Source: Nitrogeniibacter mangrovi (GTDB lineage Bacteria > Pseudomonadota > Gammaproteobacteria > Burkholderiales > Rhodocyclaceae). From it: a DNA stretch of 64,000 bases. Numbering within the stretch: position 1 is the first letter of the stretch; each line of letters opens with the position of its first letter. A program made the translations under genes and the position numbers. This document shows positions 1-64,000 of this stretch, one piece after another. The DNA lies in assembly GCF_010983895.1 (NCBI RefSeq), contig NZ_CP048836.1, positions 682,001 to 746,000 of the forward strand, written 5' to 3'. The notes beneath the pieces were generated by a model. The model did no database searches. It was not told the DNA's origin and worked only from the letters and a program-made list of their open reading frames with translations.

Positions 1-2
1 AC

Positions 3-800
3 GCTGAATACAATCTTCAGAAGGCCTTGACCGCGCGCACCGATTTCGCTCCGGCGCATGCGCTGGCCATCGACATCGCCCTGCACCGGGGACAGGTCGA
101 CACGGCGCGCAAGGCGCTGGAGGCTTTGCGCAAGTCGGCACCGAATGATCCCGGTCTGCTGCGCTATCAGGGCACCATCGCGCTGGCCTCCGGCGACGGG
201 CCGGCTGCGCTCAAGCACTTTGCGCAGCAGTACCGTGCGCATCCGGACGCTCGTGCGGCCCTGAACCTGTCGGCTGTGCAGGAGCGCCTCGGCGATCTGG
301 CCGCCGCCGAGGCGACCTTGCGCGATGAACAGGCACGCCACGCCACGCCGGTCATCTACGATGCCTTGGGCCAGATCCTGGAGCGGCAGGCGAAATGGGC
401 CGAAGCGCGGGACGCGTACCGGCGTTTGCTGCGCGACGCGCCCGATAGTCCCGGTATCCTCAACCGGCTCGCGCGGGTGCAGTTCGAGCTCAAGGACGCC
501 GGCGCCATGGCCACCGCCGACAAGGCCCGTGCGCTGGCGCCGAACGATCCGCGCGTGATCGATACCGTGGGCTGGCTGCGACTCCAGTCGGGGGATGTGG
601 ACGGGGCACTCGCCCTGCTGCGTGACGCACGCTTGCGGGCGCCGGGCCTGCCCGAGATCCGTTACCACCTTGCCGAGGCGCTCGCTCGCAGCGGACGGAC
701 CGGCGAAGCCGAGGCCGAGCTGGCCGCAGCGCTCGCCGATGGCCGGGGTTTTCGGGGTGCCGACGAGGCGCGTGCGTTGCAGCAGCGGCTGCAAAAGTGA
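3..800 (+). CDS. C-terminal part of a TPR-repeat protein, PrsT-like (5' end outside window)
   Basis: The frame is open from the left edge, so this is only the last ~265 residues of a longer protein. Several degenerate 34-residue TPR units are visible, rich in the Ala/Leu/Gly pattern of helical hairpins (LGDLAAAEATL, ALGQILERQAKWAEARDAY, IRYHLAEALARSGRTGEAEAEL). The tail resembles the PEP-CTERM-system TPR protein PrsT, usually ~900 residues and encoded next to PrsK/PrsR. It is followed 156 bp later by a sigma-54 promoter and a PEP-CTERM gene, which supports that reading. It would act as a protein-protein scaffold in envelope or EPS assembly. The TPR call is firm; the PrsT identity is inferred from context and general similarity. 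Confidence 0.65.
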   Translation, partial: AEYNLQKALTARTDFAPAHALAIDIALHRGQVDTARKALEALRKSAPNDPGLLRYQGTIALASGDGPAALKHFAQQYRAHPDARAALNLSAVQERLGDLAAAEATLRDEQARHATPVIYDALGQILERQAKWAEARDAYRRLLRDAPDSPGILNRLARVQFELKDAGAMATADKARALAPNDPRVIDTVGWLRLQSGDVDGALALLRDARLRAPGLPEIRYHLAEALARSGRTGEAEAELAAALADGRGFRGADEARALQQRLQK

Positions 801-900
801 ATGCCGCACGGGAGAATAACGTGTCGGAAAATCTGACGCTTTCCGATCGGTTTCTATGCGGCTGTTCGGCAAGTGCATGAATTAAAACAAAATCTACGTC

Positions 901-916
901 TGGCACTAACTTTGCT
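901..916 (+). promoter_or_regulatory. Sigma-54 (RpoN) -24/-12 promoter
   Basis: TGGCACTAACTTTGCT matches the consensus TGGCAC-N5-TTGCW, with the invariant GG and GC exactly ten bases apart. It lies 41 bp upstream of the ATG of the PEP-CTERM gene at 957, a good distance for a sigma-54 start site. Sigma-54 promoters are known for PEP-CTERM genes controlled by PrsK/PrsR in floc-forming Betaproteobacteria. No enhancer site for the activator was recognised. Confidence 0.85.
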
Positions 917-956
917 TAATATTTGCCAAACGAATCCGTAACCGGAGATTTCAAAA

Positions 957-1715
957 ATGAAAAAGCTTCTCACGACCGCCCTGGTGTCGATGGCGGCGGT
1001 GATCAGCCTGCCGGCGATGGCGACCGGGGGCTCTTACTACACTGCCTACAACAAGAGCACCCACTGTGGTGGCGGTTCCACTGAGCCGTCCTGCCCCACC
1101 TACAACCTCACCGATGCGGGGTCGTCCGGTAATGCCCTGGTGTCGCTGGATGCCTACTACAATACCAGCGGGTCAAGCACCCTGAACGATGCCTACTCCA
1201 TGACCTACTACAGCGGCAGTGGTTATGGCGTGAAGGCCACCAGCACCGACGGCACGAGCCCCCAGCACGCGGTGGACAACTCGGGTGACTACGAGTGGCT
1301 GATGCTCAGCTTCGATCAGGCCGTGAGCCTGGACAAGATCACCCTGGGCTGGATCTCCGGCGACGCCGACATCACGGTGATGGCCGCCGGCGCACCGTCC
1401 AATGACCTGAGCGGCTGGAACTTCATCGAGAACCTGTATTACGGCAACGGCGGCAGCCAGTTCTCCACCGACAGCTACGGGCGTACCGTGGCCTCGCTGA
1501 CAAACGAAGTGTGCGCCTCCTACTGGCTGATCGGCGCCATCAACCCGGCGTATGCCTCTTCGATGTACGTCGGCAACGACTTCTTCAAGGTGTATTCGGT
1601 TCAGGCCTGCACCAACTGCGGGCAGCCGGGCACCGGTGTTGCCGAGCCGGGTTCGCTCGCGCTGGCCGGCATCGGTCTTCTCGGAGTCTTTGGATTGCGT
1701 CGCCGTCGTTCCTGA
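957..1715 (+). CDS. PEP-CTERM surface protein, resembling exosortase-dependent protein XDP1
   Basis: 252-residue secreted protein. An N-terminal signal peptide (MKKLLTTALVSMAAVISLPAMA) is cleaved after AMA. The body is Ser/Gly/Tyr-rich with a segment of the type SPQHAVDNSGDYEWLMLSF, resembling the XDP1 group of exosortase substrates. The C-terminus is a sorting signal: AEPGS, a hydrophobic helix (LALAGIGLLGVFGL) and RRRRS. The usual PEP reads AEP here. The start is the ATG after a GGAGA Shine-Dalgarno. It is transcribed from the sigma-54 site at 901 and ends at a strong terminator. Its role is probably cell-surface or floc matrix attachment, after processing by an exosortase such as the XrtB encoded at 61253. 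Confidence 0.85.
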   Translation: MKKLLTTALVSMAAVISLPAMATGGSYYTAYNKSTHCGGGSTEPSCPTYNLTDAGSSGNALVSLDAYYNTSGSSTLNDAYSMTYYSGSGYGVKATSTDGTSPQHAVDNSGDYEWLMLSFDQAVSLDKITLGWISGDADITVMAAGAPSNDLSGWNFIENLYYGNGGSQFSTDSYGRTVASLTNEVCASYWLIGAINPAYASSMYVGNDFFKVYSVQACTNCGQPGTGVAEPGSLALAGIGLLGVFGLRRRRS

Positions 1716-1738
1716 GGCGAGCAATACTCCGTCGACTT

Positions 1739-1768
1739 GCGGCGCCACACGGCGCCGCTTTTCTTTTG
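1739..1768 (+). terminator. Intrinsic terminator after PEP-CTERM gene
   Basis: Perfect 8-bp GC stem (GCGGCGCC / GGCGCCGC) with an ACAC loop, followed by TTTTCTTTT. It is U-rich only in the rightward direction, so it serves the PEP-CTERM gene rather than the convergent ABC exporter. Confidence 0.85.
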
Positions 1769-1823
1769 TCCACCGACCCGGGGGCGGGTGCCTTGAAGCA
1801 CCAGAGCCGGGCTCGCGACGATC

Positions 1824-3647
1824 TCAGGCTGCGCCGGTTTCGAGGTCGCGCTCGTGGGCTTCCTGCTGCTGCAGGCGCCACATCTGCGCGTAGGCGCCGC
1901 TGGCGGCCAGCAGTTCGCGGTGGTGCCCGCGTTCGACGATACGGCCCTGGTCGAGCACGATGATTTCGTCCGCATGGGCCACCGTCGACAGGCGGTGCGC
2001 GATGACCAGCGCGGTGCGTCCGCGGGCGGCGCGGTCGATCTGCGCCTGGATCGCCTTCTCGGTCTTCGAATCCAGGGCCGAGGTCGCCTCGTCGAAGATC
2101 AGCACCGCCGGATCCTTGAGCAGGGCGCGAGCGATGGCGACACGCTGCTTCTCGCCGCCCGAGAGCTTCAGTCCCCGCTCCCCGACCCGGGTGTCCATCC
2201 CCTCGGGCAGGCGGGCGATGAAATCGTCCAGCTGCGCCGCGCTGGCGGCCGCTTCGACCGCCCCCGGCGAGGCTTCCGGGTTGCCGTACTGGATGTTGTA
2301 GCGCAGGGTGTCGTTGAACAGGACGGTGTCCTGGGGCACGATGCCGATCGCCCGGCGCAGGCTGTCCTGCTGCAGATCGCGCACGTCGACGCCATTGACG
2401 GTGATGCGCCCGCCGGTCACGTCATAGAAGCGGAACAGCAGGCGCGCCAGGGTGGACTTGCCCGACCCGGAGTGGCCGACCACGGCCACCGTCCGGCCGG
2501 CAGGAATGGTGAAGTCCACGTCGAAGAGGATGTCCCGCGCCGGATCGTAGTGAAAGTCCACATGCTCGAAGCGCACCGTTGCCGGACCGGGGGCGAGGCT
2601 GCCGGCGTCGGGCGTGTCGTCGATCTCCTTGTGCTGGCCGAGCAGGCCGAACATGCGCTCGATATCGGTGAGCGACTGGCGGATTTCGCGGTAGATCACG
2701 CCGAGGAAATTCAGCGGGATGTACAGCTGCAGCATGTAGGCGTTGATCAGCACGATGTCGCCGATGGTCATGGTGCCGGCGGCGACGCGGTTGGCCGCCA
2801 GCCACATCATGGCCGTCACCGCGGTCGAGATGATGGCCGCCTGGCCGATGTTGAGCCCCGAGAGCGAGAGCTGGTTCTTGATCTGGGCGTCGGCCCATTG
2901 ATGCAGCTGCTCGTCGTAGCGGCCGGCCTCGAAGCGTTCGTTGTTGAAATACTTGACCGTCTCGAAGTTGATCAGGCTGTCGATGGCGCGCGCATTGGCG
3001 GCCGAATCGAGCTCGTTGGCCTTGCGCCGCAAGGCCGTGCGCCAGTTGGTCACCCGCACCGTGAAGGTGATGTAGAAAATCAGGGTGGCGCTGGTGATGA
3101 GGGCGAACACCGCGTCGTAATTGACGAACAGGATGCCGATCACGAGCCCGATCTCGACCAGCGTGGGCAGGATGCTGTAGAGCGTGTAGCTGATGAGCGA
3201 GCCCACCGAGCGGGTGCCGCGCTCGATGTCCCGGGTCAGGCCCCCGGTCTGGCGTTCGAGGTGAAAGCGCAGCGACAGCGCGTGCAGATGATTGAACACC
3301 TGCAGCGAGATGTTGCGCACCGCCTGCTGGGTGACGCGGGCGAACACCAGTTCGCGCAGCTCGGTGAACAGCGAGGTCGAGAAGCGCAGCACCCCGTAGG
3401 CACCCAGGATGGCGGCCGGCACGACGATGAAGGCCTGCTCGGGGGTGATGGTGAGTGCGTCCACCAGGTGCTTGAACACCATCGGCACGCCCACGTTGGC
3501 CAGCTTGGCCAGGAGCAGGCACGAGAGCGCGAAGATCACGCGCCCGCGGTAACTCCACAGGTAGGGGATGAGGGTCTTGAGCGTGTGCCAGTCGTGGCGC
3601 TCGGTCGGTTCGGGGGCGGGCAGGGCGCCGGAGGCTCGGTGTCGCAT
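1824..3647 (-). CDS. ABC exporter, permease-ATPase fusion of the Atm1/HMT type
   Basis: 607-residue half-transporter. The N-terminal half holds about six membrane helices (type I exporter fold) and the segment NFETVKYFNNE, typical of Atm1/heavy-metal-tolerance exporters. The C-terminal nucleotide-binding domain has Walker A GHSGSGKST, signature LSGGEKQRVAIARAL, Walker B VLIFDEATSAL and switch His (IAHRLST). Atm1 relatives export glutathione-linked sulfur or metal conjugates; the substrate here is unknown. It would act as a homodimer in the inner membrane. It is a single gene, convergent with the PEP-CTERM gene and followed downstream on its own side by nothing co-directional. Confidence 0.9.
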   Translation of the reverse strand: MRHRASGALPAPEPTERHDWHTLKTLIPYLWSYRGRVIFALSCLLLAKLANVGVPMVFKHLVDALTITPEQAFIVVPAAILGAYGVLRFSTSLFTELRELVFARVTQQAVRNISLQVFNHLHALSLRFHLERQTGGLTRDIERGTRSVGSLISYTLYSILPTLVEIGLVIGILFVNYDAVFALITSATLIFYITFTVRVTNWRTALRRKANELDSAANARAIDSLINFETVKYFNNERFEAGRYDEQLHQWADAQIKNQLSLSGLNIGQAAIISTAVTAMMWLAANRVAAGTMTIGDIVLINAYMLQLYIPLNFLGVIYREIRQSLTDIERMFGLLGQHKEIDDTPDAGSLAPGPATVRFEHVDFHYDPARDILFDVDFTIPAGRTVAVVGHSGSGKSTLARLLFRFYDVTGGRITVNGVDVRDLQQDSLRRAIGIVPQDTVLFNDTLRYNIQYGNPEASPGAVEAAASAAQLDDFIARLPEGMDTRVGERGLKLSGGEKQRVAIARALLKDPAVLIFDEATSALDSKTEKAIQAQIDRAARGRTALVIAHRLSTVAHADEIIVLDQGRIVERGHHRELLAASGAYAQMWRLQQQEAHERDLETGAA

Positions 3648-3682
3648 GGCGCGAGTTTACCTGTATTGCCGGTGGCGTCGGC

Positions 3683-4321
3683 TCAGCGCAGTGGGCCGCT
3701 GGTCGCGAGTCGGGCCGCCAGGGCCAGGAAGACGATGCCCGCCAGCCGATCCAGCCATGGGGCGACGCGGGGGTGGCGTCGCAGCGCCGCGCCGATGTGT
3801 CCGGCCGTGAGCGCGATGGCGCCGAAGACCAGCACCGTCTGCGCCATGAACACCGCGCCAAGCACCACCATCTGCAGCGCTGCGTCATGGGCCGTGGGGT
3901 TCACGAACTGGGGCATGAAGGCCAGAAAGAACAGCGCGACCTTGGGATTGACCGCATTGGCGAGAAAGCCGCGGGCGACGTCGTTGCGCCAGCGGCGTGC
4001 CGGGCCTGAGACCTGACGCAGTTCGGGCGCGCGCCGGGCCGCGCGCAGTGCACCGACGCCGAGCCAGGCCAGATAGAGCGCGCCGGCCAGCTTCAGCACC
4101 GAGAACGCGACTGGCGAGGCGGCCAGCGCGGCGCTGACGCCGAGCGTGGCCCAGAGGATGTGGGTCATGCAGCCGAGGGCGCAGCCCAGCGCCAGGCCGA
4201 GCCCGGCGCGTCGCCCACGCGCGAGACTGTGCGCCAGCACCATCAGATTGTCGGGGCCGGGGGCGAGGGTGAGGATCAGGGCGGTACCGAGGAAACTCAG
4301 CAGCGTCGGGGTGTCGGGCAT
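3683..4321 (-). CDS. LysE/RhtB-family amino-acid exporter
   Basis: 212-residue inner-membrane protein with about six hydrophobic helices. The N-terminal signature LAPGPDNLMVLAHSLARGRRAG is typical of the LysE/RhtB translocators, as is GFLANAVNPKVALFFLAFMPQF in the middle. The length matches the family. Members export amino acids or related metabolites; the substrate cannot be read from sequence. It lies 35 bp upstream of the ABC exporter gene on the same strand and could be co-transcribed with it. Confidence 0.88.
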   Translation of the reverse strand: MPDTPTLLSFLGTALILTLAPGPDNLMVLAHSLARGRRAGLGLALGCALGCMTHILWATLGVSAALAASPVAFSVLKLAGALYLAWLGVGALRAARRAPELRQVSGPARRWRNDVARGFLANAVNPKVALFFLAFMPQFVNPTAHDAALQMVVLGAVFMAQTVLVFGAIALTAGHIGAALRRHPRVAPWLDRLAGIVFLALAARLATSGPLR

Positions 4322-4426
4322 GGGGCGGGTGCCGGCGGGTCAGGGGTCGAGTGTATGCAGATGGGGCGCGTAAGGCCAGTGGACGGCATGGTAAGGTGCG
4401 CGGGACGGAACCGGGAGGCATGGGCG

Positions 4427-5041
4427 ATGAACAATCGGGATCGGCTGGCGCTGGGTCTGGCGGCGATCGTGGGGGTGGCGCTCGTCGTCTCGGGGCTTGC
4501 GCCTCACGATCGGCTGACCTGGTTCATGGAGGTCGCCCCGGTGCTCATCGCGTTGCCGTTGATCGCCGCCACCCATCGGCATTTTCCGCTCACCGAGCTG
4601 GTCCTGGTGCTGATCGCGGTGCATGCGCTGATCCTGATTCTGGGCGGGGCCTACACCTATGCGCGTGTTCCGCTCGGCTTCTGGATTCAGGACGCCTTCG
4701 GATTCGCGCGCAATCCCTACGATCGCATCGGCCACCTGGCCCAGGGCTTCGTGCCCGCCATGGTCGCCCGCGAGCTGCTGCTGCGTCTGGGGGTGCTCGC
4801 CCGGCGTGGCTGGCTGTTCTTCCTGGTGTGCTGTATCTGCCTCGCGATCTCGGCCCTCTATGAACTCATCGAATGGCAGGCCGCGGTGATCATGGGGCAG
4901 GGCGCGGTGGATTTTCTCGGCACCCAGGGCGACCCCTGGGACACCCAGGCCGATATGGCACTGGCGCTGGTGGGGGCCGTGCTCGCCCAGACCCTGCTCG
5001 GACGCTGGCACGACCGCCAGCTTCAGCGCGTCTGCGCCTGA
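4427..5041 (+). CDS. DUF2238 (YjdF-type) membrane protein
   Basis: 204-residue integral membrane protein with about six helices. Conserved DUF2238 segments are present: GHLAQGFVPAMVARELLLR, ALYELIEWQAA and LGTQGDPWDTQADM. The function of the family is unknown. The ATG at 4427 follows a GGGAGG ribosome-binding site. The last 19 bases overlap the 3' end of the convergent histidine kinase gene. Confidence 0.85.
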   Translation: MNNRDRLALGLAAIVGVALVVSGLAPHDRLTWFMEVAPVLIALPLIAATHRHFPLTELVLVLIAVHALILILGGAYTYARVPLGFWIQDAFGFARNPYDRIGHLAQGFVPAMVARELLLRLGVLARRGWLFFLVCCICLAISALYELIEWQAAVIMGQGAVDFLGTQGDPWDTQADMALALVGAVLAQTLLGRWHDRQLQRVCA

Positions 5042-6345
5042 TCATTCAGGGGCAGGGTCAGACGCACCCGGAGACCGCCGCCGGGGCGTGGCATCGCCTC
5101 GATCTGGCCATCGTGGGCCCCGAGGGCGCGCTTGGCGATTGCGAGGCCAAGGCCGAAGCCGGGCGCTGCCGTCGGTGCGCTGCCGCGATGAAAGGGTTCA
5201 AAGATGTAGGGCAGGTCGGCCGCCGGTACGCCGGGGCCCCGGTCCGCCACGTCGACCGTGAGCCGGTCGCCGGCGCGTGAGACGGTCACCTCGACGGTGG
5301 TGCCCTCGGCGGTGTATTTGACCGCGTTGCGGATGACGTTTTCGAAGGCCCGCTGCAGCGGTGTGGCCTGCACCCGGGCCCAGGCTTCGCCCTCGCCGGC
5401 GAAGACCACGTCCCGTCCCTTGGCTTGCGCTTCGAAGCGGGCGTCCTCACTGATGTCGGCGAGCATCTCCATCAGTTCGACGCGTTCGAGGTGGCCGTTG
5501 GAGCCCGCTTCGAGCCGGGCCAGGGTGAGCAGCTCGCCGACCAGGGTGTCGAGCCGCTGCGATTCGCGCTCGAGCCGGTCGAAGGTCTCCTCGCGCCGCT
5601 CCGGATTCTTGCGCCCCAGGCCGATGGCCGCCTGCATGCGCGCCAAGGGTGAGCGCAGCTCGTGGGAGACGTCGTGCAGCAGCCGGCGCTGGGCGGTGAT
5701 CTGGGCTTGCAGCCGGGCGGCCATGCGGTCGAAATCCTGGCCCAGATCGGCGATCTCGTCGCGACGCCCGCCCATGGACGGGGTGACGCGGGTCTCCAGA
5801 TGCCCTCGCGCGGCCGCGTCGAAGGCGCGGCGCAGCGCGCGGATGGGCTTGGCCACGTACCAGGCCAGCAGGGCGCTGAAGCCGAGACTGGCGATCAGCC
5901 CCGCCGCGATCGGAATCAGCGGGGTGGGCGGCTGTCGCGAGTGACGATCGCGGTTGAGCCGGTTTGGATTGATGACAATCTCGTAGCGCCGTCCGTCCGC
6001 CGCCGTCACCCAGCGCCGCGCCGAGGCGGGGAGGTCGTCGAGCGCGCGCGGCGGTGGCAGGGGATGGCCGGCCAGCTCGCGGCCATTGGTGTCGATGACG
6101 AGCACCGGCGGACCGTCTTGGCGTCGCCACGAGCCCATGAGCAGTCGCCGGGTGGCCTGGGGGTTGCCATCGGCCAGCACGGCCTCGGTGGTATCAAGCC
6201 AGAAGTTGATGCGCGGCGCGAGCCGCTCGGCGGCCTCATCGATGCTGGACTGCCGATGCAGCCACACCGCCGTGCCGACGCCGGCACCGGCGATGATGAG
6301 CGCCAGCCAGAAGGCGACGAAGGATTTCCAGAACAGACGGCCCAT
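5023..6345 (-). CDS. cpxA: CpxA-like sensor histidine kinase
   Basis: 440-residue membrane kinase. One helix near residues 8-30, a periplasmic domain of about 120 residues, and a second helix (LIPIAAGLIASLGFSALLAW) precede a HAMP domain. The dimerisation box is HDVSHELRSPL, followed by an N box (ENVIRNAVKYT) and G boxes (DRGPGV, GFGLGLAIAKR). It starts 3 bp after the response-regulator stop, so the two form an operon. The CpxA assignment rests on the divergent CpxP/Spy-like gene and the GTAAA boxes between them. It would sense envelope stress and phosphorylate the regulator at 6349. Confidence 0.82.
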   Translation of the reverse strand: MGRLFWKSFVAFWLALIIAGAGVGTAVWLHRQSSIDEAAERLAPRINFWLDTTEAVLADGNPQATRRLLMGSWRRQDGPPVLVIDTNGRELAGHPLPPPRALDDLPASARRWVTAADGRRYEIVINPNRLNRDRHSRQPPTPLIPIAAGLIASLGFSALLAWYVAKPIRALRRAFDAAARGHLETRVTPSMGGRRDEIADLGQDFDRMAARLQAQITAQRRLLHDVSHELRSPLARMQAAIGLGRKNPERREETFDRLERESQRLDTLVGELLTLARLEAGSNGHLERVELMEMLADISEDARFEAQAKGRDVVFAGEGEAWARVQATPLQRAFENVIRNAVKYTAEGTTVEVTVSRAGDRLTVDVADRGPGVPAADLPYIFEPFHRGSAPTAAPGFGLGLAIAKRALGAHDGQIEAMPRPGGGLRVRLTLPLNDQAQTR

Positions 6346-6348
6346 GAC

Positions 6349-7038
6349 CTACTCGCGTACGAACTGATAGCCCTGACCGCGCACGGTCTGGATCCACGAC
6401 TGGCCATCCCGCCGTGGGCCGAGCTTCTGGCGGATGCTGCTCACATGGACGTCGATGCTGCGGTCGAACCGGGCCAGTGGGCGGCCGAGCGCCTTTTCCG
6501 ACAGGTCGGCCTTGCTCACCACATGCCCCGCTTCGCGCACCAGCGCTTCGAGCAAGGAGAATTCGGTGCTCGTCAGCGCCAGGGGCTCGCCCTGCCAATC
6601 GGCGCTGCGTTTGGCGGGCCACAGGGTCAGCGGCCCCTCCTGGAGGGCGTCCGGTTGCGCTTCGGCGGGCGGCGGCGCGGCCATGCGCCGCAGGATGGCG
6701 CGCAGGCGCGCCACCAGTTCGCGCGGTGTGCACGGTTTGGGCACATAGTCGTCCGCGCCCAGTTCGAGGCCGACGACGCGGTCGATGTCGTCGCCACGGG
6801 CGGTGAGCATCAGGACCGGCAGGCTGCTGTGCTGGCGGATCCGGCGCAGGGCCTCGACCCCGTTGAGGACCGGCATCATCACGTCGAGTACAGCGATGTC
6901 GTAGTCACCCGACAACGCGGCGGCCACGCCCGCCTCGCCGTCATGCACGGCATGGGTCTCGAAACCTTCCTGCGTGAGGTACTCGCTGAGCATGCCGGAC
7001 AGTTCGACGTCGTCGTCGACCAGCAGGACTCGGGTCAT
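6349..7038 (-). CDS. cpxR: CpxR-like OmpR-family response regulator
   Basis: 229 residues: an N-terminal receiver (acidic pocket LLVDDDVE, phospho-acceptor in AVLDVMMP, Thr in MLTARGD, Lys in VPKPCTP) and a C-terminal winged helix (LTSTEFSLLEALV, RSIDVHVSSIRQKLG, IQTVRGQGYQF). The ATG at 7038 was preferred to an upstream start because AGGAGAA lies just before it. It precedes the kinase by 3 bp. The three GTAAA boxes 61 bp upstream suggest autoregulation together with the divergent cpxP-like gene. Confidence 0.85.
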   Translation of the reverse strand: MTRVLLVDDDVELSGMLSEYLTQEGFETHAVHDGEAGVAAALSGDYDIAVLDVMMPVLNGVEALRRIRQHSSLPVLMLTARGDDIDRVVGLELGADDYVPKPCTPRELVARLRAILRRMAAPPPAEAQPDALQEGPLTLWPAKRSADWQGEPLALTSTEFSLLEALVREAGHVVSKADLSEKALGRPLARFDRSIDVHVSSIRQKLGPRRDGQSWIQTVRGQGYQFVRE

Positions 7039-7098
7039 GATCGGTTCTCCTGAATGCACGGGCACATGATACGACCCGCTGTCGGCGTCATGAGCGGA

Positions 7099-7123
7099 TT
7101 TACCCGGCTTTACCTCAATTTAC
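7099..7123 (-). promoter_or_regulatory. Triple CpxR box
   Basis: Three TTTAC pentamers start at 7099, 7109 and 7119, exactly 10 bp apart. Read on the minus strand this is GTAAA-N5-GTAAA-N5-GTAAA, matching the known CpxR recognition element GTAAA-N5-GTAAA with one extra copy. It sits in the divergent region, 61 bp from the cpxR start and 106 bp from the cpxP-like start. Confidence 0.8.
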
Positions 7124-7228
7124 GCGGGTCTGACGACCCTTAACCCGGCGCCCGCGCACACTGCATCCAACAGGCAAGGGCCCGACACCCGGCCTGTCCG
7201 ATCCGGATATGAAGACAGGAGAGATGCA

Positions 7229-7753
7229 ATGAACAAGCGAACCAAGATCATCGGCGCCTTTCTGGCGGCCAGCAGCATCGCCCTCGCGGTGCCCTTCGTG
7301 GCGCAGGCCCGGCCGGGAGGCGGCGACAGCGGCTTCGGCGGCTGCGGGTCGCACGGCCAGCGCATGGCGATGGCCTGGGGGCAGGGCGGCCATCACGGTG
7401 GCGGCCTGCTGCGCACGCTGGATCTGAGCGAGGCGCAGCGTGACAAGATCTTCGAACTGCGCCACGCCCTCGCGCCCCAAATGCATGAGGAAATGAAGAC
7501 CGTCCGCAGCGCCAGCCAGGCCCTGCGCGGGATGATGCAGCAGGATGCCTACGACGAGGCCAAGGTGAAGGCGCTGACTGAGCAGCGTGCCGCCGCCATG
7601 AGCCGCATGGCCCAGCTGCGGCTGCGCAACCAGCACGAGATCTACCAGCTGCTGACCGCCGAGCAGCGCGAGCAGCTGCAACAGCAGATGAGCGCGCGCC
7701 AGGCGCGTCGTGGCATGGGGCCGCGCTTCATGCCGGGTGGCATCGACGGCTGA
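7229..7753 (+). CDS. CpxP/Spy-family periplasmic protein (LTxxQ motif)
   Basis: 174 residues with a signal peptide ending ...PFVAQA. A Gly/His-rich linker (GQGGHHGGG) is followed by helices carrying two LTxxQ-like motifs, LSEAQ and LTAEQ, the mark of the Spy/CpxP/CnrX family. These proteins act as periplasmic chaperones or negative feedback sensors for CpxA. A GGAGAG ribosome-binding site lies 7 bp before the ATG. Divergent orientation from cpxRA and the shared CpxR boxes support CpxP function. The His/Gly-rich stretch could bind metal; that is conjecture. Confidence 0.82.
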   Translation: MNKRTKIIGAFLAASSIALAVPFVAQARPGGGDSGFGGCGSHGQRMAMAWGQGGHHGGGLLRTLDLSEAQRDKIFELRHALAPQMHEEMKTVRSASQALRGMMQQDAYDEAKVKALTEQRAAAMSRMAQLRLRNQHEIYQLLTAEQREQLQQQMSARQARRGMGPRFMPGGIDG

Positions 7754-7774
7754 GGCGACGTTTGTCCGATGAGC

Positions 7775-7806
7775 GAAAGGGCGCGATTCGTCGCGCCCTT
7801 TCTTAT
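7775..7806 (+). terminator. Intrinsic terminator after cpxP-like gene
   Basis: Perfect 12-bp stem GAAAGGGCGCGA / TCGCGCCCTTTC closed by a TTCG tetraloop, followed by TTATT. It lies 21 bp after the stop codon. Confidence 0.88.
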
Positions 7807-7914
7807 TGTCTCCCGGGCGTCCCCGGAGACGGGGAGCGGCGATCCGTGCCGCATCCCGGCTCGCGTATGTTGCAGTGCTCATTGATCTTTCTCTGGCGCC
7901 TGCCTAGAAAACAG

Positions 7915-7942
7915 TTGACATCGCGTTAGCGGAACGTATGAT
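7915..7942 (+). promoter_or_regulatory. Sigma-70 promoter of the psrA-like gene
   Basis: TTGACA (7915-7920), a 16-bp spacer and TATGAT (7937-7942) form a near-consensus housekeeping promoter. The palindromic operator begins at the last base of the -10 element, so repressor bound there should block initiation. Confidence 0.8.
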
Positions 7943-7959
7943 TCAAACGAACGTTTGAA
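7942..7959. promoter_or_regulatory. PsrA-type operator
   Basis: TTCAAACGAACGTTTGAA has perfect 8-bp arms around a 2-bp centre. It contains CAAAC-N4-GTTTG, the published PsrA core pattern (G/C)AAAC-N2-4-GTTT(G/C). It overlaps the transcription start region of the TetR gene, implying autorepression. Confidence 0.8.
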
Positions 7960-7977
7960 CGAGATTCTGTGCGCCCG

Positions 7978-8715
7978 ATGTCTGAAAAACTGACAACCAG
8001 AACAACAGCGAGCGTGATCCCAATGAGTGAGACAAACCACAAGCAGGGGCCGGAGACACGTGCACGCATTCTCGATGCGGCCGAATCCCTATTTACGACG
8101 CACGGTTTCGAGGCGACCTCGATGCGCATGATCACCGGCCAGGCCAATGTGAATCTGGCGGCGGTCAATTACCACTTCGGCAGCAAGGATGCTCTGATCC
8201 AGGAAGTGTTCCGACGACGCTTGACCGACCTGAACCGTCGCCGCCTGGCCGCCCTCGAGATGGCCGAAAGGGCCGCCGAGGGCAAACCGCTCAAACCCAG
8301 TCGCATCGTCGAGGCCTTTTTCGGGGTGTCGCTGGACATGGCGGCGGACACCGAGGGTGGTGGCGCCACCTTCATGCGTCTGCTCGGGCGCACCTACACC
8401 GAACCCAACGCCTTCGTGCGCCAGTTTCTCGCCGAAGAATATGCCGAGGTGGTGGACCGCTTCATGGGTGCGCTCTACGACGCGTTGCCCGATGTGCCCC
8501 GCGAGGAAATCCTGTGGCGCTTCCATTTCATGATGGGCGCCATGTCCTACGCCATTGCCGGCACCGACGCGCTGCGCCTGTTCACCGGCGATTTCGACGA
8601 CAAGGACCCGGCGCGGCTGGCGCCCCGCCTGATGTCCTTCCTGCTCGGCGGCCTGCGTGCGCCATTGCCTGGCTTGCAGGCCATGGACGACAGCGCCCGG
8701 CGAAACGCCGCCTGA
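7978..8715 (+). CDS. psrA: PsrA-like TetR-family fatty-acid regulator
   Basis: 245 residues. The N-terminal TetR DNA-binding domain has RILDAAESLFTTHGFEATSMRMI and the recognition-helix segment VNLAAVNYHFGSKDALIQ, closely resembling PsrA. The ligand-binding domain follows. PsrA proteins repress beta-oxidation genes and are released by long-chain fatty acids or acyl-CoA. The position at the head of a fad cluster and the matching operator support the call. An alternative ATG at 8023 would give a 230-residue form without the Thr-rich extension. It is separated from fadE by 57 bp. Confidence 0.82.
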   Translation: MSEKLTTRTTASVIPMSETNHKQGPETRARILDAAESLFTTHGFEATSMRMITGQANVNLAAVNYHFGSKDALIQEVFRRRLTDLNRRRLAALEMAERAAEGKPLKPSRIVEAFFGVSLDMAADTEGGGATFMRLLGRTYTEPNAFVRQFLAEEYAEVVDRFMGALYDALPDVPREEILWRFHFMMGAMSYAIAGTDALRLFTGDFDDKDPARLAPRLMSFLLGGLRAPLPGLQAMDDSARRNAA

Positions 8716-8772
8716 CCCCCTGGCCGAGGGCGCCGCGAGAGCACCCCGGCCGATCGACGAGGAGACACCTGC

Positions 8773-11259
8773 ATGATCTGGTTTTTTTTGGCCCTCCCTC
8801 TCTTGGCAACCGCGCTCGCCTACGGGCGAGCGCCCCTTTTTGCCTGGGCCGTGGCGAGTGTCGCCTGGCTGGCGGGACTGGCCTGGGTCGGTGCCTGGCC
8901 GACCGGGGCGACGCTCCTGGTGATGGCGCTGGCGGTGGCCGGATTCGCGCTGTTCCTGATCGATTCGGTCCGCAAGGCCTACGTCACCGCGCCCATTCTC
9001 AAGGCCTTCCGCAAGGCCCTGCCGTCCATGTCCCAGACCGAGAAGGACGCCCTCGAGGCCGGGACCGTGTGGTGGGAGGGCGATCTGTTCTCCGGGCGAC
9101 CCGACTGGGACAAGATGCGTGCCTATCCGTGGCCGTCGTTGAATGACGAAGAACAACGCTTCCTCGACGTGCAGACCGCGGAGCTGTGCCGCCTGACCGA
9201 TGAATGGGACTGCAGCCTGCGCCAGGATCTGCCCATCGCGGTGTGGAACTACATCAAGTCCGAGGGCTTTCTCGGCATGATCATCCCCAAGGAATACGGC
9301 GGCAAGGGCTTCTCGGCCTATGCCCACTCCCAGGTGGTGACCAAGCTGTCGACCCGTTCCTCGGCGGCAGCGGTGACCGTGATGGTGCCCAACTCGCTCG
9401 GGCCGGCGGAGCTGCTGCTGCACTACGGCACCGACGAGCAGAAGAATCACTATCTGCCGCGGCTGGCGGCCGGCAAGGAGATTCCGGCCTTCGCGCTCAC
9501 CAGCCCGTGGGCCGGCTCGGATGCCGCCTCGATCCCCGACGCCGGCGTGATCTGCAAGGGCCAGTGGCAGGGTCGCGAAGTGCTCGGCATGCGGGTCAGC
9601 TTCGACAAGCGCTATATCACGCTCGCACCGGTGTGTACCGTCTTCGGCCTGGCCTTCCGCCTGTTCGATCCCGATCACCTGCTCGGCGACACCGAGGACA
9701 TCGGCATCACCTGCGCGCTGGTGCCGTGGAATCATCCGGGCGTGGACATCGGCCGCCGCCACTTCCCGCTCAACGCGGTGTGGATGAACGGGCCGATCCG
9801 TGGCGAGGACGTGTTCATGCCGCTGGAGTTCATCATCGGCGGCCCGGCGATGGCGGGGCAGGGCTGGCGCATGCTCATGGAGTGTCTCGCCGCCGGGCGC
9901 TCGATCTCGCTGCCCGGTTCCAACACCGGCATGCAGAAGCTCACCGCACGGGCGGTGGGGGCCTATGCGCGGGTGCGCTATCAGTTCAAGACCGCCATCG
10001 GCCGGTTCGAAGGGGTCGAAGAGGCGCTCACCCGCATCGGTGCGAACACCTATCTGTCCGACGCGGCGCGCATCTTCACCGCCGGCGCCATCGACCAGGG
10101 CGCCAAGCCCTCGGTGGTCTCCGCCATCGTCAAGTACCACATCACCGAGCGCGCCCGGCAGACCGTCAACGACGGCATGGACGTGATCGGCGGCAAGGGC
10201 ATCTGCCTGGGGCCGCAGAACTTCCTCGGCCGTGCCTACGAGCAGATCCCGGTGGGCATCACGGTCGAAGGCGCGAACATTCTCACCCGCAGTCTGATCC
10301 TGTTCGGCCAGGGCGCGATCCGTTGCCATCCCTATGTGCTCAAGGAAATGCACTCGGCCCAGGAGAACGACCTGGCGGCCTTCGACGCCGCGCTCTGGGG
10401 GCATGTCGGTCACACGATCCAGAACGCCGCCCGGGCCCTGGTGATGGGCCTGACCGGTTCGCACTTCGTGAAGGTGCCGGCCGACGTGGCGCCGGAAACC
10501 AAGCGCTACTATCAGCAACTGACGCGCTATTCGGCCGCCTTTGCCTTCCTCTCCGACATCTCCATGGGCACCATGGGCGGCGCGCTCAAGCGCAAGGAAA
10601 AGCTCTCCGCGCGTCTGGGGGACATCCTCTCGGCCATGTACCTGGTGTCGGCCACCCTCAAGCGCTACGAGGCCGAAGGGCGTCATGCGGCCGATGCGCC
10701 GCTGATGCACTGGGCGGTGTGGGACGCCATGTTCAAGGCGCAGAACGCCTTCGAGGGCACCATCGCCAACTTCCCCAACAAGCTGTTCGCCTTCGTGCTG
10801 CGGCGGATCGTGGTGTTCCCCCTCGGGCGGCCCTACGTGGTGCCCAGCGACCGGCTCGGCCACGAGGTGGCACGGCTGCTGATCGAGCCCTCGCCGACCC
10901 GGGAGCGCCTGATCGCCGACGCGTACGCCCCCGACGACGTGGAAGATCCGGTCGGCGTGCTCGAGCAGGCGCTGGTGGCCACGATCGAGGCCGAACCGAT
11001 CGAGGCGCGGGTGAAGCAGGCGGTGCGCAGCGGCGACTTCGAACCCGGCCTGCTGGTCGGCGGCGGGGTCGACGCGCTCTATGTGCGGGCCCACGAGGCC
11101 GGCATCGTGTCCGACGAGGAGTTGGCGCTGCTTCGGCGCAAGGGGGTGTTGCGCGACAAGGTCATCCGGGTCGACGACTTCCCCTACGATTTCGGCCTGC
11201 GCGCGGCGCTGGACGAGATCTCCGACGACGACCAGCAACTGCGGCGCGAGGCGGCATGA
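8773..11259 (+). CDS. fadE: Long acyl-CoA dehydrogenase, FadE type
   Basis: 828 residues, the long FadE form rather than the ~380-residue mitochondrial type. Two hydrophobic helices at residues ~1-65 anchor it to the membrane. The dehydrogenase core begins near residue 115 (KEYGGKGFSAYAHSQVVTKLS) and includes the FAD/substrate loop FALTSPWAGSDAASIPD and VIGGKGICLGPQNFLGRAYEQIP. It catalyses the first beta-oxidation step, acyl-CoA to trans-2-enoyl-CoA. A GGAGA site precedes the ATG. The stop overlaps the next start (ATGA), indicating translational coupling to the thiolase. Confidence 0.93.
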   Translation: MIWFFLALPLLATALAYGRAPLFAWAVASVAWLAGLAWVGAWPTGATLLVMALAVAGFALFLIDSVRKAYVTAPILKAFRKALPSMSQTEKDALEAGTVWWEGDLFSGRPDWDKMRAYPWPSLNDEEQRFLDVQTAELCRLTDEWDCSLRQDLPIAVWNYIKSEGFLGMIIPKEYGGKGFSAYAHSQVVTKLSTRSSAAAVTVMVPNSLGPAELLLHYGTDEQKNHYLPRLAAGKEIPAFALTSPWAGSDAASIPDAGVICKGQWQGREVLGMRVSFDKRYITLAPVCTVFGLAFRLFDPDHLLGDTEDIGITCALVPWNHPGVDIGRRHFPLNAVWMNGPIRGEDVFMPLEFIIGGPAMAGQGWRMLMECLAAGRSISLPGSNTGMQKLTARAVGAYARVRYQFKTAIGRFEGVEEALTRIGANTYLSDAARIFTAGAIDQGAKPSVVSAIVKYHITERARQTVNDGMDVIGGKGICLGPQNFLGRAYEQIPVGITVEGANILTRSLILFGQGAIRCHPYVLKEMHSAQENDLAAFDAALWGHVGHTIQNAARALVMGLTGSHFVKVPADVAPETKRYYQQLTRYSAAFAFLSDISMGTMGGALKRKEKLSARLGDILSAMYLVSATLKRYEAEGRHAADAPLMHWAVWDAMFKAQNAFEGTIANFPNKLFAFVLRRIVVFPLGRPYVVPSDRLGHEVARLLIEPSPTRERLIADAYAPDDVEDPVGVLEQALVATIEAEPIEARVKQAVRSGDFEPGLLVGGGVDALYVRAHEAGIVSDEELALLRRKGVLRDKVIRVDDFPYDFGLRAALDEISDDDQQLRREAA

Positions 11260-12554
11260 GGCGCAAGGCAAGCCCCCCGGTCTATATCGTCGACGGGGCG
11301 CGCTCCCCGTTCCTCAAGTCGCGCAACACGCCGGGGCCGTTCGCGGCCTCGGATCTGGCGACGATGACCGGCGCGGCGCTGCTCATGCGCCAGCCCTTCG
11401 CGCCCGATGCGCTCGACGAGGTCATTCTCGGCTGCGCCAGTCCGGCGCCGGAGGAGGTGAACATCGGCCGGGTGGTGGCGCTGCGCATGGGCTGCGGCGA
11501 CAAGGTGCCGGGCTGGACGGTGATGCGCAACTGCGCCAGCGGCATGCAGGCGCTCGATTCGGCCATGGTCAACATCCAGGCCGGCCGTGCCGATCTGGTG
11601 CTGGCTGGTGGGGTCGATGCGCTCTCCCGGGCGCCGCTGCTGTTCTCCGAGGCGATGGTGCGCTGGCTGTCCGGCTGGTACGCGGCCAAATCGTTCGGTC
11701 AGCGCGTGGCGATGCTGCGCAAGTTCCGGCTCGGCCACCTGGCGCCGGTGATCGGCATCGTCAAGGGGCTCACCGACCCGATCTGTGGCCAGCTCATGGG
11801 GCAGACCGCGGAGAACCTGGCGTGGAAGTTCGGCATCACCCGCGAGGCCATGGATGCGTTCGCGGCACGCAGCCACGAGAAGGTCCTGGCGGCGCAAGCG
11901 GCCGGGCATTTCGGCGAGATCGTCCCGCTGGTGGGGGCGGAAGGCACCGTGTTCGACAGGGATGACGGCGTGCGCGCCGACTCCACCGCGGCCAACCTGG
12001 CCAAGCTGCGCCCCTTCTTCGACAAGAACTACGGCCGGGTGACCGCGGGCAACAGCTCCCAGATCACCGATGGCGCCGCGTGGCTGGTGCTCGCCTCCGA
12101 GGCGGCGGTCGAGCGTCACGGCCTGACGCCCATCGGCCGTCTGGTGGACAGCCAGTGGGCAGGGTTGGCGCCCGATCAGATGGGTCTGGGGCCGGTGCAC
12201 GCGGCCACGCCCATCCTGCAGCGCCACGGTCTCGGGCTCAACGATCTCGACCTGTGGGAAATCAACGAAGCTTTCGCCGCTCAGGTGATCGCCTGCCTGC
12301 GCGCCTGGGAAGACGATGATTACTGCCGTGACGCACTCGGGCTCGACGCCGCGCTGGGCACGCTCGATGCGGCGCGGCTGAACGTGGATGGCGGTGCCAT
12401 CGCCCAGGGGCATCCGGTCGGCGCCAGCGGCGCGCGCATCGTTCTGCATCTGCTCGCGGCGCTGCGCCGCGAGGGCAAACAGCGCGGCATGGCGTCGATC
12501 TGCATTGGCGGCGGGCAGGGCGGTGCCATGCTCGTCGAGACGGTGAGCGCATGA
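11256..12554 (+). CDS. fadI: Acetyl-CoA C-acyltransferase (thiolase), FadI-like
   Basis: 432 residues of the thiolase fold. The nucleophile Cys93 lies in RNCASGMQAL, the catalytic His386 in GHPVGASG, and the second Cys416 in CIGGGQGGAM. The conserved WEINEAFAAQ is present. It cleaves 3-ketoacyl-CoA into acetyl-CoA and a shortened acyl-CoA. The length is closer to FadI (about 430) than to FadA (about 390). It is coupled to fadE by an ATGA overlap upstream and to a small reading frame by a second ATGA overlap downstream. Confidence 0.9.
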   Translation: MRRKASPPVYIVDGARSPFLKSRNTPGPFAASDLATMTGAALLMRQPFAPDALDEVILGCASPAPEEVNIGRVVALRMGCGDKVPGWTVMRNCASGMQALDSAMVNIQAGRADLVLAGGVDALSRAPLLFSEAMVRWLSGWYAAKSFGQRVAMLRKFRLGHLAPVIGIVKGLTDPICGQLMGQTAENLAWKFGITREAMDAFAARSHEKVLAAQAAGHFGEIVPLVGAEGTVFDRDDGVRADSTAANLAKLRPFFDKNYGRVTAGNSSQITDGAAWLVLASEAAVERHGLTPIGRLVDSQWAGLAPDQMGLGPVHAATPILQRHGLGLNDLDLWEINEAFAAQVIACLRAWEDDDYCRDALGLDAALGTLDAARLNVDGGAIAQGHPVGASGARIVLHLLAALRREGKQRGMASICIGGGQGGAMLVETVSA

Positions 12555-12715
12555 GGCGCGACACCGTACCGCTTACGGTTGGCGCAGGCGGCGGTCACGC
12601 CCCCCTGCATGTGGCCAAGGCCTGCGCCGACCGTATCCCCATGATCCGGGGCGACGGCCAACCGACCGTGGCGGGCGGCCCGGCGTTGGCGGCCAGCGAA
12701 GGGAAGAGCGAATGA
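12551..12715 (+). CDS. Possible 54-residue small protein coupled between thiolase and FadJ-like genes
   Basis: An ATG overlaps the thiolase stop (ATGA at 12551) and the frame runs 54 codons to a TGA that overlaps the next ATG (ATGA at 12712). The product begins MRRDTVPLTVGAGGGHAPLH and is Gly/Ala-rich, with no membrane helix or recognisable domain. The double overlap is what translational coupling would look like and the frame fills the gap exactly. A non-coding bridge cannot be excluded. No family recognised. Confidence 0.4.
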   Translation: MRRDTVPLTVGAGGGHAPLHVAKACADRIPMIRGDGQPTVAGGPALAASEGKSE

Positions 12716-14661
12716 CCGATACCCACTGGCGACTCACGCGTGACGAAGACGATGTCGCCTGGCTCGATTTCGATACCGCGGACAGCGCCACCAACACCCT
12801 GTCCACCCCGGCGCTGCACGAGTTCGACCGGGTGCTCTCCGCACTCTCGGCGCAGCCGCCGCGGGCGCTGGTGATCCGCTCCGCGAAGCGCGCCGGCTTC
12901 ATCGCCGGGGCCGACATCGAAGAGTTCACCCGCATCGACTCGGCCGCCGCCGCACGGGCACTGGTCGGGCGCGGCTGGGACATCTTCAACCGCCTCGCGC
13001 AGGTACCCTATCCGACCCTGGCGCTCATTCGCGGCCACTGCATGGGGGGCGGGCTCGAGCTGTCGCTGGCATGCCGCTACCGCATCGCCGTCGATGAGCC
13101 CGGCACGCGCCTGGCGCTCCCCGAAGTGATGCTCGGCATCGTGCCCGGCTGGGGCGGCATGAAGCGGCTGCCCGAGGTCGCCGGCCCCTCCGCCGCGCTC
13201 GACATGATGCTCACCGGCAAGGGCCTGGATGCCCGGCGCGCCCGGCGCATCGGCCTGGTCGACGCCGCCGTGCCGCCACGGGTGATGGACAAGGCCGCGC
13301 GCACCCTGGTGACCTCGGGCGCGCCGCCGCGCCGGCTGCCGTGGTGGCAGCGCCTCCTGAACGGGCCGCTCAAGACGCTCGTTGCCGCCCAGGCGCGCCG
13401 GCAGGTGATCCGCAAGGCGCGGCCCGAGCACTATCCGGCGCCCTACGCGATCATCGACATCTGGGCGAAGCATGGCGGCAACGCGCTTGCGGTGCCGGCG
13501 GGCGATGCGGCCTCGCTGGAGGCGATCTTCCGCTCGCCCACCGCCAAGAACCTTGTACGCGTGTTCTTCCTGCAGGAGCGCCTCAAGCGCCTCGGCAAGG
13601 ACAGCGACTTCGCGCCCCGTCATGTGCACGTGGTCGGCGCCGGCGTCATGGGCGGCGACATCGCCGCCTGGTGCGCGCTGCGCGGCATGCAGGTGACGCT
13701 GCAGGACCAGAGCGTCGAGCGCATCGCCCCCGCCATCGCCCGGGCGCAGACGCTCTATACGAAGAAATTCCGCGGCGATCGGACCCGTGTGCGCTTCACC
13801 CTGGACCGGCTGTTGCCCGACCCGGAGGGCCACGGCGTGGCCCGGGCCGATGTGGTCATCGAGGCGATCTTCGAAGACCTCGAGGTCAAGCGGACCCTGT
13901 TCGCCGCTCTGGAGCGGCGGGCGAAACCCGAGGCGGTGCTGGCGACCAACACCTCCAGCCTGCGTGTCGAGGACATCGCCAGCGCCCTGAAAGACCCGTC
14001 CCGGCTGGTGGGCATCCATTTCTTCAACCCGGTGGCCATGCTGCCCCTGGTGGAGGTGGTCGACGGCCCGCAGTCGGACCCGGAGCAGGTCCGGCGCGCC
14101 GCCGGGTTCGTGCGCCGCATCGACAAGCTGCCGCTGCCCGTCAAGAGCGCGCCGGGCTTTCTTGTCAATGCCGTGCTCGGGCCCTACATGCTCGAAGCCC
14201 TGCGTTGTGTCGACGAGGGCCTCGCGCCGGAGACGATCGACCAGGCGCTGGTGGCCTTCGGCATGCCGATGGGGCCGGTCGAGCTGGTCGACACGGTCGG
14301 GCTCGATATCGCCCTGGCCGCCGGCAAGGCGCTGACCGGGGGCGAGTCCGAGCCGCCGCGGGCGCTGGTATCGCGCGTCCAGGCCGGCAAGCTGGGGCGC
14401 AAGTCCGGCCAAGGTTTCTATGCGTGGAAGGACGGCAAGGCGCAGAAGGCGAAGGCCGCCGAGGCTCCGGCCGGGCTGGCCGACCGGATCATCGAACCGC
14501 TGCTGCAGGCCGCCGCGCGATGCGTCGATTCCGGGGTGGTGGCGGATGCGGATCTGGCCGATGCTGGCGTAATATTCGGTACGGGCTTCGCCCCGTTTCG
14601 CGGCGGTCCGCTGCATTACCTTCAACAGCGCGACGACGCGGCTCACGCGCAGAGCGCATGA
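12712..14661 (+). CDS. fadJ: Enoyl-CoA hydratase/3-hydroxyacyl-CoA dehydrogenase, FadJ-like
   Basis: 649 residues. The N-terminal crotonase domain (~1-190) has the oxyanion segments FIAGADIEEF and GHCMGGGLELSLACRYRIA with the Glu in ALPEVMLGIVPGWGG. The NAD-binding dehydrogenase (~305-490) has VVGAGVMGGDIA, TNTSSL and GIHFFNPV, followed by the C-terminal dehydrogenase lobe. It performs hydration and NAD-linked oxidation in beta-oxidation. Domain order is hydratase then dehydrogenase, as in FadB/FadJ, although it is about 70 residues shorter than E. coli FadJ. It pairs with the FadI-like thiolase upstream. Confidence 0.88.
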   Translation: MTDTHWRLTRDEDDVAWLDFDTADSATNTLSTPALHEFDRVLSALSAQPPRALVIRSAKRAGFIAGADIEEFTRIDSAAAARALVGRGWDIFNRLAQVPYPTLALIRGHCMGGGLELSLACRYRIAVDEPGTRLALPEVMLGIVPGWGGMKRLPEVAGPSAALDMMLTGKGLDARRARRIGLVDAAVPPRVMDKAARTLVTSGAPPRRLPWWQRLLNGPLKTLVAAQARRQVIRKARPEHYPAPYAIIDIWAKHGGNALAVPAGDAASLEAIFRSPTAKNLVRVFFLQERLKRLGKDSDFAPRHVHVVGAGVMGGDIAAWCALRGMQVTLQDQSVERIAPAIARAQTLYTKKFRGDRTRVRFTLDRLLPDPEGHGVARADVVIEAIFEDLEVKRTLFAALERRAKPEAVLATNTSSLRVEDIASALKDPSRLVGIHFFNPVAMLPLVEVVDGPQSDPEQVRRAAGFVRRIDKLPLPVKSAPGFLVNAVLGPYMLEALRCVDEGLAPETIDQALVAFGMPMGPVELVDTVGLDIALAAGKALTGGESEPPRALVSRVQAGKLGRKSGQGFYAWKDGKAQKAKAAEAPAGLADRIIEPLLQAAARCVDSGVVADADLADAGVIFGTGFAPFRGGPLHYLQQRDDAAHAQSA

Positions 14662-14685
14662 CATGTCTTTGCTCAGGATGCCTTC

Positions 14686-15087
14686 ATGACCGACCACATT
14701 GCCGCCCTGCCCACTGACCGCGACCCCGTCCTGCGGGTCATGCCCATGCCCGCCGATCTGAACCCGCAGGGGGATGTGTTCGGTGGCTGGATCATGGCCC
14801 AGGTGGACATTGCCGGCGCCATTCCCGCCATGCGCCGGGCGCGCGGCCGGGTGGCGACGGTGGCGGTCAATTCGTTTCAGTTCAAACAGCCCATCTCGGT
14901 GGGCGATCTGGTGAGTTTTTACGCCGAAGTCGCATCGGTCGGCCGCACCTCCGTGGTCGTGGACGTGGAGGTGTATGCCGAACGGCATCCGGAAAACCCG
15001 ATCGTGGTCAAGGTGACCGAGGCCCGGCTGACCTATGTTGCGGTCGGTCAGGAAGGCGTCAAACGAGAGATTCCACCGCAGCCATGA
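14686..15087 (+). CDS. Acyl-CoA thioesterase, YciA-like hotdog protein
   Basis: 133 residues, single hotdog domain. The segment LNPQGDVFGGWIMAQVDIAG is the family signature with its catalytic Asp; FKQPISVGDLVSFYAEV follows. It hydrolyses acyl-CoA to fatty acid plus CoA, possibly as an overflow valve or to regenerate the PsrA ligand. It begins 24 bp after the FadJ-like gene, in the same operon. Confidence 0.85.
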   Translation: MTDHIAALPTDRDPVLRVMPMPADLNPQGDVFGGWIMAQVDIAGAIPAMRRARGRVATVAVNSFQFKQPISVGDLVSFYAEVASVGRTSVVVDVEVYAERHPENPIVVKVTEARLTYVAVGQEGVKREIPPQP

Positions 15088-15152
15088 ATGGCTTGCGGCC
15101 AGGAGCAGCAAGCGGGGGGCCACCCGCATTCGATTCCATTGAGGAGACATCC

Positions 15153-16463
15153 ATGCAAACACGACACATCACCCGCCTCGTATCGGCCGCTGTGCTGGCC
15201 ATGGCGGGCACCCAGGCGTCCGCCGCCGGCTTCCAGCTGCTGGAGCAGAACGCCAGCGGGTTGGGCAACGCCTTTGCGGGCACGGCGGCGGTGGCGGAGG
15301 ACGCCAGTACCATCTTCTTCAACCCGGCGGGCATGACCGAGCTGCAGGCGCGCGAGTTCTCGGTGGGGGTGGATTTCGTTCGGCCGTCGTTCGATTTTTC
15401 CAACACCGACAGTGTCTTTCTCTATTCACCGGTCACAGTGCCGGCCAGTGGCGGGATGTCGGGCGATGCCGGGGACTGGAGTGCGGTGCCCAATGCGTAT
15501 CTGTCGTGGGCGCTGACCGATCGTCTGTATGCCGGTATCGGATTCAGCGCACCGTTTGGCCTCAAGACGGAGTATGACGACGACTGGATCGGGCGGGCGC
15601 AGGCGTTGAAATTCGAAATCAAGACGATGAACGTCAATCCATCCCTGGCGTTCAAGGTCAATGACATGATTTCCGTCGGCCTGGGCCTGAACTGGCAGCG
15701 GATGGAAGCGGAGTACGCGCGCATGGCGACGGTTCTTTCCCCGCCGTTCGCTGCGGCGGGTCTCGCCAATACCAAGGTCAAGCTCGATGCCGACGACGAC
15801 AGCTGGGGCTGGAACGCCGGCATCCTGTTCAAACTCTCGCCGACCACCAAGCTGGGGCTTGCCTATCGTTCCAGCGTCAAGCACAAGCTCGACGGCAGCC
15901 TGAAGTTCGAGGGGCCGCTCGCCGGTTTGTCGCCGCTGACGACAAACAGTGACGCCAAGGCCGATGTGGAACTTCCGGATACCTTCACCCTGAGCGTAGC
16001 GCAGCAACTCAGCAGCGACTGGGAGATGCTCGGCGACCTGTCGTGGACCGGCTGGAGCTCCATCAAGGAGGTCAAGATCGTTCGTACTTCGGGCGCGCTT
16101 GCCGGCAGTACGGCGCAGACGCTCGAGACCAATTTTCGTGATACGTGGCGCATCTCGCTGGGCGCGAACTACAAGCTGAATGACGCCTGGAAGCTCAAGT
16201 TCGGCGTGGCGTACGATCAGACGCCGGTCAAGGATCAGGCGAGCCGCCTGGTGTCTCTGCCCGATGCGAATCGGACCTGGCTCACCGTGGGGACGCAGTG
16301 GCAGGTCAATCCGCAAAGTCGCCTTGACCTGGGCCTGGCATACCTGTTCGTGGACAAGACCCATATCAACAACGATCAGGCGGCGGATGGCCGGGGGCGT
16401 GTGACCGGCACCTATGACTCCGACGTGGTGATCCTCGGCGCCCAGTACTCCATGGGCTTCTGA
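15153..16463 (+). CDS. fadL: FadL-type outer-membrane long-chain fatty acid transporter
   Basis: 436 residues. The signal peptide ends TQASA, followed by the FadL N-terminal hatch GFQLLEQNASGLGNAFAGTAAVAEDASTIFFNPAGM. The rest is amphipathic beta-strand, and it ends with a terminal aromatic (QYSMGF), typical of outer-membrane barrels. It brings long-chain fatty acids across the outer membrane. The ATG at 15153 follows GAGGAGA; the frame is open further upstream, but those residues do not look like a signal peptide. Last gene of the first fad block. Confidence 0.92.
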   Translation: MQTRHITRLVSAAVLAMAGTQASAAGFQLLEQNASGLGNAFAGTAAVAEDASTIFFNPAGMTELQAREFSVGVDFVRPSFDFSNTDSVFLYSPVTVPASGGMSGDAGDWSAVPNAYLSWALTDRLYAGIGFSAPFGLKTEYDDDWIGRAQALKFEIKTMNVNPSLAFKVNDMISVGLGLNWQRMEAEYARMATVLSPPFAAAGLANTKVKLDADDDSWGWNAGILFKLSPTTKLGLAYRSSVKHKLDGSLKFEGPLAGLSPLTTNSDAKADVELPDTFTLSVAQQLSSDWEMLGDLSWTGWSSIKEVKIVRTSGALAGSTAQTLETNFRDTWRISLGANYKLNDAWKLKFGVAYDQTPVKDQASRLVSLPDANRTWLTVGTQWQVNPQSRLDLGLAYLFVDKTHINNDQAADGRGRVTGTYDSDVVILGAQYSMGF

Positions 16464-16556
16464 GCCGGTAGGGACGGGGCGGCAGGGGCCGGCCCGTCCG
16501 CAGTGGCCGACGACCCGGATGCGTACCGACGCAATCGGTCTGAACGAATGGCAGGC

Positions 16557-16594
16557 GTCGATATCCACACGGATATCGACCTTGTTTAAGCAAG
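16557..16594. promoter_or_regulatory. Tandem dyads upstream of the second fad module
   Basis: A perfect inverted repeat, arms GTCGATATCC and GGATATCGAC with an ACAC loop (16557-16580), is followed directly by the imperfect dyad CTTGTTTAAGCAAG (16581-16594). They lie between fadL and the gene at 16736. There is no U tract typical of a terminator, so an operator is plausible. Neither matches the PsrA core. Confidence 0.5.
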
Positions 16595-16735
16595 AAATAG
16601 TACGAAAGTGCTTTTTGGTGCGCCAAGCGAGTGGATGGACGGCCTGAGCCGATCCGCACGTTGCCTGGCCGCGCCGATGGCGATCCGGCCGGCGGGTACG
16701 TCGCGCCGGCCGGTGGGCCTGAACGGGAGAACACA

Positions 16736-19117
16736 GTGAGCAGAATGACCGTAAGGAAGGTGGCGGTGCTCGGTGCCGGCGTGATGGGGGCGCAGATCGC
16801 GACCCATTGCGCCAATGCCGATGTGCCGGTGGTGCTGTTTGACTTGCCGGCGAAGGCGGGCGATGCGAACGGGATCGTCAACAAGGCGTTGGCGGGGCTC
16901 AGGAAGCTGCAGCCGGCCCCGGCGGCGACGAAGGAAACCTTGCAGGCGATCGAGGCGGCCAACTACGAACACGACCTCGAGAAGCTGCGCGAGTGCGATC
17001 TGGTCATCGAGGCGATTGCCGAGAAGATGGAATGGAAGCTGGACCTGTACGCAAAGGTGGCGCCGCATCTGCGCCCGGACGCGATCTTCGCCTCCAACAC
17101 CTCGGGGCTGTCGATCACGGCGCTGGCCGAGGGCATGCCCGCGGCCTTGCGCGGCCGCTTCTGCGGCATCCACTTCTTCAATCCGCCCCGCTACATGGCG
17201 CTGGTGGAATTGATCGCCACCGCGCACACCGATCCGGCCATGCTCGATCAGCTCGAGACCTGGCTGACCACGCGCCTGGGCAAGAGCATCGTGCGCGCGA
17301 AGGACACGCCCAACTTCGTGGCCAACCGCGTGGGGGTGTTCTCCATGCTTGCGGTGATGCACCACACCGCGCGCCTCGGCCTCGGCTTCGACGAGGTGGA
17401 CCTGCTCACCGGGCCGAAGATCGGCCGCCCCAAGAGCGCCACCTACCGCACCGCCGACGTGGTCGGCCTCGACACCCTGGCCCACGTGATCCACACCATG
17501 CAGGCGACCCTGCCGGACGATCCCTGGCACGCCTTCTTCCAGGCGCCGGCGTGGCTGACGGCGCTGATCGACCAGGGCGCGCTGGGGCAGAAGACGCGGG
17601 CCGGCATCTACACCAAGCAGGGCAAGCAGATCAGCGTGCTCGACCTGGAGCACCAGGACTATCGCGCCAGCGGTGGCCACATCGCGCCCGAGGTGGACGA
17701 GATCCTCGCGCTGCGCGATCCGGTGGAAAAATTCCTCGAGCTGCGCGCCTGCGCCCATCCGCAGGCCCAGTTCCTGTGGGCCATCTTCCGCGACGTGTTC
17801 CACTACTGCGCCTGCCACCTGGGCGACATCGCCGACAACGCGCGTGATGTGGACTTCGCCATGCGCTGGGGCTTCGGCTGGAGCCAGGGGCCGTTCGAGA
17901 CCTGGCAGGCGGCCGGCTGGCGCGCCACCGCCGAGGCCATCCGCGAGGACATCGAGGCCGGCCACGCCATGGCCGACGCGCCGCTGCCGGCATGGGTGTT
18001 CGAGCGCGACGCGGTGCATGCGCCGGAAGGCTCGTATTCGGCGGCGGAGAACGCGCTCAAGCCGCGCTCGGACCTGCCGGTCTACCGGCGTCAGCTCTCT
18101 CCCGAGACCGTGCTCGGCGAGGCGCGCCCCGATGCCGGGCAGACCCTGTGGGAGAACGCCGGGGTGCGCCTGTGGGTGCGGCCGGACCAGGACGCGCGCA
18201 TCGGCATCCTCTCCATCACCTCGAAGATGCATGCCATCGGCGAGGAGGTGCTGGACGGCGTCATCGAGGCGGTGGCGCGCGCCGAGCGCGATCTGGACGG
18301 CCTGGTGATCTGGCACGACGCCCCGTTCGCGGTCGGCGCCAATCTCATGCAGGTGACCGAGGCCATCAAGGCGGGGCAGTTCGACCGGCTCGAAAGGACG
18401 GTCGCCCGGTTCCAGGCCGCGTCCATGACCCTCAAGCACGCCCAGGTGCCGGTGGTGGCGGCGGTGCAGGGCATGGCCCTGGGCGGCGGTTGCGAGTTCG
18501 TCATGCATGCCGCGCATCGGGTGATGGCGCTGGAGAGCTACGTCGGCCTGGTCGAGGCCGGCGTGGGCCTGATCCCGGCCGGCGGCGGCTGCAAGGAGTT
18601 CGCCCTGCAGGCGCACACCCTGGCGCGGCGGGCGGCGGGTGGCGACGTGTTCCTGTACATCCAGAATGCCTTCCAGACCATCGCCATGGCGACCGTGGCC
18701 AAGAGCGCGCTCGAGGCGGTGCAGCTGGGCTTCGCGAAGGCCTCGGACGATGTGCTGTTCAACCCCCATGAGCTGCTTTACGCCGCCCTCCGGCGGGCGC
18801 GCGGCATGGCCGAGGCGGGCTACCGGCCGCCGGTGGAGAGCCGGGCGGTGAAGGTGGCCGGGCGCAACGGCATCGCCACCTGCGAAATGATGCTGGTGAA
18901 CATGGCCGAGGGCGGCTTCATCTCGGCGCACGACTACCGGGTCGCCAAGGCCGCGGCCACCGCGCTGTGCGGCGGCGAGGTGGAGACCAATGCACAGGTG
19001 AGCGAGCAATGGATTCTGGACGTGGAGCGTGCGCTGTTCGTCGACCTGCTCAAGTGCGAGCCGACCCAGGCGCGCATCGTCCATATGCTCGAAACCGGCA
19101 AGCCGCTGCGCAACTGA
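16736..19117 (+). CDS. 3-Hydroxyacyl-CoA dehydrogenase/enoyl-CoA hydratase, FadN-like domain order
   Basis: 793 residues with the dehydrogenase first: VLGAGVMGAQIATHCANA (Rossmann loop, ~residue 10), NTSGLS, GIHFFNPPRYM, then dehydrogenase C-domains to ~430. A crotonase domain follows (~510-720) with GMALGGGCEFVMHAAHRV and GLIPAGGGCKEFAL. This order (dehydrogenase-hydratase) is that of Bacillus FadN-type proteins. The GTG start at 16736 was chosen because GGGAGA lies 5 bp upstream; an ATG at 16745 is too far from it. It forms a pair with the thiolase 20 bp downstream. Confidence 0.9.
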   Translation: MSRMTVRKVAVLGAGVMGAQIATHCANADVPVVLFDLPAKAGDANGIVNKALAGLRKLQPAPAATKETLQAIEAANYEHDLEKLRECDLVIEAIAEKMEWKLDLYAKVAPHLRPDAIFASNTSGLSITALAEGMPAALRGRFCGIHFFNPPRYMALVELIATAHTDPAMLDQLETWLTTRLGKSIVRAKDTPNFVANRVGVFSMLAVMHHTARLGLGFDEVDLLTGPKIGRPKSATYRTADVVGLDTLAHVIHTMQATLPDDPWHAFFQAPAWLTALIDQGALGQKTRAGIYTKQGKQISVLDLEHQDYRASGGHIAPEVDEILALRDPVEKFLELRACAHPQAQFLWAIFRDVFHYCACHLGDIADNARDVDFAMRWGFGWSQGPFETWQAAGWRATAEAIREDIEAGHAMADAPLPAWVFERDAVHAPEGSYSAAENALKPRSDLPVYRRQLSPETVLGEARPDAGQTLWENAGVRLWVRPDQDARIGILSITSKMHAIGEEVLDGVIEAVARAERDLDGLVIWHDAPFAVGANLMQVTEAIKAGQFDRLERTVARFQAASMTLKHAQVPVVAAVQGMALGGGCEFVMHAAHRVMALESYVGLVEAGVGLIPAGGGCKEFALQAHTLARRAAGGDVFLYIQNAFQTIAMATVAKSALEAVQLGFAKASDDVLFNPHELLYAALRRARGMAEAGYRPPVESRAVKVAGRNGIATCEMMLVNMAEGGFISAHDYRVAKAAATALCGGEVETNAQVSEQWILDVERALFVDLLKCEPTQARIVHMLETGKPLRN

Positions 19118-19137
19118 GCGGCGACAAGGAGATCACC

Positions 19138-20337
19138 ATGACCAGACAGATTCAGGATGCCTACATCGTCGCCGCCACGCGCACGCCGGTGGGCAAGAAG
19201 GGCGGCATGTTCGCCCACGTCCGCCCCGACGACATGCTCGCCCATGTGCTGCGCGCCGTGATCGACCGGGTGCCGGGCCTCGACGAGACCGAGATCGGCG
19301 ACGTGATCGCCGGCTGCGCCATGCCGGAGGCCGAGCAGGGCATGAACGTGGCCCGCGTCGGCCTGCTGCTCGCGGGTCTGCCGCAGAGCGTGCCGGGCAT
19401 GACCGTCAACCGCTTCTGCGCCTCGGGGGTGCAGACCGTGGCCGATGCCGCGGCGCGCATCCGCCTGGGCGAGGCCGACGTGATGATCGCCGCCGGCACC
19501 GAGTCCATGAGCGCCATGCCGCAGATGATGGGCAACAAGGTGAGCATGAACCCGGCGATCTTCGCCGACGACGCGCACCGGGCCATCGCTTTCGGCATGG
19601 GCCTGACCGCCGAGCGGGTGGCCACTCAATGGAAGATCGGTCGCGAGGCGCAGGACGCCTTTGCACTGCAGTCCCACCAGCGGGCGCTGGCGGCGATCGA
19701 GGCCGGGCAGCTGACCGCCGAGATCAGCCCCTGTACGGTGCGCACCCATGTACCCGGCGAGGGCGGCGCGGTGCGCGTGCTCGAGCAGGTGTGCGATACC
19801 GACGAGGGCCCGCGTGCCGACGCCTCGATCGAGCGGCTCGCCAAGTTGCGGCCGGTGTTCGCCGCCAAGGGGTCGGTGACGGCGGGCAACAGCTCGCAGA
19901 TGTCCGACGGCGCCGGCGCGGTGCTGCTCATGAGCGAGGCGGCGCTGAAGCGCTATGGGGTCACCCCCATCGCCCGTCTCGCCAGCTACGCGGTGGCCGG
20001 GGTGCCGCCGGAGGTGATGGGCATCGGCCCGGTGGAGGCCATCCCGCGTGCCCTCAAGGCGGCCGGCGTCGCCCAGGACGATGTGGGCTGGATCGAGCTG
20101 AACGAGGCCTTCGCGGCCCAGTCGCTGGCGGTCATGAACCAGCTCGGGCTCGATCCGGTCCGGGTCAATCCGATCGGCGGGGCCATCGCGCTGGGGCATC
20201 CGCTGGGCGCGACCGGCGCCATCCGCACCGCCACGGTCATGAGCGCCATGCAGCGCGACCCGGCCCTCAAGTACGGCATGGTCACCATGTGCATCGGTAC
20301 CGGCATGGGCGCGGCGGGGCTCTTCGAGCGCGTCTGA
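19138..20337 (+). CDS. fadA: Acetyl-CoA C-acyltransferase (thiolase), FadA-like
   Basis: 399 residues. Nucleophile Cys94 in NRFCASGVQT, His354 in GHPLGATG, Cys385 in CIGTGMGAAG, plus IELNEAFAAQSL. It carries out the thiolytic step and, with the preceding gene, constitutes a second complete beta-oxidation pair. A strong AAGGAGA ribosome-binding site lies 9 bp upstream. Transcription ends at the terminator 20 bp after the stop. Confidence 0.93.
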   Translation: MTRQIQDAYIVAATRTPVGKKGGMFAHVRPDDMLAHVLRAVIDRVPGLDETEIGDVIAGCAMPEAEQGMNVARVGLLLAGLPQSVPGMTVNRFCASGVQTVADAAARIRLGEADVMIAAGTESMSAMPQMMGNKVSMNPAIFADDAHRAIAFGMGLTAERVATQWKIGREAQDAFALQSHQRALAAIEAGQLTAEISPCTVRTHVPGEGGAVRVLEQVCDTDEGPRADASIERLAKLRPVFAAKGSVTAGNSSQMSDGAGAVLLMSEAALKRYGVTPIARLASYAVAGVPPEVMGIGPVEAIPRALKAAGVAQDDVGWIELNEAFAAQSLAVMNQLGLDPVRVNPIGGAIALGHPLGATGAIRTATVMSAMQRDPALKYGMVTMCIGTGMGAAGLFERV

Positions 20338-20357
20338 GACGCCGCGTGGCGCATTCG

Positions 20358-20382
20358 AGCCCGGCTTCGGCCGGGCTTTTTT
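20358..20382 (+). terminator. Intrinsic terminator of the second fad module
   Basis: Stem AGCCCGGC / GCCGGGCT with a UUCG loop followed by six T. It separates the thiolase gene from the GGDEF/EAL gene. Confidence 0.9.
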
Positions 20383-20458
20383 GTTCCCGGCGGGCGGCGT
20401 GCATTCAAGGACCGGCTCAAGACGGGCATACTTGACGCCGTTATTACGAAAGTTAGCC

Positions 20459-23400
20459 ATGACCGCGCTCCCGACGAGCGCTGACGCGACCCTCCGAGCC
20501 CCGATGATCCAAGCCCGCCCGCCTGCTGCCTACCCGCTGTCGCTGAAGCTGCTGCTCGTCGCGCTGTCCTACGGCGTGCTGGGGGTGCTGTCGCTGCAGA
20601 TGGCCATCGCGCCGGGCTACGTCGCCCCCTTGTATCCGCCCGCGGGGATCGCGGTCGCGGCGGTTCTGATGTTCGGCTATCGGGCCTTGCCGGCCATCTT
20701 TCTCGGCTCCTTTGCCACCAACATCGTCTCCAGTCTCACCGTCGGGCTCGAACTCGGCGGCCTGATCAATGCCTCGATCGTCGGCCTCGGCGCCTGCGTG
20801 CAGGCGGTCGTCGCCCGTGTACTCATCGAGCGCCACGCCACCATCGAGCAGTCCATGAGCAGTGGCAAGGGGGTGATCCGGCTGCTGCTGCTCGGCGGGC
20901 CGGTAGCCTGTCTGGTCAATGCCACCATCTCGGTCAGCTCGCTGGTGGCCTTCGGCGTTATCCAGGGCGACGAGGTGGCCTTCTCCTGGGCCAACTGGTG
21001 GGCCGGCGATTCGCTCGGAGTGCTGGTGTTCCTGCCCCTGGTGCTGGCGATCGTGCGCTTCCCGCGTTCGGCCTGGACCGGTCGCCGCAACCTGGTCGTG
21101 TGGCCGCTGCTGTTCGCCCTGTTGATGCTGGCGATCATGATCTTCCAGATCGGGCGCTGGGAGAGCGAGCGGCTGCAGAACGATTTCCAGCGCGATGTGC
21201 GTGCGCTCTCCCAGCTGCTGATCTCGCGCCTCACCGACCAGCTCGACGCGCTCCACGCGACCCACCAGACCATCGAGGCCCAGCAGGGGGCCGACGGACG
21301 CTTCTTCCAGGGCTTGGTGGCACCGTGGCTGGCGCGCTATCCGGGGCTGCACGTGGTCGGCTGGGCGCCCTTGGTCAAGCCCGGTGAACTCGATGAATTC
21401 ACCGCCTGGGCCCGTGCGAACGTGACCCCCGATTTCCGCGTCTTCCAGCGCGACCGGGCCGGCCACGAGAAGAGTCTGGAACCGGCGTCCTTCTATCTGC
21501 CGATCACCCTGGTGGCGCCCCTCGAGCGCAATCGGGCCGTGGTCGGGCTCGACCCGCTCGGTTTTGCCCCGGCGGATACCGCCCTGCGCCGGTCGATGGC
21601 GCTGGACGGCCCGGTCGCGACCCGGCCGATCCGCCTGCAGCAGGAGACCGGTGCGCAACGCGGCGTGATCGTCTATCACGTGGTGCGCGATCCGACCATC
21701 GATGATCCGCAAAAGAGTCTCATCGGCATGGTCTATGTGGGCCTGCGGATGGGCGACGAGGTGGACGGGGTGCTCGCCGAAAGCGGCGAGACGCAACTGA
21801 GGGTCTGCCTTTTTGACGAGGATGACGCTGGTCGCTACCCGCTTTACGGTACCGAGGGTTGCGAGACGGCCGCCCTGTCGGACAGCGCGCTGGCCTGGCA
21901 GACGCCGCTCGATTTTGCCGGGCGCAAGTGGCATGTGCGCATCGTCGCGACGCCGGTCTATGCCAACCAGCACCGGGGCTGGGCGGCCTGGGCGATGCTG
22001 ATCGTCAACCCGCTGGCGGTCTCGCTGCTGGGCGCCTTCCTGCTGGTGACCAGCGGTCACACCCAGCGGGTCGAGGCGCTGGTGCGCGAGCGCACCGCGC
22101 AGCTGGAACTCAGCGGAGAGCAGCTGCGTGCCGGGCAGGCGGCGCTGGCACGAGCCCAGGCGCTCGCGCAACTGGGCAGCTGGGAGCTGGACGTGGAGCG
22201 CCAGCAGGTGCATTGGTCCGACCAGATGCTGCGCATGCTCGGGTTGCGGCCCGGGGCGACCCTGAGCTTCGGCGCCTTTCTCGATCGCCTCCAGATGGAG
22301 GATCGGGCCAGCCTCATCGTCGAGCTGGCGCGCCTGGACGATGCGCCGGCCTTTGCGGAGCTGGACTGCCGCTTCTCCGACGGCACCGACGCCAACCGTA
22401 TCGGTCATTTCCATCTCGAGAGCGAGCGCCTGCCCGGGCGCGGCGTGATGATCCGCGGCACCGTGCGCGACGTCACCGACGCGCGTGCCGCCGAGGCCCA
22501 CATCCAGTATCTGGCCCACTTCGACCCGCTCACCCATCTGCCCAACCGGGCGTTCTGGATCGAGCGTGTGCGTGCCCAGGTGATGACGGCGCGTCGCCAT
22601 CAGGAGCAGTTCGCGGTGCTGTTCCTGGATCTGGACCAGTTCAAGACCGTCAATGATTCGCTCGGCCACGCCATCGGCGATCGCCTGCTGGCGGTGGTCG
22701 CCTCGCGCCTGCAGTCGGTGTTGCGCGAGGACGACCTGCTCGCGCGCCAGGGCGGCGACGAGTTCGTGGCCATGCTCACGCGCCTGCCACGCGCCGAGGA
22801 TGCGGCGGTGGTGGCCAACAAGATGACCGAGGTGCTCCGCGAGCCCATCGCCATCGACCATCACGAACTATCGGTCTCGGTCAGCATCGGCATCGCCCTC
22901 TATCCGCAGGACGCGACCGATGCCGACGTGCTGCTCAAGCAGGCGGACCTGGCCATGTACAGCGCCAAGGAAGCGGGGCGCAACGCCTACCAGTTCTTCC
23001 GCGACGAGATGAATCTGCACGCGCAGCATCAGTTGCGCATGTCCAGTGCGCTGCGCCGCGCGCTCGAACGCGACGAGTTCGAACTGCACTACCAGCCGCA
23101 GGTCAGCGGTGCGGACGGCCGCATCGTCGGCTACGAGGCCCTGCTGCGCTGGGAAAGCGGCGTGCTCGGCCGGGTGCCGCCGGCGGAATTCATCCCCGTG
23201 GCCGAAGCGACCGGGCTGATCCTGCCCATCGGCGAGTGGGTGTTGCGCACGGCGTTCGCACAGCAGGCGCGCTGGCGCGAGGATGGCGAAGACACGCCGC
23301 GGCTGGCGATCAACATCTCGGCACTCCAGTTCCGTCACGAGGGCTTCGTGGCGAAGCTCGAACAGCTGCTCGCCGGCGCCGGCGCGGATCCCGCGCGCAT

Positions 23401-23809
23401 CGAGCTGGAGATCACCGAAAGCGCGCTCATGCAGGGCGGCGGCGACATGGTCGAGCGCCTGCAGCGGCTGCGCCGCATCGGCTTTACCCTGGCGCTGGAC
23501 GACTTCGGCACCGGCTACTCGAGTCTGGCCTATCTCAAGCGCTTCCCCATCGAGCGGCTCAAGATCGACCGCTCCTTCGTGCGCGACCTGCCCGACGACC
23601 CCGAGGATTGCGCCATCGCCGATGCGACCCTGTCACTGGCCCGGGATCTGGGCATGGAAGTGGTGGCCGAGGGGGTCGAGACGGAGGCCCAGCGCAGCTA
23701 CCTGACCGCGCGCGGCTGTCATGTGCTGCAGGGCTACCTGTTCGGTCGCCCGCAGCCGGCGCGGGTGGCGTTCGACGGCCCGGGCGACGAAGCCCGGATG
23801 GCCGGCTAA
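20459..23809 (+). CDS. MASE1-CHASE-PAS-GGDEF-EAL c-di-GMP protein
   Basis: 1116 residues from ATG 20459. Order: eight or so membrane helices of MASE1 type (~20-250, including LYPPAGIAVAAVLMFGYRALPAIFLG), a CHASE-like extracytoplasmic region (~270-500, HVVGWAPLV), a membrane helix, a PAS-like segment (~590-690), GGDEF (~700-860, RQGGDEFVAML) and EAL (~880-1110). The EAL domain keeps YEALLRW, NISALQ, ELEITESALM, ALDDFGTGYSSLAYLKRF and VVAEGVET, so phosphodiesterase activity is expected. The GGDEF is intact but no clear RxxD I-site precedes it. Probably bifunctional, sensing an extracellular ligand. Confidence 0.9.
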   Translation: MTALPTSADATLRAPMIQARPPAAYPLSLKLLLVALSYGVLGVLSLQMAIAPGYVAPLYPPAGIAVAAVLMFGYRALPAIFLGSFATNIVSSLTVGLELGGLINASIVGLGACVQAVVARVLIERHATIEQSMSSGKGVIRLLLLGGPVACLVNATISVSSLVAFGVIQGDEVAFSWANWWAGDSLGVLVFLPLVLAIVRFPRSAWTGRRNLVVWPLLFALLMLAIMIFQIGRWESERLQNDFQRDVRALSQLLISRLTDQLDALHATHQTIEAQQGADGRFFQGLVAPWLARYPGLHVVGWAPLVKPGELDEFTAWARANVTPDFRVFQRDRAGHEKSLEPASFYLPITLVAPLERNRAVVGLDPLGFAPADTALRRSMALDGPVATRPIRLQQETGAQRGVIVYHVVRDPTIDDPQKSLIGMVYVGLRMGDEVDGVLAESGETQLRVCLFDEDDAGRYPLYGTEGCETAALSDSALAWQTPLDFAGRKWHVRIVATPVYANQHRGWAAWAMLIVNPLAVSLLGAFLLVTSGHTQRVEALVRERTAQLELSGEQLRAGQAALARAQALAQLGSWELDVERQQVHWSDQMLRMLGLRPGATLSFGAFLDRLQMEDRASLIVELARLDDAPAFAELDCRFSDGTDANRIGHFHLESERLPGRGVMIRGTVRDVTDARAAEAHIQYLAHFDPLTHLPNRAFWIERVRAQVMTARRHQEQFAVLFLDLDQFKTVNDSLGHAIGDRLLAVVASRLQSVLREDDLLARQGGDEFVAMLTRLPRAEDAAVVANKMTEVLREPIAIDHHELSVSVSIGIALYPQDATDADVLLKQADLAMYSAKEAGRNAYQFFRDEMNLHAQHQLRMSSALRRALERDEFELHYQPQVSGADGRIVGYEALLRWESGVLGRVPPAEFIPVAEATGLILPIGEWVLRTAFAQQARWREDGEDTPRLAINISALQFRHEGFVAKLEQLLAGAGADPARIELEITESALMQGGGDMVERLQRLRRIGFTLALDDFGTGYSSLAYLKRFPIERLKIDRSFVRDLPDDPEDCAIADATLSLARDLGMEVVAEGVETEAQRSYLTARGCHVLQGYLFGRPQPARVAFDGPGDEARMAG

Positions 23810-23879
23810 CGGCCATGGACCGGGCGATGGCGCCACCCGTCGTGGCCGCCAGGCGCGGCCCGAATGACCGGGTGTGTCC

Positions 23880-25787
23880 ATGAACGCCCGCGTGCCCGGC
23901 TTCGTGTGGCGGATCGTGGCCGGCTACGCACTGGTGGCGGTGCTGTGGATTCTCGTCTCCGACGAGATCGTGGCCTGGGTGGCGGCGGATCTGGCCGAGG
24001 CGACCTGGATCAGCGGGGTCAAGGGCGTGGGTTTCGTCCTCGTGACCGCCGGCCTGCTGTACGGCGTGCTGCGGCGCTTCTGGCGCAAGGTGATGCTCCA
24101 CGGCACCCGTGGGCGCGAGGCGACGGCCCGGTACCGGGCGCTGTTCGAGCACGGCAACGACGCCATGCTCGTCATCGCCGAGGGCGACGAGCGCATTCTC
24201 GAGGCCAACCGGGCCGCCGGCCTGCTGTACGGACCGGGCAAGCAGGCGCTGGTGGGGCGCCGCTTCTCCGACTTCCAGGTCGCGGCGCCGCCCGAAGGGG
24301 GCGACGAGGCCGTCCCCGCCGGAACGATCTGGCATCGCAAGGCCGGCGGGCTGCGCTTTCCCGTCGAGGTGGCGACCACCGCACTGACCTGGGATGGCGA
24401 ACCCGTCCGGCTGGTCATCGTGCGCGATGTCTCCGGTGCGCTGGCACAAAAGGTCACGCTCGACCGGTTGGCACACCGCGATGCGCTGACCGGGCTGCCG
24501 AACCGGCAGGTGCTTGCGGACCACCAGCGCCTGGCGATGGCGCATGCCCAGCGAACCGGCTCCCTGCTAGGGGTGTGCTTTCTCGACTTGGACGGTTTCA
24601 AGGCGGTCAACGACAGCTTCGGGCACGAAGCCGGCGACGAGCTGCTGCGTCAGATCGCACGGCGCATCAAGGCACAGCTGCGGGCCGGGGACACCGTGGT
24701 GCGCCTCGGTGGCGACGAGTTCGTGCTGCTGCTCGTCGATCTCGACGCGCTGGCCGAATGCGAGGGCATCCTCATGCGGGTGCTCACCGCGATCGCCCAG
24801 CCGGTGGCGCTCGACGGGCATCAGGCCCGGGTGACCGCCAGCATCGGCGTGGCGGTCTATCCCAACGACGGGCTCGGTGCCGACCGCTTGCTGCGCGATG
24901 CGGACGAGGCGATGTATCGCGCCAAGGCCGCCGGCAAGAACCGCATCGCCTTCTTCAACGCCATCCTCGAGCGGCGCGCCAAGGTGCGCGAGGAGTTGCT
25001 CGACCGGGTCACCCGGGCGATGAACGAGGCGCAACTGACGCTGCACTACCAGCCGATCGTGTCGATGGGATCGGGGCGGGTGCTGGCCGTGGAGGCCCTG
25101 CTGCGCTGGGCGCATCCGGTGCTGGGGGTCCTGCCCGCCTCCGAGTTTCTGCCCTTCGTGAACGATGGCCGCGTGGCGCTCGACGTGGATCTGTTCGTGC
25201 TGGCGTGCGCCCGCGCCGACATGGCGCAATGGCGCACCGGGGGCTGCGAACCGGCGCTGCACGTCAATCTGTTCGCCCACGCGTCGCACCTGCCGCGTCT
25301 GGTCGACGCGATCGCGGCCCTGGCCGGCGACCTGCCGGCACAGGCCCTCACGGTGGAGGTCGACAGCGCCAATCTCATGCACGGCGCCGAGGTGTCCGGT
25401 ACCCTCCTGTCGGCCTGTCACGCGCTCGGGGTCCGGGTCGCGCTCGACGGCGTCGTGGCTGGCAGCGACTCGATCCATGCGATGGTCACCGGCACTTTCG
25501 ACGAGATCAAGATCGCGCCGGGCCTGATGGGCCTGGGGCCGGGGGCGAGCGGGCTGCCGCCGCTGGTTCGGGCGCACCTCGACCTGGCCGCAGTGGCCGG
25601 TCGGCACCTGGTGGCCAAGGAACTGGGCTTCCCCGAGCATCTGCCCTTGCTGGCGGCGGCCGGTTGCCCCGCGGTACAGGGGTTCGCGGTGTCGAAGCCG
25701 GTGGCCGCGGCCGAGGTGCCGGCCCTGCTGACCCGACAATTCGCATGGACCGGCATCGGTTCAGGAGACTCAAACGGATGGATCTAG
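23880..25787 (+). CDS. PAS-GGDEF protein with a degenerate EAL domain
   Basis: 635 residues. Two membrane helices (~10-60), a PAS domain (~80-185), GGDEF (~195-360) with I-site RAGD five residues before GGDEF, then an EAL-like domain. In the latter the first EAL is present (VEALLRW), but the metal-binding ALDDFGTG reads ALDGVVAG and the AEGVET segment reads AKELGF. The phosphodiesterase half is therefore probably inactive and may only bind c-di-GMP or another partner. It should be a diguanylate cyclase with product inhibition. The last 10 bases overlap the hemerythrin gene. Confidence 0.88.
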   Translation: MNARVPGFVWRIVAGYALVAVLWILVSDEIVAWVAADLAEATWISGVKGVGFVLVTAGLLYGVLRRFWRKVMLHGTRGREATARYRALFEHGNDAMLVIAEGDERILEANRAAGLLYGPGKQALVGRRFSDFQVAAPPEGGDEAVPAGTIWHRKAGGLRFPVEVATTALTWDGEPVRLVIVRDVSGALAQKVTLDRLAHRDALTGLPNRQVLADHQRLAMAHAQRTGSLLGVCFLDLDGFKAVNDSFGHEAGDELLRQIARRIKAQLRAGDTVVRLGGDEFVLLLVDLDALAECEGILMRVLTAIAQPVALDGHQARVTASIGVAVYPNDGLGADRLLRDADEAMYRAKAAGKNRIAFFNAILERRAKVREELLDRVTRAMNEAQLTLHYQPIVSMGSGRVLAVEALLRWAHPVLGVLPASEFLPFVNDGRVALDVDLFVLACARADMAQWRTGGCEPALHVNLFAHASHLPRLVDAIAALAGDLPAQALTVEVDSANLMHGAEVSGTLLSACHALGVRVALDGVVAGSDSIHAMVTGTFDEIKIAPGLMGLGPGASGLPPLVRAHLDLAAVAGRHLVAKELGFPEHLPLLAAAGCPAVQGFAVSKPVAAAEVPALLTRQFAWTGIGSGDSNGWI

Positions 25788-26224
25788 AACGCTCACCGCA
25801 GGATGGCGCACCCATTGTCTGGGAGGCCGGGTTCGAGACCGGCATCGCCGATATGGACGAGCAGCACCACATTCTCATCGACACCCTCAACGAGGCCCAG
25901 GCCAAGTTGCGCGGCGAGGTGCGGCACGAGGCGATCGACCAGTTGCTGCGCGACCTGCTCGCCTACGCGCTCTATCACTTCGAGGCCGAGGAGGCGATGA
26001 TGCAGGCAGCCGACTATGCCGCGCGCCAGCCCGAGACGGCTGACGCGCATGTGGCCCAGCATCGTGAGTTCGCCGCCCGCATCGTCGCCTTTCGCGACCG
26101 TTTCACCAGCACGGGCGAGCTGGACCGGGAGGCCCTGCTCGCATTCCTCGGCACCTGGCTCAGGGAGCACATCCTCGGCATCGACCAGGCGCTGGCGCGC
26201 TTCATTCACGCCCACCCGGTCTGA
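25778..26224 (+). CDS. Bacteriohemerythrin
   Basis: 148 residues, single four-helix hemerythrin domain. Iron-ligand motifs in order: DEQHHILIDTLN, HFEAEEAMM, HVAQHREF and HILGID. It binds O2 reversibly at a diiron centre. It overlaps the stop of the upstream diguanylate cyclase by 10 bases and has an AGGAGA site within that gene, so the two are translationally coupled. This suggests O2 sensing or supply linked to c-di-GMP output. Convergent with the rhomboid gene, 15 bp away. Confidence 0.92.
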   Translation: MDLERSPQDGAPIVWEAGFETGIADMDEQHHILIDTLNEAQAKLRGEVRHEAIDQLLRDLLAYALYHFEAEEAMMQAADYAARQPETADAHVAQHREFAARIVAFRDRFTSTGELDREALLAFLGTWLREHILGIDQALARFIHAHPV

Positions 26225-26239
26225 GCGCCGACCGGCCGA

Positions 26240-26821
26240 TCACCCGCGCCGGCGGCGCCCGGTGAAGCGGCGCAGCATCAGCCACGCACCGAGCATCCCC
26301 CCCAGGTGGGCGAAATGCGCCACGCCCGCCTGCATGCCGGTCAGGCCGAGAAACAGCTCGAGCGCGCCGTAGCCGACCACGAACACCTTCGCGGGCATGG
26401 GGATGGGCGGGAACAGCAGCATCAGGCGACGGTTGGGAAACAGCATGCCGTAGCCGAGCAGCAGGCCGAACACCCCTGCGGAGGCGCCGATCACCGGCAC
26501 CATGTTGCCCGTCAGGGTCGCGACCAGCACCTGCATCAGGGCGCCGCTGAACACGCTCGCGAACCACAGCTGGGCGAAACGCTTCGGGCCGAACACCTGC
26601 TCGAGGGGCGCGCCGAACATGTACACGGCGAACAGGTTGAAGAAGATGTGACCGATGCTGCCATGCAGGAAACTGTAGGTGACCAGTTGCCAGGGGGCGG
26701 TCAGCACGTTGCCCACGCTGGGCCACAGGGCGAAGGCATCGAGCAGTGCGCCGGCGCCCGACAGCTGCAACATGAACACGAGCACGGTGACGATGATCAG
26801 GCCCTGGGTGACCGGTGGCAT
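26240..26821 (-). CDS. Rhomboid-family intramembrane serine protease
   Basis: 193 residues with about six membrane helices. Catalytic Ser114 lies in GASAGVFG and His172 in AHFAHLGGM; HGSIGHIFFNLFAVYMFG is the conserved oxyanion region. It cleaves transmembrane substrates within the inner membrane; the substrate is unknown. The ATG at 26821 was chosen because GAGGAA lies 7 bp upstream; an alternative at 26860 would add 13 residues. Confidence 0.9.
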   Translation of the reverse strand: MPPVTQGLIIVTVLVFMLQLSGAGALLDAFALWPSVGNVLTAPWQLVTYSFLHGSIGHIFFNLFAVYMFGAPLEQVFGPKRFAQLWFASVFSGALMQVLVATLTGNMVPVIGASAGVFGLLLGYGMLFPNRRLMLLFPPIPMPAKVFVVGYGALELFLGLTGMQAGVAHFAHLGGMLGAWLMLRRFTGRRRRG

Positions 26822-26858
26822 GGGTGGGTTCCTCGCAGACGAATCGGACGCGGCATCC

Positions 26859-26886
26859 ATACGCCGGCGTATAGTGTCGCTACAAT
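26859..26886. promoter_or_regulatory. Palindrome and -10 element in the rhomboid/hydratase divergent region
   Basis: ATACGCCGGCGTAT (26859-26872) is a perfect 14-bp palindrome. TACAAT follows at 26881-26886, a likely -10 box for the rightward enoyl-CoA hydratase gene. The palindrome would lie in the promoter spacer, a common position for a repressor. No matching regulator identified. Confidence 0.45.
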
Positions 26887-26970
26887 GGGAGTGTGGCACG
26901 GGTCGGGCGCGTGGCGCAAAACGCGGATCGGTCCGGAGGTGCCCACCGGAACACGACAGGAGACACACTG

Positions 26971-27771
26971 ATGGCCGATACCGTACTGCTGCGCGTCGAC
27001 GCGGGCATTGCCACGATGACCCTGAACCGGCCCGACGCGCTCAACGCGCTGTCGGTCGAGATGATGCAGGATCTGGCGGCGGCCGCGCGCGCGGTCAAGG
27101 CGGACGCGCGCATCCAGGTCCTCGTGATCGAAGGCGCCGGCGCCCACTTCGTGGCCGGCGGCGACATCAACGACTTCGCCCGCCATCTCGAGCTGAGCGC
27201 GCCGGCGCGGCTGGCGACCTTCCGCGCCATGATCGAGCATCACATCAACCCCACGGTGGCCGTGCTCCAGTCGCTGCATCAGCCGGTGATCGCCAAGGTG
27301 CGCGGTGCCTGCGCCGGTTTCGGCCTGTCGCTCATGCTCGGCTGCGATCTGGCGATCGCCGCGGACGACGCCAAATTCACCTGTGCCTACGCGGGCATCG
27401 GCCTGCCCGCCGATGGCGGCATGTCCCACTTCCTGCCGCGTATGCTCGGTCGCCGCAAGGCGATGGAGCTGTTGTTGCTCGCCGACCGCTTCGACGCCGC
27501 CGAGGCCCTGCGCCTGGGGCTGGTGAGCCAGGTGGTGGCGGCCGACGGGCTGGACGCGGCCGTGCTTGCCCTGGCGCAGCGCTTGCAAGCCGGGGCGCGG
27601 CACGCCTACGCGGAGATCAAGCGATTGCTGAACGACAGCTTCGACATGCCGCTCGAGACGCAGCTGCAAAGCGAGGCGGAAGCCTTCGCCCGCTGTGCCG
27701 CCACCCGGGATTTCGCCGAGGGGGTGGGCGCCTTTCTCGACAAGCGCAAACCCCGTTTCGAAGGGCGGTAG
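26971..27771 (+). CDS. Enoyl-CoA hydratase/isomerase family protein
   Basis: 266 residues, single crotonase domain. The acyl-CoA binding and oxyanion segments are AHFVAGGDINDFARH and GACAGFGLSLMLGCDLAIA. The catalytic Glu position reads ...GIGLPADGGMSHFLPR, with no Glu at either usual site in this stretch, so activity may differ from a classic hydratase. An isomerase, or a hydratase with altered chemistry, is possible. An AGGAGAC site precedes the ATG. It is outside the fad operons. Confidence 0.85.
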   Translation: MADTVLLRVDAGIATMTLNRPDALNALSVEMMQDLAAAARAVKADARIQVLVIEGAGAHFVAGGDINDFARHLELSAPARLATFRAMIEHHINPTVAVLQSLHQPVIAKVRGACAGFGLSLMLGCDLAIAADDAKFTCAYAGIGLPADGGMSHFLPRMLGRRKAMELLLLADRFDAAEALRLGLVSQVVAADGLDAAVLALAQRLQAGARHAYAEIKRLLNDSFDMPLETQLQSEAEAFARCAATRDFAEGVGAFLDKRKPRFEGR

Positions 27772-27780
27772 GTAGGGCGA

Positions 27781-27801
27781 CCGGCGCGCGCTTCGCGCCG
27801 G
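27781..27801 (+). terminator. GC hairpin downstream of the hydratase gene
   Basis: Perfect stem CCGGCGCG / CGCGCCGG with a CGCTT loop, 10 bp after the stop. There is no T run, so it may be a weak terminator or an RNA-stabilising hairpin. Confidence 0.4.
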
Positions 27802-27903
27802 CCGTTCGTCGCGCTGGTGCACGCATTGTTTGCTAAAAAAGTCAAAAATGATAAAAATAAATCAAACGCTTTTTTGCCACATGCCGTACGCCAGGAGATC
27901 GCC

Positions 27904-29073
27904 ATGGCCGCACTTGCCCAGTCGGATCACGCCACCGGAGCGCCTTGCGCCGACCGGGCGACGATTCTCGTCGTCGGCGATCCGCAAACCACCCAGGCGC
28001 TCGTGTCGCCTCGTCTGACCGAAGCCGGCCACGCCGTGCTGGGCGCGGACGATGTGTGGCAGGGTTGCGTGCTGGCGGAAGAACACCTGCCCGAGCTCAT
28101 CCTCTGCGACGTGGACATGCCGGAGATGGACGGTTTTGCCCTGCTGGCGCGTCTCCGTGCCAATCCGTGGCTGGCGCTGACCCCGATCATCATGCTCGCA
28201 CGTGCGGATGACCGTGCCGCCGTGCGCCAGGCGATGCGTCTCGGTGCTGAGGATTTCCTGTTCAAGCCGGTCGACCCGGTGCCGATGCTGGAAGCCGTGC
28301 ACACCCAACTGGAACGTCACCGCGATCGCAACACCGCCATGGCCCGGCTCGACGGGCGCCAGATCAAGCTGCTGGGCTGCGTGCTGCCCAGCAAGTTTCG
28401 CAACCCGCTCAATATCATCCTCGGATATGGCGGGCTCATGGGGGCCCTGGCCGAGGAAGGGCTGTCGTCAGGACTGACCGCCGAGATCAGTCGCGAACTC
28501 GTGCTCGCCGGACGCCAACTGCTGAACCAGACCCACCGTTTCCTCACCTTGAGTCATCTGCAGGGCGATCACGCCGTGGCCCGGCAGGGGCGGACCCGGA
28601 TCGACGATGCGATGGTGCGCGCGACCGTGGATCAGGTCGTGGCACTGACGGGCTCCCGGGTGCCGACGCCGGCCCAGATCGCGGTGGAAGCGGCCACCGT
28701 GGCCTGCGACGGGCGCCACTTGCATCAGGCCTTGTTCGAACTGGTGGCCAACGCGATGAAATTTTCCGTGAAGGGCATGCCCGTGGCCGTCTGCGGGCGC
28801 GCCACGGCCGACGGCGTCTACACCGTGGCGGTGGAGAACGTCGGTGATCCGGTGCCGCTCGAGTGCCTTGACGCGGTGGCCGCCTTTCGTCGCACCGACC
28901 CGGCATCGTCCGCGCGGCAGAACGCGGGCGTCGGACTGGCGATCGTGTCCGGCGTGGCGGATCTGTGTCATGGCCACGTCGAGATCGAGAACCTGCCCGA
29001 GGGCATCGTCCGCGTGTCGCTCCACCTGCCGGTGGCGGCAGCCGAAGACGGCGCGCTTCGAGCGGTGCACTGA
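27904..29073 (+). CDS. Receiver-plus-ATPase signalling protein lacking the kinase phospho-His
   Basis: 389 residues. An N-terminal receiver domain (~20-140) keeps the phospho-acceptor Asp69 (LCDVDMPEMDG) and Lys121 (FLFKPVDP), but the usual Thr/Ser is Ala99. A histidine-kinase-like part follows. Its H-box, which normally reads SHELRxPLN, reads PSKFRNPLN, with Ser163 in the His place. The ATPase domain retains an N-box (ALFELVANAMKFS) and G2 box (NAGVGLAIVSG). It probably works as a regulated ATP-binding or scaffold protein, not a classic autokinase. A GGAGA site lies before the ATG; the upstream 130 bp is AT-rich. Confidence 0.8.
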   Translation: MAALAQSDHATGAPCADRATILVVGDPQTTQALVSPRLTEAGHAVLGADDVWQGCVLAEEHLPELILCDVDMPEMDGFALLARLRANPWLALTPIIMLARADDRAAVRQAMRLGAEDFLFKPVDPVPMLEAVHTQLERHRDRNTAMARLDGRQIKLLGCVLPSKFRNPLNIILGYGGLMGALAEEGLSSGLTAEISRELVLAGRQLLNQTHRFLTLSHLQGDHAVARQGRTRIDDAMVRATVDQVVALTGSRVPTPAQIAVEAATVACDGRHLHQALFELVANAMKFSVKGMPVAVCGRATADGVYTVAVENVGDPVPLECLDAVAAFRRTDPASSARQNAGVGLAIVSGVADLCHGHVEIENLPEGIVRVSLHLPVAAAEDGALRAVH

Positions 29074-29077
29074 GCGT

Positions 29078-29101
29078 AAAAAAAACGGCCCCGCAGGGCC
29101 G
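29078..29101 (-). terminator. Leftward intrinsic terminator
   Basis: Stem CGGCCC / GGGCCG with a CGCA loop. Eight A residues lie on its left side, so on the minus strand the hairpin is followed by eight T. It would end a leftward transcript coming from the 29.1-29.5 kb gap, although no leftward gene is seen there. Confidence 0.65.
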
Positions 29102-29183
29102 CGCAAGGTGCAGGCGGGAGGCGCCGCACCGAACCCCGCCGGGTTAGGGGGAGGCGGGGCAGGAGGCAGACCACCCGCGGGCG

Positions 29184-29204
29184 CGATGTGCGCGAGGCAC
29201 ATCG
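29184..29204. repeat. Inverted repeat (8-bp stem)
   Basis: CGATGTGC and GCACATCG arms separated by GCGAG. A flanking CACCC/GGTG pairing could extend it through a bulge. Confidence 0.6.
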
Positions 29205-29222
29205 GGTGACAGGCCGTGATGC

Positions 29223-29266
29223 GGGGTCTGATGACATCGTGTTGCCATGGTGATGGCAACGACCCC
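29223..29266. repeat. Two-tier inverted repeat
   Basis: Inner arms GTTGCCAT and ATGGCAAC with a GGTG loop (29241-29260). Outer arms GGGGTC and GACCCC (29223-29228, 29261-29266) are offset by a 12-nt bulge on the 5' side. Could be part of a structured RNA or an operator pair. Confidence 0.55.
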
Positions 29267-29475
29267 GATGATAATGACATGAGCATCGATTGGCAAATCG
29301 GTGCACGCGATCCGCATGGCGGTGCCGTGGGCCCCGATGTTGCCCCCGCCGGCGGTGGGTTGCGGATCGGGGAATGCCACTGCGGGTATCGAAATACGAT
29401 ACTGGTGATAATTCATTTCACGTGCAGGGGTTGATTCAATAGACTCTTCGTCATGCCCACCCTCTGGTGATCGCC

Positions 29476-30228
29476 ATGACGACCTCTGCGGATCTCATTA
29501 CCGCCCTTAAGGCCGAGCTCAAGTCGGCCGGCCTGACCTACGCGACACTCGCCACCCGCCTCGGGTTGGCCGAGTCCAGCGTCAAGCGCATGTTCTCCCG
29601 CGCCGGGGATCTGCCCCTGTCGCGCATCGACGCCATCTGCGGCGTGCTCGGGCTGGATTTCGCCGACCTCGCCCGCGTCGTGGCCGACAGTCAGCCACTG
29701 CTGCAGCGGCTGACGCTCGCCCAGGAAGAGGCCGTGGTGGCCGACCGGTCTCTGCTGATGGTGGCCATCTGCGTCATGAGTCAGCTGCCGGTCGAGGAGA
29801 TCGTGGCCACCTACGCCCTGACCGAGGCCGAATGCATCCACTGCCTGGCCCGGCTGGACCGGATCGGCATCATCGACCTGCGCCCGGGCAACCGCTACCA
29901 CCTCAAGGTGGCCAAGGGCTTTCGCTGGCTGCCGGACGGGCCGGTGATGCGCTTCTTCCGCGACGAGGTGCTGGGTGACTACTTTTCCGGCGGCTTCGAC
30001 GGTGAGTCCGAAGTGCTTACCCTGGTCCATGGCGAGGTGGGGCGCGGTCTGGCGACCGCTTTCCGCGACCGCTTGGTGCGCGTGTGCCAGGACTTCTCCA
30101 GCCAGCATCTGGCCGACCAGAAGCTGCCACCCGAGCAGCGTCGGCCCTTCACCATCGTCGTGGGCATGCGCTCATGGACGATGCCCGCCCTGCGCGCGAT
30201 CCAGCGCGATCCCGATGCCAACGCATAA
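29476..30228 (+). CDS. XRE-type helix-turn-helix regulator
   Basis: 250 residues. Residues ~8-65 form a Cro/XRE-like HTH (LTYATLATRLGLAESSVKRMFSRAGDLPLSRIDAICGVLGL). The remainder contains a possible second helical region (LPVEEIVATYALTEAECIHCLARLDRIGIIDL, winged-helix-like) but no known domain. It lies 15 bp before the Aas-like gene on the same strand and so may be co-transcribed and control lipid acyl turnover; this is inference. ATG 29476 was preferred to GTG 29467, though neither has a strong ribosome-binding site. Confidence 0.75.
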   Translation: MTTSADLITALKAELKSAGLTYATLATRLGLAESSVKRMFSRAGDLPLSRIDAICGVLGLDFADLARVVADSQPLLQRLTLAQEEAVVADRSLLMVAICVMSQLPVEEIVATYALTEAECIHCLARLDRIGIIDLRPGNRYHLKVAKGFRWLPDGPVMRFFRDEVLGDYFSGGFDGESEVLTLVHGEVGRGLATAFRDRLVRVCQDFSSQHLADQKLPPEQRRPFTIVVGMRSWTMPALRAIQRDPDANA

Positions 30229-30243
30229 ACACAAGACCCGACC

Positions 30244-32388
30244 ATGAAACTCAGAACCCTCGTCAAACCGGTGCTGCGCGCCGCCGCCCGACTCCTGTTC
30301 CGCGTCCGCGTCAGCGGCCGCATGCCGGCGCCGCAGGCGCGCCTGCTGGTGATCGCCAATCACGAATCCTTTCTCGACGGGCTGCTGCTGGGCCTGTTCC
30401 TGCCGATCGATCCGGTGTTCGTGGTGCACACCAGCGTGGTGCGCCAGCCGCTGTTCCGGCTCATGCTGTCGCTGGTCGACTACCTTGCGGTCGATCCGAC
30501 CAGCCCCATGGCCATGAAGCAGGTGGTGCGGCTGATCGAGACCGGCCGCCCGGTGGTGATCTTCCCCGAGGGGCGCATCACCACCACCGGCAGCCTCATG
30601 AAAACCTACGACGGCCCCGCCTTCGTGGCCGCGCGCACCGGGGCCACGGTGCTGCCGGTGCGCATCGACGGCGCCGCCCGCACTTACTTCTCGCGCATGG
30701 GCGGCCGTTTCCCGCGGCGCTGGTTTCCGCAGCTGCGCCTGGCGATCCAGACGCCCACCCGCATCGACACACCCGATGCGCCCACGGCCCGCGAGCGCCG
30801 GCGCAAGGCGGGCGAGGCCATGCGCCGGGTGATGCAGACCATGATCTTCGACAGCCGCCCGCAGCAGACCCTGTTCGAGGCCCTGCTCGACGCGGCCGCC
30901 ATCCATGGCCGCTCGCGTCGCCTGCTCGAGGACCTCAGGCAGGAGGAATACAGCTACCGGGACCTCCTCAAGATGTCATTGGCGCTGGGGCGGCGGGTGG
31001 CGCGCGAGAGCGAGGCGGACGAGCGGGTCGGGCTGCTGCTGCCCAACCTGGCGCCCACCCTGGGGCTGGTGTTCGGCCTCGGCGCCTTCGGGCGCACGCC
31101 GGCGATGCTCAATTACACCGCGGGCACCGAGGCCATGCAGGCCGCCTGTACCGCGGCGCAGATCCGCACCGTGATCAGCTCGCGCGCCTTCGTCGCCCAG
31201 GCGAAGCTGGAGGACAAGCTCGCCGCGCTCGAGGGCGTGCGGGTGTGCTACCTGGAAGACCTGCGTGCCGAAATGAGCTGGCTGGACAAGCTCTGGCTCA
31301 TGCTCTGGGCGTTGCCGTTCCCGCGCCTGGCGACCCGGGCCGGCCGCCCGGAGGATGCGGCCGTGGTGTTGTTCACCTCGGGCTCCGAGGGCAAGCCCAA
31401 GGGTGTGGTGCTGTCGCATGCCGCCTTGCTGGCCAACGTGGCGCAGATCCGCGCGGTGGTGGACTTTTCGGTGGACGACAAGATCCTCAACGCGCTGCCG
31501 CTGTTCCATTCCTTCGGCCTCACCGCCGGCGGCCTGCTGCCGCTGCTGGGCGGGGCCAACGTGTTCCTGTATCCGAGCCCGCTGCATTACCGCGTGATTC
31601 CGGAGCTGGCCTACGACCGCGGCTGTACCGTGCTGCTGGGCACCTCGACCTTTCTGGGCAACTACGCGAGGCATGCGCATCCCTACGACTTCTACCGCCT
31701 GCGTTACGTGATCGCCGGCGCCGAGAAGCTGTCGGACGCGGTGCGCGAGTTGTGGTTCGACAAGTTCGGGCTGCGCATCTTCGAAGGCTACGGCGCCACC
31801 GAGACCGCGCCGGTGATGGCGGTCAACACCCCCATGGCCTACCGGCGCGGCACCGTGGGGCAGATGCTGCCGGGCATGCGGGCGCATCTGGCGCCGGTGC
31901 CGGGCATCGCATGCGGCGGCGTGCTGCATGTGGCCGGCCCCAACCTGATGAGCGGCTACCTGCGCGTCGAGGCGCCGGGGGTGCTGCAGCCGCCGGCCTC
32001 CGAGCAGGGCGCCGGCTGGTACGAGACCGGCGACATCGTCGACATCGACGCCGACGGTTTCGTGCGCATCCTTGGCCGGGTCAAGCGCTTCGCCAAGATC
32101 GCCGGCGAGATGGTCAGCCTCGAAGTGGTCGAACGGCTCGCCGCCACCGCGCGCCCGGACGCCCAGCACGCGGTCAGCACCCGGCCCGATGCGGCCAAGG
32201 GCGAGGCGCTGGTACTGTTCACCACCGACGCCGGGCTCGAGCGCGACGCGCTCGTGGCCGCGGCCCGGGCGCAGGGCGTGGCCGAGCTGGCGGTGCCGCG
32301 GCAGATCGTGGCGGTCGATGCGCTGCCCCTGCTGGGCACCGGCAAGACCGATTACGTCACCCTCAAGCAATGGGCGGAGGTCCAATGA
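30244..32388 (+). CDS. aas: Aas-like bifunctional acyltransferase/acyl-ACP synthetase
   Basis: 714 residues. The N-terminal PlsC-type acyltransferase has NHESFLD (N39-H40) and FPEGRIT (from F107). The C-terminal AMP-forming synthetase has the P-loop FTSGSEGKPKGVV (from F377), GYGATETAP and YETGDIVDIDADGFVRILGR. E. coli Aas, with the same order and about the same length, re-acylates lysophospholipids using acyl-ACP it makes itself. The stop overlaps the next start (ATGA), coupling it to an LplT-type transporter as expected. Confidence 0.88.
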   Translation: MKLRTLVKPVLRAAARLLFRVRVSGRMPAPQARLLVIANHESFLDGLLLGLFLPIDPVFVVHTSVVRQPLFRLMLSLVDYLAVDPTSPMAMKQVVRLIETGRPVVIFPEGRITTTGSLMKTYDGPAFVAARTGATVLPVRIDGAARTYFSRMGGRFPRRWFPQLRLAIQTPTRIDTPDAPTARERRRKAGEAMRRVMQTMIFDSRPQQTLFEALLDAAAIHGRSRRLLEDLRQEEYSYRDLLKMSLALGRRVARESEADERVGLLLPNLAPTLGLVFGLGAFGRTPAMLNYTAGTEAMQAACTAAQIRTVISSRAFVAQAKLEDKLAALEGVRVCYLEDLRAEMSWLDKLWLMLWALPFPRLATRAGRPEDAAVVLFTSGSEGKPKGVVLSHAALLANVAQIRAVVDFSVDDKILNALPLFHSFGLTAGGLLPLLGGANVFLYPSPLHYRVIPELAYDRGCTVLLGTSTFLGNYARHAHPYDFYRLRYVIAGAEKLSDAVRELWFDKFGLRIFEGYGATETAPVMAVNTPMAYRRGTVGQMLPGMRAHLAPVPGIACGGVLHVAGPNLMSGYLRVEAPGVLQPPASEQGAGWYETGDIVDIDADGFVRILGRVKRFAKIAGEMVSLEVVERLAATARPDAQHAVSTRPDAAKGEALVLFTTDAGLERDALVAAARAQGVAELAVPRQIVAVDALPLLGTGKTDYVTLKQWAEVQ

Positions 32389-34262
32389 GTTCCCAGTTCG
32401 GCCTGATGCGCCAGCGGCGTTTTGCGCCCTTCTTCCTGACCCAGTTCTTCGGCGCCTTCAACGACAACCTGTTCAAGAACGCGCTGGTGGTGCTGATCAC
32501 CTTCGACGCCGCGCGCTACACCACGCTCGCCCCCGGGGTGCTGGTGAACCTGGCGGCCGGCATCTTCATCCTGCCCTTCTTCCTGTTCTCGGCCACCGCC
32601 GGCCAGCTCGCCGACAAGTACGAAAAGAGCCACCTGATGCGCCTCATCAAGCTCATGGAGATCGGGGTGATGGGCCTGGGGGCCGCCGCCTATGCGCTCG
32701 ATTCCCTGTGGCTGCTGCTGGCCACGCTGTTCTTCATGGGCCTGCAGTCGTCCATCTTCGGCCCGGTCAAGTACGCCATTCTGCCGCAGCACCTGGCCGA
32801 GACCGAGCTGGTGGGCGGCAACGCGCTGGTCGAGTCGGGCACCTTCGTGGCCATCCTGCTCGGCACCATCGCCGGCGGGGTGATGATCGCCCTGTCCGGC
32901 GGCGCGGTCTGGGTGTCGTCGGCGGCGCTGGTGGTAGCGCTGGCCGGTTATCTGGCCAGCCGGGGCATTCCCGACGCCCCGGCGGCGGACCCGGGGCTCC
33001 GGGTGAGCTGGAACCCGATCACCGAGACCTGGCGCACCATCGGCTTCACCCGGGGCAACCGCACGGTGTTCCTGTCCATTCTCGGGATCTCCTGGTTCTG
33101 GTTCTACGGCGCGCTGTTCCTGTCGCAGTTTCCCGGCTATGCGCGCGACGCGCTGGGCGGTGACGAGCATGCGGTGACGCTGCTGCTGGCGGTGTTCTCG
33201 GTGGGTATCGGCGTCGGCTCGCTGCTGTGCGAGAAGCTCTCGGGCAAACACGTGGAGATCGGCCTCGTGCCTTTCGGCGCCATCGGCCTCACGGTGTTCG
33301 CCCTCGATCTGTGGTGGGCCAGCCCGGCCGCCGCCCCCGGGGTGAATCTGCCCATCGGCACGGTGCTGGCCGAGCCGGCCACCTGGCGGGCGCTGGCCGA
33401 CCTGGTGATGATCGGGGTCTTCGGCGGCTTCTTCATCGTGCCCCTGTACGCGCTCATCCAGAGCCGCAGCGAGGCCAGCCACCGCTCGCGCATCATCGCC
33501 GGCAACAACATCCTCAACGCCCTGTTCATGGTGGTGGCGGCCCTGCTCGGTGCCGGCCTGCTGGCGGCGGGGGTGAGCATCGCGCAATTGATCCTGATCA
33601 CCGCGGTGCTCAACGCGGCGGTGGCGATCTACATCTTCACCCTGGTGCCCGAGTTTCTGCTGCGCTTCCTGGTGTGGATGCTGGTGCACACGGTCTACCG
33701 GCTCGAGGTCGAGGGTGACGACCATGTGCCGGAGGCGGGGCCGGCGCTGGTCGTCGCCAACCATGTGAGCTTCGTCGACGCCCTGGTGATCATGGCCGCC
33801 TGCCGGCGCCCGATCCGCTTCGTGATGGATCACCGGATCTTCCGCTGGCCGATCCTGTCCTTCGCCTTCCGCACCAGCGGGGCGATTCCCATCGCCTCGG
33901 CCAAGGAGGATCCGGCGATGATGGCGCGCGCCTTCGCGCAGGTGGCCGAGGCGCTCGATGCGGGCGAGGTGGTCGGCCTGTTCCCGGAGGGGCAGATCAC
34001 CGCCGATGGCGAACTGGCGCCGTTCCGGCCGGGGGTGGCGCGCATCCTCGAGCGCAACCCGGTGCCGGTGGTGCCCATGGCGCTGCGCGGGCTGTGGGGC
34101 AGCTTCTTCAGCCGCAAGGACGGCAAGGCCATGACAAAGCCATTGCGCCGTGGCATCTTCAACCGGATTGCGCTGGTCGCGGGCGCGCCCGTGCCGGCCG
34201 GTGCCGCCACGCCGGAGGCCCTGCAGGCCCGGGTGGCGGCGCTGCGCGGCGAGTCCCGATAA
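32385..34262 (+). CDS. LplT-like lysophospholipid transporter fused to a PlsC acyltransferase
   Basis: 625 residues. Residues ~1-430 are a 12-helix MFS transporter resembling LplT (FFLTQFFGAFNDNLFKNALVVLI). Residues ~440-625 are a second PlsC domain with NHVSFVD (N459-H460) and FPEGQIT (from F533). LplT flips lysophospholipid inward for Aas. Here an additional acyltransferase is attached to the flippase while the Aas-like partner keeps its own. It is coupled by ATGA to the upstream gene. Unlike the three-domain MFS-PlsC-AMP fusions known elsewhere, the AMP domain is on the partner. Confidence 0.87.
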   Translation: MSSQFGLMRQRRFAPFFLTQFFGAFNDNLFKNALVVLITFDAARYTTLAPGVLVNLAAGIFILPFFLFSATAGQLADKYEKSHLMRLIKLMEIGVMGLGAAAYALDSLWLLLATLFFMGLQSSIFGPVKYAILPQHLAETELVGGNALVESGTFVAILLGTIAGGVMIALSGGAVWVSSAALVVALAGYLASRGIPDAPAADPGLRVSWNPITETWRTIGFTRGNRTVFLSILGISWFWFYGALFLSQFPGYARDALGGDEHAVTLLLAVFSVGIGVGSLLCEKLSGKHVEIGLVPFGAIGLTVFALDLWWASPAAAPGVNLPIGTVLAEPATWRALADLVMIGVFGGFFIVPLYALIQSRSEASHRSRIIAGNNILNALFMVVAALLGAGLLAAGVSIAQLILITAVLNAAVAIYIFTLVPEFLLRFLVWMLVHTVYRLEVEGDDHVPEAGPALVVANHVSFVDALVIMAACRRPIRFVMDHRIFRWPILSFAFRTSGAIPIASAKEDPAMMARAFAQVAEALDAGEVVGLFPEGQITADGELAPFRPGVARILERNPVPVVPMALRGLWGSFFSRKDGKAMTKPLRRGIFNRIALVAGAPVPAGAATPEALQARVAALRGESR

Positions 34263-34287
34263 CAACGAACAAGGCGAGGCGGATGTC

Positions 34288-37014
34288 ATGTGGATCGTGA
34301 TCGGTCTGGTGGTGGGCGGCTGGCTGGGCGCCTGGGGTAGCGTCGAGGATCTGGTCGGCGGCGTCATCCTGGGGGGGCTGGTCGGGTGCGTCGTGCAGCT
34401 CGTGCTGCGCCGACCGCGCGCGGACGCGGGGCGCATCGAGGCGCTCGAAGCCCGTGTCGGCGAACTGGAGCGGGCGCTCGAGGCGTTGAAGCCGGCGGGC
34501 ATGGCGGCACCGGTGCCTCCCGCCGAAACGGCCGCAGCCGCCGCGCCGCCCCCCGTGGTCGCGCCGGAACCTTCGCCATCGATGGCGGCGGTCGAGCCCG
34601 AATGGCCTGAACCCGTGATCGAACCGGCACCACCGGCCCGCGTGCGCCGGCGCGGCATCGACGTCCTGGCCGGCGCCACGTCGGCGCCTGTCGCAGGAGA
34701 ACCCTCGACGCTGGACGCCCTCTACGCCCGGGCGCGCGCCTGGCTGCTCGGCGGCAACACCGTGGTGCGGGTGGGCCTGCTGGTGCTGTTCTTCGGCCTC
34801 GCCTTCCTGGCGCGCTATGCCGTGGAGCACAGCCTGTTGCCGGTCGAGCTGCGCCTGAGCGGCATCGCCGCCGGCGCGATCGCGCTGCTGGTGGTCGGCT
34901 GGCGGCTGCGCGCGGCGCGCCCCGGCTATGCCCTGAGCCTGCAGGGTGGCGGCGTGGCGGTGCTGTACCTGACCATCTTCGCGGCCATGCGCCTGTACGG
35001 CCTGATCCCGGCGACGGCGGGGTTCGCCTTGTTGCTTGCCGTGGTCGCGTTCTCGGTCGTGCTGGCGCTGGCGCAGCGGGCCCAGGCGCTGGCGGTGATC
35101 GGCACCCTGGGGGGCTTCCTCGCGCCTATCCTGGCCTCGACCGGGGAGGGCAGCCATGTGATGCTGTTCAGCTACTACCTGCTGCTCAACGCCGGGGTGC
35201 TGGCGGTGGCCTGGAAGCAGGCCTGGCGGGGGCTCAATCTCACCGGCTTCCTGTTCACCTTTTCCATCGCCCTGGCCTGGGGCGCGCGCGACTACCGGCC
35301 CGAGCAGTTCGCCACCACCGAGCCCTTCCTGATCGCCTTCTTCCTCATGTACGTGGCGGCCGCCGTGCTCTACGCCTGGCGCAGCGCCCCCGAGCTCAGG
35401 CACGCGGTGGACGGCACGCTGGTGTTCGGCACCCCGGTGGTCGGCTTCGGGCTGCAGGCGGCGCTGGTGCACGACATGCCCTACGGGCTGGCCTGGAGCG
35501 CGCTGGCGGTGGGCGGGGGCTATGTGTTGCTGGCGCGCTGGCTGCACGGCCGGGCGCGGCCGTCCCTGCGTCTGCTGGTGGAAGCCTTCGTGGCGCTGGG
35601 CGTCGCCTTCCTGACGCTGACGATTCCGCTCGCGCTCGACGGCCGCTGGACCGGCGCCGCCTGGGCCCTGGAGGGCGCGGCCCTGTTCTGGGTGGGTACG
35701 CGCCAGCACCGCCGCCTGGCCATCGCGGCCGGTCTGCTGCTGCTGCTGGGCGCCGGCGTGTGCTTTCTCGGTGACAGCCTGTTCGCGCCGCGAGCGGACT
35801 GGCCGGTGCTCAACAGCCAGTGCCTGGGCGCGGCACTGGTGGCCGTCGCCGGATTCGTGAGCGCGCAGATGGCAAGCCACACCCGGGCGCAGTGGCCACG
35901 CGTGTTTCGCGTGGCGCCGCCGGCCCTGCTGGTGTGGGCCACCCTGTGGTGGGTCGGGGGCGGGCTGGCCGAAATCGATGCCTGGATCGGTCGGGCCGAC
36001 GCGCCGGCGGCCGCGCTCGCCTTCATGGCGCTCAGCGCCGGGCTGGCGACCGCGCTGGCCGAGCGGCGCGGATGGGCCTTGCTGCACTGGCCCGGTCTGC
36101 TGGCGCTGCCGGGCATGGCCCTGGCCCTGCTCATGGCGGCCGATGCGCGGGTGATGCCGCTGGCCGGCTGGGGCGCCCTGGCCTGGCCGCTGGCGGCGGT
36201 GGCGGTGGGGTGGGCCTTGCGCCGGGCGGAAGGCGCGGCCGGATTCGCCCGCGTCCTGGCGCCGGCGCATGTGGCGGCCCTGTGGCTGCTGACGCTGGCC
36301 GTGGCCCGCACCGTGGCGCGGGTCGACCTGCCGGGCACCATGTGGAACCCCGCGGCGGTGATGCTGAGCCTGCTGCTGCCGGTCTGGCTGATCGGGCGCT
36401 TGGGCGCGCGCTGGCCCGTGGTGCGCTGGCGCCCGGCCTACGGCGTGGTGGGGTGCGCCGGCTTGCTGGTGGCGGGGCTGCTCTGGGCGCTGTCGGTGAG
36501 TCTGGGCGGGGGTGGTTCGCCGGCGCCGCTGCCCTATCTGCCGCTGCTCAATCCGCTGGATCTGGGGATCGCCCTGCTGTTGCTCAGCGGCGTGCGCTGG
36601 TGGCGGCGCACGCGGGCGGATCTGGCCGTGGACGCCCGACTCGTGCCCGGCGTGCTCGGTGGCGCGGCCTTCGTGCTGGCGAGCCTCGCCGTGGTGCGGG
36701 CGGTCCATCACCTCGGCGCGGTGCCCTGGGAGGCCCATCGACTGTTCGCCAGCGACACGGTGCAGGCGAGCCTGTCGCTGTTCTGGGGGGTGCTCGGGCT
36801 GGTGCTCACCTTCCTCGCCAGCCGCGGTGCCCGGCGCCTGCTGTGGATGATCGGCGCGGCGCTGCTGGGGGGGGTGGTGCTCAAGCTGTTCCTGGTGGAC
36901 ATGGCCAGCACCGGCACGGTGGCCCGCATCGTCTCCTTCATCGGGGCCGGGGTGCTGCTGCTGGTGGTCGGCTACTTCTCGCCGCTGCCGCCCGCGCGGG
37001 AGGTGCACTCATGA
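34288..37014 (+). CDS. DUF2339 multi-spanning membrane protein
   Basis: 908 residues. A first membrane helix, a short coiled coil (RIEALEARVGELERALEALK), a Pro/Ala-rich linker and then more than 20 hydrophobic helices from ~residue 150 (WLLGGNTVVRVGLLVLFFGLAFLARYA is the DUF2339 start signature). The function of the family is unknown. The stop overlaps the next start (ATGA). DUF2339 genes often neighbour DUF3999 genes, as here. Confidence 0.85.
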   Translation: MWIVIGLVVGGWLGAWGSVEDLVGGVILGGLVGCVVQLVLRRPRADAGRIEALEARVGELERALEALKPAGMAAPVPPAETAAAAAPPPVVAPEPSPSMAAVEPEWPEPVIEPAPPARVRRRGIDVLAGATSAPVAGEPSTLDALYARARAWLLGGNTVVRVGLLVLFFGLAFLARYAVEHSLLPVELRLSGIAAGAIALLVVGWRLRAARPGYALSLQGGGVAVLYLTIFAAMRLYGLIPATAGFALLLAVVAFSVVLALAQRAQALAVIGTLGGFLAPILASTGEGSHVMLFSYYLLLNAGVLAVAWKQAWRGLNLTGFLFTFSIALAWGARDYRPEQFATTEPFLIAFFLMYVAAAVLYAWRSAPELRHAVDGTLVFGTPVVGFGLQAALVHDMPYGLAWSALAVGGGYVLLARWLHGRARPSLRLLVEAFVALGVAFLTLTIPLALDGRWTGAAWALEGAALFWVGTRQHRRLAIAAGLLLLLGAGVCFLGDSLFAPRADWPVLNSQCLGAALVAVAGFVSAQMASHTRAQWPRVFRVAPPALLVWATLWWVGGGLAEIDAWIGRADAPAAALAFMALSAGLATALAERRGWALLHWPGLLALPGMALALLMAADARVMPLAGWGALAWPLAAVAVGWALRRAEGAAGFARVLAPAHVAALWLLTLAVARTVARVDLPGTMWNPAAVMLSLLLPVWLIGRLGARWPVVRWRPAYGVVGCAGLLVAGLLWALSVSLGGGGSPAPLPYLPLLNPLDLGIALLLLSGVRWWRRTRADLAVDARLVPGVLGGAAFVLASLAVVRAVHHLGAVPWEAHRLFASDTVQASLSLFWGVLGLVLTFLASRGARRLLWMIGAALLGGVVLKLFLVDMASTGTVARIVSFIGAGVLLLVVGYFSPLPPAREVHS

Positions 37015-38354
37015 AGCGGTTCCTGTGGTCTCTGGCCCTGGCGAGTACCTGGGTGATGGCCGCGCCCGCGCCGACGGACTTCGCCCTGCGCCTGCCCATC
37101 GAGGTGCCGGCGCGGACCTCGCTGGTCGCCATCACGCTGCCGGCCGATGTCTATCGGGTGGCGCAGCGGGGCGATCTGGGCGACGTGCGCATCGTCGATG
37201 CGGCGGGCGAGGCGGTGCCCATGGCCTTCGTGCCGCCGCCCCGCCCGCCGGCCGAGCGGCGCGCGGAGCGAGCCCTCGTGCCGCTGCCCGCCGCGCGGGC
37301 CGAGGCGGGCGACCCGGCGGTGGCGGTGAGCGCGCACAGCGGCGGGGCCTCGGTGCGGGTGCAGATCGCAGGGGCGCCGCCGGCCGATGCCGGACCGGCG
37401 ATGGCGTATCTGATCGACACCGCGGGCTTCGACGAGACGATCGATGCGCTCGAGCTGCAGTGGGCCGGAGCCCCCGAGTTCGAGGCAGCGCTGCGGGTGC
37501 GTGCCTCGGACGATCTGAGCGACTGGCAGAGCGCGACGCCCCGTGCCGTGGTGCTGGCTGCCGGGGCCGGAGCGGCGCGCATCGAGCATCGTCGGGTCCG
37601 CCTGCCGGGCGTGCATCGGCGCTATCTGCGCCTCGAGTGGCTGGGCGCGGCGCCCGCGCTGACGCTGACCGGGGTGACGCTGGTGCACGCGGCCACGGCG
37701 GCGGGGCCGGCGCGCGCATGGATCGATCTGAGTGGCGAGCGCGACGGCGATGCGCTGCGCTACGTCTCGCCGGGCCTGTTTCCGGTCGAGGCGGCCTCGC
37801 TGGTGCCGGCCGGGCCGTCGGACGTGCTCGCGGCGACGCTCTGGTCGCGACCGCAGCCGAGCCGCCGCTGGACGTGGCGCGGATCGGTGCTGGCCTACCG
37901 GCTCCAGCAGGACGGGGCGCCGGTCGAGAGCGAGGCGGCGCACGTGATCCGAACCCGTGATCCGCTGTGGCGGGTGCAGCTGCGCCAGGGGATGCCGAAC
38001 GGCGCCTTGCCGACGCTGCGTCTCGGCTGGACGCCCGAGCAAGTGGTCTTCGTGGCGCGCGGCGCCGGGCCGTTCTCGCTGCTGGCCGGCAATGCGTCTG
38101 CGGCGCCGGTGTGGCAGCCGGTGGGCCAGGTGGTGCCGGGCTTCGGCACCGCTCGCGCGGCGACCATCGGCGCGGGGCGTCCGGGGCACGCGTCGGATAC
38201 CGTCACGGCCGCCCCGCGCGCCCGCTCAGACTGGGACGATCCGGCTCACTGGTTGCTGTGGGGCGTGCTGGTGCTGGGGGTCGGGGCGCTGGGCTGGATG
38301 GCGCGGTCGCTGCTGCGCGAACTGTCTTCGGGCGAGGGGGCCGACAGGCGGTAG
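37011..38354 (+). CDS. DUF3999 secreted/membrane-anchored protein
   Basis: 447 residues. The signal peptide ends MAAPA, the body is beta-rich with no recognised catalytic motif, and a C-terminal helix (HWLLWGVLVLGVGALGWMA) anchors it. It is coupled to the DUF2339 gene by ATGA and probably works with it in the inner membrane/periplasm. Its last 109 bases lie antisense to the 3' end of the ydcF-like gene. Confidence 0.8.
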   Translation: MKRFLWSLALASTWVMAAPAPTDFALRLPIEVPARTSLVAITLPADVYRVAQRGDLGDVRIVDAAGEAVPMAFVPPPRPPAERRAERALVPLPAARAEAGDPAVAVSAHSGGASVRVQIAGAPPADAGPAMAYLIDTAGFDETIDALELQWAGAPEFEAALRVRASDDLSDWQSATPRAVVLAAGAGAARIEHRRVRLPGVHRRYLRLEWLGAAPALTLTGVTLVHAATAAGPARAWIDLSGERDGDALRYVSPGLFPVEAASLVPAGPSDVLAATLWSRPQPSRRWTWRGSVLAYRLQQDGAPVESEAAHVIRTRDPLWRVQLRQGMPNGALPTLRLGWTPEQVVFVARGAGPFSLLAGNASAAPVWQPVGQVVPGFGTARAATIGAGRPGHASDTVTAAPRARSDWDDPAHWLLWGVLVLGVGALGWMARSLLRELSSGEGADRR

Positions 38355-39094
38355 GCGAGGCGGCCGAGCCATTCATGCATGGCGTACCAGCCGGCGTAGG
38401 CCGCACGGGGGCCGGGGATGAAGTCGTGCCATTCGTCGTCGATGTCCGGGTTGGAGAGCCAGGCGGTCGGCGCCGGCGTCACCTGCAGCCCGGCGGCCTC
38501 GAAGGCGGCACGGGCGCGCGGCATGTGGGCCGCATGGGTCACCAGGGTGATGCGCTCGATACCGGCGGCCTTGAGCAGCCGGGCCGAGAACATGGCGTTG
38601 TCGCGCGTATCCAGTGCCGCGCTTTCGGTCCAGCGCACCGGGATATTGAATTCCTGTTCGAGGACCTGTTTCATGGCCACGGCTTCCGGGATCTTGCCCC
38701 ATGGCGCGCCGCCGGTGACCAGCACCGGCAGGCCACTGCGCCGCGCCAGCAGGGCGCCGTAGCGCAGGCGTTCGAGCGACAGCCCATTGACCGTGGGGCC
38801 GCCCATTTCGGGGGCATGGGTGCGCACGCCGGCGCCGAGGATGACGATGGCGCCGGTCTGGCGCAGGGCCTCGGTGCGGATCGGCGGGGTCGCCTCCAGC
38901 GGTGCGGCGAGCCAGTTCACCGTGACCGGCGTGCTGACGACGAGGGCGTATATCCAGCCCAGCCAGGCGAGCGCGCGCAGCCGGCGCACGCTCAGCCCGA
39001 GGCCGATGAGGATCAGCGGGCCGGCGGGCGGCAGGACGAGGACGGCGACGAGTTTCTTGGCCCAGAAGGCCAGCAGGGTGAAGTCGATCGGCAT
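38246..39094 (-). CDS. YdcF/ElyC-type DUF218 protein
   Basis: 282 residues. Two N-terminal membrane helices (~10-65) precede a DUF218 domain with AIVILGAGVRTHAPEMG, LRYGALLARRSGLPVLVTGG, DTRDNAMFSARLL and LVTHAAHMPRARAAFEAAG. Relatives affect envelope polysaccharide or undecaprenyl-carrier metabolism. The ATG at 39094 starts the first helix, so it was preferred to an upstream ATG. The Ser/Pro-rich tail (SAPSPEDSSRSSDRA...) is encoded opposite the DUF3999 gene and looks like read-through sequence. Confidence 0.83.
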   Translation of the reverse strand: MPIDFTLLAFWAKKLVAVLVLPPAGPLILIGLGLSVRRLRALAWLGWIYALVVSTPVTVNWLAAPLEATPPIRTEALRQTGAIVILGAGVRTHAPEMGGPTVNGLSLERLRYGALLARRSGLPVLVTGGAPWGKIPEAVAMKQVLEQEFNIPVRWTESAALDTRDNAMFSARLLKAAGIERITLVTHAAHMPRARAAFEAAGLQVTPAPTAWLSNPDIDDEWHDFIPGPRAAYAGWYAMHEWLGRLAYRLSAPSPEDSSRSSDRAIQPSAPTPSTSTPHSNQ

Positions 39095-39189
39095 GGTGTG
39101 CGGTGGTGGCGAGGGCGTTGGTGGCGCGGCGGCATCCGTATTATCCTTCACCAAATCCACCTTCGCCGGTTCGTGTGCCGGCCATCTCC

Positions 39190-40478
<1,289 letters not shown>

Positions 40479-40482
<4 letters not shown>

Positions 40483-41039
40483 ACATGGGTGCACGGGAGT
40501 GGGTCTTCGCAGCCGTGGCGATCCTCGCGGTGTATCTGGTGTTCCAGCTCATCCGCGCGCTGCAGGTCAAGGATGCGCCGGCGGACGCGGTCGACGACGA
40601 GGATGAGGACGGGGCAGAAGCGGACGCCGACGGCGAGGCCGACTTCGAGCGCCTGCTGGCGGTCGATGACGATCCGGACGCGGCTTCGCCACCGGCCGCC
40701 GCGGCAGGGCAGGGCGCATCGCAGGAGAGCGAGGACAGCTTTGGGCTCGCCCTCGAGATCCGCCAGCTGCGTCGCGACGTCGCCCAGCTGCGCGAGGAAC
40801 TCGACACCCAGCGCGGCGAACTGACGGCGCTGCGCGCGTTGGTCGACGGCCAGGCGCAGGCGATCGAGGCCGCGCGGGCCGCCCAGCGGGTCTCGCCGAT
40901 CTACGGCGAGGCCTTGTCGCTGGCCCAGCGCGGCATGTCGGCGGACGTGATCGCCGAACGCTGCAGCATCTCGGTGGCCGAGGCCGAGCTGGTCCAGTCG
41001 CTGGCACAGGATTCCGCATCCTCCGGGGAGACACCATGA
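40479..41039 (+). CDS. DUF2802-like protein with membrane anchor and coiled coil
   Basis: 186 residues. One N-terminal helix (WVFAAVAILAVYLVFQLI), an acidic stretch (DDEDEDGAEADADGEADFE), a coiled coil (IRQLRRDVAQLREELDTQRGELTALRAL) and a C-terminal DUF2802-like segment (SPIYGEALSLAQRGMSADVIAERCSISVAEAELV), helix-turn-helix-like. Function unknown. It is coupled by ATGA at both ends to metY and the SPOR gene. Confidence 0.75.
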
Positions 41040-41725
41040 GCAAGACACAGAGCCAAGAGCATCCGAAGACGGGCGCCAGCCAGCGCGCGGTGCTGTTCAA
41101 GCGTGCCGGTCTGGCCGCTGCGCTGATCGTTGCGCTGCTGGCCGGCTTGGCCTGGTTCGAGCGCGAGCAGGCGCAGCCGGCGCTGCCGTCGCTGGCCGAG
41201 GCCCCGCCACCGCCGCTGCCGGACATCCCCGAGCCGCCGCACGGCGCGCCACCGATGCCCAGTCAGGCAGAGGTCGAAGCCACCGTGGCGGCCGAATCCG
41301 GGCTCACCGGTGGGGATGCGGCGGCGCCGGAACTGACCGCGGCGCCGGCCGTGGTGGCGCCCGAGGATCGGGTCGACGAGACGCCGCCACCGGTGGCGGG
41401 CGCGCCGCGTCTGGTGCTGGGCGGCGAGGCGGACAAGGCCGAGGCGCCGCCGCCCGCCGCGAAGTCGCCACCGCCGCCGCCCGCGCCGGCGGCCAAGGCC
41501 GCGCCGGCGCCGGTCAAGAACGGCTACCTGGTGCAGCTCGGCGTGTTCAGCGCACCGGGCAATGCCAGCGCGCTGGCGAAGAAGGTCGATGCCCTGGGCA
41601 TCCCCGCCCACATCGAGAGCCGGGTCGTGATCGGCCCGTTCAAGAATCGCGCCGAGGCCGACGCCGCGCGCGCCAAGCTGAAGAAGTCCGGCCTGGCGGC
41701 TGGCATCATCGTGCCGTCGCACTGA
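41036..41725 (+). CDS. SPOR-domain cell-envelope protein
   Basis: 229 residues. One membrane helix (~23-41), a long Pro/Ala-rich periplasmic linker, and a C-terminal SPOR domain (~155-229, YLVQLGVFSAPGNASALAKKVDALGIPAHIES...RVVIGPFKNRAEADAARAKL). SPOR domains bind denuded septal peptidoglycan, so a division-site or envelope role is likely. It ends at a terminator. Confidence 0.87.
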   Translation: MSKTQSQEHPKTGASQRAVLFKRAGLAAALIVALLAGLAWFEREQAQPALPSLAEAPPPPLPDIPEPPHGAPPMPSQAEVEATVAAESGLTGGDAAAPELTAAPAVVAPEDRVDETPPPVAGAPRLVLGGEADKAEAPPPAAKSPPPPPAPAAKAAPAPVKNGYLVQLGVFSAPGNASALAKKVDALGIPAHIESRVVIGPFKNRAEADAARAKLKKSGLAAGIIVPSH

Positions 41726-41754
41726 CGGTCCCGGGCGGCGGTGTGGCACCGAAC

Positions 41755-41778
41755 AGGCCGGCTTTTGCCGGCCTTTTT
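41755..41778 (+). terminator. Intrinsic terminator after the SPOR gene
   Basis: Stem AGGCCGGC / GCCGGCCT with a TTTT loop followed by four to five T. It ends the metY-DUF2802-SPOR operon. Confidence 0.9.
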
Positions 41779-41847
41779 CACGCATGGGTCTGGACGCGCG
41801 TCTCCTATCCTGATGACATGCCCCAGTCCTTGTCGAGGAGACATCCC

Positions 41848-42276
41848 ATGCATATCGAAAGCCCCGCCTTCGGACCGATCGACGTCACGCCCGAAAGCAT
41901 CGTCGAATTTCCCGCCGGCCTGCCCGGGTTTGCCGACTGCCGGCGCTTTGCCTTCGTGGCCGAGAGCGACGAGCCCAACGTGCTGCAGATGCAGAGCGTG
42001 GACGATCCTCAGGTCGTGTTCTCGGTGACCGACCCGGCGGCCCTGGGGGTGAACTATGAATTCACCCTCAGCGACGAGGAGGTGGCGGCGCTGGCGCTCG
42101 ACGCCCCCGAGGACGTCACCATCGCCGTCATCGTGCGCAAGCGCGACGGCTCGCCGGCCGAGGCCGGGCTCAAGGCCAACTTCATGGCCCCGCTGATCAT
42201 CAACACCGCCGCCCGGCGCGGGCTGCAGAAGGTGATCGAGCAGGTCGGCTGCGACGTGACCCTGCGCGGGCGCTGA
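41848..42276 (+). CDS. fliW: Flagellar assembly factor FliW
   Basis: 142 residues, the normal FliW size. Conserved segments [20 protein letters not shown] and [20 protein letters not shown] are present. FliW binds flagellin and antagonises CsrA. A GAGGAG site lies 7 bp before the ATG. No csrA, hag/fliC or other flagellar gene is in the window; it stands alone between a terminator and ridA. Confidence 0.88.
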
Positions 42277-42367
42277 CCGCCCCGGCCGGGTGCGGCGCGG
42301 GCGCCGGCTGGGTAGAATGCGGTTCGAATGCGCCCGAGCGCGCGACACCACCGACGGAGCCGAACCC

Positions 42368-42748
42368 ATGAGCAAGCAGATCATCGCCACCGACCACGCC
42401 CCCGCCGCCATCGGCACCTATTCCCAGGCCGTGCGCACCGGCAACACCGTGTACCTGTCCGGCCAGATCGGCCTCGACCCGGCCACCATGACGCTGGTGG
42501 ACGGCTTCGAGGCCCAGACGCGGCGTGTGTTCGACAACCTCAAGGCGGTCGCCGAGGCGGCGGGCGGGGCGCTCGGCGACGTCGTCAAACTCAACATCTA
42601 CCTGACCGATCTGGCCAATTTCGCCACCGTCAACGAGATCATGGCCACCTATTTCGAGCAGCCCTATCCGGCCCGCGCCGCGGTGGGCGTCAAGGAACTG
42701 CCCAAGGGCGCGCTGGTCGAGGCCGACGCCATTCTCGTCATCGGCTGA
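42368..42748 (+). CDS. ridA: RidA-family enamine/imine deaminase
   Basis: 126 residues. Signature segments [32 protein letters not shown] and [23 protein letters not shown]. It hydrolyses reactive 2-aminoacrylate-type intermediates from PLP enzymes. The ATG at 42368 removes a non-conserved upstream extension. A weak TAGAAT -10-like box lies at 42313. It is 16 bp before recG. Confidence 0.93.
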
Positions 42749-42764
42749 CGTTTCACCGCCCGAC

Positions 42765-44834
42765 ATGACCAAGGCCCGGGCAGGCACCGCCGCGTCGCCG
42801 GTGCGCGGCTGGCCCGGCGTCGGCACCCAGCTGGCGGGCCGGCTGGCCAAGCTCGACATCCATGGCCCGCAGGATCTGCTCCTGCACCTGCCGTTGCGCT
42901 ACGAGGACGAGACCCGCTGCGTGCCCATCGATGCGCTGCGCGGCGGCGAGCCCATGCAGGTGGAAGGCGAGGTGACCGACTGCGAGGTGCGCCTCCGTGG
43001 CCGGCGCCAGCTGGTGGCGCAGATCCGCGACGACTCCGGCGCGCTCACGGTGCGCCTGCTCAACTTCTATCCCCAGCAGCAGAAGCAGCTCGAACCGGGC
43101 AAGCGGGTGCGCGTCTTCGGCGAGGCGCGCGGCGGCATGTTCGGTTTCGAGATGATCCATCCGCGCATTCGCTCGGTGGCGCCTGGCGAGGCGCTGCCGA
43201 CCGCGCTCACGCCGGTCTATCCGACCACCGCCGGACTGGCGCAGACCGCCATCCGCCGCCTGATCGAGCGCAGCGTGCATGCGGTGCCCATGGAGGATTT
43301 CCTGCCCGAGGCGATCCGCGCCCGGCTCGGGCTCATGCCGTTGAGCGAGGCGGTTCCGCTGTTGCATCAGCCGCCGCCGGACGTGGACGGTGCCGCGCTC
43401 GAGGACCGCAGCCATCCGGCCTGGCAGCGGCTCAAGTTCGAGGAGCTGCTGGTGCAGCAACTGTCGCTGCGCAAGGCCCATGCGGCGCGGCGGGCGCGCA
43501 CCGCGCCGGTGCTTGCGGGCGATGGCCGGCTGGTGGCGGCGCTGCTCGACGATCTACCCTTCGCGCTCACCGGCGCCCAGGCGCGGGCAAGCGCGCAGAT
43601 CGACGCCGACCTGGCGCAGCCGCATCCCATGCAGCGCCTGCTGCAGGGCGACGTGGGCAGCGGCAAGACCATCGTCGCCGCGCTCGCCATGCTGCGCGCG
43701 GTGGAAAGCGGCTGGCAGGCGGCGCTGATGGCGCCGACCGAGATCCTTGCCGAGCAGCACTATCTCAAGCTCGACCAGTGGCTCGCGCCGCTCGGCATCT
43801 CGGTGGAATGGATCGCCGGCAGCCTGACGAAAAAGCAGCGCGCCGCCGCCTGCGCGCGTCTCGAGACCGGCGAATCCGTGCTCGCCGTGGGCACCCATGC
43901 GCTCATCGAGGACCCGGTGACCCTGCCCCGGCTCGGACTGGCGGTGGTCGACGAGCAGCACCGCTTCGGCGTGCGCCAGCGCCTGGCGCTGCGCGACAAG
44001 GGCGAGGGCGTCAGCCCGCACATGCTGATGATGTCGGCCACGCCGATCCCCCGCACCCTGGCCATGAGCTACTACGCCGATCTGGACGTGTCGGTGCTCG
44101 ACGAGTTGCCGCCGGGGCGCACCCCCATCGTCACCAAGCTGGTCTCCGACGCGCGTCGCGAGGAGGTGATGGCGCGGGTGCGCGACGCCTGTCGCGAGGG
44201 GCGCCAGACCTACTGGGTGTGCCCGCTGGTGGAAGAGTCCGAGGCGCTGGAACTGCAGACCGCCATCGACACCCATGCCTATCTGAGCGAGGCGCTCGAA
44301 GGACTTGGCGTAGGCCTCGTGCATGGGCGCATGAAGGCCGACGAGAAGCGCGACACCATGGCCGCCTTCGCCGCCGGCGAGCTCGACGTGCTGGTGGCCA
44401 CCACCGTGATCGAGGTGGGCGTGGACGTGCCCAACGCCAGCCTCATGGTCATCGAGCATGCCGAGCGTTTCGGCCTCGCCCAGCTGCATCAGCTGCGCGG
44501 GCGGGTGGGGCGCGGCAAGGTCGATTCGGTGTGCATCCTCATGTTCGGCGAGGCCCTGTCGCCCACTGCGCGCGCCCGCCTCAAGGTGATCTACGAACAC
44601 ACCGACGGCTTCGAGATCGCCCGCGAGGACCTGCGCATCCGCGGCCCCGGCGAGTTCGTCGGCGCGCGCCAGAGCGGCGTGCCGCTGCTGCGCTATGCCG
44701 ACCTGGAAACCGACGGCGCGCTCATCGACGCGGCGCGCGATCTGGCGGTCGAGCTGCTGGCGCATCAGCGCCCGGTGGCCGAGCGCATCATGACGCGCTG
44801 GCTGGCGGGGCGTGAGGGGCTGCTGCGCGCCTGA
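42765..44834 (+). CDS. recG: ATP-dependent DNA helicase RecG
   Basis: 689 residues, the family length. N-terminal wedge/OB domain (~10-200), then helicase domains with Walker A LQGDVGSGKTIVA, DEQH box VVDEQHRFGVRQR, motif III MMSATPIPRTLAMS, and C-terminal motifs VLVATTVIEVGVDVPNAS and QLHQLRGRVGRG. It remodels stalled replication forks and branched DNA. It lies 27 bp before ubiC on the same strand. Confidence 0.97.
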   Translation: MTKARAGTAASPVRGWPGVGTQLAGRLAKLDIHGPQDLLLHLPLRYEDETRCVPIDALRGGEPMQVEGEVTDCEVRLRGRRQLVAQIRDDSGALTVRLLNFYPQQQKQLEPGKRVRVFGEARGGMFGFEMIHPRIRSVAPGEALPTALTPVYPTTAGLAQTAIRRLIERSVHAVPMEDFLPEAIRARLGLMPLSEAVPLLHQPPPDVDGAALEDRSHPAWQRLKFEELLVQQLSLRKAHAARRARTAPVLAGDGRLVAALLDDLPFALTGAQARASAQIDADLAQPHPMQRLLQGDVGSGKTIVAALAMLRAVESGWQAALMAPTEILAEQHYLKLDQWLAPLGISVEWIAGSLTKKQRAAACARLETGESVLAVGTHALIEDPVTLPRLGLAVVDEQHRFGVRQRLALRDKGEGVSPHMLMMSATPIPRTLAMSYYADLDVSVLDELPPGRTPIVTKLVSDARREEVMARVRDACREGRQTYWVCPLVEESEALELQTAIDTHAYLSEALEGLGVGLVHGRMKADEKRDTMAAFAAGELDVLVATTVIEVGVDVPNASLMVIEHAERFGLAQLHQLRGRVGRGKVDSVCILMFGEALSPTARARLKVIYEHTDGFEIAREDLRIRGPGEFVGARQSGVPLLRYADLETDGALIDAARDLAVELLAHQRPVAERIMTRWLAGREGLLRA

Positions 44835-44861
44835 ACGCGGTATGATCCCCGCCGCACGCCC

Positions 44862-45431
44862 ATGACCTCGATCCGCCCGCACTTTCCCGCCGACCCCTGG
44901 CTGAGCCGGCCGCCCCGCGCCACGGTGGCGGCGCGCCTGCGACCCTGGCTGGTCGATCCGCATTCGCTCACGGCGCGCATCCGGGCGCGCTGCGGCGACT
45001 TTCACGTGGCGGTGGTGCGTCAGGCGCTGGTGCGGCCACATGCCGACGAAGCGGCAGCGCTCGGGCTGGCCGCGCGTGAGCGCGCCTGGCTGCGTGAGGT
45101 GTGGCTCCTTGCCGACGGGGTGCCGGTGGTGTATGCCCGCTCGGTGCTGGCGCGGCGCCATCTGCGCGGCCCGTGGCGTCTGTTCCAGGGTATCGGCGCA
45201 CGGCCGCTGGGGGCTGCGCTGTTCTCCGATCCGCGAATCGAGCGTCAGCCCCTGCACTGTGCCCGTCTCGATGGCCGCGATGCGCGGTATCATCGGCTCG
45301 TCACCCTGCTGAACGGGCGCGTGGCCCTGCCGCCGGCCCTGTGGGCCCGGCGGTCGGCATTCCGCCTGCGTGGCCGTTCGCTGCTGGTGAGCGAAATCTT
45401 CCTGCCCACGATTCTCCGACTGGACCCATGA
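44862..45431 (+). CDS. ubiC: Chorismate lyase UbiC
   Basis: 189 residues. Family segments [36 protein letters not shown] and [11 protein letters not shown] (with its terminal Glu) are present. It converts chorismate to 4-hydroxybenzoate plus pyruvate, first step of ubiquinone head-group synthesis. The stop overlaps ubiA (ATGA). A TATGAT box at 44841 is a possible local -10. Confidence 0.92.
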
Positions 45432-46300
45432 CGCTGAGCGAACGGCTGCGCATCTACGAGCGCCTCATGCGGCTGGACAAGCCCATCGGCATCCTGCTGC
45501 TGCTGTGGCCCACCCTGTGGGGGGTGTGGATCGCCGGCATGGGCAAGCCGCCGTTCTTCGTGGTGTGGATCTTCGTGCTCGGGACGGTGCTGATGCGCTC
45601 GGCCGGTTGCGTGATCAACGACTACGCCGATCGCGACTTCGATGGCCATGTGGAGCGCACCCGGCACCGGCCGCTGGCGCGCGGCGAGATCGGCACCACC
45701 GAGGCACTGCTGCTGGCGGCGGGGCTGTCCCTGGCGGCCTTCGTCCTCATCCTGCCGCTGCATCCGCTGGTGCGCTGGCTGTCGATCCCGGCGCTGCTGC
45801 TGGCGGGCAGTTACCCGTTCACGAAACGTTTTCTTGCCATTCCCCAGGCCTACCTGGGCGTGGCCTTCGGTTTCGGCATCCCCATGGCCTTCGCCGCCAT
45901 CCAGTTCATGGTGCCGACGGACGCCTGGGTGATGCTGGCGGCCAACGTGTTCTGGGCCGTAGCCTACGACACCGAGTACGCCATGGTGGACCGGCCCGAC
46001 GACCTGCGCATCGGCATCAAGACCTCGGCGATCACCTTCGGACGCTACGATGTGGCGGCCGTCATGCTGTGCTATGCCGCCTTCCTCGGCTGCATGATCC
46101 ATGTCGGTCTCACCGAGGGAATGGGGGTCTTCTACTACATGGGGCTGGCGACCGCGGCGCTCATCGCGGTGTACCACTTCACCCTGATCCGCGAACGCGA
46201 CCGGGCGCGCTGCTTCAAAGCCTTTCTGCATAACAACTGGCTGGGCGCGGCGATCTTCGTCGGCATCGTGCTCGACTACCTGGTCAAACCCATGGGGTGA
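45428..46300 (+). CDS. ubiA: 4-Hydroxybenzoate polyprenyltransferase UbiA
   Basis: 290 residues, about eight membrane helices. Both Asp-rich motifs for the prenyl diphosphate/Mg are present: [19 protein letters not shown] and [12 protein letters not shown]. It prenylates 4-hydroxybenzoate in the inner membrane. The ATG at 45428 overlaps the ubiC stop. It ends 20 bp before a strong terminator. Confidence 0.95.
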
Positions 46301-46320
46301 GCGGCGCCTCCGTCCGGGAG

Positions 46321-46358
46321 GCATGAAAAACGCCACCCGAAGGTGGCGTTTTTCATGC
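46321..46358. terminator. Bidirectional terminator between ubiA and the convergent metalloprotease
   Basis: A perfect 17-bp stem closed by CGAA. Five A on the left arm and five T on the right arm give a U run after the hairpin core in both directions, so it serves both convergent genes. Confidence 0.92.
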
Positions 46359-46372
46359 CTTGCCGGTGCGTC

Positions 46373-47260
46373 TCAGGCGCGACGGCGGCGTGCCCAGCCG
46401 AGCAGGCCGAGGCCGGCGAGCATCATGGCCCAGGTCTGCGCTTCGGGGACGGCGGTGACCTGCCAGCCGACGTCACTCAGTGCCGCCCAGTCGAGATCGG
46501 TGAACCGCTTACGCTGGCCGTTGGCGATGCTCGGATCGAGCGAAGCATCCTGCAGGATACCGTTCACGAAGGACTGGGTGCCGTTTGCCCAGTGACCTCC
46601 ATCTGCGCTTAGGGGGACCGATGATTCGGCGTTTCCGGTCGCTTCGGAATATGCGGCCACCGAGTCGGTGCCGGCAAATCCTGCGCCCGTGACCTGAGCG
46701 CTCCAGGAATCGGCGACCCCGATGCCCAGCACATGACCCAGTTCATGCACGGCGACAGAGTAAAAGTCGAATCCGCTGAAGGATTCGTCCGTGGCGGTAT
46801 CGGTGTCGACATACCAGTTGGTCAGGGTGTCGAAGGAGATGAAACCGCCCCAGGGGGCGTAGTCACTGGTACCGACGCCGCTCTGGCCGCGATCCACACT
46901 GCTGAATGCACTGTAGCCGCCGGAGCCGCCGATGCCGAGCGTATTGCCGCCAAGATCGGTGCCGCCGACATAAATGTGTAGTGTGTCGGCACTGATCTGT
47001 TGGTTGGAAAGCGTGATCTTCGGCCAAATCCCTGAGCTCAGATCGGCCCCGGGGTCGTTGAACGATATGGTGCTGTAGCTGGCGGCGTCGAGCGCATCGG
47101 TGATGCGGCTGCCAAACTCGGTGGCGACGGCGTTGAGCACCGAGCGATAGTTGCCCGTGAGGAAGTTGTTGCTGTCGTAGCTGTAGTCGAATTCGATGGT
47201 GATGGCGTGTGCGGCGCTGGTGGCGGCGATGAGCGCGGCGGCGAGAACCGTCTTTTTCAT
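46373..47260 (-). CDS. PEP-CTERM-sorted zinc metalloprotease
   Basis: 295 residues. Signal peptide (cleaved after SAAHA), then a domain with the zinc motif HELGHVLGIGVADSW (H172, E173, H176). The metzincin third-ligand position (residue 182) is Val, not His. The C-terminus is an exosortase signal, VPEAQT, helix (WAMMLAGLGLLGWA) and RRRRA, with PEA in place of PEP. It is likely displayed on or released from the surface and may process matrix proteins. Located alone between ubiA and ubiD on the opposite strand. Resembles HExxH PEP-CTERM proteases of the NF038122 type. Confidence 0.82.
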   Translation of the reverse strand: MKKTVLAAALIAATSAAHAITIEFDYSYDSNNFLTGNYRSVLNAVATEFGSRITDALDAASYSTISFNDPGADLSSGIWPKITLSNQQISADTLHIYVGGTDLGGNTLGIGGSGGYSAFSSVDRGQSGVGTSDYAPWGGFISFDTLTNWYVDTDTATDESFSGFDFYSVAVHELGHVLGIGVADSWSAQVTGAGFAGTDSVAAYSEATGNAESSVPLSADGGHWANGTQSFVNGILQDASLDPSIANGQRKRFTDLDWAALSDVGWQVTAVPEAQTWAMMLAGLGLLGWARRRRA

Positions 47261-47434
47261 CGGGCAGGCTCCATGTCGGGATTGTGTGAGGTCAGTCGAA
47301 TGTCATGATGGCAGACAACCATGTCAGAACAAAGTCATTTTTGGCCAAGCAGGCGGCATGGGGCGGGGCGGAATTGTTTCGAAAATCGTCGCCATCGGTT
47401 GCCCGTCTGGCCATGGGGAGCGGCACGCGTGGCC

Positions 47435-47440
47435 TATAAT
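47435..47440 (+). promoter_or_regulatory. Putative -10 element for ubiD
   Basis: A perfect TATAAT lies 32 bp before the ubiD ATG. No good -35 hexamer is found 16-18 bp upstream (CATGGG), so it is either activator-dependent or chance. Confidence 0.4.
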
Positions 47441-47472
47441 CCGGAGCCGACGGATACCGGAGCCCCTGCCCC

Positions 47473-48954
47473 ATGCGTTACACCGACCTTCGCGATTTCA
47501 TCTCCCAGCTCGAGGCCCGGGGGGAACTGAAGCGCATCACCGAGCCGGTGGATACCCATCTGGAGATGACCGAGATCTCGGACCGGGTGCTGCGCGCGGG
47601 CGGGCCGGCGCTGTTGTTCGAGCGTCCGACGACCCGGGGGGTGGCGCAGGCCATGCCGGTGCTCACCAATCTGTTCGGCACCCCGCAGCGCGTGGCCATG
47701 GGCATGGGTGAGGACGGCGACTGGCAGTCGCAACTGCGCGAGGTGGGGCGACTGCTTGCCTTCCTCAAGGAACCGGAGCCGCCCAAGGGGCTGCGCGACG
47801 CCTGGGAAAAGCTGCCCGCGTTCCGCCAGGTGCTCAACATGGCGCCCAAGACGGTGCGCTCGGCGCCGTGCCAGGCGCGGGTCGTCGAGGACGCGGCCGT
47901 GGATCTGTCGGCGCTGCCGATCCAGCACTGCTGGCCGGGCGACGTGGCCCCGCTCGTCACCTGGGGGCTGGTGGTGACCCGCGGGCCGCGCCAGAAGCGC
48001 CAGAACCTGGGCATCTACCGCCAGCAGGTGCTCGGCCCGAACAAGCTCATCATGCGCTGGCTGGCGCATCGCGGGGGGGCGCTGGACTATCGCGACCACT
48101 GCGCGGCGCATCCGGGCGAGCCCTTCCCGGTGGCGGTGGTGCTCGGCTGCGATCCGGCCACCATCCTGGGGGCGGTGACGCCGGTGCCCGACACGCTGTC
48201 CGAATACCAATTTGCCGGCCTGCTGCGCGGCGGCAAGACCGAGCTGGTCACGTGCCTGGGCAATGAGTTGCAGGTGCCGGCCACGGCGGAGATCGTGCTC
48301 GAGGGCGTGATCCACCCGGGCGAGACTGCGCTCGAAGGCCCGTATGGCGACCACACCGGCTACTACAACGAGCAGGCCGAGTTTCCGGTGTTCACGGTCG
48401 AGCGCATCACCTCGCGGCCCGATCCGATCTATCACAGCACCTACACCGGCAAGCCGCCCGATGAGCCGGCCATGCTCGGCGTGGCGCTCAACGAGGTGTT
48501 CGTGCCGCTGCTGCAGAAGCAGTTCACCGAGATCGTGGACTTCTACCTGCCGCCCGAGGGCTGCTCCTACCGGCTGGCGGTGGTGAGCATCCGCAAGCAG
48601 TATCCCGGCCACGCCAAGCGGGTGATGTTCGGCATCTGGAGCTTTCTGCGCCAGTTCATGTACACCAAGTTCATCATTGTCGTGGACGAGGACATCGACA
48701 TCCGCGACTGGAAGGAAGTGGTGTGGGCCATGACCACGCGCATGGACGCGACCCGCGACACCGTGCTGGTGGACAACACCCCCATCGACTACCTCGATTT
48801 CGCCAGCCCGGAGGCCGGGCTGGGCTCCAAGATGGGGCTGGATGCGACCAACAAGTGGCCGAGCGAGACCCGGCGCGAGTGGGGTCGGCCGATCGTCATG
48901 GACGAGACGGTGAAGGCCAGGGTCGATGCGCTGTGGGAGCGCCTCGGGCTGTAG
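47473..48954 (+). CDS. ubiD: 4-Hydroxy-3-polyprenylbenzoate decarboxylase UbiD
   Basis: 493 residues, full family length. Segments [65 protein letters not shown] (part), and [15 protein letters not shown] are characteristic. It is the prenylated-FMN-dependent decarboxylase following UbiA in ubiquinone synthesis; no ubiX is in the window. It lies 1.2 kb after ubiA, separated by the opposite-strand metalloprotease gene. Confidence 0.95.
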
Positions 48955-49047
48955 TCCCGTCGCCGCGTGGCTTGATCCGGTGCCGCCGGCCCCCATGTAT
49001 GATGGGTGCGTTGCCCTGCGTGGCACCCGCCCTTCCTGGAGATCCCG

Positions 49048-49467
49048 ATGACCGACGACAGCCGCACCATCGACGTCAATCCGCTGCCCACGCCGGGCCT
49101 CGTCAATCTCGCGCATGTGATCTACGCGCTGCACACGCTGGCGCTCGTCTCCGGCATCGCCACTTCCGCCACCATCGTCGGCAGCTTCGTCTCCGGCCTG
49201 CCGTCGATCATCGCGGTGATTCTCAACTACGTGAAGCGCGATGCGGTGCGCGGCACCTGGCTGGACAGCCATTTCCGCTGGCAGATCCGCACCTTCTGGT
49301 TCGCGCTGCTGTGGATCGTGCTGGCCTACGTGATGATCTTTTCCATCATCGGCTTCTTCTTCGGCATTGCCGCGATCGCCGTTGCCGGCCTGTGGGTGCT
49401 CTATCGCATCGTGCGCGGCTGGATCAACCTGTCCAATCGCCAGATGATGCCGGTGCCGCAACCCTGA
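49048..49467 (+). CDS. Small DUF4870-like membrane protein
   Basis: 139 residues with about three helices (NLAHVIYALHTLALVSG, FVSGLPSIIAVILNYV, FWFALLWIVLAYVMIFSIIGFFFGIAAIAVAGLWVLYRIVRGW). The pattern fits DUF4870-type inner-membrane proteins of unknown function. ATG 49048 follows TGGAGA. The stop overlaps the sfsA start (TGATG), suggesting coupling. Confidence 0.75.
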   Translation: MTDDSRTIDVNPLPTPGLVNLAHVIYALHTLALVSGIATSATIVGSFVSGLPSIIAVILNYVKRDAVRGTWLDSHFRWQIRTFWFALLWIVLAYVMIFSIIGFFFGIAAIAVAGLWVLYRIVRGWINLSNRQMMPVPQP

Positions 49468-50171
49468 TGCGCCTGCCGCCGCTGGTCGCCGGCCGGCTGC
49501 TGCGGCGCTACAAGCGCTTTCTGGCCGACGTCGAGCTCGACACCGGCGCCGTGGTGACCGCTCACAGCGCCAACACCGGCAGCATGCGCGGTTGCGCCGA
49601 GCCCGGTGCGCGGGTGTGGCTGTCGGCGGCGGACAATCCGAAACGCAAGCTCGCCTGGACCTGGGAGCTGGTCGAGGCGGCACCGGGCGTCGTGGTCGGC
49701 ATCCACACCGGGCGTGCCAATGGGTTGGTGGAAGAGGCGATCGGTGCGGGGCGCCTCCACGCGCTGGGCGGCGCGGAGCGGGTTCGCCGCGAGGTGCGCT
49801 ACGGGTCGGCTAGCCGCATCGATCTGCTGTTCGAATACGCGTCGGGCCCGCCGTGTCACGTGGAAGTCAAGAACGTGACCCTGGCCGAGGCGGGCGTGGC
49901 CCGGTTCCCGGATGCGGTGACGACGCGCGGCACGAAACACCTGCATGAGATGGCGGCGGTGGTCGGTGCCGGTGGCCGGGCGGCGATGGTGTATTGCGTG
50001 CCCCGGGGCGATGTGGGCTGCGTGTGCCCGGCCGACGACATCGATCCGGTCTATGGCGCGGCCTTGCGTGCGGCGATGGCAGCGGGCGTCGAGGCCTATG
50101 CGCTGACCGGGGCGCCGGATCCGGCGGCCGGCCTTGTGCGGCTCGAGCGCGAGATTCCGGTGCTCATCTGA
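49467..50171 (+). CDS. sfsA: SfsA sugar-fermentation-stimulation family protein
   Basis: 234 residues. Signature segments RRYKRFLADVELDTG, HSANTGSMRGC, NGLVEEAIGAGRL, HVEVKNVTLAE and FPDAVTTRGTKHLHEM. SfsA proteins have a nuclease-like fold and bind DNA; the in vivo function is debated. It ends 3 bp before the convergent carboxypeptidase gene. Confidence 0.92.
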   Translation: MRLPPLVAGRLLRRYKRFLADVELDTGAVVTAHSANTGSMRGCAEPGARVWLSAADNPKRKLAWTWELVEAAPGVVVGIHTGRANGLVEEAIGAGRLHALGGAERVRREVRYGSASRIDLLFEYASGPPCHVEVKNVTLAEAGVARFPDAVTTRGTKHLHEMAAVVGAGGRAAMVYCVPRGDVGCVCPADDIDPVYGAALRAAMAAGVEAYALTGAPDPAAGLVRLEREIPVLI

Positions 50172-50174
50172 GCC

Positions 50175-51734
50175 TCAGTGCCCTTCCCACACCCATTCGA
50201 GGAGGATGTCCTGTGCCTCCCGGCTGGCGCCCGCGTTCGGGTGATTGACCAGCATGGCCACCACGTGGCGCTGGCCCTTGCGATCGATCACATAGCCGGC
50301 CATGGCGCGCACCCCGTTGAGGGTGCCAGTCTTGATGTGGGCGGTGCCCTGGGCCGGGCTGTCGCGCAAGCGCCGTCGCGCGGTGCCGTCGATGCCGGCC
50401 ACGGCCATGGAGCTGATGAACTCGGGCATGAAGGGGCGTGCCCACGCCTGCTCGAGCAGCTGCCCCAGGGTGCGCACGGTGATGCGTGCCGTGCGTGACA
50501 GGCCGGCGCCGTTCTCGATGCTCAGGCCGGTGGTGTCGATGCCGGCCGCGGCCAACTGCACCGAAGCCAGCCGTGCGCCGCCGGCGACCATGTCCGGCGC
50601 GGTGTTGTCGCTGGCGCCGAGGGTGGCCAGCAGCTGACGGGCGATGACGTTGTTCGACCACTTGTTCATGTCGCGGACCACGTCGGCCAGCGGGCGGGAG
50701 GTGTGGACGAAGAGGGTGGGGAGGCCGTCCGGCGTCAGACCCTGGCGGACCTTGCCGTCCAGCCTGCCGCCCAGCTCCTTCCACAGGCCGCCGACCACGT
50801 CGCGGGCGAAATCCTCGGGGGATTCCGGCGACACGAACCAGTCCTTGATGCCGCAGTCGTCACGCCAGGTACCCTTGAGGCTCAGACGGCGGTGATGGCG
50901 TTCGCTGGTCGCTTCGGCATCCAGGGCCTTGTACCAGCGCCGTGCGCAGTGGCCGTCCACTGTCCGCACCGCACTGTCCAGATCCAGCCCGGCCATGGGC
51001 GGATCGACCAGGATGCGCGGTGGGCGCGGATCTGTCGGCACCGCTGCGGCCGGGGCCGCGTTGGCGGCGCTGACCAGTTGCACCGGTGGACCTGCAGGTA
51101 CCGGCGCCGGCTCGGGTACGAAAGTGAGCCGCAGCGCGTTGAAGTTGATCATGAGGCCGCTGGGACCGGCGTTGTAGGGGCGCAGGGCCTGGCCGTCGAA
51201 GGCGCCCGGGTCATGCGGCGGCAGGCGCAGGGCGCTGTCATCGAGGACGATGTCGCCGGTGATCTGCTGGACGCCCAGCTCGCGCATCTGGCGCATGAGC
51301 TTCCACAGATCGGCATGGGTGAAGACCGGGTCGCCACCGCCGACCAGATAGAGATTACCTTCGAGGGTGTGGTTGTGGATGTGGCCGTCCATCTTGAGCC
51401 GCGTCGTCCAGTAATAGGCGGGGCCGAGGCGGTCGAGCGTGGCGAAGGTGGTGACCAGCTTCATGACCGAGGCCGGATTCATCGGCAGATCGGGGTTGTG
51501 GCTGAGTGTGGGCCGGGTCTTGTCCACGCGGCTGACCCAGACGGCGACGTCGGAGAGGGGGATGTTGGCGCGCTCGAGTGCCTTTTTCAGATCGGCCGGG
51601 AAGCCGGCGGCGTGCGCGAGTAATGGCAGGAGCAGGAGCAGGCAGAGCACCAGCGGGCGTCCGTGCTGGCGAGAGGGCCGAGCGCCCGGGGTGTTTGCGA
51701 TGGGCGTGGCGATGGAGCGGCTGGTTCTTGGCAT
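50175..51734 (-). CDS. dacB: D-alanyl-D-alanine carboxypeptidase/endopeptidase, PBP4 (DacB) type
   Basis: 519 residues from ATG 51734. Signal peptide (LVLCLLLLLPLLAHA), then the active-site triad of class C penicillin-binding proteins: Ser89 in NPASVMKLVTT, Ser360 in WSNNVIAR, and K468-T-G in HIKTGTLNGVRAMAGY. It trims stem peptides and cleaves cross-links in the periplasm. An upstream in-frame ATG at 51839 would add 35 Arg/Ser-rich residues that do not fit a signal peptide. It follows the lytic transglycosylase by 170 bp. Confidence 0.9.
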   Translation of the reverse strand: MPRTSRSIATPIANTPGARPSRQHGRPLVLCLLLLLPLLAHAAGFPADLKKALERANIPLSDVAVWVSRVDKTRPTLSHNPDLPMNPASVMKLVTTFATLDRLGPAYYWTTRLKMDGHIHNHTLEGNLYLVGGGDPVFTHADLWKLMRQMRELGVQQITGDIVLDDSALRLPPHDPGAFDGQALRPYNAGPSGLMINFNALRLTFVPEPAPVPAGPPVQLVSAANAAPAAAVPTDPRPPRILVDPPMAGLDLDSAVRTVDGHCARRWYKALDAEATSERHHRRLSLKGTWRDDCGIKDWFVSPESPEDFARDVVGGLWKELGGRLDGKVRQGLTPDGLPTLFVHTSRPLADVVRDMNKWSNNVIARQLLATLGASDNTAPDMVAGGARLASVQLAAAGIDTTGLSIENGAGLSRTARITVRTLGQLLEQAWARPFMPEFISSMAVAGIDGTARRRLRDSPAQGTAHIKTGTLNGVRAMAGYVIDRKGQRHVVAMLVNHPNAGASREAQDILLEWVWEGH

Positions 51735-51904
51735 GCGACGACGACGTGATCCCGGTTGGAAGCGAACGAATCCGGCAACGCTCCCGGTGTTGCTTGATGA
51801 CGCGTGGTCACGGGCCACGCCCGCGCCCGTCGATTCCATTATTCCGGACTTGGCCGCAATTGGCCATGACCGTTACATGTGCGCGGTCGCTCGGCGGCTG
51901 GGAT

Positions 51905-52537
51905 TCAGGAATCGCCCGGCAGGTGTGCGTCGCCGCCTGACGCGCCCAGTTGCCACGGCTGGGGCACGGTGTGGCGGTGGGCCTTGAGGGCGGTGTACTC
52001 GCGCAACACGCGGGCGACATAGGCCCGCGTTTCGGGATAGGGCGGAATGCCACCGTAGCGGGTCACCGCGCCCGGCCCCGCGTTGTAAGCGGCCAGCGCG
52101 AGGGCGCGATCGTTGCCGAAGCGGTCGAGGAGGCGGCGCAGGTAGCGCGCGCCCACCTGCAGGTTGCGATGTGCGTCGGTGAGCGCGCGTGCGTCGAATT
52201 GCTTGGCGGTGCCGGGCATGAGCTGGGTCAGCCCGGTGGCGCCCTTGTCGGAACGGGCGTCCGGGCGGTAGCCGGACTCGGCCTGGACCACGGCGTGGAG
52301 CAGCTCGGGCTCGATGCCGGCCGCGTTCGCCGCGTGGGCGATGGCCTCGGCAAAGGGGCGCGATGCGGCAGTCGGGTTGGTGCTCGCGGGCGCTGGCAGT
52401 TGCCAGCCCGGCTGGTCTTGCAGCCGATAGCGGCCGGTATCGATCCGGAGCTGATAGGCGTCCCCGCCGGCATCGGCGTGCACGGTCGCGGCGAGCAGGC
52501 ACAGGACGAGGGCTGCGAGGCGGCCATCAATAGGCAC
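51905..52537 (-). CDS. Lytic transglycosylase (SLT domain)
   Basis: 210 residues with a signal peptide (ending TVHA). The SLT domain has catalytic Glu87 in VVQAESGYRP, then GATGLTQLMPGTAKQF and ALAAYNAGPGAVTRYGGIPPYPETRAYV. It cuts peptidoglycan glycan strands, possibly opening room for a secretion or EPS export complex. It overlaps the stop of the sugar transferase gene by 11 bases, so the two are coupled. Confidence 0.88.
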   Translation of the reverse strand: MPIDGRLAALVLCLLAATVHADAGGDAYQLRIDTGRYRLQDQPGWQLPAPASTNPTAASRPFAEAIAHAANAAGIEPELLHAVVQAESGYRPDARSDKGATGLTQLMPGTAKQFDARALTDAHRNLQVGARYLRRLLDRFGNDRALALAAYNAGPGAVTRYGGIPPYPETRAYVARVLREYTALKAHRHTVPQPWQLGASGGDAHLPGDS

Positions 52538-53921
52538 GGCTGTCCTTCACCATCAGCAGCGCGGTCTTGATGACGATCCACAGGTCCATCCCCAGCGACC
52601 AGTTGCGCAGGTATTCCAGGTCGTATTCGATGCGCTTTTCCATCTTGTCGACCGTCTCGGTCTCGCCGCGGTAGCCATTGACCTGGGCCCAGCCGGTAAT
52701 GCCGGGCTTGACCTTGTGGCGCACCATGTAGCCCTTGATGATCTTGCGGTAGGTCTCGTTGTGGGCCACCGCGTGCGGGCGCGGGCCGACGATGCTCATG
52801 CGCCCCTGCAGTACATTGACGAACTGCGGCAGCTCGTCGATGGAGGTCTTGCGGATGAAGGCGCCGAAGGGGGTGATGCGACTGTCGCCGCGGGTGGCCT
52901 GCTTGACCACCTGGCCGTCGTCGCAGGTGGTCATCGAGCGGAACTTGTAGACCACGATCTCCTTGCCGTCGAGGCCATAGCGGCGTTGTTTGAAGATCAC
53001 CGGGCCGCGCGAGGAGAGCTTGACGCCGATGGCGGTGATCAGCATGAGCGGCGAGATCAGGATCAGGATCAGGATCGACAGGATGATGTCCGACAGCCGC
53101 TTGAGCAGGCCGCTGGCACCGGTGAACGGTGTCTCGCACACGGCCACCACGGGCATGCCGCCGACCTGATCCACGCGCCCCTGGATGAGGTCGGTCACGA
53201 AGATGTCCGGGACGAAGAAGATCGAGGCGGTGGTGTCCTTGAGGTTGTCGAGCACCTTGAGGATGCGCGGCTGCGTGGCCATCGGCAGCGCCAGGTAGAT
53301 GTGGTCGACATGGTGGCTCTTCACGTAGTCGGCGAGCTGATTGAGGCTGCCGAGCAGCGGTGCCTCGCCGATGCGCTCCAGCCGGTCCCGCTTGCGATCG
53401 TCGAAATAGCCGACGAAATGCACACCAATGAAACGATTGGATGCAAAACTCTCCGCCAGTCGGGTGCCGATGTCGTTGCATCCGGCGATGACGGCGGTCC
53501 GGGTGTAGCCCTCGATGGACAGCAGGTTGGGGATCGCCCAGCGGGCAAGCGCGTTGGTGGCGATGAGCGCCACGGGGGTCGCGGCGAGCCAACCGTAGAT
53601 GACGTTGCGCGGGAAGAAGTTGATGTAGCCGCTCGCCTCGCCGAAGAACAGCAGGATGATCGCCACGATCAGCCAGTTCACCACGGTCTTGCGCAGCATG
53701 CGGCGGAAGCTGTCGTTGAGGAAGATGTTGCCCGGGAAGGTCAGCGAGAAGACGATCAGGGCGAGGATGATGTAGGGCGCGCCGAGGCGTTCGCCGTCGG
53801 CTCCTGCGCAGGCGAACAGCATGGCGACGGCCACCGCCGGATCGAGGAAGGTCTCGACGGAACTGGAAAACGACAGGCCGCTGCGTTGGCTGCCGCTCGA
53901 TTTGTCTAGGGTGGCGAGCAT
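52527..53921 (-). CDS. Undecaprenyl-phosphate sugar phosphotransferase (initiating EPS transferase)
   Basis: 464 residues. About four N-terminal helices, a CoA-binding-like domain (AVIAGCNDIGTRLAESFASNRF), a fifth helix (SDIILSILILILISPLMLITAIG) and the catalytic bacterial sugar-transferase domain (~265-464: SSRGPVIFKQRRYGLDGKEI, VYKFRSM, RKTSIDELPQFVNVLQGRMSIVGPRPH). It loads the first sugar, usually glucose-1-phosphate, on undecaprenyl phosphate. Divergent from epsL with a shared inverted repeat between them. Confidence 0.9.
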   Translation of the reverse strand: MLATLDKSSGSQRSGLSFSSSVETFLDPAVAVAMLFACAGADGERLGAPYIILALIVFSLTFPGNIFLNDSFRRMLRKTVVNWLIVAIILLFFGEASGYINFFPRNVIYGWLAATPVALIATNALARWAIPNLLSIEGYTRTAVIAGCNDIGTRLAESFASNRFIGVHFVGYFDDRKRDRLERIGEAPLLGSLNQLADYVKSHHVDHIYLALPMATQPRILKVLDNLKDTTASIFFVPDIFVTDLIQGRVDQVGGMPVVAVCETPFTGASGLLKRLSDIILSILILILISPLMLITAIGVKLSSRGPVIFKQRRYGLDGKEIVVYKFRSMTTCDDGQVVKQATRGDSRITPFGAFIRKTSIDELPQFVNVLQGRMSIVGPRPHAVAHNETYRKIIKGYMVRHKVKPGITGWAQVNGYRGETETVDKMEKRIEYDLEYLRNWSLGMDLWIVIKTALLMVKDSRAY

Positions 53922-53941
53922 GTGGGTACTTACTAAACGAA

Positions 53942-53982
53942 ATGATTACGTGTTTGATGCGAGGCAGCAATCACGTAATCAT
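53942..53982. promoter_or_regulatory. Inverted repeat in the divergent EPS promoter region
   Basis: ATGATTACGTG (53942-53952) and its exact complement CACGTAATCAT (53972-53982), with centres 30 bp apart (about three helical turns). It lies between the divergent sugar transferase and epsL starts. The spacing suits two half-sites bound on one face, so it is a good candidate operator. The regulator is unknown. Confidence 0.65.
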
Positions 53983-54041
53983 ATGCAATTGGCACCTGCG
54001 ATTTTTTCGAGTTTGAAACAGTATGTCGGCTTGAGGCTGCA

Positions 54042-55292
54042 ATGTATATGCAAAATGGTTTTTTCTTCGTGAAGGGCCGGCGCGCGCCCGGGCGCGACCA
54101 CCGTTGCGCTTACGTCATCTTTTGCGCCGCGTTGGCGTTCGGGGCGGGCCCGGTCCATGCCGAGGATCCGGCCGATGCATTGAACGTTTATATCAGCCAG
54201 TCGTTTCAGCACGACGACAACATCTATCGCCTTCCCGACGGGGTGCGTCCGTTCGGGAATGGCCAGCGCGGCGATACGATCAGCGTGACCTCCTTGTCGG
54301 CCGTGTTCGACCGGGTCTATGGCCGGCAGCGGTTGCACGCATCGGCTGACCTGAGCCGCGCCGGATTCGCCGAATGGAGCGATCTGGATTACACCACCAA
54401 GGGGGCCGCGGCCGGCTGGGACTGGCGCGTCGGGCCGCGCTGGACCGGTACCCTCCAGGTCGACCAAAAAGAGGTGGCGCGCGACTTTGCCGATGTGCAG
54501 ACCAATCGGCGCGAGACCAGCATCAACCGGCAGCGCACCTTCAAGGCGTCGGCCAGCTACTGGTGGCATCCCGACTGGGCCGTCGGCATGGGATGGGAGC
54601 GGTACAACTCGGCATATTCCGACCGGGCGTCGGAGCGGGCGGATTATCGTGCGAGCATTCCCGAAATCAGCCTCACCTATCGCCCCGAGTCGGGCAACCG
54701 GCTGTCCCTGTCGGCACGTTTCACCGACGGCGAGTATCCGAACCGCGTGCTCACCGCGACGGCGGACGAGGGCTTTCGTCAGTCCGACGTGCGCATGAGC
54801 GGACGCTGGCGGCTCACCGGCCTGTCGGTGCTCTCGGGCTACCTGGGTTATACCCGTCGCACCTACCGGAACCTGAGCATCCGCAACTTCAGCGGCATGA
54901 CGGGGCGGCTTCAGTACGACTGGACGATTACCGGCAAGGTGAGTCTGCGCAGCACCGTTCGACGGGAAATCGGGGCGCGCCAGGATCTGATCGACAACTT
55001 CGTCGTCACCAAGGCGGTGTCGCTCGAGCCGAGCTGGGCGGCCACCAGCCGGATCGCCGTGCATGGCAAGTGGGAATGGCGCAAGCGCGACTTTGGCGGT
55101 GATCCGGGGATCGTCGTCAGTGCGCCTTCTCAGGACGAAAAGACGCGAACCCTGCGCCTGTCCGTCTCCTACTTGGTTCGCGACTACCTCAGTCTCAGCC
55201 TGTCCCATACACGCAATTCACGCACGAGCGATCAACCGAACAAGGAATATGATGCCCGGGTCAGCTCGCTCACGGCGCAGCTGAGTTTCTGA
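54042..55292 (+). CDS. epsL: EPS outer-membrane protein EpsL
   Basis: 416 residues. Long signal peptide ending AGPVHA, then DALNVYISQSFQHDDNIYRLP and repeated amphipathic strands rich in alternating polar/aromatic residues (SLSARFTDGEYPNR, TGRLQYDWTITGKVSLRSTVRR), ending SLTAQLSF with a terminal Phe. Typical of the XrtB-associated outer-membrane EpsL barrel. It would form the outer-membrane exit for the polysaccharide. TTGAGG precedes the ATG. Confidence 0.85.
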   Translation: MYMQNGFFFVKGRRAPGRDHRCAYVIFCAALAFGAGPVHAEDPADALNVYISQSFQHDDNIYRLPDGVRPFGNGQRGDTISVTSLSAVFDRVYGRQRLHASADLSRAGFAEWSDLDYTTKGAAAGWDWRVGPRWTGTLQVDQKEVARDFADVQTNRRETSINRQRTFKASASYWWHPDWAVGMGWERYNSAYSDRASERADYRASIPEISLTYRPESGNRLSLSARFTDGEYPNRVLTATADEGFRQSDVRMSGRWRLTGLSVLSGYLGYTRRTYRNLSIRNFSGMTGRLQYDWTITGKVSLRSTVRREIGARQDLIDNFVVTKAVSLEPSWAATSRIAVHGKWEWRKRDFGGDPGIVVSAPSQDEKTRTLRLSVSYLVRDYLSLSLSHTRNSRTSDQPNKEYDARVSSLTAQLSF

Positions 55293-55462
55293 TTGCGTGG
55301 GAGGCGCGCCGCCGCGCCAGGCCCGTCAGGTGCCCTTGGTTACCGGGGTTGGCATGAGCCAAAGTGACTATTGCAACTGCGGCTCGGAGGGGGCGTCTTG
55401 CAACATCGCGTGACGATACTGAAGGTCTCCGTCTTCAACCCTATTGATCCGGGAGAATCCTC

Positions 55463-56263
55463 ATGTCTTCACTGACCAGGATGCTGTTTGCGTTGCTGGC
55501 CGCGAGCGCGGCATCGAGTGCCTTGGCCGACACCAACTGGGTCGGTAGCGCCGATTATTCTCAGGCGCCGAGCGGGGCGTCCGTCGGCGAGGTCGTCGCG
55601 CCCTTCGATACCTACGACTTCGCCCGCGGGGCCGTGCTCCTCGAGCCCGAGCCCAATGGTGGCGCCGATCCGGTGGTCTACAACGGCTGGTTCCAGTCCT
55701 ACGTCACCAATCATCAGTTCGGCGGCACGCTCGCCACCGCGGTAGGACTGAACCGCGATTACGAGCTGACCATCGCCGGTTCGTTTCGTGAAGAGCTCAG
55801 CTCGCTGCAGCCCGGGTTGTTTACGCTCACCGGCGGCAGCGTCACGCTCTACTTCGACAACGCGGTCGATCGCAGCTTCGCCGCCGATACCGGTTTCGAC
55901 GATGGCGATGCGCTGATCACCGGGACCATCGTCGGTGGCAGTGGCGCCCTGTTCGACATTGGCGGCCGCGGTGTCGGTTTCACCGACCTGAGCATTCGCA
56001 TCGACACCGTCGATGCCAACGTGTTTGCGCCCGCCACCATCAAGAGCGGCACGAGCATCTTCACCTTGCGTCTGAACGATGCCACCGACGAGACCTTCCT
56101 GTCGGGTGTCGACTCCGTGCTGGGGCATGCCTACGATGCGGGTGACGTTCGTCTGGCTGCGGATGGCTATCTGGCGCTTCAGGTGCCGGAGCCCGGGCAG
56201 TACGCGATGTTGCTGGCGGGGCTGGGCGCGATCGGTATGATTCGCCGTCGCCGCCTCGGCTGA
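55463..56263 (+). CDS. PEP-CTERM protein of the EPS locus
   Basis: 266 residues. Signal peptide cleaved near SALA, a beta-rich body with repeated Asp/Gly/Thr patterns and no known enzyme motif, and a canonical exosortase signal: VPEPGQ, helix (YAMLLAGLGAIGMI), RRRRLG. A GGGAGA site lies before the ATG. Located between epsL and epsD, it is the most likely local substrate of XrtB and may be a matrix or flocculation protein. A relation to floc-associated PepA is possible but not shown. It ends at a terminator. Confidence 0.85.
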   Translation: MSSLTRMLFALLAASAASSALADTNWVGSADYSQAPSGASVGEVVAPFDTYDFARGAVLLEPEPNGGADPVVYNGWFQSYVTNHQFGGTLATAVGLNRDYELTIAGSFREELSSLQPGLFTLTGGSVTLYFDNAVDRSFAADTGFDDGDALITGTIVGGSGALFDIGGRGVGFTDLSIRIDTVDANVFAPATIKSGTSIFTLRLNDATDETFLSGVDSVLGHAYDAGDVRLAADGYLALQVPEPGQYAMLLAGLGAIGMIRRRRLG

Positions 56264-56299
56264 GTGAGTCGGCGCCCGTCGACAGACCGTGAAGGACGT

Positions 56300-56325
56300 G
56301 GCCCGCTTCGGCGGGCCTTTTTTTT
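56300..56325 (+). terminator. Intrinsic terminator after the PEP-CTERM gene
   Basis: Stem GGCCCGC / GCGGGCC, UUCG loop, then eight T. It isolates the PEP-CTERM gene from the eps run downstream. Confidence 0.92.
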
Positions 56326-57091
56326 CGCTCCGTGCCCCGGTGGCGTGTGGCGACCGGGTGGGGCACGCCGGTATCGGCCATGGCGACACCGCGCCGCGGC
56401 GGGCTCTCCAATCGCAACAGAGCGTGTCCGCCGGTCTCGCCGCGATGCGCCCGCACGCCCCTCGCCAGGGTCCTGCGTCGAGGAGGAAACAGGGGGCCTG
56501 TGATGTCGTCCTGCGCCGATTGGCGCAAGTTGGCTGCCGGGCATGCCCCCTGGTTGCGGCGCCTTCCGTAAATGACATCGTGTTACGAATCCGGCGTGGC
56601 CTGGCCCATGCAGGTCTATATGATGCGCTTCCATGCAGACGGCCGTCGCATCCGTAGTCTGTTCGGCCTGCTCCGGGTGAGCCGAGTGGACGTGCTGTTG
56701 CAACGTGCTGCGCGTAGCCTCCTCGCACCGAGGTGGGCTGGCCGGACGGACCGGCATGCGTGCGGTCAACGCCGCCATCGAGCGTCCGATCGATGCGGGG
56801 CCTGGGCAGGTTTTCGTCGCGCAGCGCTTCGTGGCGTGTCGGTGGCCACAGCTCCGGCGCTGGCGCCCGCGCCCGGCACGTACACGACGATGTTGGCCGG
56901 CTGGGTTTCCGTTGTTTTGCGGACGTCTTGCCCGGAAGCGGGTGGATGTGACATTGTCATAGTGTAAATATGTCAGGATATGTTTCAATCATGTTTTCGT
57001 AACATTTCAGACATACGGTTCACCACTGGGCTTGATATTTTTTGTGCGTCGCAGCAAGCTAACTCAATTGCCAACGTCATGGAGACACCGA
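56326..57091. other. Long intergenic region upstream of epsD
   Basis: About 770 bp with no convincing gene; frames of up to 269 codons are Arg/Pro-rich shadows. The first 600 bp is GC-rich, then the composition turns AT-rich from about 56945. The AT-rich part contains TGACATTGTCA (56949-56959) and a weaker ATGTT/AACAT dyad, a likely promoter and regulatory area for epsD onward. No consensus promoter could be placed. Confidence 0.5.
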
Positions 57092-58054
57092 ATGACTGAT
57101 TCCGGCTTCATCTTCCGCCTGGCGTCTACCGTCGCCCTGTCACTCACGCTCGCCGCCTGTGGCAGTGGTTCCGACAGCAAGGGCGCGACCCAGGTGGCCG
57201 CCAAGGTCAATTCGGGTGAAATCACGGTTCATCAGGTCAATGCGATGCTGGCGCGCACGCCCAACATCAAGCCGGACCAGGTGGAAAAGGCCACCGAGCT
57301 GGCCTTGTCGCGCCTCGTCGATCAAGAACTGCTCGTCCAGCGCGCCAAGGAGAAGAAGCTCGACCGGGATCCGCGCGTGCTGCAGGCCATCGAGGCGGCG
57401 CAGCGCGACATTCTCGCCCGCAGCTACATGGAGCAATACACGGCGACCGCCGACAAGCCCACCGCCACCGAGATGCGCAGCTTCTTCGACGCCAACCCGG
57501 CGCTGTTCGCCGAACGGCGCATCTACAACCTGCAGGAGCTGAACATCACGCTCGAGCCGGGGCAGATGGACGATTTGCGCAAGACCGTCTCGGAGGCCAA
57601 ATCACTCAACGAAATCGTGAGCTGGCTGCGTGAGCACAATATCCAGTTCAAGGCCGGCGGCGGTGTGCGTGCGGCAGAACAGCTGCCCATGGAGGCGCTG
57701 CCGCGTTTTGCGAAGATGAAGGACGGCCAGATCGGTCTGGTGCAGACCCGTACCGGCGTGCTCGCCATCTATCTGGCCGGTTCGCGCCCGGCGCCACTGG
57801 ATTTCGACAAGGCGACCCCGTTCATCGAACGTTTCCTGCTCAACCGCAAGCGTGCCGAAATGGCGCAGGCTGAAATGAAGCGTCTGCGGGACACCGCGCA
57901 GATCGCCTACATGGGCAACTTCAAAGCGGCCGAGGTCGCTCCCGCCGAATCGCATGCGGCTGCCCTGGCGACCGAGAGCGGCGGCAGTGCCGTATCCGCG
58001 GCCGGAGCTGTCGATGCCGAGGCCATGCAGAAGGGCCTCAGTGGGCTGAAGTGA
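57092..58054 (+). CDS. epsD: EpsD-type peptidyl-prolyl isomerase lipoprotein
   Basis: 320 residues. Lipoprotein signal with lipobox LAAC near residue 24, then a SurA-like N-domain (AAKVNSGEITVHQVNAMLAR, LVDQELLVQRAKEKKLD) and a parvulin-like region. The ATG at 57092 follows GGAGACAC; an upstream in-frame extension lacks signal-peptide logic. In EPS loci EpsD is thought to assist folding of export components. First gene of the run to the window end, 36 bp before epsE. Confidence 0.83.
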   Translation: MTDSGFIFRLASTVALSLTLAACGSGSDSKGATQVAAKVNSGEITVHQVNAMLARTPNIKPDQVEKATELALSRLVDQELLVQRAKEKKLDRDPRVLQAIEAAQRDILARSYMEQYTATADKPTATEMRSFFDANPALFAERRIYNLQELNITLEPGQMDDLRKTVSEAKSLNEIVSWLREHNIQFKAGGGVRAAEQLPMEALPRFAKMKDGQIGLVQTRTGVLAIYLAGSRPAPLDFDKATPFIERFLLNRKRAEMAQAEMKRLRDTAQIAYMGNFKAAEVAPAESHAAALATESGGSAVSAAGAVDAEAMQKGLSGLK

Positions 58055-58090
58055 GCGACTTCCCGAACAACCGAACCTGAAAAGGCCATC

Positions 58091-58903
58091 ATGATCCACC
58101 GACTCACCCGTCCGCTCGTCGTGTTCGCCGTTGCGCTGCTTGTCCTCGCGCAGGGGGCGTTTGCCCAGGCGCCGGTGTCCGAATATGTGCTCGGCTCCGG
58201 CGACATCATCCGTATCACCGTGTTCCAGAATCCGGACCTGACGACGGAGACGCGTGTGTCCGAAGCCGGCGCCATCACCTTTCCTCTGGTCGGTACGGTC
58301 AAGGTCGGGAGCCTGACCATCCCGGCTGCAGAGCAGGCCATTGCCGATCAGCTGCGCAGCGGCGGATTCGTCCTGAAACCGCAGGTCAACATCCTGCCCT
58401 TGCAGATCCGCAGCAATCAGGTGGCGGTGCTGGGGCAGGTGAATCGTCCCGGCCGCTACCCGCTCGAGACGCTCGATACCCGCCTCTCCGACATGCTCGC
58501 CACCGCTGGTGGCATCTCCCCCAACGGGGCGGACGAGGTTGTGCTCGTGGGGGCGCGCCACGGCGAGCCGCTGCGCGTGACCGTCGATATTCCCGAAGTG
58601 TTCGCCAAGGGCGACTTCAGCAAGGATCTACTGCTGCAAGGCGGTGACCGCATCTACGTGCAGCGCGCACCGAAGTTCTACATCTATGGACAGGTCAACC
58701 GGCCCGGCGCCTTCCGCCTGGAGCCGGGCATGACGGTCATGCAGGGCCTGGCCACCGGGGGCGGCATCACCCCCCGCGGCACTGAAAAGGGCCTGCAGAT
58801 CCATCGCCGTGGCGCCGACGGCAAGATTGAGGTCGTCGAACCCAAGCTGACGAGCGCGCTCAAGAACAACGACGTGATCTACGTACGGGAGAGCCTCTTC
58901 TGA
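58091..58903 (+). CDS. epsE: Polysaccharide export protein EpsE (Wza/BexD-like)
   Basis: 270 residues. Signal peptide ending GAFAQA, a polysaccharide-export domain (YVLGSGDIIRITVFQNPDL) and two SLBB-like domains (VAVLGQVNRPGRYPLE, FYIYGQVNRPGAFRLEPGMTV). It has no lipobox Cys, unlike Wza. It forms the periplasmic/outer-membrane export pore together with EpsL. 18 bp before epsF. Confidence 0.88.
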   Translation: MIHRLTRPLVVFAVALLVLAQGAFAQAPVSEYVLGSGDIIRITVFQNPDLTTETRVSEAGAITFPLVGTVKVGSLTIPAAEQAIADQLRSGGFVLKPQVNILPLQIRSNQVAVLGQVNRPGRYPLETLDTRLSDMLATAGGISPNGADEVVLVGARHGEPLRVTVDIPEVFAKGDFSKDLLLQGGDRIYVQRAPKFYIYGQVNRPGAFRLEPGMTVMQGLATGGGITPRGTEKGLQIHRRGADGKIEVVEPKLTSALKNNDVIYVRESLF

Positions 58904-58921
58904 GGCGTGGGGGAGCTTTCG

Positions 58922-60289
58922 ATGACGCTGCAACAATTCCTCCTGATCCTCCGCGCCCGGATGTGGGTCGTTATCCTGACCCTGCTCGTGGTCGTGGGTA
59001 CCGCCGTGGCGGTGAGCTTGATCCTGCCCAAGCAATACACCGCCACCACCTCGCTGGTGGTCGACGCCAAGACCAACGATCCGCTGACCGGTGGTCTGCT
59101 GCCGGCACAGATGATCCCGGGCTACATGGCCACTCAGGTCGATATCATCAACTCCGATCGTGTGGCCCAGCGGGTCGTCACTCAGCTCAAGCTCACCGAA
59201 GCGCCATCGGTGCAGTCCGATTGGCGCGAAAGCACCGACGGCGAGGGTTCCGTCACGGTGTGGCTGGCCAATCGCATGAAGGAGAGTCTCGATGTCGAGC
59301 CCTCGCGCGAGAGCAACGTCATCAACGTTTCCTTTACCGGCGCCGATCCCAAGTTCGCGGCGGCGCTGACCAACGCCTGGGCACAGGCCTACATCGATAC
59401 CAGCCTGGAGCTGAAGGTCGAGCCCGCCCGCCAGTACGCCAAGTGGTTCGATGGCAAGAATGCGGAGTTGCGGGCCGATCTCGAGGCCGCGCAGAAGCGC
59501 CTGTCGGACTACCAGCAGAAGCAGGGGATCGTCGCCACCGACGAGCGACTCGACGTGGAGAACGCGCGACTGGCCGAGTTGTCGTCGCAGTTGTCGGCCA
59601 TCCAGGCGCAGCGGGTCGACAGCGACTCGCGCCGTGCCCAGTCGGGCAACGCCGATGCCTTGCCCGAGGTGATGCAGAACGGCCTCATCCAGAACCTGAA
59701 GGCCGATCTGGCCCGCCAGGAGGCCACCCGCGACCAGTTGGCCGGGCGCTATGGCAGCAACCACCCCGAGCTGGCCAAGGCCAATGCCGAGATCTCCGCA
59801 TTGCGCCAGCGTATCGCGGACGAAACCCGGCGCGTGGTGCGTGCCCTGGGGACCAACTCCCGTGTCGATGCGCAGCGCGAAGCCGAGATCAAGGCGTCGC
59901 TCGAGGCGCAGAAGAAGAAGGTGCTCGCCCTCAAGGCCGAGCGTGATCAGATCAACGTGCTGGCGCGTGATGTGGAAAACGCCCAGCGGGCCTATGACCT
60001 CGTCACCCAGCGTCTGGCGCAGACCAATCTGGAGAGCCAGACCCAGCAGACCAATGTCGTGGTGCTGACCCCGGCGGTGCCGCCGCTCAAGCCGTCGAGC
60101 CCGAAAATCGTGCTCAACACCGCGCTGGCCATCTTCCTCGGGCTGTTGCTCGGGCTGGGCGCCGCGTTGTTGCTGGAGATGATGGACCCGCGGGTGCGCG
60201 GCGTCGAAGATCTGGTCCAGATGGCCGGCGTGCCGGTCCTGGGCGTCGTGCCCTCGGGCGGAAAACTCAAGCTGGTGGCCGCTGCATGA
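58922..60289 (+). CDS. epsF: Chain-length determinant protein EpsF (Wzz-like)
   Basis: 455 residues. N-terminal helix (MWVVILTLLVVVGTAVAVSLIL) with the Wzz motif that follows, long periplasmic coiled coil (~165-370) and a C-terminal helix (IVLNTALAIFLGLLLGLGAALLLEMMDPRVR). It controls polymer length and partners the EpsG kinase. ATG 58922, with GGGGGAG 6 bp upstream, was preferred to GTG 58907. The stop overlaps epsG (ATGA). Confidence 0.9.
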   Translation: MTLQQFLLILRARMWVVILTLLVVVGTAVAVSLILPKQYTATTSLVVDAKTNDPLTGGLLPAQMIPGYMATQVDIINSDRVAQRVVTQLKLTEAPSVQSDWRESTDGEGSVTVWLANRMKESLDVEPSRESNVINVSFTGADPKFAAALTNAWAQAYIDTSLELKVEPARQYAKWFDGKNAELRADLEAAQKRLSDYQQKQGIVATDERLDVENARLAELSSQLSAIQAQRVDSDSRRAQSGNADALPEVMQNGLIQNLKADLARQEATRDQLAGRYGSNHPELAKANAEISALRQRIADETRRVVRALGTNSRVDAQREAEIKASLEAQKKKVLALKAERDQINVLARDVENAQRAYDLVTQRLAQTNLESQTQQTNVVVLTPAVPPLKPSSPKIVLNTALAIFLGLLLGLGAALLLEMMDPRVRGVEDLVQMAGVPVLGVVPSGGKLKLVAAA

Positions 60290-61245
60290 ACACTGTCAAT
60301 CCGACCGCCGACGCCATGGCGGTTCCTCATTCCCCAGCAAGCAAACCCATGATCAAGCCAGCGAATTCCGCCGTGAGCGCCATCGACCAATTCGCCGAGC
60401 ACAAGACGGGGCGCGACCGCTCCATCGGCGCCATCCTCATCGACGCGGGCAAGATCAAGGCCGCCGATGCCGAGCACGTCCTGCGCCTGCAGCAGGACGA
60501 GGGCCTGCGCTTTGGCGACGCCGCCAAGAAGCTCGGCCTGATCAGTGACGATGATATCGCCCAGGCCCTGTCGCGCCAGTTCGACTACCCCTACCTCACC
60601 TGGGGCGAAAGCCGGGTCGCGGCCGAAGTGGTGGCCGCCTACAACCCGTTCTCGGCCCCGGTCGAAGCCCTGCGCGCACTGCGCAGCCAGCTGATGCTGC
60701 GCTGGTTCGACGCCGAAGCCGAGCACAAGACGCTCGCCATCACCAGCCCCGGTCGCGGGGAAGGGCGCTCCTGGCTCACCGCCAACCTGGGCGTGGTGTT
60801 CTCCCAGCTCGGCGAGCGCACCCTCATCATCGACGCCGACCTGCGTCACCCGCGCCAGCATCTGCTGTTCGGCGCCGAAAACCGCAGCGGCCTCTCTGCC
60901 GTGCTGTCCGGGCGGGGGGCCACCGACGCCGTGCAACGGGTGCCGGCGCTGCTCGACCTGTCGTTGCTGCCCGCCGGTGCGGTGCCCCCCAATCCACAGG
61001 AGCTGCTGGCTCGGCCGGCTTTCGCACAACTGCTCCAGCACCTCAGTGCCGATTTCGACGTGATCCTCATCGACACGCCCGCCGGGGCACAGTTCGCCGA
61101 TGGCCAGACCGTCGCCGTGCGTGCCAGTGGCGCCCTGGTGGTCGCCCAGAAGAATGCCAGCCGCCTTGGCCTGCTGCGCAGCTACGCCGACATGCTGCGG
61201 CAGGCGACGGCCTCCGTGGTCGGAACAGTCCTGGTCGAACGCTGA
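60286..61245 (+). CDS. epsG: Chain-length tyrosine-kinase-like ATPase EpsG
   Basis: 319 residues. An N-terminal segment of the type II-secretion/MshE-N type (RSIGAILIDAGKIKAADAEHVL...ISDDDIAQALSRQF) precedes a BY-kinase domain. Walker A reads SPGRGEGRSWLTANLG, with Arg where Lys is usual; Walker A' is TLIIDADLRHP and Walker B ILIDTPAG. There is no C-terminal Tyr cluster. It should pair with EpsF to regulate polymerisation. Coupled by ATGA to epsF. Confidence 0.88.
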   Translation: MNTVNPTADAMAVPHSPASKPMIKPANSAVSAIDQFAEHKTGRDRSIGAILIDAGKIKAADAEHVLRLQQDEGLRFGDAAKKLGLISDDDIAQALSRQFDYPYLTWGESRVAAEVVAAYNPFSAPVEALRALRSQLMLRWFDAEAEHKTLAITSPGRGEGRSWLTANLGVVFSQLGERTLIIDADLRHPRQHLLFGAENRSGLSAVLSGRGATDAVQRVPALLDLSLLPAGAVPPNPQELLARPAFAQLLQHLSADFDVILIDTPAGAQFADGQTVAVRASGALVVAQKNASRLGLLRSYADMLRQATASVVGTVLVER

Positions 61246-61252
61246 GAATGAT

Positions 61253-62152
61253 GTGCAGACCGTGAGCGCTCAATCGTCATCCACCGCCCACAGTTTTGGG
61301 ATTCAAGCCGATGGGTGGTGGCCCTGGATCATCGTCGCACTGGGCGCATCGGTCATGTACCTGCCCAGCTTCTACGATCTGTTTGCCGGGATCTGGAGCA
61401 CGGACCAACAAGGCCATGGCCCCATCGTGTTGGCGATCTCGATCTGGCTCCTCTATCGCAAGTGGCCGCAGATGATGGCGGCCAGCGAGGGGGGTGCCCC
61501 CTCGCGGGCCGGCTGGCCGGTCCTCGTGTTCGGCCTGCTGCTGTTCGTTGTCGGGCGCTCCCAGGACATCCTGTTGTTCGAGATCGGTTCGGTGATCTGG
61601 GTGCTGGTCGCAGTGCTCTTGCTGATGTGCGGCGGGCGGGCCGTAAAGGCCGTGTGGTTCCCCCTGTTCTTCATGCTCTTCATGATTCCGCTTCCAGGCG
61701 CCTTCGTTGACGCCATGACGATGCCCATGAAAATGGCGGTGTCATATGTCGCGGAGCATGTCTTATACGCGGCGGGCTATCCCATCGCGCGTACCGGTGT
61801 CGTATTGCAGATCGGCCCCTACCAGCTGCTCGTCGCGGATGCATGCGCCGGCTTGCACACCCTGTTCACTCTCGAGGCGCTCGGGTTGTTGTATCTCAAT
61901 CTCGTCCGCCATGAGTCGGTGGCGAGGAATCTGACGCTGGCGCTGTTGATCGTCCCGATTTCCTTTACCGCGAACGTGATTCGTGTCATGGCCCTGACGT
62001 TGATCACCTATCACCTGGGGGATGAGGCCGGGCAGGGGTTTCTCCATGGATTCGCGGGGATGGTGCTGTTTCTGACGGCCTTGTTGCTGATTATCGGGGT
62101 CGACTCCCTGATTCGCCTCGTCGTCGCACGCTCACGAAATACGGCAGATTGA
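61253..62152 (+). CDS. xrtB: Exosortase B (XrtB)
   Basis: 299 residues with about eight membrane helices. The exosortase triad is visible: Cys198 in VADACAGLHT, Arg244 in NVIRVMAL and His265 in FLHGFAGM. It cleaves and transfers PEP-CTERM proteins at the inner membrane. Start is a GTG at 61253 (weak GAGA before it); a GTG at 61262 is an alternative. Followed 4 bp later by epsI, the standard XrtB order. Confidence 0.92.
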   Translation: MQTVSAQSSSTAHSFGIQADGWWPWIIVALGASVMYLPSFYDLFAGIWSTDQQGHGPIVLAISIWLLYRKWPQMMAASEGGAPSRAGWPVLVFGLLLFVVGRSQDILLFEIGSVIWVLVAVLLLMCGGRAVKAVWFPLFFMLFMIPLPGAFVDAMTMPMKMAVSYVAEHVLYAAGYPIARTGVVLQIGPYQLLVADACAGLHTLFTLEALGLLYLNLVRHESVARNLTLALLIVPISFTANVIRVMALTLITYHLGDEAGQGFLHGFAGMVLFLTALLLIIGVDSLIRLVVARSRNTAD

Positions 62153-62155
62153 CTC

Positions 62156-62872
62156 ATGTTCCAGCAATCCGGGCGTCCCAACTCCAGGATGAAGGCCTTT
62201 TTCATTGCGTTGCTGATGGTCGTGTCGGCCGCGTTCGGCGCGCAATTGAAACCGAGTGTCTTTCTTGCCGACCTGCGACCGGGCACCTCATTGGGTGAAC
62301 TCGTCCCCAAGCAGTTCGGCGATTGGAAGGTCGAACCGCAGGCGCCACAACTGGTAAACCCCCAGTCGCGGGAGCTCATTGACAAACTCTATGTCGAGAC
62401 CGTGTCCCGGACATACACGAACAGTCATGGCCAACGCGTCATGCTGGCCATCGCCTACGGACGTGACCAGCGCGATTCGCTTGCCCTACACCGACCGGAT
62501 GTCTGCTATCCGGCTCAGGGATTCGTCATCAGGAACAAGCACGACGATGTGTTGAAAAGCCGCTTCGGCGACATCCCCGTGCGTCGTCTGTTCACCGGTC
62601 TGGACGGTCGACGCTTCGAACCGGTGACCTACTGGACCACGGTGGGTGACCATGTCGTGAGGCACGGGTATGAAAAGAAGCTGGTCGAAATGGAGTACGC
62701 CGCCAAGGGGTTGATTCCCGACGGATTGCTGTTTCGCGTATCGACCATCAGCCAGGATCCCGATCAGGCCTACGCGCTCAGCGATCGATTTACACGTGAT
62801 CTGCTGCATGCGGTGGATCCCAAGGTCCTGCCGCGTCTGGCGGGCTTTGAACCGGCAGCCAAATCGCGCTAG
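62156..62872 (+). CDS. epsI: Exosortase-associated protein EpsI
   Basis: 238 residues. N-terminal helix (FFIALLMVVSAAFGAQL), then LVPKQFGDWKVE, RVMLAIAYGRDQRDSLALHRPDVCYPAQGF with the conserved Cys-Tyr-x-x-Gln-Gly, and VTYWTTVGDHVV. EpsI is always beside exosortase, anchored in the membrane; its role is unclear but it is required for EPS in known systems. It begins 4 bases after xrtB. Confidence 0.88.
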   Translation: MFQQSGRPNSRMKAFFIALLMVVSAAFGAQLKPSVFLADLRPGTSLGELVPKQFGDWKVEPQAPQLVNPQSRELIDKLYVETVSRTYTNSHGQRVMLAIAYGRDQRDSLALHRPDVCYPAQGFVIRNKHDDVLKSRFGDIPVRRLFTGLDGRRFEPVTYWTTVGDHVVRHGYEKKLVEMEYAAKGLIPDGLLFRVSTISQDPDQAYALSDRFTRDLLHAVDPKVLPRLAGFEPAAKSR

Positions 62873-62896
62873 CGGTCTCGGCACGGGCTCTTCGGT

Positions 62897-64000
62897 ATGC
62901 GATCCGCCAACGTCCTTCAACCCACCATGCGGCGACCTATGTTCGCCGCATTCGTGGTCGTGCTCACGGTGCTCGTGTTTGCCCTGTTGATCGGGGCTGC
63001 GCTCACCGTGCTCGGCTGGAAGCTGGGTGTCATCCTGTGTTTCGCCATTGCCGCGCCGATCTATCTGGCGGCGTTCTGGAAAAACTACGATGCGGCGGCG
63101 GATTTGTTCTTCCTCGGCATGCTGGGCATTGTCTTCGGCACGGAAGTGCTCGCGTCTCTGGCCGGATTGAAGCTGTCCTTCTTGACCGAGTTGTTCCTGT
63201 TTTCCGCCCTTCCGCTGGTCGCCGTCAGGGCCGCGTCGGGTCGTCTCCGGTTCGACGGAATAAAGCCCGTGTTTTTACCCTTGGGCGCCTATTTCGTGAT
63301 TGCATTGGTCAGTTCCGTTTATGGTTTCTCGACACTGCTGGGCGTCTTCTTTCAGTTGCTTACGACGATTAAACCGTTTCTTCTGATACTCCTTGGTGCC
63401 GCCATTACGGGTCACGAACGATTCGAACGGATACTGCTCTTTGTCGTGGCGAATCTGTGGAAGATTCTTCTTCCTCTTGTGGTGCTTCAGCTCATCTCGC
63501 CCGCTGCATTTTCGTCTGTCTTTCACGATGCGGCCGTGAGTGCGCGCAACGATTTGCTGGGCACCACACGGGCCGTTGGATTTTTCAGGCACGCCTCCTA
63601 CCTGGGCTCCTATGCCGGACTTTTCAGCCTCATCTCGGTCACCGCGTTCTTGTGGAAAAAGCGCAAATCGTACCTGGTGGCCAGCGCCGTCTATCTGTTC
63701 CTGATGATCGCCTCCGGAGAGCGCAATGAAACGGTGGCCGGGGTCGCGGGATTGGCCATGCTACCGCTGGTGCTCGGGCCCAGAGAGGGGATGGGAAAAC
63801 GAGCGCTTCTCTCGGTTGTCGTGATGACCGTTCTCACCTTTTCTGCATTCCTGTTCTTTCAGGATTACATCCTTGGTGAGGCAGAGAAAATGAACCTCGT
63901 CGGGAACGGGCGGGTGTTTCAGCCAAGGTCGGTGCTCTATTACGACGGATTCCGGTTGGCCAACCAGTATTTTCCGCTTGGATCCGGCCTGGGGACGTTC
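62897..64000 (+). CDS. O-antigen polymerase/ligase-like membrane protein (3' truncated by window)
   Basis: At least 368 residues from ATG 62897, running off the window edge. There are about ten hydrophobic helices (AAFVVVLTVLVFALLIGAAL, LFFLGMLGIVFGTEVLASL and others). A hydrophilic loop carries SERNETVAG-like residues and the last visible stretch is FPLGSGLGTF, resembling the G-x-G-x-GTF motif of Wzy/WaaL proteins. It probably polymerises the repeat units or glycosylates. It is 24 bp after epsI in the same run. Confidence 0.75.
   Translation, partial: MRSANVLQPTMRRPMFAAFVVVLTVLVFALLIGAALTVLGWKLGVILCFAIAAPIYLAAFWKNYDAAADLFFLGMLGIVFGTEVLASLAGLKLSFLTELFLFSALPLVAVRAASGRLRFDGIKPVFLPLGAYFVIALVSSVYGFSTLLGVFFQLLTTIKPFLLILLGAAITGHERFERILLFVVANLWKILLPLVVLQLISPAAFSSVFHDAAVSARNDLLGTTRAVGFFRHASYLGSYAGLFSLISVTAFLWKKRKSYLVASAVYLFLMIASGERNETVAGVAGLAMLPLVLGPREGMGKRALLSVVVMTVLTFSAFLFFQDYILGEAEKMNLVGNGRVFQPRSVLYYDGFRLANQYFPLGSGLGTF

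Follow-up and report, generated by a model that had tools for sequence, protein, structure and literature searches.

A putative PrsR-activated sigma-54 promoter of a PEP-CTERM gene and the association of such promoters with XrtA-type protein tails

In the 64,000-nucleotide stretch of DNA analysed here (the window; genome positions 682001-746000), the region at 822-916 is very probably a PrsR-activated sigma-54 promoter of XDP1, a gene for an exosortase-dependent surface protein. Control of this gene by sigma-54 and PrsR, as put forward in a preliminary description of the window, is supported at the level of sequence by the promoter element, an activator box whose spacing agrees with the published one, the occurrence of prsK, prsR and prsT in the genome, and the retention of box and promoter in relatives. 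The promoter is a further instance of a module type known since 2006 and would confirm the prediction made then in one more genome. The more useful part of the analysis is a sorting rule: one residue of the C-terminal tail near-completely separates the sampled genomes with only XrtA from those with only XrtB, and the module largely follows it. If true, this rule would make it possible to tell from sequence which exosortase a substrate belongs to where a bacterium has both, and the reason for keeping two exosortases would become testable.

Background

At sigma-54 promoters, transcription depends on ATP hydrolysis by an activator bound upstream. For PEP-CTERM genes, the available text of Haft et al. 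2006 (PMC1569441) describes a 17-nt motif 1, followed after a mean spacer of 62.8 nt (32-92) by a sigma-54 motif 2, and reports these motifs before 99 of 167 proteobacterial genes of this kind. PrsR, which has the domain make-up of a sigma-54-type activator, was proposed there as the activator, since the motif and prsR show the same species profile. The same text describes the expansion of PEP-CTERM tails within lineages and, as far as it is available, draws no tie between the module and exosortase type.

Control of a Zoogloea PEP-CTERM gene by PrsK-PrsR is cited second-hand in the accessible part of PMC9012009, and an RpoN-dependent PEP-CTERM gene with a TGGCAC -24 element, pepA, lies beside prsT in Aquincola tertiaricarbonis RN12 according to the available text of PMC9850573. 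The control of PEP-CTERM genes in floc formers by PrsK/PrsR and RpoN, to which the preliminary description refers, has been published. A Janthinobacterium paper (PMC9860564) reports exosortase B, PrsK and PrsR in one genome and, in the portion available, does not link them. NCBIfam models tails separately as PEP_CTERM (TIGR02595) and PEPxxWA-CTERM (NF035944), and names PrsT as a protein of the 'XrtA/PEP-CTERM system'; a distinction between two shapes of tail and a tie of PrsT to XrtA thus already exist in curation, and the curators may know part of the tail rule described below. A literature search returned no paper whose available text ties tail shape to XrtA versus XrtB or to PrsR.

The promoter region of XDP1

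The coordinates of the features discussed are collected in Table 1. The consensus TGGCAC-N5-TTGCW has a single exact match in the window, at 901-916, among 25 matches with two or fewer mismatches. This number of loose matches is at chance level (31 expected from shuffles), so that the argument depends on the exact match and on its context. The preliminary description had recognized TGGCAC-N5-TTGCT with its 10-bp GG-GC spacing as an RpoN consensus element located 41 bp before a PEP-CTERM gene with a PrsT-like neighbour. The consensus, the spacing, the upstream placement and both genes were borne out, with a correct distance of 40 nt from the site to the ATG at 957. What had been overlooked is the other half of the control region, the activator box, along with the identity of XDP1 and the correlation with the exosortases.

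Table 1. Features in and around the proposed promoter and the XrtB locus (positions in the window)
Feature	Position	Strand	Remarks
prsT paralogue, 3' part (PEP-CTERM system TPR protein)	1-800	+	TIGR02917; whole match at genome 680047-682734
PrsR-type activator box (motif 1), TGTCGGAAAATCTGACG	822-838	+	17 nt; 62 nt upstream of the promoter
Sigma-54 -24/-12 promoter, TGGCACTAACTTTGCT	901-916	+	GG 902-903, GC 914-915, 10 nt between
Expected transcription start, about 927	926-928	+	inferred from spacing to the -12 element at 915
Shine-Dalgarno-like GGAG	944-947	+	precedes ATG 957
XDP1, exosortase-dependent surface protein, 252 aa; tail AEPGSLALAGIGLLGVFGLRRRRS	957-1715	+	NF041927, PF07589
Intrinsic terminator-like hairpin 3' of XDP1	1739-1758	+	consensus match only; shuffles give 1.1, the sequence 1
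PEP-CTERM protein, aromatic tail PEAQTWAMMLAGLG, without module	46373-47260	-	Pfam match 46379-46453
PEP-CTERM protein, aromatic XrtB-type tail PEPGQYAMLLAGLG, without module	55463-56263	+	Pfam match 56180-56254
Exosortase B (XrtB)	61100-62152	+	TIGR03113, 429 bits, cut-off 275; true start may lie 3' of 61100, profile match begins near 61325
EpsI, B-type, probable XrtB partner	62156-62872	+	NF045609, 268 bits, cut-off 220

A genome-wide search found 22 exact matches to TGGCAC-N5-TTGCW in the 4.24-Mb genome and 0 for a reversed control; a looser TGGCRY form gave 53 matches against 14 for its control. The sigma-54 weight matrix used for scoring is modelled on a published compilation, and the exact-pattern counts are independent of it. 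An activator box lies within 110 nt upstream of two of the 22 exact sites, both of which precede PEP-CTERM genes.

In length and spacing, the box upstream of XDP1 fits motif 1 of Haft et al. 2006 (compared by text), and its distance from the promoter falls inside the 32-92 nt range of that module. The two systems further agree in the -24/-12 element, the intergenic location, the single PEP-CTERM gene and the presence of prsK-prsR-prsT in the genome. They differ, as far as the published text is available, in that the box at 822-838 ends in CTGACG whereas the consensus of motif 1 ends in TTTACA, and in that a second prsT precedes the gene studied here. Among the remaining six boxes of this genome, two end in CTTACA, two in TTTACA and the others in TTGACA or CTTACG.

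The box-plus-promoter module occurs once on the two strands of the window. In 100 dinucleotide shuffles it occurs 0.03 times on average, and no shuffle held a module whose promoter scored at least 17 (the XDP1 promoter scores 17.5). It is this module that raises the site at 901-916 clearly above chance. The box pattern alone means little, given 94 matches genome-wide against 68 for the reversed control. This pattern was read by eye from upstream regions of this genome and afterwards applied to other genomes; among 105 PEP-CTERM upstream regions it is found in 27 in the forward orientation and in 4 on the other strand, and the reversed motif is found in 0.

XDP1, its neighbours and its relatives

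XDP1 matches the NCBIfam model NF041927 at 185.4 bits (cut-off 125) over positions 8-242 of 242, which is nearly the whole model, and no difference from the family was found; the protein model is mute on regulation. The C-terminal PEP-CTERM motif passes the PF07589 cut-off (24.8 bits against 20.7) and falls just below that of TIGR02595 (15.7 against 16), and the signal peptide was judged by eye. Assignment as floc_PepA (NF033554) was rejected at 15.6 bits against a cut-off of 80, and this weak match is one of two differences from RN12 pepA that emerge from the available text of PMC9850573, the other being gene order, with pepA upstream of prsT there and XDP1 downstream of prsT here. A single-sequence structure prediction of XDP1 (mean pLDDT 32) was worthless and went unused.

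The prsT gene at the window edge scores 561.9 bits against TIGR02917 (cut-off 312.2), the part within the window corresponding to profile positions 655-898. Its stop codon at 798-800 is followed by a 156-nt intergenic stretch before the XDP1 start codon. A prsK-prsR-prsT cluster is located at genome 3141698-3147833, with prsT directly behind prsK and prsR and with scores of 751 bits for prsR, 836 for prsK and 792 for prsT, all over their cut-offs. The genome accordingly has two prsT genes, one in this cluster (3141698-3144370) and one beside XDP1 (680047-682734), the latter in an arrangement kept in relatives. Approximately 30 proteins match the sigma-54-activator domain at E 1e-74 or better, PrsR among them, and these matches imply the presence of rpoN.

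Relatives of XDP1 were obtained from a search of 60 related genomes and this genome, a scan of genome contigs with XDP1 having given none, and XDP1-like matches occurred in 21 of these 61 genomes, this one included. Upstream DNA was covered for the stronger matches, in 14 of the 20 other genomes (9 of the same genus and 5 more distant); G050, G017, G051, G021, G033, G027 and a second match in G016 fall outside this sample. Box and promoter are present upstream of XDP1 in all 14 relatives examined, with the best sigma-54 site 51-64 nt after the box and scores of 11.6-18.0, those of three among the most distant relatives being as low as 11.6-13.1. The encoded proteins have 31-48% identity to the XDP1 of the window. 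A prsT relative lies directly upstream of XDP1 in 13 of the 14 (tblastn), and the contig of the fourteenth begins 188 nt before the XDP1 match, too short to show prsT.

Proposed mechanism and alternative readings of the promoter

In the mechanism that we propose, phosphorylated PrsR would bind the box at 822-838, and looping of the DNA would allow it to drive the RpoN-polymerase bound at 901-916. Transcription would start near 927 and lead to XDP1, a predicted secreted protein that carries an exosortase tag at its C-terminus and would be processed by XrtA as judged from its tail class and the statistics given below.

A chance match to the -24/-12 consensus would account for the number of loosely matching sites in the window, which does not exceed that of shuffled sequence, but this reading is hardly credible and was rejected, given that box and site recur together in 14 of 14 relatives examined and that only 0.03 modules are expected per window. 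A second alternative, which we regard as quite unlikely, accepts the promoter and assigns it to an enhancer-binding protein other than PrsR. The genome offers some 30 sigma-54-activator-like proteins, and the published pairing of PrsR with the box rests, in the text available, on Haft's phylogenetic profile and not on footprints. However, the box accompanies only 2 of the 22 exact sigma-54 sites and both of these precede PEP-CTERM genes, the motif and prsR share their species profile according to the same text, and the Zoogloea case cited second-hand in the accessible part of PMC9012009 is one of PrsK-PrsR control of a PEP-CTERM gene. Less probable still is that XDP1 is expressed mainly by read-through from prsT, with the sigma-54 site a minor or decayed promoter. 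It is true that the end of prsT lies on the same strand, 156 nt before XDP1, that the pair is conserved and that a search between the two genes for a terminator-like hairpin found none, but box and promoter have been kept in all 14 examined relatives despite a protein identity of only 31-48%, and a search of 600-1800 revealed no sigma-70-type site. We therefore retain PrsR-activated transcription from 901-916 as the preferred reading.

Module and tail class in genomes with two exosortases

This genome encodes both XrtA (332 bits, genome 2889455-2890207) and XrtB (429 bits, within the window). The tail of XDP1, AEPGSLALAG, is non-aromatic; the two further PEP-CTERM genes in the window have XrtB-type tails, PEAQTWAMM and PEPGQYAML. 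The report in the preliminary description that these two genes have no sigma-54 site is upheld, their best upstream scores being 1.6 and 3.6. Its suggestion that control appears split, originally a guess from three genes, holds genome-wide and largely along the two exosortases: 25 genes are over the PEP-CTERM cut-off, and 7 of them have box and promoter. Spacers are 62-84 nt in six of these seven modules, one of which (L008) has a weak promoter score of 8.8; the seventh, L014, has an aromatic tail, and its promoter, a strong one, stands 107 nt from the box, beyond the maximum of 92 nt given by Haft et al. The tails of module bearers are mostly PEPx[ST]L, and most of the others are PEPxxY or PEPxxW.

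Tail class was defined by the third residue after PEP, with A, S, C and H as well as L, I and V taken as non-aromatic. This class was chosen after viewing the 25 tails of this genome, a bias from which the tests on other genomes are free. Across five two-exosortase genomes of the genus (this one, G001, G002, G006 and G008), the module, with spacers limited to 40-95 nt, precedes 19 of the 35 genes with non-aromatic tails and 4 of the 70 with aromatic tails (Fisher 4.4e-8); an upper limit of 110 nt raises these counts to 21 and 6. The association is found without this genome (13 of 24 versus 4 of 56, p 9.6e-6) and in this genome alone (6 of 11 versus 0 of 14, p 0.0026). The remaining 16 of the 35 non-aromatic genes are exceptions without a module.

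These counts cover 105 of 146 genes, drawn from the best-scoring matches listed, which favours strong tail matches: all 25 of this genome, 20 of 28 in G001, 16 of 28 in G002, 19 of 25 in G006 and 25 of 40 in G008, with G003, G005 and four of the G002 genes listed left out. Some genes at contig ends with little upstream DNA (for example L140, with 2 nt, and L258) were counted as having no module, and the second exosortase of G001, G002, G006 and G008 was taken as XrtA on the basis of its low XrtB score. Five of the six aromatic-tail genes with a module match PEPxxWA-CTERM (NF035944), at 26.4-34.7 bits and all under the cut-off of 35, and two of four non-aromatic module genes are over the cut-off of TIGR02595. 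Two FxDxF-type PEP-CTERM genes within approximately 6 kb of xrtB, L142 (G006) and L145 (G001), have a box match and, 40 nt further on, a promoter-like site with a score of 11.1; they are a possible exception to the split.

Genomes with a single exosortase type

When the XrtB model was applied to the 61 genomes, 21 had XrtB over the cut-off, 13 had only low-scoring XrtA-type matches and 27 had no match. Non-aromatic tails make up 34 of 35 sampled genes in XrtA-only genomes versus 3 of 55 in XrtB-only genomes (Fisher 3.6e-20), so that in this sample the exosortase can be predicted from the third residue after PEP. The module, with spacers of 40-110 nt, precedes 19 of the same 35 and 1 of the 55 genes (Fisher 4.4e-9), the single XrtB-only case belonging to G041. 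Genes within one genome, and orthologues or duplicates between rows such as L265 and L266, are not independent in these tests; compared by genome on the majority tail, the 6 XrtA-only and 7 XrtB-only genomes, which represent 13 genera, separate completely (exact p 5.8e-4). The PEP-CTERM genes L265 and L266 (G027:C1:3401556-3403184 and 3409204-3410832) lie about 7.6 kb apart and have identical letters in the parts of tail, box and promoter compared, which suggests a recent duplication.

The XrtA-only sample comprises 35 of 65 genes, every one among the matches listed, from 6 of 13 genomes, and for 4 of these 6 the XrtA model confirmed the class; the XrtA-type genomes outside the sample are G007, G017, G018, G021, G025, G033 and G050 (with two such matches). 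The XrtB-only sample comprises 55 of 145 genes from all 7 genomes, G010, G019, G031 and G032 being complete and G040 (9 of 17), G041 (10 of 67) and G060 (10 of 35) partial.

Two possible programmes of surface protein expression

The counts suggest that the PrsR/sigma-54 module is mostly found at genes of the XrtA type and rarely at those of the XrtB type, and XDP1 is probably a member of the XrtA arm in this two-exosortase genome. PEP-CTERM genes with XrtB-type tails mostly have no module and must be controlled otherwise. With modest confidence, we favour the view that there are two separately switched programmes, in which the PEP+3 residue would assign a protein to XrtA or XrtB, PrsK-PrsR and sigma-54 would switch the XrtA set, and the XrtB set would be switched in another way.

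The association could instead reflect shared descent or the distribution of prsR among genomes, with no functional pairing of module and tail, a reading that we consider possible though rather unlikely and that bears on the split and not on the promoter itself. Genes of an XrtA era would have brought tail and promoter together, the available text of Haft et al. 2006 describes lineage-wise expansion of PEP-CTERM tails, and the genes of one genome are not independent. In addition, the comparison of XrtA-only with XrtB-only genomes was built on exosortase content, with prsR content outside it, and the difference in module frequency may simply mirror the presence of prsR. Against this, the association holds between genera (13 genomes, 13 genera) and is also seen inside genomes with both enzymes. 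The tail rule may not hold outside this group, as the published RpoN-dependent PepA falls outside the tail classification.

Further loci

The window segment 52527-64000 is an XrtB exopolysaccharide locus that includes a glucose phosphotransferase, an EpsE export protein, XrtB, the B-type EpsI and the PEP-CTERM gene at 55463-56263, which is of the floc_PepA type (NF033554, 137 bits, cut-off 80).

Beyond the seven boxes at PEP-CTERM genes, 10 of the 94 genomic box matches were inspected, picked because they have an AT-rich core or lie near a sigma-54 site; a promoter scoring 11.7-15.9 lies behind three of them and none behind the other seven, and as the remaining 77 matches are outside this inspection, the target set is a lower bound. 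Modules are thus found at no fewer than three genes that are not of the PEP-CTERM type, L105, L106 and L107, at genome 3835313 (+), 3840535 (+) and 1185639 (-), with spacers of 64, 64 and 72 nt. Their products are, in the same order, a protein of approximately 300 aa, a protein of 850 aa whose N-terminus resembles filamentous haemagglutinin by eye, and a protein of 272 aa with a start that by eye is twin-arginine-like.
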